DNA from: Bacteroidia bacterium
Lineage (GTDB): Bacteria; Bacteroidota; Bacteroidia; Chitinophagales; Saprospiraceae
Direction: 5' to 3'
Assembly (NCBI GenBank): GCA_030429045.1
Contig: JAUIEA010000001.1
Location: 1 to 64,000 of the forward strand
DNA length: 64,000 nt
Shown here: positions 1 through 64,000 of the stretch, piece after piece
How positions within the stretch are numbered: the first letter of the stretch is position 1
How the letters are laid out: each line of letters starts with the position of its first letter
Notes under the pieces: generated by a model
The model's input: the letters and a program-made list of their open reading frames with translations, nothing else
Databases searched by the model: none
What the model was told of the DNA's origin: nothing
Position numbers and translations under genes: made by a program

Positions 1-262
1 GTCATTTTCCGGTCCACTTTAACGAAACCGGTCGGGTCGGAATGGGGCCGGTCGCAAATGAAGCCGGGGGGTAGGGAGTGGTGGAGTTTGGAGGTTATGA
101 GTGGAGGAGTCGAGAAGTGGAGGAGTCGAGGAGATCAAATGGATTCACGATAGATTATATTTCCGGGAGCCAGGTGAGGAGGTGATTTTCTGATTCAACA
201 GGAGGGAAATCCAACCAGCCTGGAGCGTGCCAGGGACGCAGGAAATACGCCATCCAAAACAC

Positions 263-384
263 CAACCCCGGAGGGGTTGAATATTAATAGACCCGGGTGC
301 TAACCCGGGGTTTCCATTCTGGAAATACCCGTTTTGGCGGCATTTTTGCCATCCGCAAAAATGATGACAAAACAACCCCTGGAC
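263..384. repeat. Dispersed hairpin module, copy A
   Basis: CAACCCCggaGGGGTTG...agACCCGGGTgctaACCCGGGG...GTTTTGGCGGCATTTTTGCcatccGCAAAAATGATGACAAAACaacccctggac. Confidence 0.85.
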
Positions 385-406
385 ATCCTGGCGTTTTCCA
401 ATACAC

Positions 407-1657
407 CTAACGAAACCGGTCGGCCCGGAAAGGGGCCAGCGGCAAATGCGGTTCCTCCTCGTTAAGAATATCGGCAATCAATTGCCCGGTACCCGCCCCC
501 AGGGTCATCCCCAGCATCGCATGTCCCGTCGCCAGGGTGAGATTATGCATTCCCGGCCACCGTCCGATATAGGGCAATCCGTCCGGCGAGCAAGGACGCA
601 ACCCCGACCAGGGTTGAATACCAGAAAAATCGTATTCCCGGAAAGCGGGCAGACATTCCCGAACCACCTCCAGGATCCGTTCCACCCGAACAGGGTTTAT
701 GGATAGATCATGTCCGGCAAGCTCCAGCGTGCCGGCAAATCGCAATCGATCACCCATCGGCGTAACCGCCACCTTGTGATCGGCAAGGATAAAGGGATGA
801 CGCGGCAGGACCGGCGGATGCTCCAGGGTAAAACTATACCCCTTGGCTCCCTGAACCGGTAACCGCAGGCCGATGGACCGCATCAACTCCCCAGACCAGG
901 CACCACTGCTGAGGATGACCTCATCGGCCTGGATCTCTCCCCCACCGGTCTGCACGGACACGATCCTGCCACCCCTTTCTTCCATCCCAGTTACCCGGGT
1001 GTCGGGTAGGATCTGCACGCCCGATCGCTCCAGTGCAGCCTGCAACCCGGAGAGATATCGGCCGGGAGAAAAATGTGTATCGCCGGGATACCAGACACCA
1101 CCCACTGTATCGAGGTCCAGATCCGGGTTCATTTCCCGGACCGCTTCGGCTGAGAGGATTTCGACAGCCATCCCGACCGCTTTTGCATGTTCCGACTCTG
1201 CACATTCTTCTGCCAGATGTTTCTTCGATCGGCAAGCCATGAGTAGGCCTTCCCGTTCATAGGCTGCATCGATACCGGTTTCCTGCAGGATAGCCTCCAA
1301 TGACTGCTGGCTGTAGAGACTCAACCGGGCCAATGCCTCACGGGAGGCCATCAAATGCCGGTGGTTGGCATGGCGCAAAAAGAGCCAGGTCCAGCGCCAG
1401 AGGACAGGGTCAATCCGAGGCCGGATATAGAAGGGCGCCCTGGGATCGAACATCATGCGCAGCCCTTTCCTCACCATCCCCGGTGCCGCAAGGGGGACAA
1501 CATGACTCGGACAGATATAGCCGGCATTGCCCGTCGAACAATTCGATATAAGATCTCCCTGATCGACCAGGGTCACCGCATGTCCGGTTCGTTGGAGAAA
1601 CCAGGCACAACTTTGACCGACGACTCCACCGCCAATGATCAGAACAGATGAGGACAT
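407..1657 (-). CDS. FAD-dependent oxidoreductase, D-amino-acid dehydrogenase (DadA)-like
   Basis: N-terminal GGGVVGQSCAWFLQRTGHAVTLVD Rossmann/FAD motif; DAO-like C-terminus (GLRPCSPDGLPYIGRWPGMHNLTLATGHAMLGMTLGAGTGQL). Confidence 0.85.
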   Translation of the reverse strand: MSSSVLIIGGGVVGQSCAWFLQRTGHAVTLVDQGDLISNCSTGNAGYICPSHVVPLAAPGMVRKGLRMMFDPRAPFYIRPRIDPVLWRWTWLFLRHANHRHLMASREALARLSLYSQQSLEAILQETGIDAAYEREGLLMACRSKKHLAEECAESEHAKAVGMAVEILSAEAVREMNPDLDLDTVGGVWYPGDTHFSPGRYLSGLQAALERSGVQILPDTRVTGMEERGGRIVSVQTGGGEIQADEVILSSGAWSGELMRSIGLRLPVQGAKGYSFTLEHPPVLPRHPFILADHKVAVTPMGDRLRFAGTLELAGHDLSINPVRVERILEVVRECLPAFREYDFSGIQPWSGLRPCSPDGLPYIGRWPGMHNLTLATGHAMLGMTLGAGTGQLIADILNEEEPHLPLAPFRADRFR

Positions 1658-1976
1658 AGTTTACTATTCAGACCTCAAAATGCGGAAAGGACGGGAATAA
1701 TTCACCCGCAAAAACAAACAAGTAGAAACTGGAGAATTCCGGAGTCGGGATATCCTGGCTCAATCCTCCCTAGATCACTGGAATACAGCCTTCCTGGTCA
1801 GGTGCTGCAAATCACTCTGAGCAGCAACGACCATCATTGCATTTCCTGGAAAGTTGACTACAAATTAGGGCGGATGCCAGATACACTCGGCAGATTTCCA
1901 GCTCTATTCAGTTGACATCAGCATGTTGTTCTGGCCCACAGAACAATTTTCTCACTATTTCAAAAACCATGAAATC

Positions 1977-3635
1977 ATGAAAAATTCCCTACTCCTTTTT
2001 CTATTTTTCTTTGGCCTGATGTCGTCGGCATTGGCGGTCACGGAGATTTGCAATATTCAAATCACACCGGATAAAAAAGCAGCAGCTTTTCACAACGGTG
2101 AGTATGTGTCTTCCTACATAGACTTTACGACTGATGAGGTAACAGGAATACGAATTTTCTCACGTCCCTACACCAATGGAACCCTCACCCCGGGTTACAA
2201 TGCTTCTGGATCTCCTATTTATACAGGAAGTGGCACAGCAGACAATTTTTTTACCATCTCTGGAGGAGAAGTTGTTGTGGACGAAATTCAGATCGAAGTA
2301 TTTAAAGCGGATTATTCTGAATTGCTATACAGGATGACTATTCCGGTTCAATTTCGATTCGGGTCCATTGGAGTCAATCATTTTACCTTCTCGAGCGATC
2401 CCGATCTGTCCTCGTTTCTGTTGAATGAGATGTTCACCACCAATTTCGAGTACAATGTTTCTTATCCCGGAGGAGTGCTGGTGTTTATTCGCCCGTTTAC
2501 CGATGGTAGCCTGACTCCCAATTATTCTGCCAGTGGGTCCTTCACCTATACCGGAACAGGTACGGCCAGTTCATATTTCACATTCAATTCCGGCAATAAC
2601 ATTGTGGTTGACGCACTTCGGGTTCAAATTGTGAATGCGGACCAGACGATTATCATTGATGAGTTCTTTATCCCGGTAGATCTGCATTTCAGTACGACCA
2701 AGATCACGGATATTATCCCGGAGGCTGGCATGTTCCCCTTCAATAATGAAGACCGTGAGGTAACCTTCAACTATTCCACCACGGAGCCTGCCGGTGTTCG
2801 CATCTTTCTCAGACCATGGACCAATGGAACGATCACCACTGACTATACCGCATCCGGATCCATTCTATACATGGACTCCGGCGCAGGGTCAGGTAGCTTC
2901 TCCGTTGCCTCTGGCAACCAGAGAGTCGACCATGTTCGATTCCAGGTCACCAACAGTGATCAATCAGAAGTCCTGATGGAACTATTCTACCCCGTAGAGT
3001 ATACGTTTGGCAACTTCCTGATACGCGATATCGATCTCTGTCCTTCTCCGCCGGCTCGACTCGAACACGGAAGAAAAGTGACCGTGAATTATGCGTATCA
3101 CAACGATGAGGGAATCAATACACTGGTATTTGTTCGACCGTTCTCCTCTGGCGCGATCTGTTCGGATTATAGCGCCTCCGGATCAGTGGTCTATCCAGTC
3201 GGATTGGGATCAACATCGGATTATTTTACGCTCAATTCTGGAAATGTCATGGTGGATCAAATTCGCTTTCAGGTGAAAACCGAAGATCAGTCCACCATTC
3301 TGGCTGAATATTTTATCCCCGTTCAATACCAGTATGGAGAGGCGACTGTCGCAACTTCAGATCCGGAACAGATGGTAGAAACGATCCAGCTGTTTCCAAA
3401 TCCTGTCTCAGATGGTACCACCCTCACCCTGGTACTCCGTCAAAGCCAGCGAGTGCACGCCTCGATCTGCAATCTGACGGGACAGCATATCCAGGGCCTG
3501 GGCACACGTGATGTTACGGCAGAACAACCGGAGATCTGGCAGATCGATGGCTCCGCTCTCAGCAATGGCCTCTATTTCGTAAAGGTCGAAGGAGATGGTT
3601 TTATGACTACCCGAAAACTGATCATTGCGAAATAA
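1977..3635 (+). CDS. Secreted protein with four ~105-aa internal repeats and T9SS type A sorting domain
   Basis: Signal peptide MKNSLLLFLFFFGLMSSALA; repeated V.IF.RP.TNG..T..Y.ASGS..Y; C-terminal LFPNPVSDGTTLTLVL...GLYFVKVEGDGFMTTRKLIIAK. Confidence 0.8.
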   Translation: MKNSLLLFLFFFGLMSSALAVTEICNIQITPDKKAAAFHNGEYVSSYIDFTTDEVTGIRIFSRPYTNGTLTPGYNASGSPIYTGSGTADNFFTISGGEVVVDEIQIEVFKADYSELLYRMTIPVQFRFGSIGVNHFTFSSDPDLSSFLLNEMFTTNFEYNVSYPGGVLVFIRPFTDGSLTPNYSASGSFTYTGTGTASSYFTFNSGNNIVVDALRVQIVNADQTIIIDEFFIPVDLHFSTTKITDIIPEAGMFPFNNEDREVTFNYSTTEPAGVRIFLRPWTNGTITTDYTASGSILYMDSGAGSGSFSVASGNQRVDHVRFQVTNSDQSEVLMELFYPVEYTFGNFLIRDIDLCPSPPARLEHGRKVTVNYAYHNDEGINTLVFVRPFSSGAICSDYSASGSVVYPVGLGSTSDYFTLNSGNVMVDQIRFQVKTEDQSTILAEYFIPVQYQYGEATVATSDPEQMVETIQLFPNPVSDGTTLTLVLRQSQRVHASICNLTGQHIQGLGTRDVTAEQPEIWQIDGSALSNGLYFVKVEGDGFMTTRKLIIAK

Positions 3636-3698
3636 AGATGTCGAGGCTGGTGAGATGAAACTGACTCACTAACCATGGCTCCTGCCCTTTTCTAAAGT

Positions 3699-3741
3699 GC
3701 GGACGAAACCCGACCCTACCCGGGCTTCGTCCGCCTTTTTG
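3699..3741 (+). terminator. Rho-independent terminator
   Basis: GCGGACGAAACCCG...CGGGCTTCGTCCGC hairpin followed by CTTTTTG, 60 bp after the stop at 3635. Confidence 0.8.
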
Positions 3742-3811
3742 TTCAGGTCTGCATCCGGCAACCCCGATCCCTACATCCAGGGTGCTTTCACGCTATAGTC
3801 CAATTTCGTTT

Positions 3812-4690
3812 TCACCCGAATTGCACCGAGGTCATGGTCAGCGAACCACCCACAGCCCGATCGTTGAAAAAACGAGGTTCTTCGCCCTGTAGACGGGTGC
3901 CGAGGGCATAGAGAAGCGGGTAATAATGATCCGGTGTCGGGATAGCAAGTTTTGCCGCCTTGTGCAGATCCGGATAGCGGACCAGTGCCTGGTGATCTTC
4001 CTGGAGGATCCGATCCTTGAAAATGGTATTCATTTCCAACGCCCAGTCAAACCCGTATTCGGGTTCGTTCAGCTTATCCCAGGCCACCCTGCCGAGGTTG
4101 TGCACCATATTGCCACTGCCGATGATCAACACCCCCTTTCGACGCAGGGCTGCCAGTTCCTGCCCGAGCTGATAATGCCACTCCGGGGGTTGATGATAGT
4201 CGATACTCAGCTGGAGCACCGGAATATCTGCATCCGGATACATATGCCGGACCACTGTCCAGGTGCCGTGATCCAGACCCCATTCATGGTCCAACTGGAC
4301 GGGCGTATGGTGAATGGACTCGGCCGTTTGACGGGCCAGTTCCGGTTGTCCGGGAGCGGGATATTGCACATCAAACAGGGCCTGGGGAAATCCACCAAAA
4401 TCGTGGATGGTCCGCGGAGACGGCATGGCCGTGATGGACGTGCCTTTGGTCAGCCAATGTGCGGATATGCACAACACCGCATTGGGCTGGGGGATCTCCT
4501 TACCCAGGGCTGCCCAGGATCGCGAAAAATCATTGTCTTCTATCCCGTTCATCGGCGACCCATGCCCGATAAACAGAGTCGGCATGAGGTTGTCGTTCTG
4601 TTGGAAGTGTTCAGTCAGTCGCTGGAATCGGGTCAACGGTAGGGTCGCCATAGCGGTTAGGAGGGTTTGTATGAAGGGTCGTCTATCCAT
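3812..4690 (-). CDS. ygiD: 4,5-DOPA dioxygenase extradiol (class III extradiol dioxygenase, YgiD-like)
   Basis: LFIGHGSPMNGIEDNDFSRSW, CISAHWLTKGTSITAMPSPRTIHDFGGFPQALFDVQYPAPG, IIGSGNMVHNLGRVAW. Confidence 0.85.
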   Translation of the reverse strand: MDRRPFIQTLLTAMATLPLTRFQRLTEHFQQNDNLMPTLFIGHGSPMNGIEDNDFSRSWAALGKEIPQPNAVLCISAHWLTKGTSITAMPSPRTIHDFGGFPQALFDVQYPAPGQPELARQTAESIHHTPVQLDHEWGLDHGTWTVVRHMYPDADIPVLQLSIDYHQPPEWHYQLGQELAALRRKGVLIIGSGNMVHNLGRVAWDKLNEPEYGFDWALEMNTIFKDRILQEDHQALVRYPDLHKAAKLAIPTPDHYYPLLYALGTRLQGEEPRFFNDRAVGGSLTMTSVQFG

Positions 4691-4892
4691 ATTCCTGAAC
4701 AACTGGATTCTGTCTCAAATGGTTGACTGTAGATGAGTCTGTTACATAATAGTTCTTGTCAACACCTCTTTTTCTGTTTCGAAATGGCATCCATTGACCT
4801 TTTTCAAAGCCCTTCAAGACCTACTACATCTGTCTTTTGCGGTGTTCAAATTCTGGCCCTTCAGAGGTGAAATAGTTATCCAAAAAAGTCAA

Positions 4893-4981
4893 TAGCCCGG
4901 GGTTTTAACCCCGGGTTTTGGATTCAATCTACATCTGTTTTGGCGGCATTTTTGCTGGAACCGCAAAAATGATGACCAAAC
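4893..4981. repeat. Dispersed hairpin module, copy B
   Basis: AGCCCGGGGTTTTAACCCCGGGT...GTTTTGGCGGCATTTTTGCtggaaccGCAAAAATGATGACCAAAC. Confidence 0.85.
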
Positions 4982-5155
4982 AAGTCTGGATCAGCTCTCA
5001 GCGTTTAAATCCTTCTCCTACAACCCCTAAATATGGCTATCCAGAAATTGTCCATTGTAAGTAGTTTTCTCGAAAGTGAACCTCCTCTTGGAAACCTACA
5101 GAGAGAAGTGTGCGGCAGCTGAAGCAGCCGTTACGAATATTTCGATTTCCGACTT

Positions 5156-5725
5156 TCAAATGAGGTCCTTCTCCAACAACCCGTAAATATGACTGTCCAG
5201 GAATTGTCCATTGTAATAGTAGTTCTCCCGGAAATGGGCTTCCTTTTGAAAACCTGCACGGACCAATAAAGTGGAGGACGCCACATTGTCCACGTTGACA
5301 TTGGCCTCAACGCGGTGCAGGCCCATTTTCTGAAAAGCATAGGGCAAAACCACTTTCAACGCCTCGCTCATATAGCCTTTCCGCCAGTGCTCCGGATGCA
5401 AGGAGTAGCCGATCTCCCCGAAGGCGTGTTCCTCATCCAGGCGCCAGTAGCCCACATCGCCCAGATACCGTTGGTCCTTCTTTCGGACCAGGGCCCACAA
5501 CAGGGCCTTGCCAGCCTCCATATTGGCCATTCCATCTTCAATTTTTTCTTTGACCTCGGCCATCACAGCCGGCATAGGGCGGTCGATATACTTCATGACG
5601 TCCTTGTTGGTCCGCTGGATGAACTTCTCCTCCAGAAAACGCAGATCCATTCGCGTCAGAAGCAGACGTTCGGTTTCGAGTTCGGGAAAGGGGTGAAATG
5701 CTGATTTTTGAATGTGTTCAGACAT
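5156..5725 (-). CDS. GNAT family N-acetyltransferase (RimJ/RimL-like)
   Basis: ETERLLLTRMDLRF..., GEIGYSLHPEHWRKGYMSEALKVVLPYAFQKMGLHRVEANVNVDNVASSTLLVRAGF; start set at MSEHIQK because the upstream part of the ORF is repeat-derived. Confidence 0.85.
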   Translation of the reverse strand: MSEHIQKSAFHPFPELETERLLLTRMDLRFLEEKFIQRTNKDVMKYIDRPMPAVMAEVKEKIEDGMANMEAGKALLWALVRKKDQRYLGDVGYWRLDEEHAFGEIGYSLHPEHWRKGYMSEALKVVLPYAFQKMGLHRVEANVNVDNVASSTLLVRAGFQKEAHFRENYYYNGQFLDSHIYGLLEKDLI

Positions 5726-5794
5726 TTTACTAGGTGTTGCGCTCAAGATACTGGAAACGAGATTCTGAACCTGACGGAACGTGCCAATTGGAAA

Positions 5795-5836
5795 GGTATT
5801 CGGTATTCGGCGTTCGGTATTCGGTATTCGGCTTAC
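5795..5836. repeat. Heptamer array (GGTATTC)2 GGCGTTC (GGTATTC)2 GGCTTAC
   Basis: Read directly: six contiguous 7-bp units. Confidence 0.9.
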
Positions 5837-5902
5837 GGACGGGCATCGAGTCCATATGCATGCAGTGGTCGTCTCGTTGTTGACATACGTGGGTCCACCC
5901 CC

Positions 5903-5937
5903 GTCAAAGGGAATTGCCGATGGCAATTCCCTTTGAC
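5903..5937. repeat. Perfect 16-bp inverted repeat with 3-nt loop
   Basis: GTCAAAGGGAATTGCC-GAT-GGCAATTCCCTTTGAC. Confidence 0.9.
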
Positions 5938-5995
5938 ACCCCCGCCAGCGGGGGACATAATGAACATTAAACCATTTCTGAGTACTCGAGACACA

Positions 5996-6045
5996 TTAAA
6001 CATTGAACAGGCTGGCCGTCAGGCCACGCCTTAAACCTTGAACAG
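5996..6045. repeat. 15-bp direct repeats flanking a hairpin
   Basis: TTAAACATTGAACAG-[GCTGGCCGTCAGGCCACGCC]-TTAAACCTTGAACAG. Confidence 0.85.
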
Positions 6046-6080
6046 CCAATCTTCACTATACTTCAAAACCCGAAGACAAC

Positions 6081-6133
6081 CAGGAACTTGGAACAGATCT
6101 TCCCGCCAGGGAAGATCGCAGGAACCTGGAACT
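6081..6133. repeat. 15-bp direct repeats flanking a hairpin
   Basis: CAGGAACTTGGAACA-[GATCTTCCCGCCAGGGAAGATCG]-CAGGAACCTGGAACT. Confidence 0.85.
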
Positions 6134-6135
6134 GC

Positions 6136-7740
6136 CTACAACCCGATCTCCCTCCCCTTCGGATACTTCACTTTGTAGGTAAATCGCAGCTCCTGATTCT
6201 CCCCCGGTGCCAGATCGAGATTCCAGGTGATGATGCCGGATTCCTCATCCAGTTTGCCACCATTGCCGATCTCACTTTTCACTTCGATCTCCTTGTCCTG
6301 GCTGACCGGGATCTGGTCCTGCAGGCGGATGTTCACTTTGCCCGTCTTGTTGTTCTTGACCTTGATCACCCAGGTAAAGGTTTCCTCCACTTTGTTGCCG
6401 AAGAAATTCTTGGCGCTTTTGTCCTTCACCTTGTCGCGTTGGATGGCGATTCCGATATCCGCACCAAGGGACACTTGCAGGCTGTCGCCTGCCTGTCGGG
6501 TGTTCAACCAGGTTTCTCCGATATAGGTCTGTCCATAGTAGATATTGGCCTTGCCGCTGGAGAGATTCAGCTCCTCAAAGTCCTGGACGGTGGCGGTCAG
6601 GAAGGCCAGGGCATTGCGCTTCGGTGCGACGATGTAACGGTAGTCCGCATCAGCCGTTTTCTTTTCCAAAATGACGGTGTAGGGCTTGCCATCGGCCGGA
6701 ATATCAAACTTCTCGGTCAGGGCAAATTCGGTGGTGGTCAGGTTTTCGGAACTCTGCCCCAGTGCTATTCCATCGGCCATCACTCGTTGGCCATCTACAT
6801 AATATTCTGCGGCTTTGTTCCGAGCTCCACGCACATTGGCAGCCAAATCCATTTCCATGGCCTGATAGGCCACTGGCGGTTGTTGGAAGTTGACCCACCA
6901 GGGATAGAGTACCGGCAAAGTATTATTCCGGGAGGGGTCGCCTGTGGACAGGGTCAGATCCACGCCCGTCCAGTCTTCACCGGTCCGGTTGTACACCTCT
7001 CCCTTATAATCGATATCCAGGGGCTTGTTGATCTCATCGACCCGAATGTCAAAGGTGCTCAGCCAGTTGGCATTGGTGGTCAGATAGGTGATCTCCATAT
7101 CTGCAGTTCCACCAATCTTTGATGTCAGTCGAATGACGATGGTACGTGCATTATCCGGGCGGAGACGCTGGCGCATTTCCGCCTGTTGTTTCTTGAGTTT
7201 GTCGATCTCCTTTTTGGATTCGGTCAGTTGATCGACGATGGTGATCTTTTCCGTTTTGATCGCCTTGAGCCGGGTACGGAAATACTCGGCCATCTTCTGC
7301 AAGGCCACTACATCCAGACCGGATTGATCGCCACCGACTTTTTTATTGGTCAGCAACAGGGATTCTTCCTCGTTCAGGACCTCTAGCGTGGCCTGATTGG
7401 ATTTCTGCTCGCCTTCGAGTTGGTCGATCCGCAACTGCAACTTGTTGTAGGCATCCGGCATGGGTAATTCTGCCAGGAATTCCCGAGTCGAGGTCACACT
7501 TAGAATGGTAAATCCCTTGGATACCCGGGCCTGCAAACTGTTATCATCGATCGAAGGGGACAATGCCGGAAAACGGAGCTCTACCGGTCCGGAAGGAACT
7601 GTGACCCGTGCTGTCCTGGTGACCGTTGCACCGGCTCGGTAGACTTTAACATCGCGAATGGTGGAGGAAACCGTGACCGGATCATTGGCGGACAGCAGTC
7701 CGCTGACCAGAAAGAGGGCAAGGAATAGGAGAGTACGCAT
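6136..7740 (-). CDS. DUF4139 domain-containing (mucoidy-inhibitor MuiA-like) protein
   Basis: VTVSSTIRDVKVYRAGATVTRTARVTVPSG N-terminus; central coiled coil; DIDYKGEVYNRTGEDWTGVDLTLSTGDPSRNNTLPVLYPWWV; C-terminal WNLDLAPGENQELRFTYKVKYPKGREIGL. Confidence 0.85.
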   Translation of the reverse strand: MRTLLFLALFLVSGLLSANDPVTVSSTIRDVKVYRAGATVTRTARVTVPSGPVELRFPALSPSIDDNSLQARVSKGFTILSVTSTREFLAELPMPDAYNKLQLRIDQLEGEQKSNQATLEVLNEEESLLLTNKKVGGDQSGLDVVALQKMAEYFRTRLKAIKTEKITIVDQLTESKKEIDKLKKQQAEMRQRLRPDNARTIVIRLTSKIGGTADMEITYLTTNANWLSTFDIRVDEINKPLDIDYKGEVYNRTGEDWTGVDLTLSTGDPSRNNTLPVLYPWWVNFQQPPVAYQAMEMDLAANVRGARNKAAEYYVDGQRVMADGIALGQSSENLTTTEFALTEKFDIPADGKPYTVILEKKTADADYRYIVAPKRNALAFLTATVQDFEELNLSSGKANIYYGQTYIGETWLNTRQAGDSLQVSLGADIGIAIQRDKVKDKSAKNFFGNKVEETFTWVIKVKNNKTGKVNIRLQDQIPVSQDKEIEVKSEIGNGGKLDEESGIITWNLDLAPGENQELRFTYKVKYPKGREIGL

Positions 7741-8283
7741 ATTCTATCGTTTATCTGGTTAGGAGCTACTGTCTCCATAGCTCGACAGTGGCATTTGGCT
7801 CATCAACGGTTGGATGGATGTCTTTCGTGTGTAGGATCAAGAAGTGCCCAAAACTGCCTTCATAGGGTCTACTGATGAAATTCCACCCACTGTTAAAGAA
7901 AGATGCACGAAATTACATCCCTGGCGCATGTCATGAGCTAATCATCCGATAAAAGGAAGGTTGTTCTCGCCAAACCATCGATAAAATGAACGTTGTCGTC
8001 GCCAAACGACGGGCCTCCCAAGCACATCATGACCCGTAAGTAATAGGTTAGAATACCGTTTAACTTCCTGACAAGCCTAAACCGAAGATTGCCGCATTGT
8101 TTTGCCGATATGAAGAAGTGGCTTGGCAGGAGCGAAGATTCGAAAACGAACAAATTACAACTCAGTGTCCAACGGCAAAACCGGAGCGGCCAGGTCATGA
8201 TGTATACGGCAGCCAATCACGAGACGAGTTTACATCGCCCTCAGTCATGAAATGAAGGCCCATTTTGGCGACAAGCACTTTTG

Positions 8284-8335
8284 GGTACTTTTGGTGCCTC
8301 AAAAGTACCTAGCCCCCGCCGGCGATGAGGCGGGG
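8284..8335. repeat. Two adjacent hairpins
   Basis: GGTACTTTT-8 nt-AAAAGTACC and CCCCGCC-8 nt-GGCGGGG. Confidence 0.7.
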
Positions 8336-8642
8336 CCATACGTGAAATGCTTCAGCCAAAATTTCCCTATTCGAGCCATTGAGTGGAATACTGCATACCT
8401 GCCAAGGGTAAAATTTGCTGGATTTATTTTAGTTGGATCTGTTATCTAGGGCATTTCCATTAACCTCCGAAATAGACCAAGACTAAAGAAAACCAAGCGA
8501 GATGAGGCATTTCGAAAGAGTTTAGCTATAGCTAAGTGATTGAGAAATAACACAATATCGGGTAGGTTTTCTTTAGTAAAAATCCTGCAGGGATTTGATT
8601 GGGCATTGAGTGGGGTTGATAGAGATGCATTAATTTCGAACC

Positions 8643-9218
8643 TTGCAACCTCTCGAACTGATCGCCACCATCGCCGGATTGATTCATGTCTACCTGCTGA
8701 CTCGTGAACGGTTGATTGCCTGGCCTTTTGGTATCCTTTCGGTGGCCATCTATGTCTACATCTTTTTTGTCTCTCGTCTGTACTCAGATGCCATTTTACA
8801 TGTGTTTTATATCGGATTGAATACATATGGATGGTTTCATTGGATGCGGCGCGATCAAAGCAGCAAAAGGCTCCCTGTCACCCGATTGTCCGGGATACAT
8901 CTAGCTATGGTACTCGGGGCTATTTTCCTGTTCACCCTGATCTGGGGCTATGTTATGGATACCCGTACCGATGCCTACTTTGCCTATTTTGATGCATTTA
9001 CCACTGTCGCCAGTCTGATTGCACAATTTCTCCTGACACGAAAGAAGATTGACAACTGGCTGATCTGGATCGCTGTAGATCTGGTGGCCATACCCATCTA
9101 TCTGGCGAAAGGGCTCTACCTCACTTCGGGACTTTATGGCGTATACCTCATCCTGTGTATTTCCGGTTGGCTGGAATGGAGGCGAGCACAAAAAGCAAGC
9201 TTGACTCGGATTAATTAG
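8643..9218 (+). CDS. pnuC: PnuC-family nicotinamide riboside/mononucleotide transporter
   Basis: LTRERLIAWPFGILSVAIYVYIFFVSRLYSDAILHVFYIGLNTYGWFHW; multiple TM segments; TTG start. Confidence 0.85.
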   Translation: MQPLELIATIAGLIHVYLLTRERLIAWPFGILSVAIYVYIFFVSRLYSDAILHVFYIGLNTYGWFHWMRRDQSSKRLPVTRLSGIHLAMVLGAIFLFTLIWGYVMDTRTDAYFAYFDAFTTVASLIAQFLLTRKKIDNWLIWIAVDLVAIPIYLAKGLYLTSGLYGVYLILCISGWLEWRRAQKASLTRIN

Positions 9219-9322
9219 GGCAAACATCTACAGATTCAACACGTGTCGTTTTTTGAATCTTTCATGAAGTAACTGTTTCCTCAGCCAAGAGGCCTATCTT
9301 TGCCCTCTTGACCCGCCCCCAC

Positions 9323-11596
<2,274 letters not shown>

Positions 11597-11698
11597 TGTG
11601 TTATTGAGACGTTGACGGAAGAATGCCTGTGGATCTGAATGACATGATCTCCAGTCCATTTTCAACTCCGTCCCATGTCTCCAATTCGAGTTCCATTC

Positions 11699-14557
<2,859 letters not shown>

Positions 14558-14789
14558 ATTCAGTGCTTACGCATTGACAACGGGACGTTTGAAGGAGTTT
14601 ATGGGTTAATGAGTTTATTTCACCTCGTCGCCAAATCACCCCCCTATAAGCACCCTTTCAGGGATGGCTGAAATAGATTTCCCGTCTCTCAGAGAGATGA
14701 CTGCTAGAGTTGAACCATCCCTGGCGGTTAAGAACATACGGAGACCTTTCCTTCTTTTCCGCATCAAGCAAAAGGTGCCACGATCACCA

Positions 14790-15704
14790 CTACTCCAACT
14801 TCTGTATTTTCTGGATTCCAATACCATTATCCAAGAGGGTGACAACCACATAATTCCCAATGGGTAATCCACCCATGGAAATCGTTGAACCATGACCTTC
14901 AAGAAGCACCTGGCCCAACAAGCTGACCACCTGCCAGTCCGCATCTACTTGATCTGACCGGGTCAACACATCCCGCACCGGATTGGGCCCCCACAGGTTG
15001 ATGTAGTGGACCTCCGGATTTTCAGTCCCCACCCACCAGCTTTGGCAGGGCGTATATAACAAATATGGGTTTGGTGTGAATAATAGACAGTGCACTGAAT
15101 CCATGCCATTTCCTCCTTCAGCAGGGAATGGTAGCACCAAATTCCAAATACCCCCCTTTCCTGTAAAATCCATGAAATAGCTACCTGTATCTGCCATACA
15201 GGCAACTTCCTTAATAAAATCCGGATACAGCCACCACTCCCATGTCGTCTCTGAACGGAAGTTGTCCGATATATATGACCCGACTCGACAGTAAGAGTGG
15301 AGAAATACTGCTGAATCCCATGAAACTTTTACAGGAGGAAACTTTGAATGTACGGCAAACAAGATTCGCTCACCACCAATGATGCAGTTGTCTACTGGGT
15401 ACAAAGGTCCTTCGGTCGAACCAATAATCTTTTTTGACAGTTTATTCTCCAGATTCAAACCCGTTGAATGTCGATGGGCGGCCCGCACTTCAAAAACACT
15501 ATCAAAAGGTGAATTGATCATCTCTTCACCAAAATCAGGATTGAAGGTTGAATTGGCCGCTGTGTCATGTCCCACCCGTATGCTGTCCATATTCCCCACT
15601 GCATCCTCAAAGTAGAAAGTGGTCTCGAACATGGCCACCTTTTGTGCATGAATGGACAAAGGAAACCATACAAAAGCAATAAGAAAAGTGATAGACTGCT
15701 TCAT
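14790..15704 (-). CDS. Secreted protein with T9SS type A sorting domain, tandem paralog A
   Basis: Signal peptide; C-terminal NPVRDVLTRSDQVDADWQVVSLLGQVLLEGHGSTISMGGLPIGNYVVVTLLDNGIGIQKIQKLE; same length (304 aa) as the 15918-16832 ORF. Confidence 0.75.
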   Translation of the reverse strand: MKQSITFLIAFVWFPLSIHAQKVAMFETTFYFEDAVGNMDSIRVGHDTAANSTFNPDFGEEMINSPFDSVFEVRAAHRHSTGLNLENKLSKKIIGSTEGPLYPVDNCIIGGERILFAVHSKFPPVKVSWDSAVFLHSYCRVGSYISDNFRSETTWEWWLYPDFIKEVACMADTGSYFMDFTGKGGIWNLVLPFPAEGGNGMDSVHCLLFTPNPYLLYTPCQSWWVGTENPEVHYINLWGPNPVRDVLTRSDQVDADWQVVSLLGQVLLEGHGSTISMGGLPIGNYVVVTLLDNGIGIQKIQKLE

Positions 15705-15793
15705 GGCTTGATCACTGTTTCAATCCACAATTGGCCGGAATAAACAATGAATAAAAGATTAGCTCCGCTTTACCAGGATGTTGTGGGTATGGA
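15701..15793 (-). pseudogene. Fragment of the 3' end of the metalloprotease gene (duplicate of 16829-~16921)
   Basis: Reverse translation W*SGANLLFIVYSGQLWIETVIKP* against WQSGANLLFFVYAGQLWIETVIKP* of the intact gene; CAA to TAA stop. Confidence 0.85.
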
Positions 15794-15917
15794 GAGAGAT
15801 GTCTATTTTTTCGAAAACCAATTACGAATAAAGTCCAAAGCCAGCAAGTGCAACAGGGTAACTGTCGGATCCACTTATATTCGGAAATTTCTTGGTTATT
15901 GATTTCAAGAAAGGCAA

Positions 15918-16832
15918 CTACTCCAACTTTTGTATTTTCTGAATTCCAATACCATTATCCAGAACGGTGACAACCACATAATTCCCGATGGGTAAGCCAC
16001 CCATAGAAATGGTTGAGCCATGACCTTCGAGAAGCACCTGACCCAGCAAGCTGACCACCTGCCAGTCCGCATCTACTTGATCTGACCGGGTCAACACATC
16101 CCGCACCGGATTGGGCCCCCACAGGTTGATGTAGTGGAGCTCCGGATTTTCAGTCCCCACAAAAAAGCTTTGGCATGGGGTATATAAAAAATAAGACTTC
16201 GGAGTAAATAATAAACAATGCACTGAATCCATGCCATTCCCTCCTTCGACAGGGAATGGAACCACCATGTATGGAAAATCCACCTTCCCGCTAAAATCAA
16301 CGACATAACTACCCGTATCTGCCATACACGCAAACTCCTTGACTAATTCAGGATCCAGCCACCATTCCCACAATGTTTCAGACAAGAAGTTGTCTGACAA
16401 ATATGACCCGACTCGACAGTATGAGTGAAGAAATTCCGTAGAATCCCACCTAACAGTTACAGGAGGATGTTTTGCATGAACCAATATCAAAATACCTTCC
16501 GCAGACAAAATACAATCGTGAACTGGATGGAGGGGTCCTTCTGTCCAACCAATAATCTTTTTCGACATTTTATTATCCGGTTTCCCATTAGTTGAAAGGC
16601 GGTGGGCTGCCCTGACTTCAAAAATACTATCGAAAGGAGTATTGATGATTTCCTCACCAAAATCCGGATTAAATATGAAATTCGCAGCTGTGTCATGCCC
16701 TACCCGTATGCTGTCCATATTTCCCACTGCATCTTCAAAATACAATGTGGTCTCGAACATGGCCACCTTTTGTGCCTGTATGGGTATAGAAAAAAATACC
16801 CCTACCATCAGAAAAATGATGCACTGCTTCAT
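15918..16832 (-). CDS. Secreted protein with T9SS type A sorting domain, tandem paralog B
   Basis: Paralog of 14790-15704; overlaps the upstream metalloprotease gene by 4 bp (ATGA). Confidence 0.75.
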   Translation of the reverse strand: MKQCIIFLMVGVFFSIPIQAQKVAMFETTLYFEDAVGNMDSIRVGHDTAANFIFNPDFGEEIINTPFDSIFEVRAAHRLSTNGKPDNKMSKKIIGWTEGPLHPVHDCILSAEGILILVHAKHPPVTVRWDSTEFLHSYCRVGSYLSDNFLSETLWEWWLDPELVKEFACMADTGSYVVDFSGKVDFPYMVVPFPVEGGNGMDSVHCLLFTPKSYFLYTPCQSFFVGTENPELHYINLWGPNPVRDVLTRSDQVDADWQVVSLLGQVLLEGHGSTISMGGLPIGNYVVVTVLDNGIGIQKIQKLE

Positions 16833-18457
16833 GGCTTGATCACTGTTTCAATCCACAATTGGCCTGCATATACAAAGAATAGAAGGTTTGCTCCGCTTTG
16901 CCAGGATGTTGTAGTGATGGTGAATGGTGTGTTTGTTCCAGATGTCAAGGTTCGGCTATCCACAAGGCCATAGGAAGTAGAAGATGTCGCATGCTGACCA
17001 TAAATCAGGAGTGATCCGCCATCAGTGGCATCCAGAGAGACTGTAACCGTGCCTCCAGTCAATGGATTAGGTGCCAATCCAATACCCGACAGGCCTGGAC
17101 CAGTACCGGTTGATCCACTACATGGAGAAGGCAAAACAAAAGAAATGATCTCTTCATCTGACGAAGAACAATCATTGAACACTTCGAGTTTGAATTTGTA
17201 GGTTGTTCCAGCTTGCAGACCATACGGCCAAATGGTATTTCCATTCACTGTTTTGGGCTTCAAACAATATTTTCCAGCTTGACCTGAAAGTTGTGAAGTT
17301 TGTAAAATAATATTTCCTGTATTGCTCATCAGGGTAATCCGATAACTGGTCTCATTATCAGATCCTTCCAGGTGGAAACATGTCGGGCACTCCATCGTCC
17401 CACTTACAGTTGGCAAAACTCCTACTGCTGCACCAGGAGGAGGACAATCACCCCCTATCTGCGCGATATAATCGCATTTTTCGAGGGATATAGTATTGAG
17501 CATGGAATTTGCCTGGCATTCTGTCAACGCAGAATAGGTAGGATTAGCCCCCCACGCTGAGTGGGCCATCATATTATTCGTTTGATTGCACCAGTCACAA
17601 CATGGATGTGGATTGCCTGGATAGTACAATTCATCACAATAATCCTCAGCACCATCGACAATTCCGTTGTTATTCGGGTCAGACTTGTCGTATGGAGAAG
17701 CATCCCAGCATTTTACACCATATACATCAGGATTACTGTCACCATCCTTATCCCATGACCAATTAGTTTGCCATGTATCTGTACATCCATCAGAATCAAA
17801 ACTATGTCGCAAGCCAAAGCAGTGGCCCAGCTCATGATTGATCAACTGCGGGCCTACGGTTTCAATGGCTACTCGATAACCTCCTATAGAGGCATAGCCG
17901 TTTGCTCCACCACCTTGAAATGTTACATTGCCTAAATAAACCTGGATCTCGGTCTCAGGATCTCCATAATAATTAGGCCAGTTTCCATTTAAAATACCCC
18001 CCCCAGATGAACAATGAAGATTGACTCCAGATAATATGTATCGCACTGGAAAGTGCGGAGTGTTTTGTACAGGCAGATTGTAACATTCAAAATTAGCCCA
18101 ATTTGGATGCCCTTCTATTGTCTCGAAGAATGCATTCGCATCGTCCACTAAAGTCTCAGCAATCTGCCAGGCATCTTCTGGATCCAAATTCTGATTCTCT
18201 CCGGGGCCTACAATTAATGATCCTTCACAATCATCATTGAGGAAAAAGTGAATCCGCAATCGAATATATACCGGAGTTTCATTTTCCATCACGGAAGCTG
18301 CATCAAAACAAGGAGCTGATCTCGGGGCAGCAGGCAACCCCAGAGGTCCTGGTAAAATGCTGTCAAGCAGATAGCACGGCTCCTGAGAAAAGCCGCTGGT
18401 AACTGAAAAGGAAATCATCAAAATAACAGCTAAACAGCAGGCAAGAAATCTTTTCAA
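16829..18457 (-). CDS. Secreted zinc metalloprotease (M43/pappalysin-like)
   Basis: HEXXHXXGXXH motif in NHELGHCFGLRHSFDSDGC; signal peptide MKRFLACCLAVILMISFSVTSGFS. Confidence 0.8.
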   Translation of the reverse strand: MKRFLACCLAVILMISFSVTSGFSQEPCYLLDSILPGPLGLPAAPRSAPCFDAASVMENETPVYIRLRIHFFLNDDCEGSLIVGPGENQNLDPEDAWQIAETLVDDANAFFETIEGHPNWANFECYNLPVQNTPHFPVRYILSGVNLHCSSGGGILNGNWPNYYGDPETEIQVYLGNVTFQGGGANGYASIGGYRVAIETVGPQLINHELGHCFGLRHSFDSDGCTDTWQTNWSWDKDGDSNPDVYGVKCWDASPYDKSDPNNNGIVDGAEDYCDELYYPGNPHPCCDWCNQTNNMMAHSAWGANPTYSALTECQANSMLNTISLEKCDYIAQIGGDCPPPGAAVGVLPTVSGTMECPTCFHLEGSDNETSYRITLMSNTGNIILQTSQLSGQAGKYCLKPKTVNGNTIWPYGLQAGTTYKFKLEVFNDCSSSDEEIISFVLPSPCSGSTGTGPGLSGIGLAPNPLTGGTVTVSLDATDGGSLLIYGQHATSSTSYGLVDSRTLTSGTNTPFTITTTSWQSGANLLFFVYAGQLWIETVIKP

Positions 18458-18747
18458 TCTAAATCTACCGCGAAATAATGTTTGGTCATTCTCAAATAAA
18501 CGACGGTCTGAATCTAAAAGACCAAGTTTAGTTCTGTTGGGGGGGGGTAAGTGTACATCATGTATTGGTTTAGAGATGAGACCTAAAATTGATAGAAATG
18601 TTCGTATTCGTCAATAGGCCATATGTTAAATGTTGAAGAAATCAATGGGAATGGAACATTTTTCTGATTTTTTGTCCTAAAAAATGAGGACACACTTTCT
18701 CTTTCAGAACCCGATTGTACACCATCAGTACTTGTCTCCTGTCATGA

Positions 18748-19119
18748 ATGACCCCCATCCTTCCCTTCCTCCGGGATGACCCGTATGTTTGCAGGACCAT
18801 GGGTGAACTCAACTACCTTCCTGTACTGGCTGACTTCGACATCGTCCCCACTGCCGAACAACAGTTTGACGAGGCGGAAGTGCTGGCTCTCCTGACCAAG
18901 CAGATCGCCTGGATGCTGGAGACAAAAACCGAATTCCTCTTCTCCCTGCTCTACCGGCTGGATGTCGACGAACGCCTGGTCCGCAAGGCCATGGACCCCT
19001 CCGCAGCAACACCAGCCGCCGAGGGGCTGGCACGCCTGGTCTTCGATCGCCAAAAGGCCCGCATTCAAACCAAACGGGATATTCGAGTAGATGAGATCGA
19101 TCCGGATCTGGCCTGGTAA
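18748..19119 (+). CDS. Conserved hypothetical protein (true start may be 18799)
   Basis: Coding-like composition; MGELNYLPVLADFDIVPTAEQQFDEAEVLALLTKQIAWMLETKTEFLFSLLYRLDV. Confidence 0.6.
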   Translation: MTPILPFLRDDPYVCRTMGELNYLPVLADFDIVPTAEQQFDEAEVLALLTKQIAWMLETKTEFLFSLLYRLDVDERLVRKAMDPSAATPAAEGLARLVFDRQKARIQTKRDIRVDEIDPDLAW

Positions 19120-19731
19120 ATGCGGTTGGTCATCACCACAGAGTACATGGAGTCTCACAGTGTTTGGACTTCCCTAGTTTTATTTACCACTAAGGCACTC
19201 AGGATACGATATCGGTAAATTCTAATTCCAACTAAAGATTTTATCAGTATTCTGAGATCGAGCGTAGTCCACTAAGAGATTCCAAATTGGGATTCCTGGT
19301 GACCTTCGTTTAGCTTCTGTAAGCCAATCTTTCTCTTCTCTGCCGTTCAAATACAACGAAATTGACTTCTAAGTGGCTTAGTAGTCCATTAGTACCACGG
19401 AGCCTTACCCATGCAAAACCCTCCACTCCCCACACTCCACTCCTCACACTCCACTCTCTACCCTCCACACCCTACTCTCCCTTCCACCCCGTTTTGGTCA
19501 TTTGATTTTGGGGTTTGGTGCTTGTGATTTGGAATTTGTTTGGTTTTTGATGCTTGGGATTTGTGATTTATTTTGAATTTGGTGCTTCAGTTCTCGGCCT
19601 ACTTGCGGCAGCTAAAGCAGCCGTTACAAATGTGCTCCTGACGGGGTTTGGATTTCGATTTTGAGATTTATTTGTGATTTGTCATTTGTGATTTGGTGCT
19701 TCCTCCCTGGAGCTTCCCATCTTTGCCCCCT

Positions 19732-20631
19732 GTGAAAAACAACTGGCCCGCCCACCTGGCTCTCTTTGCCGTTGCCGTCATTTATGGCGCCAACTATTCC
19801 ATCGCCAAGGTGGTCATGTCCGGGGAATATATCGGACCGCTGGGATTCATCCTGGTGCGGGTACTGACGGCGACAGCCCTGTTCTGGATGACGGGTTTGG
19901 GCCGTCCGACACCTTCCATTCCGCGACAGGATATGATCCGACTGCTGTTCTGTGGTTTGTTCGGTGTGGCTTCCAATCAGATGCTCTTTTTCAGTGGGCT
20001 GGACCGGACAACACCCATTCATGCTTCCCTGATCATGGTCCTGACACCGGTGTTGGTCCTCCTGCTGTCAGCCCTGATCGAACGCCGGGGCATCCGCAAG
20101 GAACGGGCGTTCGGGGTATTGCTTGCCGGGACGGGTGCCGCCTTTCTCATCCTCCAGGGACGGCACAGCGGCCTTGCCGATGGCGATGTATTGGGCGACC
20201 TCATGGTCGCAGGCAATGCCACAAGCTATGCCTTGTACCTGATCCTGGTGCGACCACTGATGGCCAAATATTCACCCAACCTGGTGTTGAAGTGGGTCTT
20301 CCTCTACGGGTCCTTTTTTGTGTTATTCTTTGGATGGCCACAAGCCGCCTCTGCAAGATGGCTCGATTTTACACCCTTGATCATCGTCTGTTTTATCTAT
20401 GTCCTGGTCTTCACTACCTTTTTCGCGTACGGCTTAAACGCTTTTGCCCTCCAGCGCGTTGCACCTGTGACCGTCAGTGCCTATATCTATCTCCAACCGC
20501 TGATCGCCGCCCTGATTGCCTTGTTGATGGGCCAGGAGTCCCTCACCCTGTCTAAAATCATCGCTGCGGTCCTGATCTTTTCAGGGGTCTTCATGGTCAG
20601 TCGGGAACGCCCGGTGAAAACCGCTGGATAA
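19732..20631 (+). CDS. EamA/DMT-family transporter
   Basis: Two EamA repeats, about ten TM segments; AVIYGANYSIAKVVMSGEYIGPLGFILVRVLTATALFW. Confidence 0.85.
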   Translation: MKNNWPAHLALFAVAVIYGANYSIAKVVMSGEYIGPLGFILVRVLTATALFWMTGLGRPTPSIPRQDMIRLLFCGLFGVASNQMLFFSGLDRTTPIHASLIMVLTPVLVLLLSALIERRGIRKERAFGVLLAGTGAAFLILQGRHSGLADGDVLGDLMVAGNATSYALYLILVRPLMAKYSPNLVLKWVFLYGSFFVLFFGWPQAASARWLDFTPLIIVCFIYVLVFTTFFAYGLNAFALQRVAPVTVSAYIYLQPLIAALIALLMGQESLTLSKIIAAVLIFSGVFMVSRERPVKTAG

Positions 20632-20854
20632 ATATTTATTATTTCTATAAAATTTGAGTGCTACATATAAGGTTGTTCACGGCAAACGTTTTAAGGATGA
20701 ACAAACCATAGATAGGAAGAATCCAACTTCATGTAATTCTCTTATTATCAATCACTTGATTACCTTATTCTGACATCCTGGAAAGTGGCGTTTTTGCACG
20801 TTGACCTTCAGCATCAAATAGTCGTATATTTACCTCAAAGAGCCTACACCCTGC

Positions 20855-22237
20855 ATGCCTGATTGGACCTCCGACTTTGAAGCCCGCCTGGCAGAAGGCA
20901 ATAGCGGTTACCTGGATGAACAAGTTTTTTTAGACCTCATCGAACAGTACCTGACCGGTGGGAAAGCCTCACTGGCCTATACCGCCAGCTGTGAAGCCCT
21001 CCTCCAACATCCCTTTTCAGTCGACCTGATGTGCAGTCAGGCCGCTGTGCTGCTCGAACTGGAAAAACCCGATCAGGCCCTCTCTGTCCTGCGTCACGCC
21101 GCCGGTATTTCTCCCGGTGAACTGGATATCCAGCTTCTCCAGGTTGAGACGCTGATCGAACTCGGACGCTCCAATGAAGCAGAGATCATCCTGTCGCCTT
21201 TCCTCGAAGAAGGCAGCCATGAAGACCTGGCAGATGCCTGGTACTTCAAGGCCATGATCGAAGAACAACGGGATCAATGGCTGCAAATGCACCACAGCCT
21301 GGAGCGGGCGATACGTTACAACCCGCGGTTTCAGGAGGCACTCGAACGCCTTTGGTTGAGTACGGAGATGCTGGGTAACTATACCGAAAGTGCATCCTTC
21401 TATGAGGAGATCCTGGAACTGGATCCCTACGCCTGGCAAGTCTGGTACAACCTCGGCCACGCCCACTCCTGTCTGGAAAATTACGAGCTGGCAGCGGAGG
21501 CATTTGATTATGCCTGTGTGATCAACGAAGAATTTGAACATGCCTGGCGCGACCTCGGCGAGATGTATTTACAGCTGGGCAAATTCCAGAAGGCCGTAGA
21601 GAGTTTTCTCACGTCCCTCACAAAGTCTGAAACCCGCGACCCCGATCTCCTAGTGAAGCTGGGAGAAGCGTATGAAAAGAATGGCGAACGGGAGCAGGCC
21701 GTCAACACATTTAAGGAGGCACTGACACTGGATGACAAGCACGATGAAGCCCTGTTTCGAATGGGTTGCATCCGTGTTCTGGAAGGCCTCTATGATGAAG
21801 CGGTTTTCCATCTGGAAGCCGCGATCAATCTCAATGGTGATCGGGAAGAGTATTACGTGGCGCTGGCGGAAGCATACTTCCAGAAGGGGATGATGCAGCA
21901 GGCTGAGTTTTGCCTGAATCGCGCATTGGAGTTAGCTCCTGAACAAAGCAGTTACTGGCTCCAGTATGCATCCTTCCTGCTGCAGCACGGATCACTGACC
22001 GAAGCACTCGACATCCTGGAAACAGCTATCGGCCAGCAGTTTTCGCCCCAGCTGGACTATGCCCGCATCGCCTGTTTGTTCAAACTGGGTAAGCGCCAGG
22101 AAGCCTGCCAATCTCTCTGCCTTCAGCTGGCCGAGGATTTCGATGCACACCAAACCCTTTTTGATGTCGCTCCAGAGCTCAGTGCCGATCCGGACGTGAT
22201 CAGCCTGGTCAGAGCCTTCCGGAGTACCGATGCATAA
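20855..22237 (+). CDS. Tetratricopeptide repeat protein
   Basis: Many TPR units, e.g. AWQVWYNLGHAHSCLENYELAAEAFDYACVINEEFEHAWRDLGEMYLQLGKFQKAVESF. Confidence 0.9.
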   Translation: MPDWTSDFEARLAEGNSGYLDEQVFLDLIEQYLTGGKASLAYTASCEALLQHPFSVDLMCSQAAVLLELEKPDQALSVLRHAAGISPGELDIQLLQVETLIELGRSNEAEIILSPFLEEGSHEDLADAWYFKAMIEEQRDQWLQMHHSLERAIRYNPRFQEALERLWLSTEMLGNYTESASFYEEILELDPYAWQVWYNLGHAHSCLENYELAAEAFDYACVINEEFEHAWRDLGEMYLQLGKFQKAVESFLTSLTKSETRDPDLLVKLGEAYEKNGEREQAVNTFKEALTLDDKHDEALFRMGCIRVLEGLYDEAVFHLEAAINLNGDREEYYVALAEAYFQKGMMQQAEFCLNRALELAPEQSSYWLQYASFLLQHGSLTEALDILETAIGQQFSPQLDYARIACLFKLGKRQEACQSLCLQLAEDFDAHQTLFDVAPELSADPDVISLVRAFRSTDA

Positions 22238-22279
22238 TCACCTTCCCTGAAGGTCCCAACCGAAAGAATACGATCCATT

Positions 22280-22912
22280 TTGACTGAAGTCCCAGAACAC
22301 CTGCCCCTCACTACCGCTGAAAAGCATGCCATCTTCGAGGAAGAGTTTCTCCCTCATATCGATGCACTGCACACCTTTGCCTTCCACCTGACTCTGGACG
22401 ATGATGCGGCCAACGATCTGGTGCAGGATGCCTATATGAAAGCATACCGGTTTATCCGGCAATATGACAGAGGGACCAATGCCAAGGCCTGGCTGTTCAA
22501 GATCCTCAAGAATGCATTCATCAATGAATACCGGCGCAAGAAACGCCAGCCGGTACAGGTGGATTATGAGGAGATTCGGAAGGTCCATGAAAAAGAAGAG
22601 CCGGGTGGGCCTGATGCCTACTTTGACCTCCGGGAGGAAATGTTCAACTACCTGATTGGCGATGAGGTCACCCAGGCGATCAACGCCATGCCCGTTGATT
22701 TTCGGACAGTCATCCTGCTCTGCGATGTAGAAGACTTCTCCTATGAAGAGATCGCCCTGATTCTGGATATCCCGATCGGCACCGTACGGTCCCGTCTCCA
22801 TCGTGCCCGGAACCTCCTCAAGGAGAAGTTGAAGGATTATGCACGATCCCTTGGTTATGAGGACAAACGGAGAAAAATGTCCAAACCGGAGGAGGATCCA
22901 TCCTCAGATTAA
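22280..22912 (+). CDS. RNA polymerase sigma factor, sigma-70/ECF family
   Basis: LTLDDDAANDLVQDAYMKAYRFIRQYDRGTNAKAWLFKILKNAFINEYRRKKR; FSYEEIALILDIPIGTVRSRLHRARNLLKEKL. Confidence 0.95.
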   Translation: MTEVPEHLPLTTAEKHAIFEEEFLPHIDALHTFAFHLTLDDDAANDLVQDAYMKAYRFIRQYDRGTNAKAWLFKILKNAFINEYRRKKRQPVQVDYEEIRKVHEKEEPGGPDAYFDLREEMFNYLIGDEVTQAINAMPVDFRTVILLCDVEDFSYEEIALILDIPIGTVRSRLHRARNLLKEKLKDYARSLGYEDKRRKMSKPEEDPSSD

Positions 22913-23061
22913 TGTGCCAATGTGGGGAACTATGCCCCCCCTTTCTTTGGTTATATCTGTCTCAAGCGTTACCTTGACTAGGCTTAGGTTCTTCCTTTGA
23001 TCCACCATGGGGAAAACAGGGGACGGAGGAACTCCGATTGTTTTACGAAAACCAACAGGCT

Positions 23062-23292
23062 ATGAAGAACGATGAGTTAATCCATCGGGTGTCCCTCTTT
23101 CTGGACAACGAACTGAATCAGGACGAAGCCCGAAACCTGATGGATGAGATCCGGGAAAACAAACAGTATCAGTCATTATTGCATCAGGAGCAGTCCTTCA
23201 AGACCTTTGTGAAGACCCACGTGAGCAGACGAAATGTCTCTCCGGCCCTGATCCAGTCGATCAAGGAGAAGATTCGCGTTTCTCCTTCCTAG
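23062..23292 (+). CDS. Small putative anti-sigma factor-like protein
   Basis: Directly downstream of the ECF sigma gene; MKNDELIHRVSLFLDNELNQDEARNLMDEIRENKQYQSLLHQEQSFKTFVKTHV. Confidence 0.55.
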   Translation: MKNDELIHRVSLFLDNELNQDEARNLMDEIRENKQYQSLLHQEQSFKTFVKTHVSRRNVSPALIQSIKEKIRVSPS

Positions 23293-23355
23293 CAGGATAA
23301 GTTCAATATCCTGTCTTTTTCAAAACACCACCACAGACATACCGGCCTATCGCCG

Positions 23356-23363
23356 TACTTTTG
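23356..23363 (+). promoter_or_regulatory. Bacteroidota -7 promoter motif upstream of prfA
   Basis: TACTTTTG (TAnnTTTG) 22 bp before the ATG; no clear -33 element seen. Confidence 0.5.
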
Positions 23364-23385
23364 CTGCCCTTGACCTCAACGCAGC

Positions 23386-24465
23386 ATGGAACAGCTATTG
23401 CAACAACTGGAAGGATTCGTCCATCGATACCAGGATCTGGAACTTCAAATGTCCGATCCGGAGGTCATTTCTGATCCCACCCGGTTTACCAAGATCAATA
23501 AGGCCTATAAAAGCCTGGAACCCGTCGTCCTGAAATACAGGGAGTACGCCCAGTTACTGGGCAACCTCGAGACCGCGCGATCCCTGCTCAAGGAATCTGA
23601 TCCCGAAATGCGTGAAATGGCGCAGGGGGAGATTCTCGAGCTGGAACCCCGTCAGATCGAAATGGAAGAAGAGATCCGTGTCCGGCTCATCCCCAAAGAT
23701 CCGGAAGATGAAAAAGATGTGATCGTAGAGATCCGTGCCGGTACGGGCGGCGATGAAGCCAGCATCTTTGCCGGTGATCTGTTTCGCATGTACACCCGCT
23801 ACTTCGACAGTCAAGGCTGGAAGCAGGAAGTCCTCTCTCAAAATGAGGGAACCTCCGGTGGCTATAAGGAGATCGTCATCGAGGTCAAGGGTACGGATGT
23901 CTACGCCCAGCTGAAATTTGAATCCGGTGCACACCGGGTCCAACGGGTTCCGAAAACGGAATCCCAGGGCCGGATCCACACATCGGCTGCAACCGTAGCG
24001 GTCATCCCCGTCTTTGAATTCGAAGATGTGGACATCCTCAAATCGGATCTGAAGACCGATACCTTTCGCGCCAGTGGTGCGGGTGGTCAGCACGTGAATA
24101 AAACTGAGTCCGGCGTGCGCTTTACCCACCTCCCCACCGGGATCGTGGCGGAAAGTACAGAAGCCCGCTCCCAGATCAAAAACCGGGAGATCGCCATGCA
24201 GCGTCTTATCCAGAAGATCCAGGATACCCGCCGGGCCGAACACGATTCCGCCATGGCCTCTCAGCGAAAATCACTCGTTGGCTCCGGGGATCGCTCCGAC
24301 AAGATCCGGACCTACAACTATCCACAGAACAGGGTGACCGATCATCGGATCAACCTCACTCTCTACAATCTGGACCAGATCATGGAGGGTCAGATCCAGG
24401 ATATCATTCAAGCCTTGCAGACCGCAGAGAATGCTTCCAAACTGGCCGAACAGGCAAATGGATAA
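23386..24465 (+). CDS. prfA: Peptide chain release factor 1
   Basis: RASGAGGQHVNKTESGVRFTHLPTGIVAESTEARSQIKNREIAMQRL; GSGDRSDKIRTYNYPQNRVTDHRI. Confidence 0.97.
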   Translation: MEQLLQQLEGFVHRYQDLELQMSDPEVISDPTRFTKINKAYKSLEPVVLKYREYAQLLGNLETARSLLKESDPEMREMAQGEILELEPRQIEMEEEIRVRLIPKDPEDEKDVIVEIRAGTGGDEASIFAGDLFRMYTRYFDSQGWKQEVLSQNEGTSGGYKEIVIEVKGTDVYAQLKFESGAHRVQRVPKTESQGRIHTSAATVAVIPVFEFEDVDILKSDLKTDTFRASGAGGQHVNKTESGVRFTHLPTGIVAESTEARSQIKNREIAMQRLIQKIQDTRRAEHDSAMASQRKSLVGSGDRSDKIRTYNYPQNRVTDHRINLTLYNLDQIMEGQIQDIIQALQTAENASKLAEQANG

Positions 24466-24494
24466 GGAACCTGGTCTTTCATCGGCCTTTCCCC

Positions 24495-24502
24495 TACTTT
24501 TG
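24495..24502 (+). promoter_or_regulatory. Bacteroidota -7 promoter motif upstream of the E1 gene
   Basis: TACTTTTG (TAnnTTTG) 18 bp before the ATG. Confidence 0.5.
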
Positions 24503-24520
24503 CCCTAGAAATTTGTTCTC

Positions 24521-26527
24521 ATGACCACCTCAGCGCAAGATCTTCCCGCACTAGCCTTTGACCGGAAAGGAATGGAAGATGATGAATTGCTCCGCCTTTA
24601 CCGACACCTGATCCTGCCACGACTGGTTGAAGAGAAAATGCTCATTCTGCTTCGTCAGGGACGGATCAGCAAATGGTTCAGTGGTATCGGCCAGGAAGCC
24701 ATCGCCGTCGGAACGACCGCCGCCCTGGAACCCGACGAACTGATGTTCACCATGCATCGCAATCTCGGGGTGTTTACCACCCGGGAGATGCCCCTCGACA
24801 AACTGGTCGCCCAGTGGCAGGGAAAGAAGACCGGCTTTTCGAAAGGCCGTGAACGATCCTTTCACTTTGGTGCACTGGAATACGGCATAGTGGGGATGAT
24901 CTCTCACCTGGGACCCCAGCTCTCCCTGGCCTCCGGAGTGGCCCTGGCACACAAACTGCGTGCGGAGGGCAAGGTATCGCTGGCATTTACCGGGGAAGGC
25001 GGTACCAGTCAGGGCGAATTCCACGAAGCCCTCAATGTCGCCTCGGTCTGGGACCTGCCTGTCATCTTCCTCATCGAGAACAACGGATACGGGCTGAGCA
25101 CACCCACCAACGAACAGTATCGCTGCACCAACCTGGCCACCCGCGGTGCAGGCTATGGCATGGAATCGCACACCATCGATGGCAATAATATCCTCGAGGT
25201 CTATCAGACGGTCAAGGATCTGGCATCCTCCATGCGGACCCGGCCACGACCTGTCCTCCTGGAATGCATGACCTTCCGCATGCGGGGTCATGAAGAGGCT
25301 TCGGGAACGAAATATGTCCCCCAGGAACTCTTCACCCAATGGGAAGCCAAAGATCCCGTCAAAACCTATGAGGAGTGGTTGATCTCGGAAGGACTCCTCG
25401 ACGAAGAGGCAACCATTGCCGTACGGGGAAGCTTCAAGCAATTCATCAACGACGCCATCGAACGGGCATTTGAAGAGCCTGATCCAGTCCCTGATATTCA
25501 GGAAGAACTGCGGGATGTCTATGCCCCCTATACCCCAACAGAATTGCCCCCCATCTCCGCAGAACGCAAAGAAATGCGCTACGTAGATGCCGTTTCTGAT
25601 GGCTTGCGTCAGGGGATGGAAGTGCATGACAACCTGATCCTCATGGGCCAGGACATCGCAGAATACGGCGGGGTCTTCAAGATCACGGATGGATTTGTCC
25701 GGCAGTTTGGCAAAGATCGGGTGCGCAATACACCCCTGTGTGAAAGTGCCATCATCGGCATCAGCCAGGGCCTGAGCTTCAAAGGGTTCAAGTCCATGGT
25801 GGAAATGCAGTTTGCCGACTTTGTCACCTGCGGTTTCAACCAGATCATCAACAATCTGGCAAAGGCCCATTATCGATGGGGCGCCAGTGCAGATGTGGTC
25901 ATTCGGATGCCCGCAGGTGCAGGGGTGGGAGCTGGTCCGTTTCATTCGCAGAGCAATGAGGTCTGGTTTGCCCACACACCCGGGCTGAAGGTGGTCTTTC
26001 CAGCTAGCCCGACCGATGCCAAGGGGCTCCTCCTGTCTGCCTTGGATGATCCCAATCCGGTCCTGTTCTTCGAACATAAAGCCTTGTACAGAGCCGTATC
26101 AGAAGACGTCCCGGTTGACCCCTACCACATCCCGTTAGGGAAGGCCAAACTGGTCAGACAGGGAACGGATGTCTCCATTATTACGTACGGAATGGGGGTA
26201 CATTGGGCCACCAAAGCCGTGGCCGAGCTGGATATCGATGCCGATATCCTGGATCTGCGAACCCTGATGCCCCTGGACTATGCAGCCATCGAAGACACCG
26301 TAAAAAAGACGAACCGGGTGATCATCCTGCATGAAGACACCCTCTTCCTGGGGATCGGTGGAGAGATCAGCGCCTGGATCAATGAACACCTTTTTGAATA
26401 TCTGGATGCACCGGTGATGCGCAGTGCTTCTTTGGACACGCCCATTCCGTTTGCCATCCCATTGGAGCAGCAGTTTCTGCCTCCCAATCGTTTTCGTGAA
26501 CAACTTCAAAACCTGTTGGTCTACTAA
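24521..26527 (+). CDS. Fused alpha/beta 2-oxoacid dehydrogenase E1 component
   Basis: Alpha half GEGGTSQGEFHEALNVASVWDLPVIFLIENNGYGLSTP; beta half LMGQDIAEYGGVFKITDGFVRQFGKDRVRNTPLCESAIIGISQGLSFKGFKSMVEMQFADF. Confidence 0.93.
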   Translation: MTTSAQDLPALAFDRKGMEDDELLRLYRHLILPRLVEEKMLILLRQGRISKWFSGIGQEAIAVGTTAALEPDELMFTMHRNLGVFTTREMPLDKLVAQWQGKKTGFSKGRERSFHFGALEYGIVGMISHLGPQLSLASGVALAHKLRAEGKVSLAFTGEGGTSQGEFHEALNVASVWDLPVIFLIENNGYGLSTPTNEQYRCTNLATRGAGYGMESHTIDGNNILEVYQTVKDLASSMRTRPRPVLLECMTFRMRGHEEASGTKYVPQELFTQWEAKDPVKTYEEWLISEGLLDEEATIAVRGSFKQFINDAIERAFEEPDPVPDIQEELRDVYAPYTPTELPPISAERKEMRYVDAVSDGLRQGMEVHDNLILMGQDIAEYGGVFKITDGFVRQFGKDRVRNTPLCESAIIGISQGLSFKGFKSMVEMQFADFVTCGFNQIINNLAKAHYRWGASADVVIRMPAGAGVGAGPFHSQSNEVWFAHTPGLKVVFPASPTDAKGLLLSALDDPNPVLFFEHKALYRAVSEDVPVDPYHIPLGKAKLVRQGTDVSIITYGMGVHWATKAVAELDIDADILDLRTLMPLDYAAIEDTVKKTNRVIILHEDTLFLGIGGEISAWINEHLFEYLDAPVMRSASLDTPIPFAIPLEQQFLPPNRFREQLQNLLVY

Positions 26528-26958
26528 TGGAAAAGGATTTTTCTACCCTGATATCGGTCAGCGGTCTGCCCGGTTTGTATCGCGTCGTGGCCAATCGCCA
26601 CAACGGGCTGATCATTGAAGATCTCACCAATGGTCAAAAGCGTTTTGCACCGGTCCGGTCTCATCAGTTTTCTCTCCTGGCTTCGATCGGGATCTATACC
26701 GAAGATGGCACGGAGGATCTGCAGAATGTATTCCTGGCCATGGATGCTCATGCAACTCCGGCACCGGATGTTTCTGTTGCCAAGGATGAAGAACTGCGCC
26801 TGTACTTCAGGGAGATCCTGCCTTCCTATGATGAGGAAATGGTGCGCATGAGTGACATCCGCAAGGTCATCAAATGGTTCCACTTCATCAAGGAGAATGA
26901 CCTGATGCCCGAAGCCAGCGAATCAACGGCTCCGGCGGCAGAATCAGAGGAGGAGTAG
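26527..26958 (+). CDS. DUF5606-like domain protein
   Basis: LISVSGLPGLYRVVANRHNGLIIEDLTNGQKRFAPVRSHQFSLLASIGIYTEDGTEDLQNVF. Confidence 0.75.
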   Translation: MEKDFSTLISVSGLPGLYRVVANRHNGLIIEDLTNGQKRFAPVRSHQFSLLASIGIYTEDGTEDLQNVFLAMDAHATPAPDVSVAKDEELRLYFREILPSYDEEMVRMSDIRKVIKWFHFIKENDLMPEASESTAPAAESEEE

Positions 26959-26994
26959 ATCAGCGTTAGACAGTAATTTCCGTTCTCGAGTAGA

Positions 26995-27525
26995 TCAGGC
27001 TTTGGCCTTGAAGGTCAACCTGAGGGTAAAACTGAGGGCTGAAGGAGAAGGCTGCCGGAGGCGGAAACCCATCCGCAAATTCATTGCACTTTGGGTCAGC
27101 CAGGGCTTGAAGTCGGCCAATGTCCCCACCAGGACTACCCTGGTTCCGGTATTCAGAGGCACACTCGGTGTATAGAAACATTCGTATCGATTCTGCCCAT
27201 CCAGGAGTTCGACAAAGATCTCCTGAAAATAGGCCAGATCTGCAGGAGCAAGAACTACCTCCAACTGGCCATCATACGGTTCAATTCGGGCAATATCGGC
27301 CTTTGTAAGCCCGTGATCTGCCAGGATGGATTCGATTCGGGTGGGCACCTTGTTAAACTCGACAAAGTGGGTCTGGATCGTATTCAACGCCGCAGGCATA
27401 TCCACCTGGAAGACATAGACCATGTCAAAGAGTGTCGGTGCCTCATCTTTCTTGCATCCCGAGGTACCACCAAAGATCAGGGCGGCCAGGAGCAAAGCGA
27501 TGAATCGGAAAGCGGGTTGACCCAT
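26995..27525 (-). CDS. Putative lipoprotein
   Basis: Lipobox-like signal MGQPAFRFIALLLAALIFGGTSGCKKD. Confidence 0.6.
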   Translation of the reverse strand: MGQPAFRFIALLLAALIFGGTSGCKKDEAPTLFDMVYVFQVDMPAALNTIQTHFVEFNKVPTRIESILADHGLTKADIARIEPYDGQLEVVLAPADLAYFQEIFVELLDGQNRYECFYTPSVPLNTGTRVVLVGTLADFKPWLTQSAMNLRMGFRLRQPSPSALSFTLRLTFKAKA

Positions 27526-27539
27526 GGCGTTCGTTTGGT

Positions 27540-28451
27540 TTACCGGATTTCAGAAGTGATCAGTTCATTCTGATCGATCTCCTGAAGAACGTTCAATATG
27601 TCGTCCAGATTTTTCATGACCCGAATTCCCGCTCCAGTAGCGATCCCCTGGACCAATACCTGATAGCCGGTAATGAGGATCTTCTTTCCCACGCAGACCT
27701 TCTTCAAGTCTTCCAGGTACTGATGCACACTCTGACGTGTAAAGGCCTCGGAAATGATGGTCACCACGTAGTCTGTTTGATAGATCTTGCAGGCTTCTGC
27801 CAGGTCTACCAAACTGGTATTCTGACCCAGGTACAGCACCTTGTGTCCCCGATTGCGGATCAAATACTGGAGAAAGAGAAGACTCAGCTCTTGTGCTTCA
27901 CCCTCCGGCAAATACAATATGAATGACTTCTCCGCATGCTGGGCATACGGGATCTCATCCAGAGCTGCGATGAGCTTCTGGCGAACCAGGTTGGAGATAA
28001 AACTCTCCTGAACGGCATGAATGGATCCTGTCAACCAGAGCAGGGACAACTTGTCCAGGAAGGGATAGATCACCTCCAGCATGGTCCGTTCAAAGCCGAT
28101 GGCCCGGATATTGGACGACAGAATGGTTTCAAACTTGCCTTCATCCAGTTCCATCATGGAGATGGTCAGTGCGTCGACCTGTACCGTATCCTCGAACGTC
28201 CCGCTGGACAATTCGTTGACGGCAGCCTTGATCTCCTCCTCATCCATTGAGGCGATCCGGGAGATCTTGAAGCCATTCTTGTTGAGGATGGAAATATTCA
28301 GCAGTTGGCGGAGGTCGCCGTCCTCATAATACCGGATGTTCGTAGGTGTCCGTTTCGGGTGAATGATATTATATCGCTGCTCCCATATCCGAATGGTATG
28401 GGCCTTAATGCCGGATAGCATCTCCAGATCCTTAATTGAATAGACAGCCAC
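27540..28451 (-). CDS. MerR-family regulator with B12-binding-like C-terminal domain
   Basis: YSIKDLEMLSGIKAHTIRIWEQRYNIIHPKRTPTNIRYYEDGDLRQLLNI; C-terminal LPEGEAQELSLLFLQYLIRNRGHKVLYLGQNTSLVDL. Confidence 0.9.
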   Translation of the reverse strand: MAVYSIKDLEMLSGIKAHTIRIWEQRYNIIHPKRTPTNIRYYEDGDLRQLLNISILNKNGFKISRIASMDEEEIKAAVNELSSGTFEDTVQVDALTISMMELDEGKFETILSSNIRAIGFERTMLEVIYPFLDKLSLLWLTGSIHAVQESFISNLVRQKLIAALDEIPYAQHAEKSFILYLPEGEAQELSLLFLQYLIRNRGHKVLYLGQNTSLVDLAEACKIYQTDYVVTIISEAFTRQSVHQYLEDLKKVCVGKKILITGYQVLVQGIATGAGIRVMKNLDDILNVLQEIDQNELITSEIR

Positions 28452-28571
28452 AGCGATTGTTTGGTGGAAAAAAGAAACAGTCGGATTGGAAAAATGGTTC
28501 TCAAAGGGTTCTCCCCCTTCCTGAAGGACACCCGAATCAAATCCGTAGTTTTAGCCCTTCAATCCTTTAGA

Positions 28572-31500
28572 ATGCGGCAAAGCCTACTCCTTATCCTGAC
28601 GAGTCTCTTTTTGATCCATCTCGTTCATGCTCAAAATACAACCTTTCCGGTACAGGGGATTCCCGACCCGCGCCTGGATTGGTACGCCTTTACCCATGCC
28701 AACATCCATGTCAATGGCAACCAGACCTTACGGGATGCCACCCTGGTGATTCGCGAAGGGCGGATCACCGCCATGGGTACCCAGGTCCAGCCTCCCCTCG
28801 GGGCAGTGGTGATCGATCTTCAGGGACGGTCCATCTATCCCGCGTTCATTGACCTCTCGACCGATTATGGCCTCACGGCAGCAGAAGAAGACAGTCCTGG
28901 AAGGCGGGGCTCACGTCGGGACAGCGACATGTGGATCTCGGAACGGCCCGGAGCCTACGCCTGGAATGATGCCCTCAAATGTGACTTCAGCGCCGGAGCG
29001 GCTTTTCAACCCGATTCCAAACGGGGAGAGGATTTCCGGAAAGCCGGTTTTGCCTGGGTCCTCACACACCGCCAGGATGGATTGTCAAGAGGGACATCTG
29101 CCCTGGTCAATCTTTCTGAGGGTGAAGCCGGTCAGGCCCTGATCCGAGAGAAGGTGGGCCATCACCTCTCCTTCAAAAAAGGCACATCGCCCATGTCCTA
29201 TCCCGGGTCACTGATGGGTTGTATTGCCCTGCTGCGGCAAACTTATCTGGATGGCGAATGGCTGCAGCGTACTTCCTCCGCTCAAGAACGAAATCTGACA
29301 CTTCAGGCCTGGAATAACGCCCTTAAACTGCCCCAGTTCTTCGAAGTCCGCGATTGGCAGGAAGTCCTGCGCGCACAGAAGATCGCCCGCGAATTTGACC
29401 AGACCTATATCTATCGCGGTGCCGGAGACGAATATCGCCGTATTGACGAGTTGAAACGCATCAAGGCGTCCTTTATCCTCCCGCTGACCTTTCCCGAAGC
29501 CTACCAGATCGACGATCCATATGACGCCCTGCAAGTGTCCCTTGAAGATATGATGCATTGGGAATGGGCCCCTGCCAATCCGGGTGCACTCGCGCGTGCT
29601 GGCATTCCCTTTGCCTTCACGATGGAAGGCTTGAAAAAACCGGAGGATTTTTTCTCAGCAATACGAAAGGCGATTGACAATGGTCTCGACGAGGCTCGGG
29701 CCCTGGAAGCCCTGACACAAGTGCCCGCAAGCATGATCGGCATGAGTCATGAACTGGGAAGCGTCGAGGTAGGCAAACGAGCTTCTTTCCTCATCACTTC
29801 AGGTCCCATCTTTGAAGAGGGCACCATCCTGTTCGAAAACTGGATCGACGGCAAACCGTTCGTCCTGCAAGCCGCCGATGAACCCGATCTGGATGGCAAA
29901 TATGACCTCACCGTGGGTTCGGCCTCCTTTCGGTTTGAGGTGCGTGGAGGGGAGAAAAAGAATACCTATCAACTGTTCCTGAACGATACCACCCGGGTAG
30001 ACATGAAGGGTAAATGGGACCGTGGTCGGGTGGACCTCCAATTCCAATTATCCGATTCGCCCGGTGCCTACCTCCTCAGTGGATACCAGCAAGACAAGGT
30101 GTGGAATGGCCGGGGAACGGACGATAGTGGAAATTGGGTGGCCTGGCGAGCTGTCTTTCAGGATACGACCCAGACTAAATCGAAACCCGATAAACCCAAA
30201 GAGCCCTTTGACCTCGCCAGCCTGAGTCCTATTCGATACCCCTTCCTGCCTTATGGTTGGACGGAACAACCGCAGCAAGGGACCTGGCTCATCAAGAATG
30301 CGACCATCTGGACGAATACCGAAGAGGGCATTCTCCAGGGTTCCGACATATTTATCCGGGATGGCAAGGTGAAAAAGATAGGTCAGAACCTGAACGTACC
30401 GAAAGCACAGATCCTGGATGCCGGGGGCAAGCATGTTACACCGGGCATGATCGATGAGCATTCGCATATCGCCATCTCTCGCGGTGTCAACGAGTGTACC
30501 CAGGAAAATACGGCGGAAGTGCGCATTGGAGATGTCGTCAACAGTGAGGATATCAATATCTATCGCCAGCTGGCCAGTGGCGTGACGACTTCCCAACTCC
30601 TGCATGGCTCCTGCAATCCGGTGGGCGGCCAAAGTGCGATTATCAAGTTGCGCTGGGGATCTACCCCCGAGCAGATGAAGTTGGAAGATGCGCCCGGCTT
30701 CATCAAGTTTGCCCTGGGAGAAAACGTCAAACGATCCAACGGTGGACGAAACAACACACGCTACCCCAACACCCGGATGGGTGTAGAACAGGTCTATGTC
30801 AACGCCTTTCAGCGGGCCAGGGAATATGCACAGTTGAAAGAAAATCCGGCTACAGCCAATCGAATGCGTCGGGACCTGGAGTTGGAAACCATGTTAGAGA
30901 TCCTGAACCAGGAACGGTTCATCACCTGCCACTCCTATATTCAATCCGAGATCAACATGCTCATGCATGTGGCCGAATCCTTTGGTTTTCGGGTGAACAC
31001 CTTCACCCATATCCTGGAGGGCTACAAGGTGGCCGATAAAATGGCCAGGCACGGCGCTGGTGGTTCTTCCTTTTCCGATTGGTGGGCCTACAAGTTTGAG
31101 GTCTATGATGCCATCCCCTACAACGGGGCTCTGATGCACGGGGAGGGCGTTGTCACTGCGTTCAACTCCGATGATGCGGAGATGGCCAGACGATTGAACC
31201 AGGAGGCCGCCAAGGCCGTGCGTTATGGCGGCGTATCCGAGGAAGAAGCCCTGAAGTTTGTCACCCTCAATCCAGCCAAACTCCTGCATATCGATGATCG
31301 GGTCGGGAGTATCAAACCCGGCATGGATGCAGACCTGGTGGTCTGGTCAGATCATCCACTATCCATTTACGCCCATGCTGAGGTCACCTTCCTGGATGGC
31401 ATCAAGATGGTCGATGAAGAGATGGGCCGTCTGGCACGTCAGGAAATTCAGAAGGAACGTCAGCGCCTGATCAACAAGATGAAAGCCGAAGGAGGCAAGA

Positions 31501-31574
31501 ACAAACGACCCCCGGGTCGACGAGGTCAACGCCTGTATCATTGCGACTCCGATTTCGATGAGATTTCTGAATGA
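28572..31574 (+). CDS. Amidohydrolase-family protein with two amidohydrolase-like modules
   Basis: Signal MRQSLLLILTSLFLIHLVHAQ; C-terminal module GGKHVTPGMIDEHSHIAISRG ... TLNPAKLLHIDDRVGSIKPGMDADLVVWSDHPL. Confidence 0.88.
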   Translation: MRQSLLLILTSLFLIHLVHAQNTTFPVQGIPDPRLDWYAFTHANIHVNGNQTLRDATLVIREGRITAMGTQVQPPLGAVVIDLQGRSIYPAFIDLSTDYGLTAAEEDSPGRRGSRRDSDMWISERPGAYAWNDALKCDFSAGAAFQPDSKRGEDFRKAGFAWVLTHRQDGLSRGTSALVNLSEGEAGQALIREKVGHHLSFKKGTSPMSYPGSLMGCIALLRQTYLDGEWLQRTSSAQERNLTLQAWNNALKLPQFFEVRDWQEVLRAQKIAREFDQTYIYRGAGDEYRRIDELKRIKASFILPLTFPEAYQIDDPYDALQVSLEDMMHWEWAPANPGALARAGIPFAFTMEGLKKPEDFFSAIRKAIDNGLDEARALEALTQVPASMIGMSHELGSVEVGKRASFLITSGPIFEEGTILFENWIDGKPFVLQAADEPDLDGKYDLTVGSASFRFEVRGGEKKNTYQLFLNDTTRVDMKGKWDRGRVDLQFQLSDSPGAYLLSGYQQDKVWNGRGTDDSGNWVAWRAVFQDTTQTKSKPDKPKEPFDLASLSPIRYPFLPYGWTEQPQQGTWLIKNATIWTNTEEGILQGSDIFIRDGKVKKIGQNLNVPKAQILDAGGKHVTPGMIDEHSHIAISRGVNECTQENTAEVRIGDVVNSEDINIYRQLASGVTTSQLLHGSCNPVGGQSAIIKLRWGSTPEQMKLEDAPGFIKFALGENVKRSNGGRNNTRYPNTRMGVEQVYVNAFQRAREYAQLKENPATANRMRRDLELETMLEILNQERFITCHSYIQSEINMLMHVAESFGFRVNTFTHILEGYKVADKMARHGAGGSSFSDWWAYKFEVYDAIPYNGALMHGEGVVTAFNSDDAEMARRLNQEAAKAVRYGGVSEEEALKFVTLNPAKLLHIDDRVGSIKPGMDADLVVWSDHPLSIYAHAEVTFLDGIKMVDEEMGRLARQEIQKERQRLINKMKAEGGKNKRPPGRRGQRLYHCDSDFDEISE

Positions 31575-31590
31575 TCTTCAAATGCCTCTA

Positions 31591-32892
31591 ATGCGACACA
31601 TCATGACCCTCAAATATCTGCTTTTCACCCTGCTGGTTTTGCCAGCCACCCTTCTCGCTCAACCGGCGCCTGCACCGCCACAACAGGAACCTATTGCCAT
31701 CATCGGGGCCACCTTGCATATTGGCAACGGACAGGTCATGGAGAACAGTGTCATTCTCTTCGAAGGAGGAAAGATCATTGCTGTGGATCTGATGACGCGC
31801 AATTCGGAGTGGCAAAAGGACCGGTATCGCCAGATCCGGGCGGAAGGCCAGCATGTCTATCCCGGATTGATCGCCCTGAACACCACCCTCGGTTTGAATG
31901 AGATCGGTGCTATTCCGGCAACCCATGATATGAATGAATTCGGGTCGGACAATTCCAATGCCCGGACCATTGTCGCTTATGATGCTGACTCACGAGTGAT
32001 CCCGACTGTACGCACCAATGGTGTCCTGATGGCCCAGATCGTTCCCGGTAGCGGGCGCTGGCCTGGCCTGAGCAGTGTGGTCCAGCTGGATGCCTGGAAT
32101 TGGGAGGATGCAGCCTATGCGACCGATGAAGGGGTCTTTCTGCAATGGCCCTCGCCCTATGCCCGGAGTGGTTGGTGGGCTGAACCCGGAGTGTCCACCC
32201 GAAACAAAGACTACCAGAAACAGATCGATGAGATCGATGTCTTCGTCCGGGAGGCCGCCGCATATGGGCAAATAGCCATTGTGGAAGAGAAGAACCTGCG
32301 CTTTGAAGGTCTTCGTCCGGTATTTTCCGGCAATCGCCACCTCTACATTGAAGCCGGGGATGCTCTGGCCATCCAGGATGCAGTGCTTTGGGCTGCACAA
32401 TACCAGATCAAGCCGATTATCGTCGGCGCCCGGGACAGCTGGATGATCACCGAATTCCTGAAAGAGCATCAGATCTCCGTGGTGTTGTCCGAAACACATC
32501 GACTCCCGACACATCCGGAAGACGACATTCTCCTTCCCTTCAAAACCCCATCCCTTCTGGCAGAGGCCGGGGTATCCTATGCACTGGCCGTGGATGGTTT
32601 CTGGCAGCAGCGCAATCTGGCTTATCAGGCCGGTCAGGCGGCGGGCTGGATGCCCAAAGAAGAAGCGCTGAAAGCCATCACCCTTTCGCCAGCCCGTATC
32701 CTGGGATTGGACGATCGCATCGGCTCTCTCGAAGAAGGCAAGGATGCTACCCTGTTCATCTGCCCGGGGGATGTTCTGGATATGCGGAGCAGTGAAGTGA
32801 CCCAGGCCTTCATCCAGGGACGGGAGATCGACCTGAACAACAAACAAAAGGAGCTTTATCGGATGTATAAGGAAAAATACGCCCGGGATTAG
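31591..32892 (+). CDS. Amidohydrolase-like secreted protein
   Basis: Signal MTLKYLLFTLLVLPATLLAQ; ITLSPARILGLDDRIGSLEEGKDATLFICPGDVLD. Confidence 0.85.
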   Translation: MRHIMTLKYLLFTLLVLPATLLAQPAPAPPQQEPIAIIGATLHIGNGQVMENSVILFEGGKIIAVDLMTRNSEWQKDRYRQIRAEGQHVYPGLIALNTTLGLNEIGAIPATHDMNEFGSDNSNARTIVAYDADSRVIPTVRTNGVLMAQIVPGSGRWPGLSSVVQLDAWNWEDAAYATDEGVFLQWPSPYARSGWWAEPGVSTRNKDYQKQIDEIDVFVREAAAYGQIAIVEEKNLRFEGLRPVFSGNRHLYIEAGDALAIQDAVLWAAQYQIKPIIVGARDSWMITEFLKEHQISVVLSETHRLPTHPEDDILLPFKTPSLLAEAGVSYALAVDGFWQQRNLAYQAGQAAGWMPKEEALKAITLSPARILGLDDRIGSLEEGKDATLFICPGDVLDMRSSEVTQAFIQGREIDLNNKQKELYRMYKEKYARD

Positions 32893-33229
32893 AGCTCTAT
32901 TACCACCTTCTTGAAGGCTTGAAAGTCAACCTGTTCAGTTTTCCTCATTTTCCAAACGACATTCAGAAAGTGATTCCAGACCCATAAACGGTTCAATTTG
33001 GGAGGACGTTGATGAGGGACATTATCCGTTCAAGTTTTTTGAGCCACGTCAGGAAAACACAACACAATCCATTCATATTTGTACCGGTCTGGTATAAAAC
33101 TGCTTGTAGTCGAACGTCTGGATTCCCTGACAGTTCAACGCCGGGAAAATGCCTGAGAACCGAACTTTCACCAGTCAATCCCTTGCATCCGGGACCTATA
33201 ATCCCGATCTTTAAGGGCCGAAACGGACC

Positions 33230-33700
33230 TTGATGAAAGCCATTACCCCTCTTTGCTTCCTCACGGTCCTCATGGCCCTGTCTTCCTGTGCCAAAGAGGA
33301 CCTCAGTACTACTATTGATACCTTCATTTTCGGACACTTCTACGGGGAGTGTACCGGAGAACGCTGTATCGAAACCTACAAACTCGAGAGTGAAAAACTC
33401 TATGAGGATGTACTGGATCGGTATGCAGGAGGTGATCACCAGAACTTCGGGTTCCAGCAATTGCCGGACAACCTGAAAAAGCAACTGCCCGATCTGGTCA
33501 GTCTGCTACCGGCCCAACTCTATCAACAACCCTCCACCATCGGAATGCCCGATGCCGGCGATTGGGGCGGCATCTATCTTCAGGTCCGTAAACAAGGTGT
33601 GACCTATTGGTGGCTCATCGACAAGGCCGAAGACAATCTGCCAGACTGGCTGCTTCCCTTCAAGCAGGAGATCGAAGCCGCGATCGAACTGCTTCCTTGA
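33230..33700 (+). CDS. Putative lipoprotein
   Basis: MKAITPLCFLTVLMALSSCAKED lipobox. Confidence 0.65.
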   Translation: MMKAITPLCFLTVLMALSSCAKEDLSTTIDTFIFGHFYGECTGERCIETYKLESEKLYEDVLDRYAGGDHQNFGFQQLPDNLKKQLPDLVSLLPAQLYQQPSTIGMPDAGDWGGIYLQVRKQGVTYWWLIDKAEDNLPDWLLPFKQEIEAAIELLP

Positions 33701-33702
33701 AG

Positions 33703-33731
33703 GAGGTTATGAGGTTATGAGTGGAGGAGAA
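33703..33731 (+). repeat. Octamer-type purine repeat just after a stop codon
   Basis: GGAGGTTATGAGGTTATGAGTGGAGGAG; stop TGA ends at 33700. Confidence 0.8.
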
Positions 33732-33877
33732 CGTCAATCCAATTGACGCTTGATATTTCCGGGCTATTTACCCTATACCTTTCACCATTTACCAGCTCTA
33801 CCGAGGAGCCCTCCAACCATGTGACGAAGCCACTAGCGCATCCACAAGCGCATCCAAGCGAATGGCGAATAGCAATC

Positions 33878-34519
33878 TTAGTCCTGTAATAGCTGCATAG
33901 AGCCCATCATGGCTTCTGCATCCCCGGGGCCAAGTGCATAGGTCTCCGGATACATGACCATTACCTGATACACCTCCTGACCCCGCTGGACCAGCGAATT
34001 ACACCAGTAGTGGATCAGTCCGTCCCGAAACAACTTGCCATCCTGCCGGATACCGGATTGTCCGGACACGGTTATGGGTGTTTCTTTCAACTTGAAATGT
34101 GAAACAGCCACATCATTGCGAATCTGATCGGCAGCGCTGACGGCAATGGCATTCAGATCCACAGGTACCGTGCTCTCATATTCGATGGTATTGACGATCA
34201 TTTGAAAGTCATCCCCATGAATTCCGGAAAAGGTCTCATTTCGCACGATAAATTTCCGGGCCGATTCAGGCACCTGATCACCCATACTCACCAGGGGTTT
34301 GGGAACGGCGATCGATACCGGGTTGGTACCATAGCCCTTGACCACCCAACCGGTCCGATCCAGTGAGTCCCGGATCGCCGGAGGAAAGTCAGTGTCCGCT
34401 GTCTGGGTGGGAAGTTCCTCGTCACCTGCTGCAGGTGCAGATTCTGTTTGTCCACAAGCCATCAGGCCTGAGGTAATCAGAACGATCAGGAAGGGAAAGA
34501 GTCGAATGGAAAAGGTCAT
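33878..34519 (-). CDS. Putative lipoprotein
   Basis: Signal FLIVLITSGLMACGQTES. Confidence 0.6.
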   Translation of the reverse strand: MTFSIRLFPFLIVLITSGLMACGQTESAPAAGDEELPTQTADTDFPPAIRDSLDRTGWVVKGYGTNPVSIAVPKPLVSMGDQVPESARKFIVRNETFSGIHGDDFQMIVNTIEYESTVPVDLNAIAVSAADQIRNDVAVSHFKLKETPITVSGQSGIRQDGKLFRDGLIHYWCNSLVQRGQEVYQVMVMYPETYALGPGDAEAMMGSMQLLQD

Positions 34520-34673
34520 GTTCTTATGATTTGATGGTCCTGCAGTTGTTGAACGTCAATCTTCAGGGGCTGATCTGGTTTCGCCTCTCGGGGTAAGACC
34601 ATCTGCCGAAAAGGGGCGATCAAATGGCATGCCAGACGGGCATACTCGGGATGTTGGCGAGGGGTAGATAAGG

Positions 34674-34750
34674 TGGTGACCCCGGCAGGACTCGAACCTG
34701 CAACCTTCAGAACCGGAATCTGACGTTCTATCCAATTGAACTACGGGGCC
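34674..34750 (-). tRNA. tRNA-Arg (anticodon CCG), CCA encoded
   Basis: Reverse complement GGCCCCGTAGTTCAATTGGATAGAACGTCAGATTCCGGTTCTGAAGGTTGCAGGTTCGAGTCCTGCCGGGGTCACCA folds as a cloverleaf; anticodon loop TTCCGGT. Confidence 0.95.
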
Positions 34751-34811
34751 AAAAAGGACGTCAAAAGTAACAACTTCCCCGGATAGCACAGGCATACCTT
34801 GCATACGGGAT

Positions 34812-34847
34812 AAAAAAATTCCCCGGTCTATGGAGCACAGGCCGGGG
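34812..34847 (-). terminator. Rho-independent terminator
   Basis: CCCCGGCCTGTGCTCCATAGACCGGGG followed by AATTTTTTT on the minus strand. Confidence 0.75.
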
Positions 34848-34874
34848 ATCGGTTCGGGAACGAATGTCATCGGA

Positions 34875-35096
34875 TCAGGCTTCTACCGGACAATTCAGGC
34901 TGTATGCCAGGATATTGGCCAGTGTTTTTTCCGTCGGACTGAAGGTCACCTGAGGCAATGCCTGTTTGGCAGCAACCATGGAATCATATTCTTCGGAAAG
35001 CAGTGCATTGATCGCGAGTTCTTGTTGGAGTGCCCGGGTATCTGCAGGAGCAAGCTCCCGGTACAAATAGGCAATTAAAGAAAATGGAGTAGACAT
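34875..35096 (-). CDS. Small conserved hypothetical protein
   Basis: MSTPFSLIAYLYRELAPADTRALQQELAINALLSEEYDSMVAAKQALPQVTFSPTEKTLANILAYSLNCPVEA; followed by a terminator. Confidence 0.6.
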   Translation of the reverse strand: MSTPFSLIAYLYRELAPADTRALQQELAINALLSEEYDSMVAAKQALPQVTFSPTEKTLANILAYSLNCPVEA

Positions 35097-35221
35097 TGTC
35101 GTCATAGGCATCGTAAGAGATTGAAGTGACGTAATTGGAATCCGGGTTAATAACATCCGAAGTGCACTGCATATTGTTTGGTAACAGCGAAATCATGCAG
35201 TGCCTGACCTGGTTGCCCCAA

Positions 35222-35249
35222 GAAAAATCCCCGTCTGGAAAAGACGGGG
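35222..35249 (-). terminator. Rho-independent terminator
   Basis: CCCCGTCTTTTCCAGACGGGG then ATTTTTCTT on the minus strand; fits the downstream side of the serine protease gene poorly, so strand assignment is by T-tract only. Confidence 0.6.
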
Positions 35250-35302
35250 ACCACAAAACGAAAAACCAACTATAAAACAACCAAACCGTGTTGGTCCTGT
35301 AT

Positions 35303-36460
35303 CTATCGAATCCGAATCGTATACCTTGAATACTTTCCTTCCCGCAGGACGTTCATCTGGATGGCCTCCCCCGGTTTTGTACGCCCCACCTGTTCCATCA
35401 GATCGGGAGCGCTGCGGACAGGTTGGCCATTGGCTTCTACGATGACATCAAAGGGCAGCAACCCAGCCATTTCCGCTGCACCCCCTTCCTCCAGCTCCTT
35501 GACGATCAATCCCTGGGAGATGGGCAGTTCCAGTTCGTGAGCCAGGTCTCCATCCAGTTCTACCAGGCTCAATCCCATCTTTCCCCGCTGATAGTATCCA
35601 TAACTGATGATATCTTCTGCGATACGCCGCATCATATTCACCGGAATCGCAAAGGAGTAACCGGAGTAATAGCCCGTTTTGGTAGCAATAGCGGTATTGA
35701 TCCCCAGGAGCTCTCCGTCAATATTCACCAGCGCACCGCCACTGTTCCCCGGATTGACGGCAGCATCCGTCTGAATAAAGGCTTCCATGGCATCCTTGGT
35801 CTGGATAATATCAATATCGCGGCCTTTTGCACTGATAATTCCTGCGGTCACAGTCGAGGTCAGATCAAAGGGGTTGCCTACTGCCATGACCCATTCTCCG
35901 ATCTGGGCTTTGTCAGAATCCCCGAAAGCCAGGACAGGAAGCCTTTCTGCTTCGATCTTCAGTACAGCCAGATCTGTCTTCGGGTCGGTGCCGATCAGGT
36001 TGGCCTTGAAGGTCCGATTGTCATATAAGGTGATGTCAAACCGGTCGGCAAATGCGACGACATGGTTATTGGTGACAATGTAGCCGTCGTGAGAAAAGAT
36101 GACCCCGGAGCCTGTTCCTTCCAGTCGCTGGATCCGTTGCCTCTGCTGGGGAAATCCGAAAAAGAAATCGTCGTCCATAAAGCCCCAGGGGTTGCGTCGC
36201 TGCTCTTCCCGAAAGCGCTTTTTGGCCAGCTCATCAGACTCGGATGCCTTGATATGCACCACTGTTGGCATGGCCAGGGCAGCGGCATAGACAAAATTCT
36301 GGGATGCAGCGTTTCGCCGGGATAATTCGTTCACTAATTGACCGTGAACATCGGGCTGATCCAGGTCCGAATGAGTCGTTCGGACCAGAGCAAAGGTGAT
36401 CAATCCACCGACGGCTCCGGCCAGAATAAAGGGAAAGATAGAGGTGAGGCGTTTGAACAT
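35303..36460 (-). CDS. DegP/HtrA-like serine protease with PDZ domain
   Basis: GTGSGVIFSHDGYIVTNNHVV, DLAVLKI, FIQTDAAVNPGNSGGALVNIDGELLGINTAIATKTG. Confidence 0.93.
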   Translation of the reverse strand: MFKRLTSIFPFILAGAVGGLITFALVRTTHSDLDQPDVHGQLVNELSRRNAASQNFVYAAALAMPTVVHIKASESDELAKKRFREEQRRNPWGFMDDDFFFGFPQQRQRIQRLEGTGSGVIFSHDGYIVTNNHVVAFADRFDITLYDNRTFKANLIGTDPKTDLAVLKIEAERLPVLAFGDSDKAQIGEWVMAVGNPFDLTSTVTAGIISAKGRDIDIIQTKDAMEAFIQTDAAVNPGNSGGALVNIDGELLGINTAIATKTGYYSGYSFAIPVNMMRRIAEDIISYGYYQRGKMGLSLVELDGDLAHELELPISQGLIVKELEEGGAAEMAGLLPFDVIVEANGQPVRSAPDLMEQVGRTKPGEAIQMNVLREGKYSRYTIRIR

Positions 36461-36554
36461 AGTGCGTAGGTCTTCCCTGCAAATAACGAGAATAAAACGC
36501 CTGTTGCGAGAGTCGCTTTCGAGGCTCTTTGGATTTAACAGGAAATTAACAGCC

Positions 36555-37151
36555 ATGACCCAGGAACCAGACATCCATTTATTGAGGCCCGAAAACCAGT
36601 TGGAATTCGATTTGCTGCAGACCCCGGAATTCAGGGAAGGAATGCAATGGGGTAAACCCCGGCCCGGCCATCCGGAAGGCAGAGTCCTCTTGCATGTTCG
36701 TGAAGTCCTGGACAATATTGAGTCTTTGCCCCTGGCCGATGCGGATCGTGTCGATCTGAGACTGGTTGCCTTTGCCCATGATACGTTCAAGTATCGGGAA
36801 GATCAACTGAGCCACCAGGGCAATCCCGTGCATCACGGGCACCTGGCCGCCCGATACCTCAAGCAGTGGAATGTGCCGAAACGTGTACAGGAACTCGTGC
36901 ACTGGCACGATGAAGCGTACTACAGCTGGCGCATGTATCAGTTGGGCATGGAGGAAGACAGCCTGACCCGGCTGTCACATCTGATTCAACAGCTCAGCCC
37001 CTGGTGGTCCCTCTTTGAGGCGTTCTTCCGAGCAGATACCTTGACCGGAGATAAGGATCCCGCTCCCCTGACCTGGTTGAAGAAATGGCAACCCAAAGTG
37101 CAGATGTACCACCGGTTGAACAGCCCTCAAGGGACAGCATCTCGATTATAG
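36555..37151 (+). CDS. HD-domain phosphohydrolase-like protein
   Basis: HPEGRVLLHVREVLDNIE...LRLVAFAHDTFKYRE...HHGHLAARYLKQWNVPKRVQELVHWHDEAYYSW. Confidence 0.75.
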   Translation: MTQEPDIHLLRPENQLEFDLLQTPEFREGMQWGKPRPGHPEGRVLLHVREVLDNIESLPLADADRVDLRLVAFAHDTFKYREDQLSHQGNPVHHGHLAARYLKQWNVPKRVQELVHWHDEAYYSWRMYQLGMEEDSLTRLSHLIQQLSPWWSLFEAFFRADTLTGDKDPAPLTWLKKWQPKVQMYHRLNSPQGTASRL

Positions 37152-37155
37152 TGAA

Positions 37156-37183
37156 GGAGTTGAGGGGTTGAGGAGTCGAGGAG
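37156..37183 (+). repeat. Octamer-type purine repeat just after a stop codon
   Basis: GGAGTTGA GGGGTTGA GGAGTCGA GGAG, 4 bp after TAG. Confidence 0.85.
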
Positions 37184-37424
37184 AAAAGTAAAGGCAGTAT
37201 TGGGTTATCGCGCTGTTTTGACAATACACCCATTACAACGCATGGTGCAGGAATAAATCAGGAACCAGGAACACAGGAATTGATCATTATGCCTTCGCCA
37301 ATGGAATGGTCCCTTTACCCTTTACCTGCCCAGGTAGCGGCAGCCACTAACGAACTCTGCGTACAGCGAAGGTGAAAAGCGAATTCCTAAGACCGTAAAC
37401 AGCGGCCAGAAAACAAACAACACC

Positions 37425-39008
37425 TTATTCCGTGGTGACATCCACTTTGATGCGCTCATCCCGATTGGCCAGCTCCCAGGTCGTGTAAAACACAAGCTTT
37501 CCGATCTTGGCCATGGCATCAAAATCGATCTTTTCTATCGTATCAGAAGGGCGGTGATAATCCTCGTGAGATCCATTAAAATAGAAGATCGCCGGAATGC
37601 CTAATTCGGCAAAATTGTAATGGTCGGATCGCTGATAGTACCGATTGGGATCGTTTGGATCATTATAGGTATAGTCCAGTTCCAGCTGGGTGTGCTTCGC
37701 ATTCATCTCCTCATTGATCCGATGCAGGTCCGAACTCAAGCGGTCTGATCCGATCACATAGATATAATCCGGGTTGGACTCATGTTTTTGATCGATACGG
37801 CCAACCATATCGACATTGACATTCACGACCGTACTCTCTAGTGGGAACACCGGATTCTGTACATAATATTTGGAGCCCAGCAGGCCTTTTTCTTCTCCGG
37901 TGACCAGCATGGTCAGCACACTGCGTCGAGGGCCTATGCCCTTCTGCCTGGCAAGTGAAAACGCCTGCGCGATTTCCAGGACCGTACTGGTCCCCGACCC
38001 ATTGTCGTTGGCTCCGTTAAAGATGTCGTCACCTCGTTTTCCAAGATGGTCAAAATGCGCAGTGACCACGACCAGTTCATCCTTTAGTTCCGGGTCTGAT
38101 CCTTCAATGTATCCCAATACATTGGAGCCTTTGATCTCTTCGAGGTCCAGTCGCGAGGTAAATGTAAACGGAGTTTGAAGCGTTACCGGCTTGGGCCGTT
38201 TGCCCCTGTTCAGTCGTTTCCGGGCATCAATCACCTCATCCACCTGAGCTCCCATCAAGTCGCGGGCCATGGAAGAGGACAGGATCACCAGGGCTGGTCC
38301 ATCCGTTCGTTCAATCGCCTCACCCAGAGAAATGCTGGGGCCGACCATAAACCGCCGTGTCTGCCCGGCCAGTTTTTTAAAGTCGGAGGCGATCATCAGG
38401 ACCACAGATGCGCCCTGATCCTGGGCGGTCTGCATCTTCATTCGCCAGTCCCGGCTCCAGCGACTGGGTTCATTCGTACCCGAGATACAGTATTTCCCTT
38501 TTTTATTGACCGGCTCGCCTTCATAGATCATCACGGCCTTACCCCGTACATCCAATCCCGCATAATCGTGGTGCCGGGGATCTTCAATCCCGTAGCCTGC
38601 AAAGACAATATCCTCCATTGAAAAAACTTCCTGCCTGGTAGCATATCGCTTCATGCAAAGGAAGTCCCACATGTGCCTGTACTCCTTATCTCCGGCCACC
38701 AGCATGACCTCTCCCCAATCCGTGCGTGTGAAGATGACATCCTGATAATACGACCCGTCTTCCCGATAGCCGGGTATTCCAAAGCTCTTGAATTGGGAAG
38801 CGAGAAACTGGGCGGCCTTTTCATTTCCTTCCGTGCCGGTCTCCCGACCTTCCAACTGATCGCTGGACAAGACACTGAGATACATCCGCAAATCCTGCGG
38901 GACAATGGATTCTGCAAAATCATCCACCGTATAAGCGGGTGCCTGACCTGGCAACAAACCTGTCCAACACCATACAGCCAGGAGGGATATCAAAATTCTG
39001 AAGTTCAT
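37425..39008 (-). CDS. M28-family metallopeptidase
   Basis: VVVTAHFDHLGKRGDDIFNGANDNGSGTSTVLEIAQAF; TMLVTGEEKGLLGSKYYVQNP; SDHYNFAELGIPAIFYFNGSHEDYHRPSDT. Confidence 0.9.
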   Translation of the reverse strand: MNFRILISLLAVWCWTGLLPGQAPAYTVDDFAESIVPQDLRMYLSVLSSDQLEGRETGTEGNEKAAQFLASQFKSFGIPGYREDGSYYQDVIFTRTDWGEVMLVAGDKEYRHMWDFLCMKRYATRQEVFSMEDIVFAGYGIEDPRHHDYAGLDVRGKAVMIYEGEPVNKKGKYCISGTNEPSRWSRDWRMKMQTAQDQGASVVLMIASDFKKLAGQTRRFMVGPSISLGEAIERTDGPALVILSSSMARDLMGAQVDEVIDARKRLNRGKRPKPVTLQTPFTFTSRLDLEEIKGSNVLGYIEGSDPELKDELVVVTAHFDHLGKRGDDIFNGANDNGSGTSTVLEIAQAFSLARQKGIGPRRSVLTMLVTGEEKGLLGSKYYVQNPVFPLESTVVNVNVDMVGRIDQKHESNPDYIYVIGSDRLSSDLHRINEEMNAKHTQLELDYTYNDPNDPNRYYQRSDHYNFAELGIPAIFYFNGSHEDYHRPSDTIEKIDFDAMAKIGKLVFYTTWELANRDERIKVDVTTE

Positions 39009-39019
39009 CATCTTCCGGA

Positions 39020-39448
39020 TTAACAAGCGATCTTATCGGCACGACGGGCATGACGTCCGCCTTCAAACGGGGTGCTCAGGAAGGTCCTTACCATGGCTCT
39101 CGCTCGCCGCAGCGAAATGAAACGCGCCGGTATGGCCAGCACATTTGCATTGTTGTGGGTCCGGCCCAACCGTGCGATCTCCTCGGTCCAGGCCAGAGCC
39201 GCCCGAATACCGGCATGTTTGTTCGCGCTCATCGCCACGCCATTGCCACTTCCACAGATCACAATGCCCAATTCAGCCTTTTGCTTTTCCACCAGACGAG
39301 CCACTGCATGGGCGAAGTCGGGATAATCCACCGAATCCGGACCATGGGTTCCCTGGTCCAGCACCTGATGGCCGGCCTTGGTCAACATCTCTTTGATAGA
39401 ATCCTTGTAGGTGTAACCGGCATGGTCACATCCGATGGCAATGATCAT
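39020..39448 (-). CDS. rpiB: Ribose 5-phosphate isomerase B
   Basis: IAIGCDHAGYTYKD...DQGTHGPDSVDYPDFAHAVA...GIVICGSGNGVAMSANKHAGIRAAL; N-terminus overlaps the upstream gene by 4 bp. Confidence 0.95.
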   Translation of the reverse strand: MIIAIGCDHAGYTYKDSIKEMLTKAGHQVLDQGTHGPDSVDYPDFAHAVARLVEKQKAELGIVICGSGNGVAMSANKHAGIRAALAWTEEIARLGRTHNNANVLAIPARFISLRRARAMVRTFLSTPFEGGRHARRADKIAC

Positions 39449-42400
39449 TGGACTGAGGGTTTAGCGTATGGCGCAAACATCCGGGTCAGCTCGGTTTCGA
39501 ACTCCGTATCCTTCGCCTGTTTGGCAATATTGATGAGGTCGTCCTTGGTGCGGTCCGTCATGGCAAATTCCTGTGAGAATCCACCTTCCATATCCTCCAT
39601 ATCCAGGGAGTAATAAAACTCCAGCCAATCCAGGGTCTCCCTTGCCAGCACCTCCAGATGAGGCTTGGCTTCGGCATAGGCATCCGCCTGGATGTAGATC
39701 ATGACCAGTGGCAGGATATTGTAGTCGTAGTGGAAATTCATATGAGGGAATGCCTTGAAGTAGGTGTTCATCAATTCCACAGCCTTTTCATTCCGCCCCT
39801 GCTTGATGAATTCCCTGGCAGCACGCAGGATCACATATCGCTGCGATTGAATGCTGGGCTGATAACTCTGGTCGACAAAGAGTCGCTTCTTGTCAAAATT
39901 ACCCCACCTCCATTTTGTCGTGACATTCTCAAACAATTTATCCGCATCCACGCGGCCACTTCCAATGATTCCAAAGCCGGGATCACCCTGGCTCTGGACC
40001 GGTGTGATCCGCAATGCGAGACCCTCCAGCGACATATATGGCTGGAGTCCAAGCAGCTTGTCCTGCTGGCAGGTGACAGCAAAGTAGATGGGTCGTTCAT
40101 TGATATTGGAGGCGACGATATCCATCACGGCCAGCTCATCCTTAATGATGCTGTTTCCTTCGAGCTTGAAGGGTAATCTGGTCAGGATATTGCCCGTATC
40201 CGAGGCACCCAGAACGCCATTGGCTGCCATGAGGCTCGGGTTGAGACTGATGTACAGGTTGCGGGCCGGCACATATGAATCCAGGCTGCGGCCTCCACCG
40301 ATGGGGAAGGGATGATCCTCGGCAATGAACCTGAGGGCATCCAAGGCATCCATCTCCCGATTATCCGCCTGCTGTGGGATGGGCAACTGGATACGTTTCA
40401 TACCGCGCAGTGCTTCATTGGGTACGGTCATCTTGATCGGTGCAGAATCATTGATCTTTCTCCTCAGGTTGCTGATATACCAATCTACCGCGATCAGACT
40501 GAGATTGACGACCCGGACATCCCGGCGGATATTCTCAACCTCCTGAGCGTACCACAGCGGATAGGTATCATTATCCCCGTAGGTGAAGATGATGGCATTG
40601 GGTTCGCAGGAGTTCAGGAAGTTTGACGCATAGTCTCTGGAAGCCTTGTGTTCACGGCGCCCCAGATCATCAAAATTCTGGAAGCCCATCAGGATCGGGG
40701 CGACCATGACCAGTGCGGCAGCCAGTGCAGCCGCAGGCATTTTTGGAATGTTGACCTTATCCCGGAAGATCCTGAACAGGGCCAGTACACCCATGCCGAT
40801 CCAGATGGTATAGGTAAAGATGGAACCGGCCAGAACATAGTCTCGTTCTCGCGGTTCTCGGGGGGGTTGATTGGAGTAGAGAATGATCCCGAGTCCGGTC
40901 ATCAGGAAGAGGATCAGAATAGCATTGAACTCATGTTTGGATTTGCGGGCATGGAAGAACAGGCCTAACAGACCAAAGATGAGGGGCAGGAAGAAATAGG
41001 TATTTCGGGCCAGGTCATTCTTGACCACTTCGGGCAACTGGGACTGGTTGTGCAGTCGGGCTTCATCGATAAACGAGATCCCGCTCAGCCAGTTTCCACT
41101 TCGGGTATCCCAGGAGTAAATGCCCTGTTCTGCATTCTGACGGCCGACAAAATTCCAGAAGAAGTATCGCCAATACATCCAGTTGATCTGGTAGTTGACA
41201 AAAAACTTGAGGTTGTCCGCCATGTTCGGCGTTCCCTTTTTTCCACCCAGCCATTGCCGGTACAGATCCGGACGTGGGGCATTATAGTCTCCGATCCGGG
41301 GAAACAGCAGTTTGTCTGCATCGCGGAATTGATAGCTCACCTTCTGATCCACCACTTCATAGCGATCATCGACCCTACCATAGCGATCTTCTGTTTCGGA
41401 TCCAACTACCTTGGCATCGAAATGAGGTCCCCGGACCAATGCGCGCTCACCGTATTGTTCACGGTTGAGGTAGGGCACCAGACGCATGGCATCGTAGGGT
41501 GCGTTCATGTTGACGGGCGGATTGGCATTGGCCCGGATCACCACCATTCCCAGGATGGAATATCCGATCAGGATCATGGACGCGGCTACGAAGATATTCT
41601 GAATGAGTTGGTCCTTTTTGCGGTGTGCCCATCGCAATCCCAGGAACAGGCCTCCGCCCAGCAGCAGGAACAAGGGGATCAGACCGGTGTGGAAGGGAAG
41701 ACCGAAGCTGTTCACCATTACCAGTTCGAAAAACGCCCAGAGGGATGGAATGCCTGGAATGACAAAGGCCAGCATAAAGCCGATAAAGAGCAGTCCTGCA
41801 CCGGCGGCAATGATGGCCCCACGCAAATTGGGTGTGGCGACTTTTTTGTAATAGTACAGGATCCCCAGTGCCGGAAAGGTCAGCAAGCTGAGCAGGTGAA
41901 CGCCTACAGACAGGGCCGCCGCAAATATGCAAAAGATCAACCAGCGATCACTCTCCTTATTGTCGGGAAGATTATACCATTTGACGCCGGCCCAGAAGAC
42001 CAGCGTGGTAAAGAAGGTGGACATGGCGTACACCTCCCCTTCGACGGCAGAAAACCAGATGGAGGTAGCGAAGGCTGTGGATAATCCGGCAGCAATACCC
42101 GCTCCGGCCAGAGCCAGTTCAGTAGCCTGATCCGGTTCCGTGTCCCGTCCGACCAGGGCAATACGGCCGAGGATCATGGTAATCCAGCAGACAAACATCG
42201 CGGCAAAGGCGGTACAGAGGCCCGACATCATATTCACTGCAAAGGCGATGTCCTCCGGATTGTCAGACAGCAGCTCCGCAACCAGGGTGAACATCCGCCC
42301 GACCAGCAGGAAGATCGGTGCTCCGGGAGGGTGAACCACCTGGAGCTTATAGGCACCCAAAATGAACTCGCCGCAGTCCCACAGACTACCAGTTCGCTCA

Positions 42401-42477
42401 ACAGAGTAAAAATAGACGATAGCCGCAATGGCAAATACGAGCCAACCGGACAGGTTATTCCAACGCTTAAAGGTCAT
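39445..42477 (-). CDS. DUF2723 membrane protein (protein O-mannosyltransferase-like)
   Basis: FYSVERTGSLWDCGEFILGAYKLQVVHPPGAPIFLLVGRMF; many TM segments; NAIIFTYGDNDTYPLWYAQEVENIRRDVRVVNLSLIAVDWY. Confidence 0.9.
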   Translation of the reverse strand: MTFKRWNNLSGWLVFAIAAIVYFYSVERTGSLWDCGEFILGAYKLQVVHPPGAPIFLLVGRMFTLVAELLSDNPEDIAFAVNMMSGLCTAFAAMFVCWITMILGRIALVGRDTEPDQATELALAGAGIAAGLSTAFATSIWFSAVEGEVYAMSTFFTTLVFWAGVKWYNLPDNKESDRWLIFCIFAAALSVGVHLLSLLTFPALGILYYYKKVATPNLRGAIIAAGAGLLFIGFMLAFVIPGIPSLWAFFELVMVNSFGLPFHTGLIPLFLLLGGGLFLGLRWAHRKKDQLIQNIFVAASMILIGYSILGMVVIRANANPPVNMNAPYDAMRLVPYLNREQYGERALVRGPHFDAKVVGSETEDRYGRVDDRYEVVDQKVSYQFRDADKLLFPRIGDYNAPRPDLYRQWLGGKKGTPNMADNLKFFVNYQINWMYWRYFFWNFVGRQNAEQGIYSWDTRSGNWLSGISFIDEARLHNQSQLPEVVKNDLARNTYFFLPLIFGLLGLFFHARKSKHEFNAILILFLMTGLGIILYSNQPPREPRERDYVLAGSIFTYTIWIGMGVLALFRIFRDKVNIPKMPAAALAAALVMVAPILMGFQNFDDLGRREHKASRDYASNFLNSCEPNAIIFTYGDNDTYPLWYAQEVENIRRDVRVVNLSLIAVDWYISNLRRKINDSAPIKMTVPNEALRGMKRIQLPIPQQADNREMDALDALRFIAEDHPFPIGGGRSLDSYVPARNLYISLNPSLMAANGVLGASDTGNILTRLPFKLEGNSIIKDELAVMDIVASNINERPIYFAVTCQQDKLLGLQPYMSLEGLALRITPVQSQGDPGFGIIGSGRVDADKLFENVTTKWRWGNFDKKRLFVDQSYQPSIQSQRYVILRAAREFIKQGRNEKAVELMNTYFKAFPHMNFHYDYNILPLVMIYIQADAYAEAKPHLEVLARETLDWLEFYYSLDMEDMEGGFSQEFAMTDRTKDDLINIAKQAKDTEFETELTRMFAPYAKPSVQ

Positions 42478-42570
42478 CTTCGAGGGGAAATTTGTGATTT
42501 CACAAGGGCTGTAAAAGTACGTAAATATCCTATGTGGGATGCTTTCACCCGTGCAGTTCAAGGTAATTGA

Positions 42571-42578
42571 TACTTTTG
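42571..42578 (+). promoter_or_regulatory. Bacteroidota -7 promoter motif
   Basis: TACTTTTG 17 bp upstream of the ATG at 42595. Confidence 0.5.
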
Positions 42579-42594
42579 GACAAACGCAGAAAGC

Positions 42595-42741
42595 ATGTTC
42601 AAATTATTGTTGATGGTTTTGGTGGGCTATTTTGCCTATCGGTTGTTCTTTATGCCCAAGCCACCACTCCCTCCAAACGACAACCAGAATCTAACAGATC
42701 AACACAAGGGTGAATACACAGATTATGAAGAAGTCGAGTGA
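42595..42741 (+). CDS. Small membrane protein, DUF4834-like (not in the supplied ORF track)
   Basis: 48 codons: MFKLLLMVLVGYFAYRLFFMPKPPLPPNDNQNLTDQHKGEYTDYEEVE*; one TM segment, acidic tail; overlaps the next gene out of frame. Confidence 0.65.
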   Translation: MFKLLLMVLVGYFAYRLFFMPKPPLPPNDNQNLTDQHKGEYTDYEEVE

Positions 42742-43432
42742 GGAAGAAGGGGTCGAAAAGAGACCCAGTGATTATGTGTTGTACAAATGCAATGCCTATT
42801 GGATCTGCATAAAACCGGCTGGTATGCCGATTGTACCGGACAAAACAGGTGACCCTTCACTGATGGACCTGATGTCCAAATATGCTCATCATAAATTCTT
42901 CGCTGTTCATCGTCTGGATCGGCCCGTGAGTGGACTGGTGATCCTGGCCTGTAGTAAACCGGTCGCGGCCACCTTCTCCAAAATGTTCAAGGCGGGAAAG
43001 GTCGACAAGACCTATCTGGCCGTCACTGCCGACAAACCGGAACCCCTGAAAGGCCTCCTGGAAGACACGCTGGTGACCGCCGAAAAGGTCCACAAGGCCT
43101 TTATTACCGAAAAAGAAGACGACAAGGGATTGAAAGCTTCCTTGAGTTACGCCTACCTGGGCAGCAGTGATCGCTATCATCTGCTGGAAGTACAAACCCA
43201 TAGCGGGCGCTTTCACCAGATCCGGGCCCAACTTGCCGGGGCAGGATGGCCCATCAAAGGTGATGTCAAATATGGCTCACGCAGAGGTAATCGGGATCGC
43301 AGCATTCACCTGCATGCCTGGAAGCTTACATTTCCGCATCCAGTCAGCGGAGAGACCTGCCACTATACGGCTCCCATCCCAGATCAGGACCCGGTCTGGT
43401 CAGCATTGGCAACATTCCTGTCGGCAGATTGA
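42725..43432 (+). CDS. RluA-family pseudouridine synthase
   Basis: FFAVHRLDRPVSGLVILACSKPVAATFSKMFKAGKVDKTYLAV; TGRFHQIRAQLA-type motif (SGRFHQIRAQLAGAGWPIKGDVKYG). Confidence 0.93.
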   Translation: MKKSSEEEGVEKRPSDYVLYKCNAYWICIKPAGMPIVPDKTGDPSLMDLMSKYAHHKFFAVHRLDRPVSGLVILACSKPVAATFSKMFKAGKVDKTYLAVTADKPEPLKGLLEDTLVTAEKVHKAFITEKEDDKGLKASLSYAYLGSSDRYHLLEVQTHSGRFHQIRAQLAGAGWPIKGDVKYGSRRGNRDRSIHLHAWKLTFPHPVSGETCHYTAPIPDQDPVWSALATFLSAD

Positions 43433-44667
43433 AAACCACCTGCACCACCCATCCGACCAGCCAGATAGATCCCGATCGCTGCGACCAGTGCCATACATCC
43501 GATGAGGATCCACAGTGTCTTAAACCCAAAACGATCTGCTACTTGCAGCCCGATCAACGGTGCGAGAATAGTGGTGATGGCAAATCCCATGGTGTAAAAA
43601 GCCATATACTGACCCCTGGTTTTGCCCGTGGCGCGTCCGATAGCATAACTGTTTGCAAAAGGAAAATTCAACATTTCCCCGATAGTCAGCAATGACATGC
43701 AGATGACAGCCACCCCGGCCCAGGTAGGATGGAGGTTCAGACTGAAAAACGAGATGGCAATCACCACCGCTCCGATGACCATCAGCCAGATCTTGTGAAA
43801 CCGTCCTTCCAGAATATAGACCAGGGTCACTTCTGAAAGTCCGATCACCAGTCCATTCAAGGCGATCAACAGACCGATCTCATCCTCAGTCATGCCCAGC
43901 CGGGTCTTGCAAAAAACGGGCAGGGTGTGGATAAACTGCATAAAGCAGATGGCTACCAGGATCATCATACTCAGGAAGAACAGGAAGGGCAGGTCCTTGT
44001 GAGGTGGGGTATGTACTGCGTCCGGAGGGTCTTCCATCGCCGGGTTATTGTTGGCTTTCCGGGGAGGAAGGAAAATACGCATGATGAGGGCGGCGACGAT
44101 ACAGGTCAGGCCATCCACCAGAAACAGCAGCGAATAACCCATGCTTGCGGCCACAAATCCACCGACCGCCGGACCGACTGACCAGCCCAGGTTGATCGCC
44201 ATACGCACCAGTGCCAGGGACCGGGTGATATTCTCCGGCTTGCTATAGGCACCCACAGCAACGAAGTTGGCCGGACGAAAAGCATCCGAAATGGAGCTGA
44301 GGACAAAGACGCCGACACAGAGTGCCCAAAGGGAATGCAGACCCATCAATCCGATAAAGACAAAACCGCTGAGAAACAGGGCCCAGAACTGGACCTTGTA
44401 AAAGCCGATGGCATCGGTCAGCTTGCCCCCGATCCAGGCACCCAGCAGCGATCCCAGGCCGAAGGACCCCATGACCCATCCGGCCTGTTCCAATGTAAAT
44501 TGCCGATCGACGGTCAGGTACACGGTCATAAAGGGAATGACCATGGTGCCACTCCGGTTGATAAAGGTGACTAACGCCAGCAGCCAGACATTCGCTGACA
44601 AACCACGAAAGGCATTGTAAAAGACCCGAAGAGGTGTACGCTGAAGCAGACCGAACATGGATGGCAA
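43384..44667 (-). CDS. MFS transporter
   Basis: About 12 TM segments; GSFGLGSLLGAWIGGKLTDAIGFYKV. Confidence 0.88.
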   Translation of the reverse strand: MPSMFGLLQRTPLRVFYNAFRGLSANVWLLALVTFINRSGTMVIPFMTVYLTVDRQFTLEQAGWVMGSFGLGSLLGAWIGGKLTDAIGFYKVQFWALFLSGFVFIGLMGLHSLWALCVGVFVLSSISDAFRPANFVAVGAYSKPENITRSLALVRMAINLGWSVGPAVGGFVAASMGYSLLFLVDGLTCIVAALIMRIFLPPRKANNNPAMEDPPDAVHTPPHKDLPFLFFLSMMILVAICFMQFIHTLPVFCKTRLGMTEDEIGLLIALNGLVIGLSEVTLVYILEGRFHKIWLMVIGAVVIAISFFSLNLHPTWAGVAVICMSLLTIGEMLNFPFANSYAIGRATGKTRGQYMAFYTMGFAITTILAPLIGLQVADRFGFKTLWILIGCMALVAAIGIYLAGRMGGAGGFQSADRNVANADQTGS

Positions 44668-45021
44668 AGGTAGCCGTTGACGGGAAACTGAATGGCTATT
44701 CGCTTTTCGCCAAGAACATCGGTGGTTGGCACCACCTGGAGGGGTGTCGGGTGTCGAGCGTTGGGTGTCCCGAGGACAAAAAAGGAGGTTATTGCGTTAA
44801 GGCGGGATTTCGTGATTTCGAGGGATCAGGAATGAGAAAGGCGGAAAGTGGAAATCGGAAAGCGGAAGTACAGTTCTGGGACTGTGGGATTCTGAGACCG
44901 TGGGACGAAGTGACTGCGGATCATCTGCCAGCCGAGAGGAAGGAATACTCAGAATCCAGCCTACGGCTGTCAAGCAGGAACGCAGGAATCAGTAATAGGG
45001 GCAGAGCTCCGGAGTTGGGGG

Positions 45022-45055
45022 TTGGCTATTGGCTATTGGCTATTGGCTATTGGCC
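45022..45055. repeat. Heptamer array (TTGGCTA)4
   Basis: Read directly: ttggctattggctattggctattggctattggcc. Confidence 0.9.
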
Positions 45056-45104
45056 AAATTAAAAAAGTGACTGGCCCAGGGTTAAAAAGCACTCCCTTCT
45101 TATT

Positions 45105-45725
45105 AGTGGAATGGCTAACCTCACCCCCCGCCCTCTCCTTTTCAAGGAGAGGGAGCTTATTCCGGGTAAGTATCCAGTTGCTTTCCCGATTGATGAATAC
45201 AAGGACCCTGTAAGGGTCCAACACATATATCTCCGGATGAAACCCGGGTTACATGCGTATCTCCCTCGTTTTGGCTGAATGTCTAACCTCACCCACGGAC
45301 GATTCCGCTCTTAAAGCGGAATGTCCGGATCCAGACATCCCGCTGAAGCGGGATCGTCTGGGCCCCGCCCTCTCCTTTTCAAGGAGAGGGAGCTTATTGC
45401 ATGGTAGCATTCAGGTTGCTTTCCCGATTGATGAATGCAAGGACCCTGGAAGGGTCCAACATCAATAGCCCCGGGTGAAACCCGGGGTAACAGACCAATC
45501 CAAACCCGTTTTGGCAGAATGACTAACCTCACCCCAACCCTCTCCTTTTCAAGGAGAGGGAGCTTATTCCGGGTAAGTATCCAGTTGCTTTCACGATTTA
45601 TAAACACAAGGACCCTGGAAGGGTCCAACATCAATAGCCCCGGGCTTTAGCCCGGGGTAACAGATCAATCCAAACCCGTTTTGGCGGCATTTTTGCCCCG
45701 CAAAAATGATGACAAAACACCCCTG
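45105..45725. repeat. Three imperfect tandem units (~165-240 bp) of a multi-hairpin intergenic element
   Basis: Each unit carries taacctcaccc...CCCTCTCCTTTTCAAGGAGAGGG agcttatt ... gttgcttt...gat...caaGGACCCTnnAAGGGTCC ... CCCGGGTGAAACCCGGG. Confidence 0.85.
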
Positions 45726-45807
45726 GACGAAGAGCTGACTCCTACCCGTTTGCCAATCTAAAAGCTACCACTTCTCCTTAACTCCTTAACCCCTCAACTC
45801 CTTAACT

Positions 45808-45844
45808 AAAAAAGAGCCACCCCGATTCCTCGGAGCAGCTCTTT
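45808..45844 (-). terminator. Rho-independent terminator
   Basis: AAAGAGC...GCTCTTTTTT hairpin with inner CCGAggaatCGG on the minus strand, downstream of 45868-47889. Confidence 0.7.
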
Positions 45845-45867
45845 ATATCATTCTCTAGACGTTCAGT

Positions 45868-47889
45868 CTAGTGCTGAACCACCAGTTTGCGGGTGACAAA
45901 ACCGTCACCTACAGCGATCCGCAAAGAATAGACACCATTGCTCAGTGTATTCGTTTGCAGAGGCAGCCATTGCTGACCACTCATGGTTCCGTATGATTGG
46001 GTAGCAACGACACGACCCATGACATCATAGACCTGAACATTGACAGCCTGGGCATCGGCCAACTGGACAGCCAGGGTCACCTGATCGCCAGCCGGATTCG
46101 GATAGACATCCAGAGACTCCAGAGCAATCGGATTTTCATTTGAAGAAGCAAGGCCATTGGCAATGGCTTCATCAAAGGTGAAGGTGTTGGCATTATTGAT
46201 ACTACCGTTAGGTAATGTCAACATACTGATGATGTGCATGTTCTCCGTCTTCATACCTGCAGGTACGTTCCAGGTGAACGTTGCAATGACCGTTTCACCG
46301 GCTGTTACCGGAGTGGGGACACTGCCTGCCAGTCCAGCCCAGCCACCGGTGATGGCCCTTGCAACGTGGTCATAGACCATCTGGGAAGCTGGAACGGGGT
46401 TAGGAAGAAGTTCATATCCTCCCATTTCACCCTGAGCACCACCGGCATAGTAGTTTGCCTGGTTGTAAGCAGCAGTTGAACCAGTGACACCGTCTTCGGT
46501 GACAACCATGTTCAGACGCCAGTCGCCGCTGGCATTTCCGGTAAATTCAGCTCTGACTGTCATGGTCAAAACACCGGTAACAGGATCATATTCCGCACCG
46601 TTGACCAGCTTTGCCTTGGCAGGGATCACCACCCGTGAGAACAGGCTGTTCTCCAATGCTGACGGGTTGATCACAGAGGCACGATCGACGATCGCACCGG
46701 GATATCCGGTGAAGCCCGGAAATGCGCCTATCCCGTTATCATATGCGGTAACCACCATCGGGTCGCCATTGTGTACGGCGATGGGAACAAAGTACTCGGG
46801 ATAATCATGGGCCATGGAGTCCATGAAGACTGCACCACGGGGGCACCATCCACACCAGGTACCTGTTCCTTCCTCTGCAACGACTTTTCGATCCGGAGCA
46901 GGGACGATACCGGTTACAGTGGCAGTCCGCACATCGTTTTTATCATTTTCATCGACATCACCGTTGATATTGGACAGGGTCACCGTGATATCCGTCGCCC
47001 CTTCCTTCGCCTGCAATTTGGTCGAATGAGTAAAGCTGTAGGTCTCCAGACTGTTGAGATTCAGACCGGTCAGGTTGTCGGTGTACTGGTTGGTCCCGTC
47101 ATCCCAGGTCACATCAACATCTGTGATCGGTGTGATACCGAGGTTCTTGAGGGTCATTTTCAGTCCCTGAGAGGCCCCTGCGATAGTTGTATTCTTCGTT
47201 GTCAGAGAGAATAGTGACAGATCCTTCGTCGGCTGAACAAATGGCTCATAGTCAAAGTAGACATCGTCGACATAGAACAGCGATTGACCGGCCGCATTCA
47301 ACGGGAAGATATCGATGGACGCAATGCTGTTATTCGGATTGGAATAACTGCCTATGGATGTACCATCCACAATGACCTCCCATACATTATTGGTCAGGTC
47401 GATCTGGAAAACCAGGTCGATCCACGTTTCGGGGGTGTAGGACGTCGTCGCCTGAACGGTACCTCCGGTCTCGACACGCATGGTGCCATCCTGGGTAAAG
47501 AAGACATCCGTCGCCCAGATCTGACCAATGGTAGCCGTTGCCTGGAAGTTGAAATAAGCGCCCTTGCCGGCCTCGATCCACATCTTCATCCCGTAGGTGA
47601 AGGTGCCATCGGTGTATTTCTGGCCGAACGGAAGGACCAGGTCGGTCGGTCCACCTGTGGTAACTGTGCTGACCAGCTTAATGGACTTGGTACCACTGTA
47701 CGCTTGTTCTGTAGAGATTTTCGCATCCTCGGATGTACCCGGTTTGTTACTCCAGGTGGTCCAAACAGAGGAGGACTGTGCCAACCAGGCACCGTCTGTG
47801 TAAGATTCAAAGTCATCCGAAAAATCCTGGGCGATCAATACGCCGGACAGAACGGTGAACAATGCAAAAAAGAGTATACGTGTCTTCAT
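45868..47889 (-). CDS. Omp28-related, T9SS-sorted secreted protein
   Basis: EEGTGTWCGWCPRGAVFMDSMAHDYPEYFVPIAVHNGDPM; C-terminal LDVYPNPAGDQVTLAVQLADAQAVNVQVYDVMGRVV...NGVYSLRIAVGDGFVTRKLVVQH. Confidence 0.88.
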   Translation of the reverse strand: MKTRILFFALFTVLSGVLIAQDFSDDFESYTDGAWLAQSSSVWTTWSNKPGTSEDAKISTEQAYSGTKSIKLVSTVTTGGPTDLVLPFGQKYTDGTFTYGMKMWIEAGKGAYFNFQATATIGQIWATDVFFTQDGTMRVETGGTVQATTSYTPETWIDLVFQIDLTNNVWEVIVDGTSIGSYSNPNNSIASIDIFPLNAAGQSLFYVDDVYFDYEPFVQPTKDLSLFSLTTKNTTIAGASQGLKMTLKNLGITPITDVDVTWDDGTNQYTDNLTGLNLNSLETYSFTHSTKLQAKEGATDITVTLSNINGDVDENDKNDVRTATVTGIVPAPDRKVVAEEGTGTWCGWCPRGAVFMDSMAHDYPEYFVPIAVHNGDPMVVTAYDNGIGAFPGFTGYPGAIVDRASVINPSALENSLFSRVVIPAKAKLVNGAEYDPVTGVLTMTVRAEFTGNASGDWRLNMVVTEDGVTGSTAAYNQANYYAGGAQGEMGGYELLPNPVPASQMVYDHVARAITGGWAGLAGSVPTPVTAGETVIATFTWNVPAGMKTENMHIISMLTLPNGSINNANTFTFDEAIANGLASSNENPIALESLDVYPNPAGDQVTLAVQLADAQAVNVQVYDVMGRVVATQSYGTMSGQQWLPLQTNTLSNGVYSLRIAVGDGFVTRKLVVQH

Positions 47890-48154
47890 AAGGAGAGGTT
47901 TGATGAGTGGTTAACTACCAAAAATAACAAATTCTCCATAAGTGCCTGCATGTGAGAGGTGGAGGAGGTTATGAGGTTATGAGGAAGAAAACATCACCTA
48001 TCGGTTTGATACGCCTGTGTGAGGTCCATCCATCTGACCAGAAGAACAAAACGGTGCCTTCGCGCTTCAGAACAGGGTTGGGAATGAGATCACCTGACAC
48101 ATGGCCATTGGCATCCTGAATCCGAGAAACCAGGAACTCCCTATCTTTCCGCTT

Positions 48155-48925
48155 ATGGCAAAAACCATCCTGACCTACAACCTGAACGGCATCCGTGCCG
48201 CCCTCAACAAAGGACTGATCGACTGGATCGACCAGCATGACTTCGATGTGATCTGTATCCAGGAAACCAAGGCCCAGCCCGACCAGGTAGATATGACCCC
48301 GTTTGACGAACGCGGCTACCATGCCCACTGGCACTCCGCCGAGAAGAAAGGCTACAGTGGAGTACTCACCCTTTCCAGGCAGCAACCGGATCATGTTGGC
48401 ATCGGAATGGGAATCGAGGAATATGATCGGGAAGGCCGCGTCCTCCGGACCGATCTGGGCGACCTGACCATCCTCAACTGCTACTTCCCCAGTGGAACCA
48501 CCGGTGATGTACGCCAGGCGGTCAAAATGCGCTTTCTGGAAGATATGCTGGTCTGGGCCAATGACCTGAAAAAGACGCGCCCCAACCTGCTGATCGTCGG
48601 TGATTATAATATCGCCCATACTGAAATGGATATTCACGACCCGAAAGGCAATAAGAATTCCAGCGGCTTCCTCCCCGAAGAGCGGGAATGGATGACCCGC
48701 TGGTTCGAATCCGGCTTCGTGGATAGCTATCGCCATGCCCACCCGGAGGATGTAGCCTACAGCTGGTGGACCTACCGGGCCAATGCCCGGGCCAACAACA
48801 AGGGGTGGCGGATCGATTATCAATCCGTATCCCCCCCGCTGGCCAAAAAGATCATCGATGCCGGCCACCACCCGGAAGCCGTTCATTCTGACCATTGCGG
48901 CGTCTGGCTGAAGCTGGATATCTAG
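48155..48925 (+). CDS. xth: Exodeoxyribonuclease III
   Basis: LTYNLNGIRAALNKGLIDWIDQHDFDVICIQETKAQ; VGDYNIAHTEMDI; HSDHCGVWLKLDI. Confidence 0.94.
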   Translation: MAKTILTYNLNGIRAALNKGLIDWIDQHDFDVICIQETKAQPDQVDMTPFDERGYHAHWHSAEKKGYSGVLTLSRQQPDHVGIGMGIEEYDREGRVLRTDLGDLTILNCYFPSGTTGDVRQAVKMRFLEDMLVWANDLKKTRPNLLIVGDYNIAHTEMDIHDPKGNKNSSGFLPEEREWMTRWFESGFVDSYRHAHPEDVAYSWWTYRANARANNKGWRIDYQSVSPPLAKKIIDAGHHPEAVHSDHCGVWLKLDI

Positions 48926-48939
48926 TTCCGCCGTTTTTC

Positions 48940-48970
48940 TTGACTTTGGAAACCAAAATACTTACTTTTG
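48940..48970 (+). promoter_or_regulatory. Bacteroidota-type promoter for higBA
   Basis: TTG (48940) - 20 bp - TACTTTTG (48963-48970), matching TTG-N(~20)-TAnnTTTG. Confidence 0.65.
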
Positions 48971-48995
48971 GCGTTAGTACTATACCGCATAAGTA

Positions 48996-49277
48996 TTGAT
49001 CAAGTCATTTGGTGATAAGGAAACCGAACGAATCTGGTTGGGCACTTTTTCGAAAAAATTACCTCCCGATATCCAGCATGTTGCCAGACGAAAACTGCGG
49101 ATGCTGAATAACGCTCAATGCTTGGATGACCTTCGGATTCCTCCAGCAAATCGGCTTGAAAAATTATCCGGATCCTTTTCTGATTACTACAGTGTACGGA
49201 TCAATGCCCAATGGCGAATTGTGTTTAAATGGATGAACCTTGAAGCCTTGGAGGTTCAAATAATGGATTACCACTAA
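48996..49277 (+). CDS. higB: HigB-family (RelE/ParE superfamily) toxin
   Basis: IKSFGDKETERIWLGTFSKKLPPDIQHVARRKLRMLNNAQCLDDLRIPPANRLEKLSGSFSDYYSVRINAQWRIVFKW; TTG start. Confidence 0.92.
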   Translation: MIKSFGDKETERIWLGTFSKKLPPDIQHVARRKLRMLNNAQCLDDLRIPPANRLEKLSGSFSDYYSVRINAQWRIVFKWMNLEALEVQIMDYH

Positions 49278-49280
49278 GAT

Positions 49281-49589
49281 TTGAAAATGAAGAGCCAAAT
49301 CCCCAACATACATCCCGGTGAGGTACTCAAAGAGGAGTTTCTTGATCCCCTGGGCATTACTGCTTACCGCCTTTCTAAAGAGACATTCCTTCCACAGACC
49401 AGGATCAGCGAGATCCTCAAGAAAAAAAGACGAATCACTGCAGATACGGCACTTCGCTTTGCCAAATTTTTTGGAACAAGTGCTAAATTCTGGCTTGGCC
49501 TGCAAACGGACTACGATCTGGAAGAGGAACGAATACAATATGAACAGGAACTGGCTGCCATTCATCGATTTCAACAAACAGCTCCCTAA
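49281..49589 (+). CDS. higA: HigA-family antitoxin (XRE HTH)
   Basis: IHPGEVLKEEFLDPLGITAYRLSKETFLPQTRISEILKKKRRITADTALRFAKFFGTSAKFWLGLQTDYDLE. Confidence 0.93.
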   Translation: MKMKSQIPNIHPGEVLKEEFLDPLGITAYRLSKETFLPQTRISEILKKKRRITADTALRFAKFFGTSAKFWLGLQTDYDLEEERIQYEQELAAIHRFQQTAP

Positions 49590-49671
49590 TCCTTTTGTTA
49601 AACCCGGGAAACCTTGCACCCCTTTTGGATTGTTACCGTTTAATCCCTGGTCATTTCGAATACAAAACTCC

Positions 49672-50829
49672 ATGCAACGACTATTCCTTCTTTTCCTCCT
49701 TCTCTATGCCACTTCAACACTCCAAGCCCAGGGCATCGACTTCTTTCATGGCACCTGGGAAGAAGCGCAGGAACTCGCCAAAAAGGAAGACAAGCTGATC
49801 TTCATTGACGCCTTTGCCACCTGGTGCGGGCCGTGCAAAAAAATGGCGCGCGATGCATTTCCAAAGAAGGAGGTCGGGGATATCTACAACCGGTATTTTA
49901 TCAATGTCAAACTGGATATGGAAAGAGGAGATGGCCTGGTTTTCAGGGCAGCCTATCCTGTCTCTGCATTCCCAACCCTGTATTTCCTTAGCCCTGACGG
50001 CAAGGTCGTTCACCGACAGGTGGGTGCCCAGGGCGTCGAACAATTGGTCAGACTGGCCCAGTTCGCCCTGGCCAAGGTGGATAATTCGGACGATTATGCG
50101 ACCCTTTTTGAAGAAGGGGACCATTCGCCCGAACTGGTCCTCAACTATGTCACAGCCCTCAACAAGGCGGGTAAATCCAGTCTCAAAGTGGTCAATACAT
50201 ATTTGGACGAACAGACCGATCTGACCACGCCGGAAAACCTGAAGATCATTTACGAAGGAACCACCGAAGCCGATTCACGGGTATTTGACCTGCTGATCAA
50301 GCATCGATCCGATATTGAAAATCTGGTCGGGAAACCACAGGTGGAGAGCAAGATCGAACTGGCCTCCTCGGCCACCCTGATGAAGGCCATAGAATTCAAT
50401 GTTGCCTACCTCTTCGAACTGGCCAAGACCACCATGAAGACCCACTTCCCGGCACATGCAGCTGATTTTGCCCTGGATGCCGATATGCAGTATTACAGTG
50501 GTGCCGCCAATATCCCGGCCTATTTCAAAGCCTGCAAAGCCTATGGAAAAGCCAAGGTAAAAGAGGATCCCCTGGGTGTCAACGGACTGGCGAACAGACT
50601 CCTGCAGCAATATCCCGGTGAACCGGATGGCCTGAAAGTGGCTGCCGACCTGGCTAAGAAAGCGGCCAAACAGGTCACTACCTACGAACCCTGGCTGACC
50701 CTCGCCCAGATTCTGCACAAGCAGGGCAAATCCAAACAGGCGACCAAGGCAGCCATGACCGCCCGGGAACGGGCCGCAGGTGATGACCGCATCATCACCT
50801 ATATCGATGCCCTTTTACAGGAATTCTAA
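49672..50829 (+). CDS. Thioredoxin-fold secreted protein, copy 1
   Basis: Signal MQRLFLLFLLLYATSTLQAQ; KLIFIDAFATWCGPCKKMARDAF; long helical C-terminal region. Confidence 0.85.
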   Translation: MQRLFLLFLLLYATSTLQAQGIDFFHGTWEEAQELAKKEDKLIFIDAFATWCGPCKKMARDAFPKKEVGDIYNRYFINVKLDMERGDGLVFRAAYPVSAFPTLYFLSPDGKVVHRQVGAQGVEQLVRLAQFALAKVDNSDDYATLFEEGDHSPELVLNYVTALNKAGKSSLKVVNTYLDEQTDLTTPENLKIIYEGTTEADSRVFDLLIKHRSDIENLVGKPQVESKIELASSATLMKAIEFNVAYLFELAKTTMKTHFPAHAADFALDADMQYYSGAANIPAYFKACKAYGKAKVKEDPLGVNGLANRLLQQYPGEPDGLKVAADLAKKAAKQVTTYEPWLTLAQILHKQGKSKQATKAAMTARERAAGDDRIITYIDALLQEF

Positions 50830-50838
50830 TCCTCCTCT

Positions 50839-52002
50839 ATGAACATTCTTCCCTTCATTCGCAGCCTCCTCATGGGAGGCGTTATCATCCTGCTTTCTAT
50901 CACCCCTCTGGCGGGCCAGGGTATCCAGTTCCATGAAGGAGACTGGCTGTCTGCCCTGGAACGGGCCGGACGGGAAAACAAACTCATTTTCATGGACGCC
51001 TATACCACCTGGTGCGGGCCGTGCAAGATGATGGACAAACAGACCTTTACCGACAGCGCCGTTGGAGCACTTTACAACGGACGCTTTATCAATGTCAAGA
51101 TGGACATGGAAAAAGGAGAAGGCATCGACCTGGCCAGGGGCTATAATGTGCAGGCCTATCCCACCCTGCTCTTCCTGGACCCTGCCGGTCAGATCGTCCA
51201 TCGGGTGGCTGGCTTCCATCGGCCACAACAGTTTATCGACCTGGCCATGACCGCTCTCGATCCCAACCGGAAGATGCAGGCACTCGATGAACAATATGCC
51301 CACGGAGACCGGGATGCCGGATTCCTGTACACCTACGCCTATGTGCGGTTGAATGCCATGGATGGCACCCACTATCCGGTCGCCATGGAATACCTGGAGA
51401 CCCAGGACGACTGGTCGACCACCAAAAACATGGAGTTTATCTTCTCCTTTGCCGAGTATATCGATGGGAAGGCCTTTCAATATCTGCTCGATCATCGAAC
51501 CGAATTTCAGGCACATTATGGCTCTACACCCATCATTCGCAAGATTGACGAGGTGATCAACATGGCTAATTTTCTGGATGACCCGCACTGGGTCTCCGTC
51601 AAGGCCATGCTGGATGAACTCTACCCCGAAGATGCCGACCGCCAACTGGCCTACTTCAAGATGAACTACTTCCGTCAGTCCGGACGGATCCAGGATTATA
51701 CCCAAGCCGCCCTTTCTTTCTACGATACCTATCCCGCAGAGGACGCCGATGCACTCAATGATGCAGCCTGGTCATTCTATGAAAATGTAGAAGACCCGGG
51801 AGCCCTGAAAATTGCGGTCAAATGGGCTAAACAAGCCGTCAAATGGTCGGACAATTATTATAACAACGACACCCTCGCTTCACTTTATGCCAAGCTGGGG
51901 AAAAAAAGGAAAGCCAAAAAAACAGCCCTCCGGGCGATCGAACTGGCCAAGGCGAGCGGCCAGGATTATAGCTTGACCCAGGAACTGCTGAAGCAGTTGT
52001 AG
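50839..52002 (+). CDS. Thioredoxin-fold secreted protein, copy 2
   Basis: KLIFMDAYTTWCGPCKMMDKQTFTDSAVGALYNGRFINVKMDMEKGEG; similar architecture to 49672-50829, 9 bp downstream. Confidence 0.85.
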   Translation: MNILPFIRSLLMGGVIILLSITPLAGQGIQFHEGDWLSALERAGRENKLIFMDAYTTWCGPCKMMDKQTFTDSAVGALYNGRFINVKMDMEKGEGIDLARGYNVQAYPTLLFLDPAGQIVHRVAGFHRPQQFIDLAMTALDPNRKMQALDEQYAHGDRDAGFLYTYAYVRLNAMDGTHYPVAMEYLETQDDWSTTKNMEFIFSFAEYIDGKAFQYLLDHRTEFQAHYGSTPIIRKIDEVINMANFLDDPHWVSVKAMLDELYPEDADRQLAYFKMNYFRQSGRIQDYTQAALSFYDTYPAEDADALNDAAWSFYENVEDPGALKIAVKWAKQAVKWSDNYYNNDTLASLYAKLGKKRKAKKTALRAIELAKASGQDYSLTQELLKQL

Positions 52003-52006
52003 GAGA

Positions 52007-52066
52007 GGAGTGGAGGAGTGGAGGAGTGGAGGAGTGGAGGAGTTAAGGAGTTAAGGAGTTAAGGAG
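52007..52066 (+). repeat. Octamer array (GGAGTGGA)4(GGAGTTAA)3GGAG
   Basis: Read base by base; starts 4 bp after the stop at 52002. Confidence 0.95.
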
Positions 52067-52551
52067 AAGAAAGGATATTCTGGACTTGAAAGTCCAATAG
52101 ATATTCTTGACCAAGCCAGGTTTCCTGATCACAGAGTTGCTGTCTTCATCCATATTCAGCAAGCCCTGAAGGAGCGAAATAGTTTAGCCCTTGGTGCAGC
52201 CCGGGGGTGCAGGTTATCCTTTTGGTAAGCCCTGAAGGGGCGCAATACACCTCTCCCGGAATGTGGCTATAGTTTGTATGTCGAGGAGGGGAGATGGGGA
52301 GGAGTTAAGGAGTTTTTTTGGAGTTCATCAATATGACAGAAGGCGCCCCGTAGGGGTGCAAGGTTTATAGCAGAATATTACTCCCCATGAGTTTCGCCCC
52401 GTAGGGGTGATACTGCAACTGTACTCCACAGTGATTTCTATGACCCAATAGCGTTACCTGGCTTGACGTATCCATTCAGCCAACAGGCGTTGATTTAAAT
52501 CGATGGCCATTTTGGTGACAAACGGTTTTAGGAGTTGTCCTGTCTGGAACC

Positions 52552-53832
52552 CTAATCCACCGTCTCTATAACGGGTAGCTTCGCCTTGTGACGAGGTTGA
52601 AACACAAACATATACACGATCCAGGCCAGCAGGATGAACCCGGAGGCCGCCATCAGGGGGACGTTCACATCAATCGTGTTCAAATAGCTTCCGATTAGCG
52701 CCGGAAAGATCTGCCCCATGGATTGCATACTCTGATTGATCCCGAGGATCTCACCCTGCTGATGCCGGGCTGCCTGAGAAGAGACGACCGCCGTCAGATT
52801 GGGTGAAGTGACCCCCTGAAAAGTAGCGATAAACGGATTGACCAGGTAGAACATCCAGAGCTCACTTGGAAAAACGATCGCCCCCACCGCGATCGACAAC
52901 ATCAGGAGGCTCACCCGTAATACTGTACTACTGGCATATTTTCGACTGAGGATCCGGACCGTCACCCCTTGCGTAAAGACCAGCCAAAGGCCGATCCACC
53001 CGAACAGCAGGCCGACGTCCTTGATACGCACGCCAATCTTCTCGATCAGCAGGACCGAAAAGAACTGGGTAAAGAAGGTAAACCCGAGTGAGGTCAGCAA
53101 GACCACACTGAAGATGACCCGCAGGTTGGGTGCCTGAAATGAACGCGCAATATTGGTGATCCCCTTGAACATGTTGACTGCTGCATGCCCCTTTTCGATC
53201 AGGGTTTCCCTGAACACATATTGCACCAGGAAAATGTTGATCAGCGTCAGAATGGCCGTAAAGACAAATGGTGTAGCCGGTGTAAACCAGGATACCATGG
53301 TCGGATCAGCCAGGATTCCCCCCAGGGTGGGTCCCAGAATAAATCCCAATCCGAAGGCCATTCCCACCAGGCCAAAGTTTCTCGCTTTTGATGACTCGTC
53401 ACTCACATCGGAAATGGCGGAGTAGACGATGGAAATATTTCCCCCGGTAAATCCCGGTAACATCCGGCTGAAAAAGAGCAGCGGAATATTCTGGGTGGCT
53501 ACTGCGTATCCGAACAGGAGATATCCGACAAATGTCCCGGCCAGCGAGATCTGCAGGATGGGCTTCCGACCAAACCGATCCGACAGGGTACCCAGGATGG
53601 GCGCCCCGAAGAACTGCATGAAAGGGTAGCTGGCCAGCAATAAGCCATACAACAGAGATCGTGTCTGAAAGGCCACATCCAGTGAAAAGATCATGGACTC
53701 CTCCTCAAAAAACAGGGCCGGCAGGACCGGGATAATGATGCCCACACCCAGCATATCGATGAATACCGTCAGAAAGATGGGCAGGATGATGGACCGCGGC
53801 GGAGAAGAGGAATGTGAGGAAGGGGCATTCAT
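52552..53832 (-). CDS. MFS transporter (TetA/MdtG-like)
   Basis: IFLTVFIDMLGVGIIIPVLPALF; GAPILGTLSDRFGRKPILQISLAGT. Confidence 0.9.
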   Translation of the reverse strand: MNAPSSHSSSPPRSIILPIFLTVFIDMLGVGIIIPVLPALFFEEESMIFSLDVAFQTRSLLYGLLLASYPFMQFFGAPILGTLSDRFGRKPILQISLAGTFVGYLLFGYAVATQNIPLLFFSRMLPGFTGGNISIVYSAISDVSDESSKARNFGLVGMAFGLGFILGPTLGGILADPTMVSWFTPATPFVFTAILTLINIFLVQYVFRETLIEKGHAAVNMFKGITNIARSFQAPNLRVIFSVVLLTSLGFTFFTQFFSVLLIEKIGVRIKDVGLLFGWIGLWLVFTQGVTVRILSRKYASSTVLRVSLLMLSIAVGAIVFPSELWMFYLVNPFIATFQGVTSPNLTAVVSSQAARHQQGEILGINQSMQSMGQIFPALIGSYLNTIDVNVPLMAASGFILLAWIVYMFVFQPRHKAKLPVIETVD

Positions 53833-53934
53833 GCGGGTGCAAAATTAGTATTGTTCTGCATCCCGTGCCCGATCTGGTCCGGATCATGCTTTTCCCGCTG
53901 TCAGATTGTATTCTTGCAGACAGAATTCGCGCCA

Positions 53935-54618
53935 ATGAACCTCCAGATCATCCAGGAATCCATCGACGGGTACGCCACTGACTTCCACAATCGCCCCCAT
54001 GCTCACTTGTGGGCCGTACAACAAGGGTTTCAGGACCACTGGGACCTCCAGGCCATCGACCTGGTGGAGATGTTTGACCGGAGCTTGCAGAGTGATGTGA
54101 ATCGCCGGATATGGAGCCGGGAAGGGTACCAGCCCAGGGAATTGATGTTGACCTTTTTACGGTTGGAACCCCATCTGGTCCATGCCATGTTTCTGGATCT
54201 CTTTCGGAAGGATAAGGACCTGATGGGACGGATCAGCCGGTTCCAACATCATGCAGATGAGCTCCTTCAGGCCTATCAGGCAAAAGGCTTGAAGCCGGCA
54301 TATTCCGGACACGATCAGGACCTGGAGATCATCACCTTCTATCTGGCCATGCGCTATCCGGCCGATTATGCGCCCTATGATCATGATGCCTTTGTACACG
54401 CAATGTCTCACTTCAGGGTCAGGGAGTTGCCCGTAGTCCAGGATCCGGAACGCTGGATGAAAGTTGCCCGAACCCTGCTGACCCTGATGAAGAAGAACCC
54501 GAACCTGATGGACCAGTATGCACAACTGCGGCAGGATCCTGCAATGTTCCAGGACGACACACTTCTTTTGCCCTGGGATTTTTTACAATGGTTGAAGGAA
54601 CAGGGCCGGTCTTCCTAA
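53935..54618 (+). CDS. Conserved hypothetical protein
   Basis: Coding-like ORF MNLQIIQESIDGYATDFHNRPHAHLWAVQQGFQDHW...; no family recognised. Confidence 0.65.
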   Translation: MNLQIIQESIDGYATDFHNRPHAHLWAVQQGFQDHWDLQAIDLVEMFDRSLQSDVNRRIWSREGYQPRELMLTFLRLEPHLVHAMFLDLFRKDKDLMGRISRFQHHADELLQAYQAKGLKPAYSGHDQDLEIITFYLAMRYPADYAPYDHDAFVHAMSHFRVRELPVVQDPERWMKVARTLLTLMKKNPNLMDQYAQLRQDPAMFQDDTLLLPWDFLQWLKEQGRSS

Positions 54619-55109
54619 TGCGAAGGTGGATTTTTCAGGGCCTCCAGGGTCTTGAACAGATGCCCGTCCCTCGAGATCAATGCCCCCTGTTGCATCATCC
54701 TGAACAATTCTTCTGATCGTCCCGGATCGTATGCTTTCTCGCCTGAATAAGCCTGCAAGGTGGTCCCGCCTGCCTTCGCTTCGGCCATCATCGCCTGGGG
54801 GTCTTTGACCTGTGTAAAGTCCAGGCTTGTCTCCCCGATGGCCCTGATCCCATTCATGCGAATGAGGTCTTTGGCGCAATGGAAGGTTCGGATATCCCTG
54901 GGTGAACTCATCTCCAGGTATTCCACCTGCTCCAGCACTTTTTCAAAAACGATATCGCTGAACAGTTCGATCAGTTCTTCCGCCCGCTCCGGCCTGTCTT
55001 TTTTCAGTGCTTCCCAATCCGGTCCCGTGACGGTATTTGCGGACAGGAATTGGATAAATTCCGTTTCCAGTTCCTTCAATTCATCCGCCGCCAGTCGACG
55101 ATATTTCAT
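54615..55109 (-). CDS. DUF6495-like conserved protein
   Basis: MKYRRLAADELKELETEFIQFLSANTVTGPDWEALKKDRPERAEELIELFSDIVFEKVLEQVEYLE. Confidence 0.65.
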   Translation of the reverse strand: MKYRRLAADELKELETEFIQFLSANTVTGPDWEALKKDRPERAEELIELFSDIVFEKVLEQVEYLEMSSPRDIRTFHCAKDLIRMNGIRAIGETSLDFTQVKDPQAMMAEAKAGGTTLQAYSGEKAYDPGRSEELFRMMQQGALISRDGHLFKTLEALKNPPSH

Positions 55110-55142
55110 AGTGTTGGATTCTTGATGTGGCGATTCATCGTT

Positions 55143-55832
55143 TTATTCTTCCTCTCCGGTCTTCTTTTTCATCACCCAGGTGGTCATACTGCGCAGATCC
55201 TGGACAATGGTCGTTTTGATCGGCTCGATCAGATCTCCATCCAGATCCCGGGTATAGTTAAGGATCATCCGTTGGTCCACAAGATACCGCTCAGTGCCAT
55301 CCGGTAGCTGAAACATGCCATTTCCTACATGTTGGATCCTGTGGGCGATCCCGATATTGGATGCCAGCCGTGCAAAAAACATCCCTCCGGGTTTCACCAC
55401 CTTCCAGGCAGCATGCAACATCGCCTCAAACTGCCCTGCGTCTGCAGCAAAATGGAGGATCGCATTGGCAATGACCAGATCAAACTCTTCACGCACGAAT
55501 GGCATCGATTCAAGGGTAGAAACAGTAAATCGCTGAGGGTCATATCCGGGGTGGATCTTCAAGGCCATCTCCCGGACCCGTTCAACAGCCTCCGGATCCT
55601 GATCTATTCCGTAGACATCAAACCCGTTCTGGAGAAAATAGACCAGATTGCGTCCCCCGCCGCATCCCAGATCCAGCACGCGCTGTCCGTTGTGAAAACG
55701 ACCTTTCAGGATCTGATCAAACAGATAGATATCAATATTTCCAAATTGAGCTTGCAGGGGATGAGTCATATGGAGGGACGAAATGTGATCAAAAAAATGT
55801 TCCGGTGATAGCGGGTCTTCTTCGATCACCAA
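55143..55832 (-). CDS. Class I SAM-dependent methyltransferase
   Basis: RVLDLGCGGGRNLVYFLQNGFDVYGIDQDPEAVERVREMA; FDLVIANAILHF; AWKVVKPGGMFFARL. Confidence 0.9.
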   Translation of the reverse strand: MVIEEDPLSPEHFFDHISSLHMTHPLQAQFGNIDIYLFDQILKGRFHNGQRVLDLGCGGGRNLVYFLQNGFDVYGIDQDPEAVERVREMALKIHPGYDPQRFTVSTLESMPFVREEFDLVIANAILHFAADAGQFEAMLHAAWKVVKPGGMFFARLASNIGIAHRIQHVGNGMFQLPDGTERYLVDQRMILNYTRDLDGDLIEPIKTTIVQDLRSMTTWVMKKKTGEEE

Positions 55833-55860
55833 ACGAATGTGAAACGGTATGTAGGGTCGG

Positions 55861-56877
55861 TCAGCAGGCGGCGCAATAGGTGTTTACCCTGTCGATCCAG
55901 ATCTCTTTTTCCGGGTCGGGGAGGAAACTGGCCTGAAAACTATGGATGGCCAACTGTCCAAGATCGTGCCGGGTCAGTCCAACAGCCTCCGCCGTGCGTA
56001 AATAATTTTCATTGATATAGCCGCCAAAGTAAGCCGGATCATCGGAATGCAGGGTGGCCAGCAATCCTTTTTCCAGCATTTCCTTAACGGGATGATCCGC
56101 CAACTGACGGATCACCTTGAGTTCGAGGTTGGATAAGGGACACAAGGTCAAGGGGATCTGACGCAGGACCAGCTCCTGCACCAGGTCTTCGTCATCCAGG
56201 CATCGGTTGCCGTGATCGATGCGGATGACCTGTAATAGATCCAATGCTTCCCGGATATAGGAGGCGGGTCCTTCTTCACCGGCATGTGCCATCAATAAAA
56301 ACCCTTCCTCACCCGCCTTTCGAAATACACGGGCGAACCTGGATGGGGGGTTCCCCAGTTCGGATGAATCCAGGCCCACTCCGGTGATCCACTCCTTGTA
56401 GGGCAGGGCTTCTTCCAGGGTCTGAAAAGCAGCTTCCTCCGGAAGATGCCGCAGAAAACACAGGATAAGACGTGAGGTGATCCCCAACTGACGTTCACCG
56501 TCTTCCAGGGCTCTGCGAATGCCGCGAATGACGGTGTCGAAAGCGATGCCACGTTCGGTATGGGTCTGGGGATCAAAGAAGATCTCGGTATGGACCACAT
56601 TTTGAACCGCGCAGGTGTTCAGATAGGCCATGGTCAGATCGTAAAAATCGACTTCATGGAGGAGCACCTTGGCACCGAGGTAATAGATATCCAGAAACTC
56701 CTGGAGGTTGTTGAACCGGTAGGCTTTTTTCAACTCGTCAGCTGATGCGAAATCCAGTGGGATCCCGTTTCGTTTGGCAATTGCGAACATCAGTTCCGGC
56801 TCCAGGGTACCTTCTATGTGCAGGTGCAATTCGGCTTTGGGCAGGTCCTGGATAAAGTCGGCTAGGGGATTGTTCAT
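55861..56877 (-). CDS. add: Adenosine deaminase
   Basis: LPKAELHLHIEGTLEPELMFAIAKRN; MAHAGEEGPASYIREALDLLQVIRIDHGNR; TLCPLSNLELKVI; LHSDDPAYFGGYINENY. Confidence 0.94.
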   Translation of the reverse strand: MNNPLADFIQDLPKAELHLHIEGTLEPELMFAIAKRNGIPLDFASADELKKAYRFNNLQEFLDIYYLGAKVLLHEVDFYDLTMAYLNTCAVQNVVHTEIFFDPQTHTERGIAFDTVIRGIRRALEDGERQLGITSRLILCFLRHLPEEAAFQTLEEALPYKEWITGVGLDSSELGNPPSRFARVFRKAGEEGFLLMAHAGEEGPASYIREALDLLQVIRIDHGNRCLDDEDLVQELVLRQIPLTLCPLSNLELKVIRQLADHPVKEMLEKGLLATLHSDDPAYFGGYINENYLRTAEAVGLTRHDLGQLAIHSFQASFLPDPEKEIWIDRVNTYCAAC

Positions 56878-56886
56878 AAGGTGTAT

Positions 56887-57939
56887 TCAGGAAGAGGGGT
56901 GAGACGAGGGGAGAACAGGATCCATCAGGGAGATCCACAAGGGAGGAAGCAGGGCCAGGATCATCGATCCCGGATATCCCAGGGGCAACTGCGGACTATC
57001 CGGAAAATGACGCAGGACCTGATACTTTCGACTGGCCTTATAGTGATGGTCGGAGTGGCGGGTCAGTTCATACAGGAATATCCGACCCAATTCGTGATCG
57101 CTGTTCCAGCTGTGCCAGGGTTGCACCTTCTCATAAGGTCCGCCCTCCCGCTGCTGGCGACGCAGTCCATAGTGCTCGATATAATTGATCGTTTCAAGCA
57201 GCAGAATACCGACCAGGGCCGACCCCAGGGCAAAGAGGACGCCGGTACGCCCCCACAGGACAAAAAGGATGGCGATATAGCCGAACTGGACCAGTTGCAT
57301 CCAGATCATTTGATTCCCGGGATGAACTGCGGGTTTTCCGGCTTTCCGCAGGCGTGCAGATTCCAGTTTCCAGGCATTCCACCAGGAGCCGGTGATACTC
57401 CGCATCCAGAAGGCATAGATCCATTCTCCGCGTCGGGCACTGGCGGGATCACGATCCGTAGCCACCCATCGATGGTGACCCCGATTGTGTTCGATGTAGA
57501 AATGCAGATAGAGCGCCGGAAGGAGAAGTGTCCAGGCCAGGAATCGATCAAAGCGTGACGACCTGTGCCCCAGTTCATGACCGACATTGATCCCACTCAC
57601 GCCGATGATCAGCCCCATATTCAACAGCATCCCCACCTGTTCGCCAGTGGTCAGTCCGCCAACGGTAACCCGATCCAGATAAACGAACAGCAAGAGGTAG
57701 AGGATCGGAACATTGATCCAGAGCAGCACATCAAAAAACCGTTTCTGTAATCTGGACGGCTCTTCATGTGCTGCAATATTCCCGTCATCCAGTGGCAGGA
57801 AAAGTTCACATATAGGGATCAGCACAAAGGCCACATACATGGATCCCGGTGACCACCAGCCACCCTGGCTGAATCCGATCCAGGCGGATATCGGGGCTAT
57901 ATAGGCGATCAGGTATTTCAGATCTCTCCACTTCATCAA
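56887..57939 (-). CDS. alkB: AlkB-type membrane alkane 1-monooxygenase
   Basis: Histidine boxes HELGHRSS, EHNRGHHRWVATDRDPASARRGEWIYAFW, RHSDHHYKASRKYQVLRH; NYIEHYGL motif. Confidence 0.92.
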   Translation of the reverse strand: MMKWRDLKYLIAYIAPISAWIGFSQGGWWSPGSMYVAFVLIPICELFLPLDDGNIAAHEEPSRLQKRFFDVLLWINVPILYLLLFVYLDRVTVGGLTTGEQVGMLLNMGLIIGVSGINVGHELGHRSSRFDRFLAWTLLLPALYLHFYIEHNRGHHRWVATDRDPASARRGEWIYAFWMRSITGSWWNAWKLESARLRKAGKPAVHPGNQMIWMQLVQFGYIAILFVLWGRTGVLFALGSALVGILLLETINYIEHYGLRRQQREGGPYEKVQPWHSWNSDHELGRIFLYELTRHSDHHYKASRKYQVLRHFPDSPQLPLGYPGSMILALLPPLWISLMDPVLPSSHPSS

Positions 57940-58072
57940 TCCGGGGTTTTCCTGAATGGAAAGTTAGGACATTCCGGTTTACCGGAGGAGAAACCGTTGA
58001 TTTCCGTCAAACCGGTTCACTTTCTTCCCTGATTCGGGAACAATCCACAGGGATTCTTCATTTTTGCAGGAC

Positions 58073-59161
58073 ATGAGCGCATTTACACCACACCCCCTTC
58101 GGGTCACCCGGGTTGAAAAAGAGACAGCGGATGCAGTGAGCATCACCTTTGACGTTCCCGCAGACCTTCAGGAGACCTTTTCCTACAAGGCTGGACAATA
58201 TCTGACCCTGGAAGTTCCGGGGAAAAAAGGCCCGATACGCAGGGCCTATTCATTGTGTCGCGCTCCCTTTGAAAAGACCTGGGAGATCACCATCAAGGAA
58301 CAACACAAAGGTCAGGCGTCCCGGTGGCTGAACAGCTCCGTATCTGTGGGCGACACCCTCCAGGTGTTTCCACCCCTGGGCCGTTTTATCCTCGAAGGTG
58401 AACCGGATCGGAAGCGGGGTTATGTTTTTATCACTGCAGGAAGTGGCATCACCCCGGTGATGGCCATGCTCAAAGAGATATTGGAAAATGAACCCCAGAG
58501 CTACTGTTACCTGCTCTATGGCAGCCGGGATGAGGAGAATATCCTGTTTCGGAACGAACTGGACCAGTTGGCCAGTCGCTATGCAGGTCAGTTCCATATC
58601 GAGCATACCCTGTCCCAACCGGATGGCAAGTCAGGGGGATTATTTGGTCGGTTCAAGAAAAAGGAAATCTCCGACTGGAGGGGTAAGACCGGACGAATTG
58701 ATGAAACGGTCATTCACGATTTTCTCGAGGAGACTGAATGCCCCCACAAAGAAAAGCACGCCTTCCTGTGTGGCCCCGGGCCACTGATGGAGGTGGCCGA
58801 TTCCGCTCTCCGTTCGGTCGGTTTTCCACCCGAACGGATCCATCGGGAACATTTTGACAGCGAACCCCTGCCTGCCCCGACGGGGGGTGAAGAAGCCGAA
58901 TTGGTCGCCACCCTGGATGGCAGCGACCTGCAGGTCCATGTCAAACCCGGACAAACTCTCCTGGAGGCGATGATGGGTGCCGGACATCAGGTTCCCTTCT
59001 CCTGTTCATCAGGTGCCTGTGCCTCCTGTATGGCGCATCTGGATGAGGGAGAAGTGATCATGGACTTTGCCCCGGCGCTCGACAAAAGCGAGATCGATGA
59101 TGGCTATATCCTTACCTGCCAGGCAAAAGCCAAGTCTGACCGATTGAAGATCACCTACTAA
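58073..59161 (+). CDS. Ferredoxin-NADP reductase-like oxidoreductase with C-terminal plant-type 2Fe-2S domain (PaaE-like)
   Basis: RRAYSLCRAPF FAD motif; ITAGSGITPVMAMLKEIL; PFSCSSGACASCMAHLDEGE...YILTCQAKAKSD. Confidence 0.92.
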   Translation: MSAFTPHPLRVTRVEKETADAVSITFDVPADLQETFSYKAGQYLTLEVPGKKGPIRRAYSLCRAPFEKTWEITIKEQHKGQASRWLNSSVSVGDTLQVFPPLGRFILEGEPDRKRGYVFITAGSGITPVMAMLKEILENEPQSYCYLLYGSRDEENILFRNELDQLASRYAGQFHIEHTLSQPDGKSGGLFGRFKKKEISDWRGKTGRIDETVIHDFLEETECPHKEKHAFLCGPGPLMEVADSALRSVGFPPERIHREHFDSEPLPAPTGGEEAELVATLDGSDLQVHVKPGQTLLEAMMGAGHQVPFSCSSGACASCMAHLDEGEVIMDFAPALDKSEIDDGYILTCQAKAKSDRLKITY

Positions 59162-59178
59162 CCCGCAAGGGTCGATAT

Positions 59179-59544
59179 CTAGGAGCGTTGAAGGGAGGTC
59201 CAGGCCACAAAAACAACAGCCAGACCTATCAATACACTGGCCAATACATAGGTCAGGGCGACCAGCCACTCACCCCGCTGGAGGAGTTGCATGGTCTCCC
59301 GACTGAAGGTGGAGAAGGTGGATAGTCCTCCGCAGAAGCCGGTGATCAGCAATATCCGGGTGGTTTCATTCAATACGGGTGCAACCGCCAGTAACCAACC
59401 GATGAGGAGGCAACTGAGCAGATTTGTCCAGAAGGTCGCCCAAGGAAACCCTCCGGATTCGGGGATATACCAGCTCATTCCATACCGCAACATCGATCCG
59501 GCTCCACCACCGAGAAAGACCCAGAACAAATTAGTGATACTCAT
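59179..59544 (-). CDS. crcB: Fluoride efflux transporter CrcB/Fluc
   Basis: GGGAGSMLRYGMSWYI...FPWATFWTNLLSCLLIGWLL...GFCGGLSTFSTFSRETMQLL. Confidence 0.95.
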   Translation of the reverse strand: MSITNLFWVFLGGGAGSMLRYGMSWYIPESGGFPWATFWTNLLSCLLIGWLLAVAPVLNETTRILLITGFCGGLSTFSTFSRETMQLLQRGEWLVALTYVLASVLIGLAVVFVAWTSLQRS

Positions 59545-60652
59545 GGGCTTCTGTTGGGGATTCCTCTTCGATGAGGACCGGCTGTACCTCTTCCTCTACT
59601 GCATCATTCCGCCTTTGTTTGCGTTGTCTGTACTGGTGCAGGGAATTGGTCAGGATCATGGCCAGTCCCATACTCAGGAGGATCAGGGGAATAGAGCCAA
59701 TGGCATCGAGGGTCAGTACCATCAGGATAAACACAATATTGGTCAGAACGAGGATTCCAGTGGCCTGCATATGACTGAATCCGGCATCAATGACCAGGTG
59801 ATGGATGTGATTCCGATCCGGTTGAAAGGGAGACCGGCCTTTGCTGATACGAATGATGAACACGCGCAGGGTATCAAACAGGGGCAGGATCAAGATGCCA
59901 ATGGCCACGGCAGGAGCCGAGTGCAGGATGAACCTGCTGTCGACCATGCTGCCCTGTAATTCCACGAACTGGATGATCAATACCGAACAGGATGCCCCGA
60001 GGAAAAGGGAGCCGGTATCGCCCATAAAGATTCGGGCAGGGGTAAAGTTGTATCTCAGAAATCCGATCGTTGCACCCGCCAGGCTCAGGGCCAGGATGGT
60101 CAGTTCCATCCGATCCACGGTATAGAACCAGGCCCCGAGGGTCACGCAGATCAGGACCATGGTACTCCCGGAGAGACCGTTGATCCCGTCGATCAGATTG
60201 AAGGCATTGATGATGACGAGGATGGTGAACATCGTAAACAGGACACACAGCCAATAGGGCAACTCTTCGACTCCAAAGACACCATGGAGCCCGGTAAACA
60301 TGATATTGGCCTTGAAGATCAGGATGGAAGCGGCGATCACCTGACCGATGATCTTTTTCCAGGGCATCATGGGGTCCAGATCATCCTTCACCCCGATCAG
60401 GAAGAGAATGATAAAGGCACAGAGAATATACTGGAGGTCCGTAAACACCTGAAAGGGGGTCCACATCACCACTGAAAAAAGAACGCCGGCAAAAATGGCC
60501 ACGCCACCGAGCGTCGGAACGCTCTCGGCATGAGCACCCCGATCATGCGGTTCATCCATCAGATGTTTCTTTCGCGCCACATGAATAATGGAAGGAATGG
60601 CGAAATAAACCAGCGTAAAAGCAGTGATGAATGCAAGGATGGGGTCGGACAT
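59531..60652 (-). CDS. MraY/WecA-family glycosyl-1-phosphate transferase
   Basis: VPTLGGVAIFAGVLFSV; NAFNLIDGINGLSGS; FMGDTGSLFLG; DRNHIHHLVIDAGF. Confidence 0.93.
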   Translation of the reverse strand: MSDPILAFITAFTLVYFAIPSIIHVARKKHLMDEPHDRGAHAESVPTLGGVAIFAGVLFSVVMWTPFQVFTDLQYILCAFIILFLIGVKDDLDPMMPWKKIIGQVIAASILIFKANIMFTGLHGVFGVEELPYWLCVLFTMFTILVIINAFNLIDGINGLSGSTMVLICVTLGAWFYTVDRMELTILALSLAGATIGFLRYNFTPARIFMGDTGSLFLGASCSVLIIQFVELQGSMVDSRFILHSAPAVAIGILILPLFDTLRVFIIRISKGRSPFQPDRNHIHHLVIDAGFSHMQATGILVLTNIVFILMVLTLDAIGSIPLILLSMGLAMILTNSLHQYRQRKQRRNDAVEEEVQPVLIEEESPTEAHEYH

Positions 60653-60675
60653 TGGTTTGGGGTAGACCACAAAAT

Positions 60676-60715
60676 AAGAGAACCCGTACCACAGTCGCAA
60701 TGGCACGGGCTCTTA
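60676..60715 (-). terminator. Intrinsic terminator-like hairpin after htpG
   Basis: AAGAGCCCGTGCCA...TGGTACGGGTTCTCTT then ATTTTG on the minus strand. Confidence 0.65.
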
Positions 60716-60743
60716 AAGTCCGATATTTCCACAGAAATGAGGG

Positions 60744-62606
60744 TTATCCGACCATCTCCAGGGATTTCTTGACGAATCTGGACAGATCTTCACCCTTCAG
60801 CATGTGCTGATTGAGGCGAGCCAGATCGTAGAGATAGGTGGCAAATTCGCGGCTTTCTTCTCCGGATTCGATACCCGCCAGTTTCTTGGCGATCAACGGA
60901 TGATTGGTGTTGACAACCAGCTGCCAGGTATCCGGAAAATCCATGCCACCCATTCCCTGCATGGATTGCATCTCCATCATCCGGCGCATAAACTCAGGCT
61001 TGGTGATCCACACCGGCTGATCTTCCGGAGACAGGGCCTTCATCTGGATGGTGGCAGTACTGTTCTCTCCGAGGATGGCCGTAAAGACCTCCTTCACTTT
61101 ATCCTGTTCGGCTTCGGACAGTACGGACTCCTGTTGCTCATCCTTCTGGATCAATTGATCGACGGTATCCGCATCCACCCGCTTGAAGGAAAGTTCGGGC
61201 ATCTTTTGCTCCAGATGCTGGATGAAGTGGTTGTCGATCAACTGATCGCACTCCAATACATCATACCCTTTGGCCTTCGCCCCCTCGATATACGCGAAAT
61301 GCTCCTTCGGCTGGGTAGTATACAGCATGACGATCCGCTTGTCCTTATCGGTTTGCTGGTCCTTGACCTTTTCGCGGTATTCATCAATGGTGAAATGATC
61401 TCCATCCAGGTTTTTCAACAAGGCAAACTTCTGGCCCGCATCATAGAACTTCTCCTCAGACAGCATTCCATACTTGACAAAAACCCCGATATCTGACCAT
61501 TTGGCTGTATAGGCCTCCCTGTCCTTCTTGAACAGCTTGCCCAGCTTCTCAGCCACCTTCTTGGTGATATAGCCGTTGATCTTCCGAACGTTGGCATCAC
61601 TCTGGAGATAGCTGCGGGAGACATTCAGGGGAATATCCGGTGAATCAATGACCCCATGAAGAAGGGTCAGAAACTCCGGTACGATCTCCCGGACCTCATC
61701 GGTCACATATACCTGATTGCTGTACAGGTGAATCTTATTCTTCTGGTTGTCGATCGCATTTTTCAACCGGGGGAAATACAGGATCCCGGTCAGGTTGAAC
61801 GGATAGTCAATATTCAGGTGGATCCAGAAGAGAGGGTCCGGATTGAAGGGATGCAACTTCTTGTAAAAGGCCACATAGTCCTCATCCTTCAGATCAGTGG
61901 GCTGTTCCTTCCACAACGGCGCAGAATCATTGATGATATTGTCGACCTCCTTTTCAACAGATTTCCGGTCCTCGCCCTCACCGACCCACTCGGTCTCCTT
62001 TTTCTTGCCATAGCGGATCGTCACAGGAAGGAAACGACAGTATTTCTGCAACAGGGCCTCGATACGGGCTTCTTCCAGAAATTCCTTGTTGTCCTTGCCG
62101 ATATGCAGGATGATATCCGTACCCCGTTCGGCCTTGTCATCCGATCCAATCTCATATTCCGGATTTCCATCACAGATCCAGCGAGTACCCGCATCTTCCT
62201 TCCAGGAGCGCGTGTGTACTTCTACCTTATCCGCCACCATAAAGGCGGAGTAGAAGCCCAGGCCAAAATGGCCGATGATCTTCTCATCCTGATACTTTTC
62301 CAAAAACTCGGAAGCACTGGAAAAGGCCACCTGGTTGAGATACTTGAGCACCTCTTCAGAAGTCATCCCGATCCCTTTGTCCCGGATCGTCAGGGTCTTT
62401 TTCTTCTTATCCAGCAGGATATCAATGGTCAAATCTCCAATTTCCCCTTTCACCTCTCCCCGGGAGGCCAGGGCCTTCAGTTTGGTGGTGGCGTCGACCG
62501 CGTTGGAGACCAGTTCCCGAAGAAAGATCTCATGGTCGGAATAGAGAAACTTTTTAATGATGGGAAAGATGTTTTCGGTCTGTACCGAGATCTGTCCTTT
62601 TTGCAT
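60744..62606 (-). CDS. htpG: Molecular chaperone HtpG (Hsp90)
   Basis: YSDHEIFLRELVSNAVDATTKL; TIRDKGIGMTSEEV; IGHFGLGFYSAFMVADKV; GVIDSPDIPLNVSRSYLQ. Confidence 0.97.
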   Translation of the reverse strand: MQKGQISVQTENIFPIIKKFLYSDHEIFLRELVSNAVDATTKLKALASRGEVKGEIGDLTIDILLDKKKKTLTIRDKGIGMTSEEVLKYLNQVAFSSASEFLEKYQDEKIIGHFGLGFYSAFMVADKVEVHTRSWKEDAGTRWICDGNPEYEIGSDDKAERGTDIILHIGKDNKEFLEEARIEALLQKYCRFLPVTIRYGKKKETEWVGEGEDRKSVEKEVDNIINDSAPLWKEQPTDLKDEDYVAFYKKLHPFNPDPLFWIHLNIDYPFNLTGILYFPRLKNAIDNQKNKIHLYSNQVYVTDEVREIVPEFLTLLHGVIDSPDIPLNVSRSYLQSDANVRKINGYITKKVAEKLGKLFKKDREAYTAKWSDIGVFVKYGMLSEEKFYDAGQKFALLKNLDGDHFTIDEYREKVKDQQTDKDKRIVMLYTTQPKEHFAYIEGAKAKGYDVLECDQLIDNHFIQHLEQKMPELSFKRVDADTVDQLIQKDEQQESVLSEAEQDKVKEVFTAILGENSTATIQMKALSPEDQPVWITKPEFMRRMMEMQSMQGMGGMDFPDTWQLVVNTNHPLIAKKLAGIESGEESREFATYLYDLARLNQHMLKGEDLSRFVKKSLEMVG

Positions 62607-62799
62607 GGTTCAGGCTTTTTTTCCGAATAGCACAAAGCCAGTGCCATCCCCTCTTCTATGCCAATTTGACAAGATTACCAGCCAAAGACGACAGGTATAC
62701 CTGACGAATTGGACATACCCCCTGAAAAAAAATGCCGGCATTTTTCAAAGTTGGAACCATTCTTGCCTGTCTACTGATGAGGCTAGCCTCGATAAACCC

Positions 62800-63018
62800 A
62801 TGAGTCAGGCAAGAAAAATAAATGGCAGCGAAATTGTGAATTTCATCACTGATTTTGCGCAGCGTCAAGGACAGATCCGATACCGGATCCTCCTGCACCT
62901 CTACGGTGGTGAGACGCTGATCTTTGCAGACTTTGGCCGCTACGAGCAATACAAAAAAGCCTGGGCCCGGCTGCACGAAGCCAAAAATGAAGAAATGGAT
63001 CTGTTGATCCGTCGATGA
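62800..63018 (+). CDS. Small hypothetical protein
   Basis: MSQARKINGSEIVNFITDFAQRQGQIRYRILLHLYGGETLIFADFGRYEQYKKAWARLHEAKNEEMDLLIRR; followed by a terminator hairpin. Confidence 0.5.
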   Translation: MSQARKINGSEIVNFITDFAQRQGQIRYRILLHLYGGETLIFADFGRYEQYKKAWARLHEAKNEEMDLLIRR

Positions 63019-63033
63019 ATAATGTCAAGATGG

Positions 63034-63077
63034 AAAAAGGGTCGCACCAAACTGGGGGGTATGGTTGCGGCCCTTTT
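63034..63077. terminator. Bidirectional terminator between convergent genes
   Basis: AAAAAGGGTCGCACCA-12 nt-TGGTTGCGGCCCTTTT. Confidence 0.75.
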
Positions 63078-63097
63078 CCTCTTGTATCCCATTCACA

Positions 63098-64000
63098 TCA
63101 GGGTTGCTGAATAATGACCTTTTCCTGGTGCTGCCAATCCGATTGACGGAGACGAAGCCAGTAGACACCAGCGGTCAGATCCGGTAATGCCACTCGATCG
63201 GACATCGGGAGCTGTACCGACTTTTCCAGCACTGCTCTGCCCATTGCATCAAAAAGTGTCAGTTCTGCCGGACCGGATAAACCCGCTGTCTGAATATCCA
63301 GATAGTCGACAGCCGGGTTCGGACCAAAGGCCAGCATGGGGCGCTCTCCATCGACATCCTCCTGACTGGTGAGCATGCCCAGGACAAAGGAGTATCGGAT
63401 GGATCGACCAAACTCGGCCTCGAAATACTTGAGCACCGCATTGATCGTGGGTGCCAGAATGCGCAAATAGCCATTTCCCGCAGCAGGATCCGCCCAATAG
63501 GACAGGCCGTCATTCCCGGAGTCCAGCAACTCGAACGTATAACATCCATCCGGATAGTCCATTTTAAAATCATATTGCGAATTGGCTGCAAAACCACCCT
63601 GATTCAACAGGATATTCCCTTCCGCATCCCAGACTTTGACGCTGTTTTCCGTAGGGCGGTTATTGGTTCGAAGACGGAATCGAATGCCGGATCCAAACGA
63701 TTTGGGGATCTCGAAGGCCGAACTCATCACATTGTTTTCGGCATTTTCATCCATTCCGTTATTGACTTCCTGGACAGCCACCTGGAAGACATCGCTGCCA
63801 TCCCCGACCCAGAATGCAGAGGACGGCACGGGCAAGGTTACCACCGTTCTGTCCATCGGAGACAGATTACCTGTCCAGGTGTACGACTGCACGTTGCCTC
63901 CCGCAACACCATAGGTCAAGAGGACACTGGTGATATCTGTGGCCCCGCTGTTGCGCAGGATGATCTGCGGATCGTGGCACATCGGATTGAGACGTCCATA
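63098..64000 (-). CDS. T9SS type A sorting-domain protein, partial (continues past the window)
   Basis: C-terminal LAFGPNPAVDYLDIQTAGLSGPAELTLFDAMGRAVLEKSVQLPMSDRVALPDLTAGVYWLRLRQSDWQHQEKVIIQQP; frame open through 64000. Confidence 0.8.
   Translation of the reverse strand, partial: YGRLNPMCHDPQIILRNSGATDITSVLLTYGVAGGNVQSYTWTGNLSPMDRTVVTLPVPSSAFWVGDGSDVFQVAVQEVNNGMDENAENNVMSSAFEIPKSFGSGIRFRLRTNNRPTENSVKVWDAEGNILLNQGGFAANSQYDFKMDYPDGCYTFELLDSGNDGLSYWADPAAGNGYLRILAPTINAVLKYFEAEFGRSIRYSFVLGMLTSQEDVDGERPMLAFGPNPAVDYLDIQTAGLSGPAELTLFDAMGRAVLEKSVQLPMSDRVALPDLTAGVYWLRLRQSDWQHQEKVIIQQP

Follow-up and report, generated by a model that had tools for sequence, protein, structure and literature searches.

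A REP-like dispersed palindromic element with a fixed direct-repeat frame and a variable hairpin in three related bacterial genomes

Results

Repeat island at 5795-6133

The window analysed here is a 64-kb stretch of DNA, in which a repeat island (5795-6133) is bordered by two minus-strand genes, one for a DUF4139/DUF4140 protein (6136-7740) and one for a GNAT acetyltransferase (5156 to about 5728). Every sequence quoted in an earlier note on this window was found at the coordinates given for it. The island opens with six degenerate 7-bp units (GGTATTC/GGCGTTC/GGCTTAC; 5795-5836, plus strand), a neighbouring tandem repeat outside the core element; TTCGG heptamers, three or more together, occur in three further contexts in 784 kb of DNA from the genome that holds the window (G000). 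A perfect 16-bp inverted repeat with a 3-nt loop (5903-5937, no strand assigned; DNA fold z -9.3) is likewise a neighbouring feature. It is followed by ACACCCCCGCCAGCGGGGGACA (5936-5957, no strand assigned), a copy of the separate palindrome family CCACCCCCGCCAGCGGGGGACA. Between 5960 and 5995 on the plus strand lies a degenerate remnant, TGAACATTAAACC-ATTTCTGAGTACTCGAGACACA, detected by a fuzzy scan allowing at most 2 substitutions per 13-mer, which has the right-hand repeat in common with the main unit. We tentatively regard it as a decayed neighbouring unit; at its place the congener G002 has an inverted partner without a hairpin.

The main unit, module A (5991-6054, plus strand), is a full-length copy of a dispersed element whose consensus rests on about 70 copies. 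It scored 78.6 bits with covariance model R1, a model built from sequences that include module A itself along with copies of the three genomes (G000 and the congeners G001 and G002). Its left 13-mer TTRAACNTTGAAC (6008 being its last base, 5996 its first) and its right 13-mer TTRAACNTTGAAC (6031-6043), both on the plus strand, are invariant columns in alignment A1. They enclose the hairpin insert AGGCTGGCCGTCAGGCCACGCC (6009-6030, plus strand), which folds as DNA with the loop c(GTCA)g and whose stem, TGGCC/GGCCA, is one among 47 different stem strings in 66 distinct inserts. Taken as 15-mers, the direct repeats are TTAAACATTGAACAG at 5996 and TTAAACCTTGAACAG at 6031, identical at 14/15 positions. 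The right end AGCCAA... and the linker AACCCGAAGACAACCAGG (6044-6080, plus strand) are common to G002. Module B (6077-6143, plus strand) is a GGAAC-heptamer version of the frame around GATCTTCCC-GCCA-GGGAAGATC; its direct repeats CAGGAACTTGGAACA (6081) and CAGGAACCTGGAACT (6119) are identical at 13/15 positions, with GATCTTCCCGCCAGGGAAGATCG at 6096. DNA folding z-scores were -2.8 and -3.8 for modules A and B, respectively.

Other palindrome arrays were seen in the window at 263-363, 4896-4971 and 45131-45708 (CCCGGG...CCCGGG, CATTTTTGC...GCAAAAATG, CCCTCTCC...GGAGAGGG and GGACCCT...AGGGTCC), and palindromes like these flank a Y1 gene at G000:C136. Repeat DNA also occurs inside coding sequence. 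The ORF at 9308-11596 (762 aa), which has K/A-rich and DDRRRDDRPF repeat regions, contains an in-frame (AAAACCG)n heptamer tract near 9982-9996, with a hairpin-like stretch after it.

Repeat-hairpin-repeat architecture

A blind scan of the window for perfect stems of at least 5 pairs bracketed by 14-mers with at least 12/14 identity returned only the hairpins at 6013 and 6096, while 20 shuffled windows gave 1 match in all. The same generic scan on 650 kb of the own genome gave 6 matches, as against 0 to 1 in shuffles. Chance is thus ruled out as the source of this architecture, and the two direct-repeat/hairpin units described in the earlier note are confirmed together with their coordinates. 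The note had held that the two units share an architecture but not a sequence. The first half stands; the second needs qualifying, as both follow GAAC-N2/3-GAACAG-[hairpin]-C-GAAC-N2/3-GAAC, and the covariance model of module A finds 6077-6143 weakly (16 bits, E 0.065 for the window). It had also grouped three hairpins by a CGYCAG loop. Two are indeed alike, with c(GYCA)g tetraloops, but the third, CCCCCGCCAGCGGGGG at 5939, has a g(CCAG)c loop when folded and is a member of a different repeat family, which has 4 contexts in 784 kb of own-genome DNA.

Hairpins bracketed by GGAAC are found elsewhere with other stems, and a hairpin nearly identical to that of module B, with GGAAC brackets, lies at G000:C126:213-262. 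The frame of module B is related to that of module A, and the two modules may share descent, the score being weak.

The dispersed element: frame, hairpin and boundaries

The element is about 64-70 bp long and reads TCACG-TTRAACSTTGAAC-[20-26 nt hairpin]-TTRAACSTTGAAC-AGCCAAGCGTT. Its fixed frame consists of two near-identical 13-mers, each made of two TTRAAC/TTGAAC heptamers, and of conserved ends, TCACG... and ...AGCCAAGC. A search of the 4.27-Mb genome with the pattern AACNTTGAAC-N8..38-AACNTTGAAC gave 34 matches, as compared to 1 in the reversed control, far above chance, thereby bearing out the proposal of a small palindromic element. When about 70 copies from the own genome and the two congeners were aligned, conservation was limited to the frame and the ends. 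On the right it reached background level in about 12 bases; on the left a few bases were enough, unless the copy had a head-to-head partner there. The direct repeats thus belong to the element itself as constant segments and did not arise by duplication of differing target sites. Head-to-head pairing is recurrent, and in most of the examples compared the inner heptamers are separated by the same 17 bp.

Inside this frame the stem changes and the pairing is kept. A stem of five or more pairs, G-T included, was present in 82% of the 66 distinct inserts and in 21% of letter-shuffled inserts. When 17 copies were aligned without gaps, 80% of stem cells were paired vs 58% after shuffling, and 35 cells were changed on both sides of the stem vs 14.7; 0/500 shuffles reached the observed pairing or the observed double changes, though the rows are related, so that these shuffle counts are not probabilities. 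The covariation signal was lost on sliding the partner by one to three columns. Most copies have c(GNNA)g loops, and a(CTTG)t is also used. An outer stem formed by pairing of the two 13-mers was considered as well; its columns are invariant and hence uninformative on covariation.

Bracket and hairpin occur together in essentially all copies. Among 35 hairpin cores of 14 nt or more searched in 1.82 Mb from the three genomes, 34 occur only inside TTGAAC brackets, and the remaining one has a single extra, chance-like match. At 114 loci of unrelated bacteria picked for their TTGAAC tracts, adjoining hairpins were seen at 6.0% vs 3.8%, which is not significant (p=0.067). The bracket specificity of the cores and the lack of a significant hairpin excess at foreign tracts show that frame and hairpin form a single unit.

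Distribution and genomic placement

At E<=0.01 the covariance model found 63 copies in the own genome, 59 in G001 and 86 or more in G002 (the number of candidates scored per genome was 86), numbers that rest on draft assemblies. The element has thus multiplied within a limited clade. Some copies stand in tandem arrays (G000:C247, G002:C14, G002:C81), so that segmental duplication adds to copy number. At the same threshold there were no copies in two further congeners (G003 and G004) or in 32 other genera of the family. Elsewhere in the order the model matched G055 (11), G042 (3) and G051 (2); of the G055 sequences listed, most consist of TTGAAC heptamer arrays, in some of which a hairpin is embedded. 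An exact scan of the genome collection with the right end of the element gave no matches, and a looser scan returned mostly plain TTGAAC arrays. No related DNA was found on plasmids except a 28-bp match at chance level. TTGAAC arrays that hold short hairpins, some of these with a GNA or GTCA loop, were observed in a few unrelated bacteria, including Prevotellaceae and a planctomycete (L177, L185, L231, L249, L269, L270); they are rare and show no significant overall enrichment.

The element is extragenic by our rough gene calls, in which 1 of 99 placed copies falls inside a predicted gene. Relative to co-directional genes, 21 copies are in sense and 26 in antisense orientation. By element count 42 of 98 copies lie between convergent genes; this apparent strong preference was set aside, as enrichment counted per intergenic region was not significant (7/98 vs 14/356, p=0.18).

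Another hairpin family, in which the stems vary around a constant GTGTCTCAC core, is abundant, with 26 contexts in 784 kb of own-genome DNA. These hairpins often lie near TTGAAC elements (L017, L042, L102, L131 and other loci).

Retained, absent and hairpin-less copies

The orthologous intergenic regions of G001 and G002 both carry the element in the same orientation as 5991-6054. In G002 the stem is of the same family and the stretch from module A through the linker to module B is tandemly duplicated; the inverted partner there is a single 13-mer. At the G001 locus (L124, G001:C200) the same kind of brackets hold a different hairpin, AAGGAGC-GCAA-GCTCCTT. This unrelated stem at a shared position may reflect either stem replacement at one site or an independent insertion, the two being indistinguishable. 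Orthologous copies have also been retained with small changes in the stem (G000:C99:113679 vs G002:C108). At G000:C23:6966 the element starts right after a stop codon and is absent after the orthologous stop codon in G002 (L325), where the alignment is clean on the gene side and poor on the other. A search for empty sites that align on both flanks gave none, the intergenic DNA of the species being too diverged, and transposition as such is therefore putative.

Hairpin-less versions, which the earlier note had proposed to look for, do exist, namely the inverted partner in G002 and the own-genome locus L152. The near-identical islands L032 and L152 differ by exactly one 13-mer plus the hairpin. 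The hairpin-less form at L152 keeps one 13-mer and both conserved outer ends, and is therefore a deleted copy and not a naive target. Polymerase slippage between direct repeats at a hairpin has been described to yield just this product, the loss of one repeat together with the hairpin (PMC4134008). Since filled copies number more than 60 and empty ones are few, loss is the more economical direction, and the hairpin-less copies are most simply explained as deletions between direct repeats.

Discussion

We consider it probable that the two units of the island are copies of a REP-like, non-autonomous dispersed palindromic element of about 64-70 bp, which spreads as DNA and whose palindrome is kept at the DNA level. 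Copies would spread through a trans-acting enzyme or through recombination, and the palindrome would be maintained as a cruciform or a single-strand hairpin, not as RNA. The stem diverges between copies inside the fixed frame while its complementarity is kept, and the bracketing repeats would allow precise loss of the hairpin through replication slippage. The data can be explained without assuming any function for the host. The roughly 200 copies in three related genomes form a compact data set of hairpins that keep their shape and change their sequence within one frame, on which three modes of palindrome upkeep, namely selection on RNA, selection on DNA shape and mutational copying, can be tested. 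The element is also a further repeat family for which no mobiliser is known, in this respect like the CGTC REPs, for which no dedicated transposase has been reported (PMC3733652); an earlier description of the family is possible.

A bolder reading, which we hold to be rather doubtful, is that of a new kind of mobile or self-maintaining palindrome, in which the direct-repeat frame is fixed and the hairpin turns over, complementarity being kept at the DNA level, for example by hairpin-templated correction at replication or by a recombinase that reads frame and shape and not the sequence of the stem.

It is unlikely that the elements are REPs mobilised by a TnpAREP/RAYT (Y1) transposase of the lineage, as in REPtrons and as the earlier note had suggested. 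The point in favour is a TnpAREP gene at G002:C14:31412-32023 with NHIH, WQ and YIHQNP motifs, the signature of the Bacteroidetes TnpAREP subclass 2.6 (PMC6006769). It lies in locus L131 (G002:C14:26500-34000), inside a tandem array whose units of about 400 bp hold element pairs and GTGTCTCAC palindromes. However, it is GTGTCTCAC-centred palindromes that directly flank the gene; the gene has no homolog in G000 or G001 despite their many element copies, and TTGAAC heptamers were present at 0 of 29 loci of its relatives in other genera. At many of these 29 loci the gene stands between palindromes of a single type that resemble GTGTCTCAC in design; the closest relative has GGTACAAGTCTCCGGACTTGTACC. 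As none of the 29 has TTGAAC and many share this flanking design, the G002 enzyme most probably acts on the GTGTCTCAC palindrome, with the TTGAAC pairs as passengers. Y1 genes are indeed present in the own genome, but all four are flanked by other palindromes, e.g. CCCCGGGTTTCACCCGGGG and GACCCCTACGGGGCC; their motifs, read by eye, resemble subclass 1.2, for which no REPs are listed (PMC6006769). Y1 genes occur in G003 and G004 too, two congeners that lack the element, and the element has no GTAG foot. At those Y1 loci of G000-G004 that were inspected and at the 29 related loci, the element was not seen directly flanking tnpAREP in the manner of a cognate palindrome; among these loci TTGAAC units occurred only as passengers in the G002 array, and no transposase linked to the family was found.

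Selection for an RNA hairpin, acting in mRNA 3'-end processing, as an sRNA, as a terminator or as a site for an RNA-binding protein, is quite improbable. Strong stem covariation speaks for it, and in Beggiatoaceae a role as sites at the RNA level has been put forward for direct repeats of heptamers (PMC4679880). Against this, the stem mismatches, scored alike for both types, comprised 21 G.T and 25 A.C (p=0.66). There was thus no excess of G.U, nor any sign that the wobble pairs of one strand are better tolerated. The third base is C in most GNNA loops, which does not fit RNA GNRA. The sequence d(cGNNAg) may be an unusually stable DNA loop. The copies lack an orientation bias to genes, 5700-6200 contains no site of the intrinsic terminator kind (a G+C-rich hairpin followed by a T run), and Rfam at the gathering threshold found only a tRNA in the window. 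A DNA-level element is favoured, which may have a weak RNA role.

The reading put forward in the earlier note, that a mobile hairpin enters or is templated from short tandem repeats, with the brackets as target sequence or as duplications of the target, is very improbable: hairpin-less counterparts exist and several different hairpins sit within GGAAC heptamer arrays, but the brackets are the same 13-mers at all loci, dozens of them unrelated, the hairpin cores have no other dispersed context in 1.8 Mb, L152 is a deleted copy, and foreign TTGAAC tracts show no significant hairpin excess. For module A this reading is largely refuted.

The DNA-level dispersed element is best compared with the REP, BIME and REPIN elements, with their GTAG and CGTC superfamilies (Di Nocera et al. 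2013, PMC3733652). Like these, it is a short extragenic palindrome with tens of dispersed copies, which occur singly, clustered or, often, as inverted dimers; it has alternative complementary stem residues and stems of 6-13 bp and rarely lies between divergent genes. Unlike these, its hairpin is enclosed by 13-mer direct repeats, it has far more stem variants per family, no cognate RAYT was found for it and its stems have no G.T bias. Neither strand has a GTAG tag (or GYAG/GTRG) at the foot of the hairpin, where consensus and A1 read GAACAG before the stem and CTTRAAC after it, and the CGTC seen in some copies sits where stem and loop join, c(GTCA)g, and never at the end of the palindrome. Since both tags and the RAYT link fail, we do not file the element as a REP of either superfamily; it is REP-like by behaviour but belongs to neither the GTAG nor the CGTC group.

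The subclass 2.6 REPtrons of Bacteroidetes, whose REPs are described as lacking GT[AG]G (PMC6006769), are from the same phylum, and a 2.6-like gene lies with elements in the array of one congener; they differ in that the palindromes by the gene are of GTGTCTCAC type and that the 29 relatives in other genera lack the TTGAAC frame. Relatives of this TnpAREP (L345-L373) often have, to the left and right of the gene, a perfect palindrome of a single type in each genome, e.g. GGTACAAGTCTCCGGACTTGTACC, TGCAAGTCAGAGACTTGCA or GCCGAAGTTTGCAACTTCGGC, which makes one-palindrome flanking a candidate common design for the 'atypical' REPs of subclass 2.6.

With the heptamer STRRs (TAACTGA repeats), whose hosts include Bacteroidetes and Cyanobacteria (PMC4679880), the element shares intergenic 7-bp direct repeats. 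STRR arrays are uninterrupted head-to-tail runs of usually more than two 7-bp units, whereas the element has exactly two heptamers on each side of a 20-26 nt hairpin, in a fixed frame with conserved outer ends. Integron attC sites, finally, are defined by inverted R''/R' boxes that an IntI integrase recognises; the frame repeats of the element are direct.
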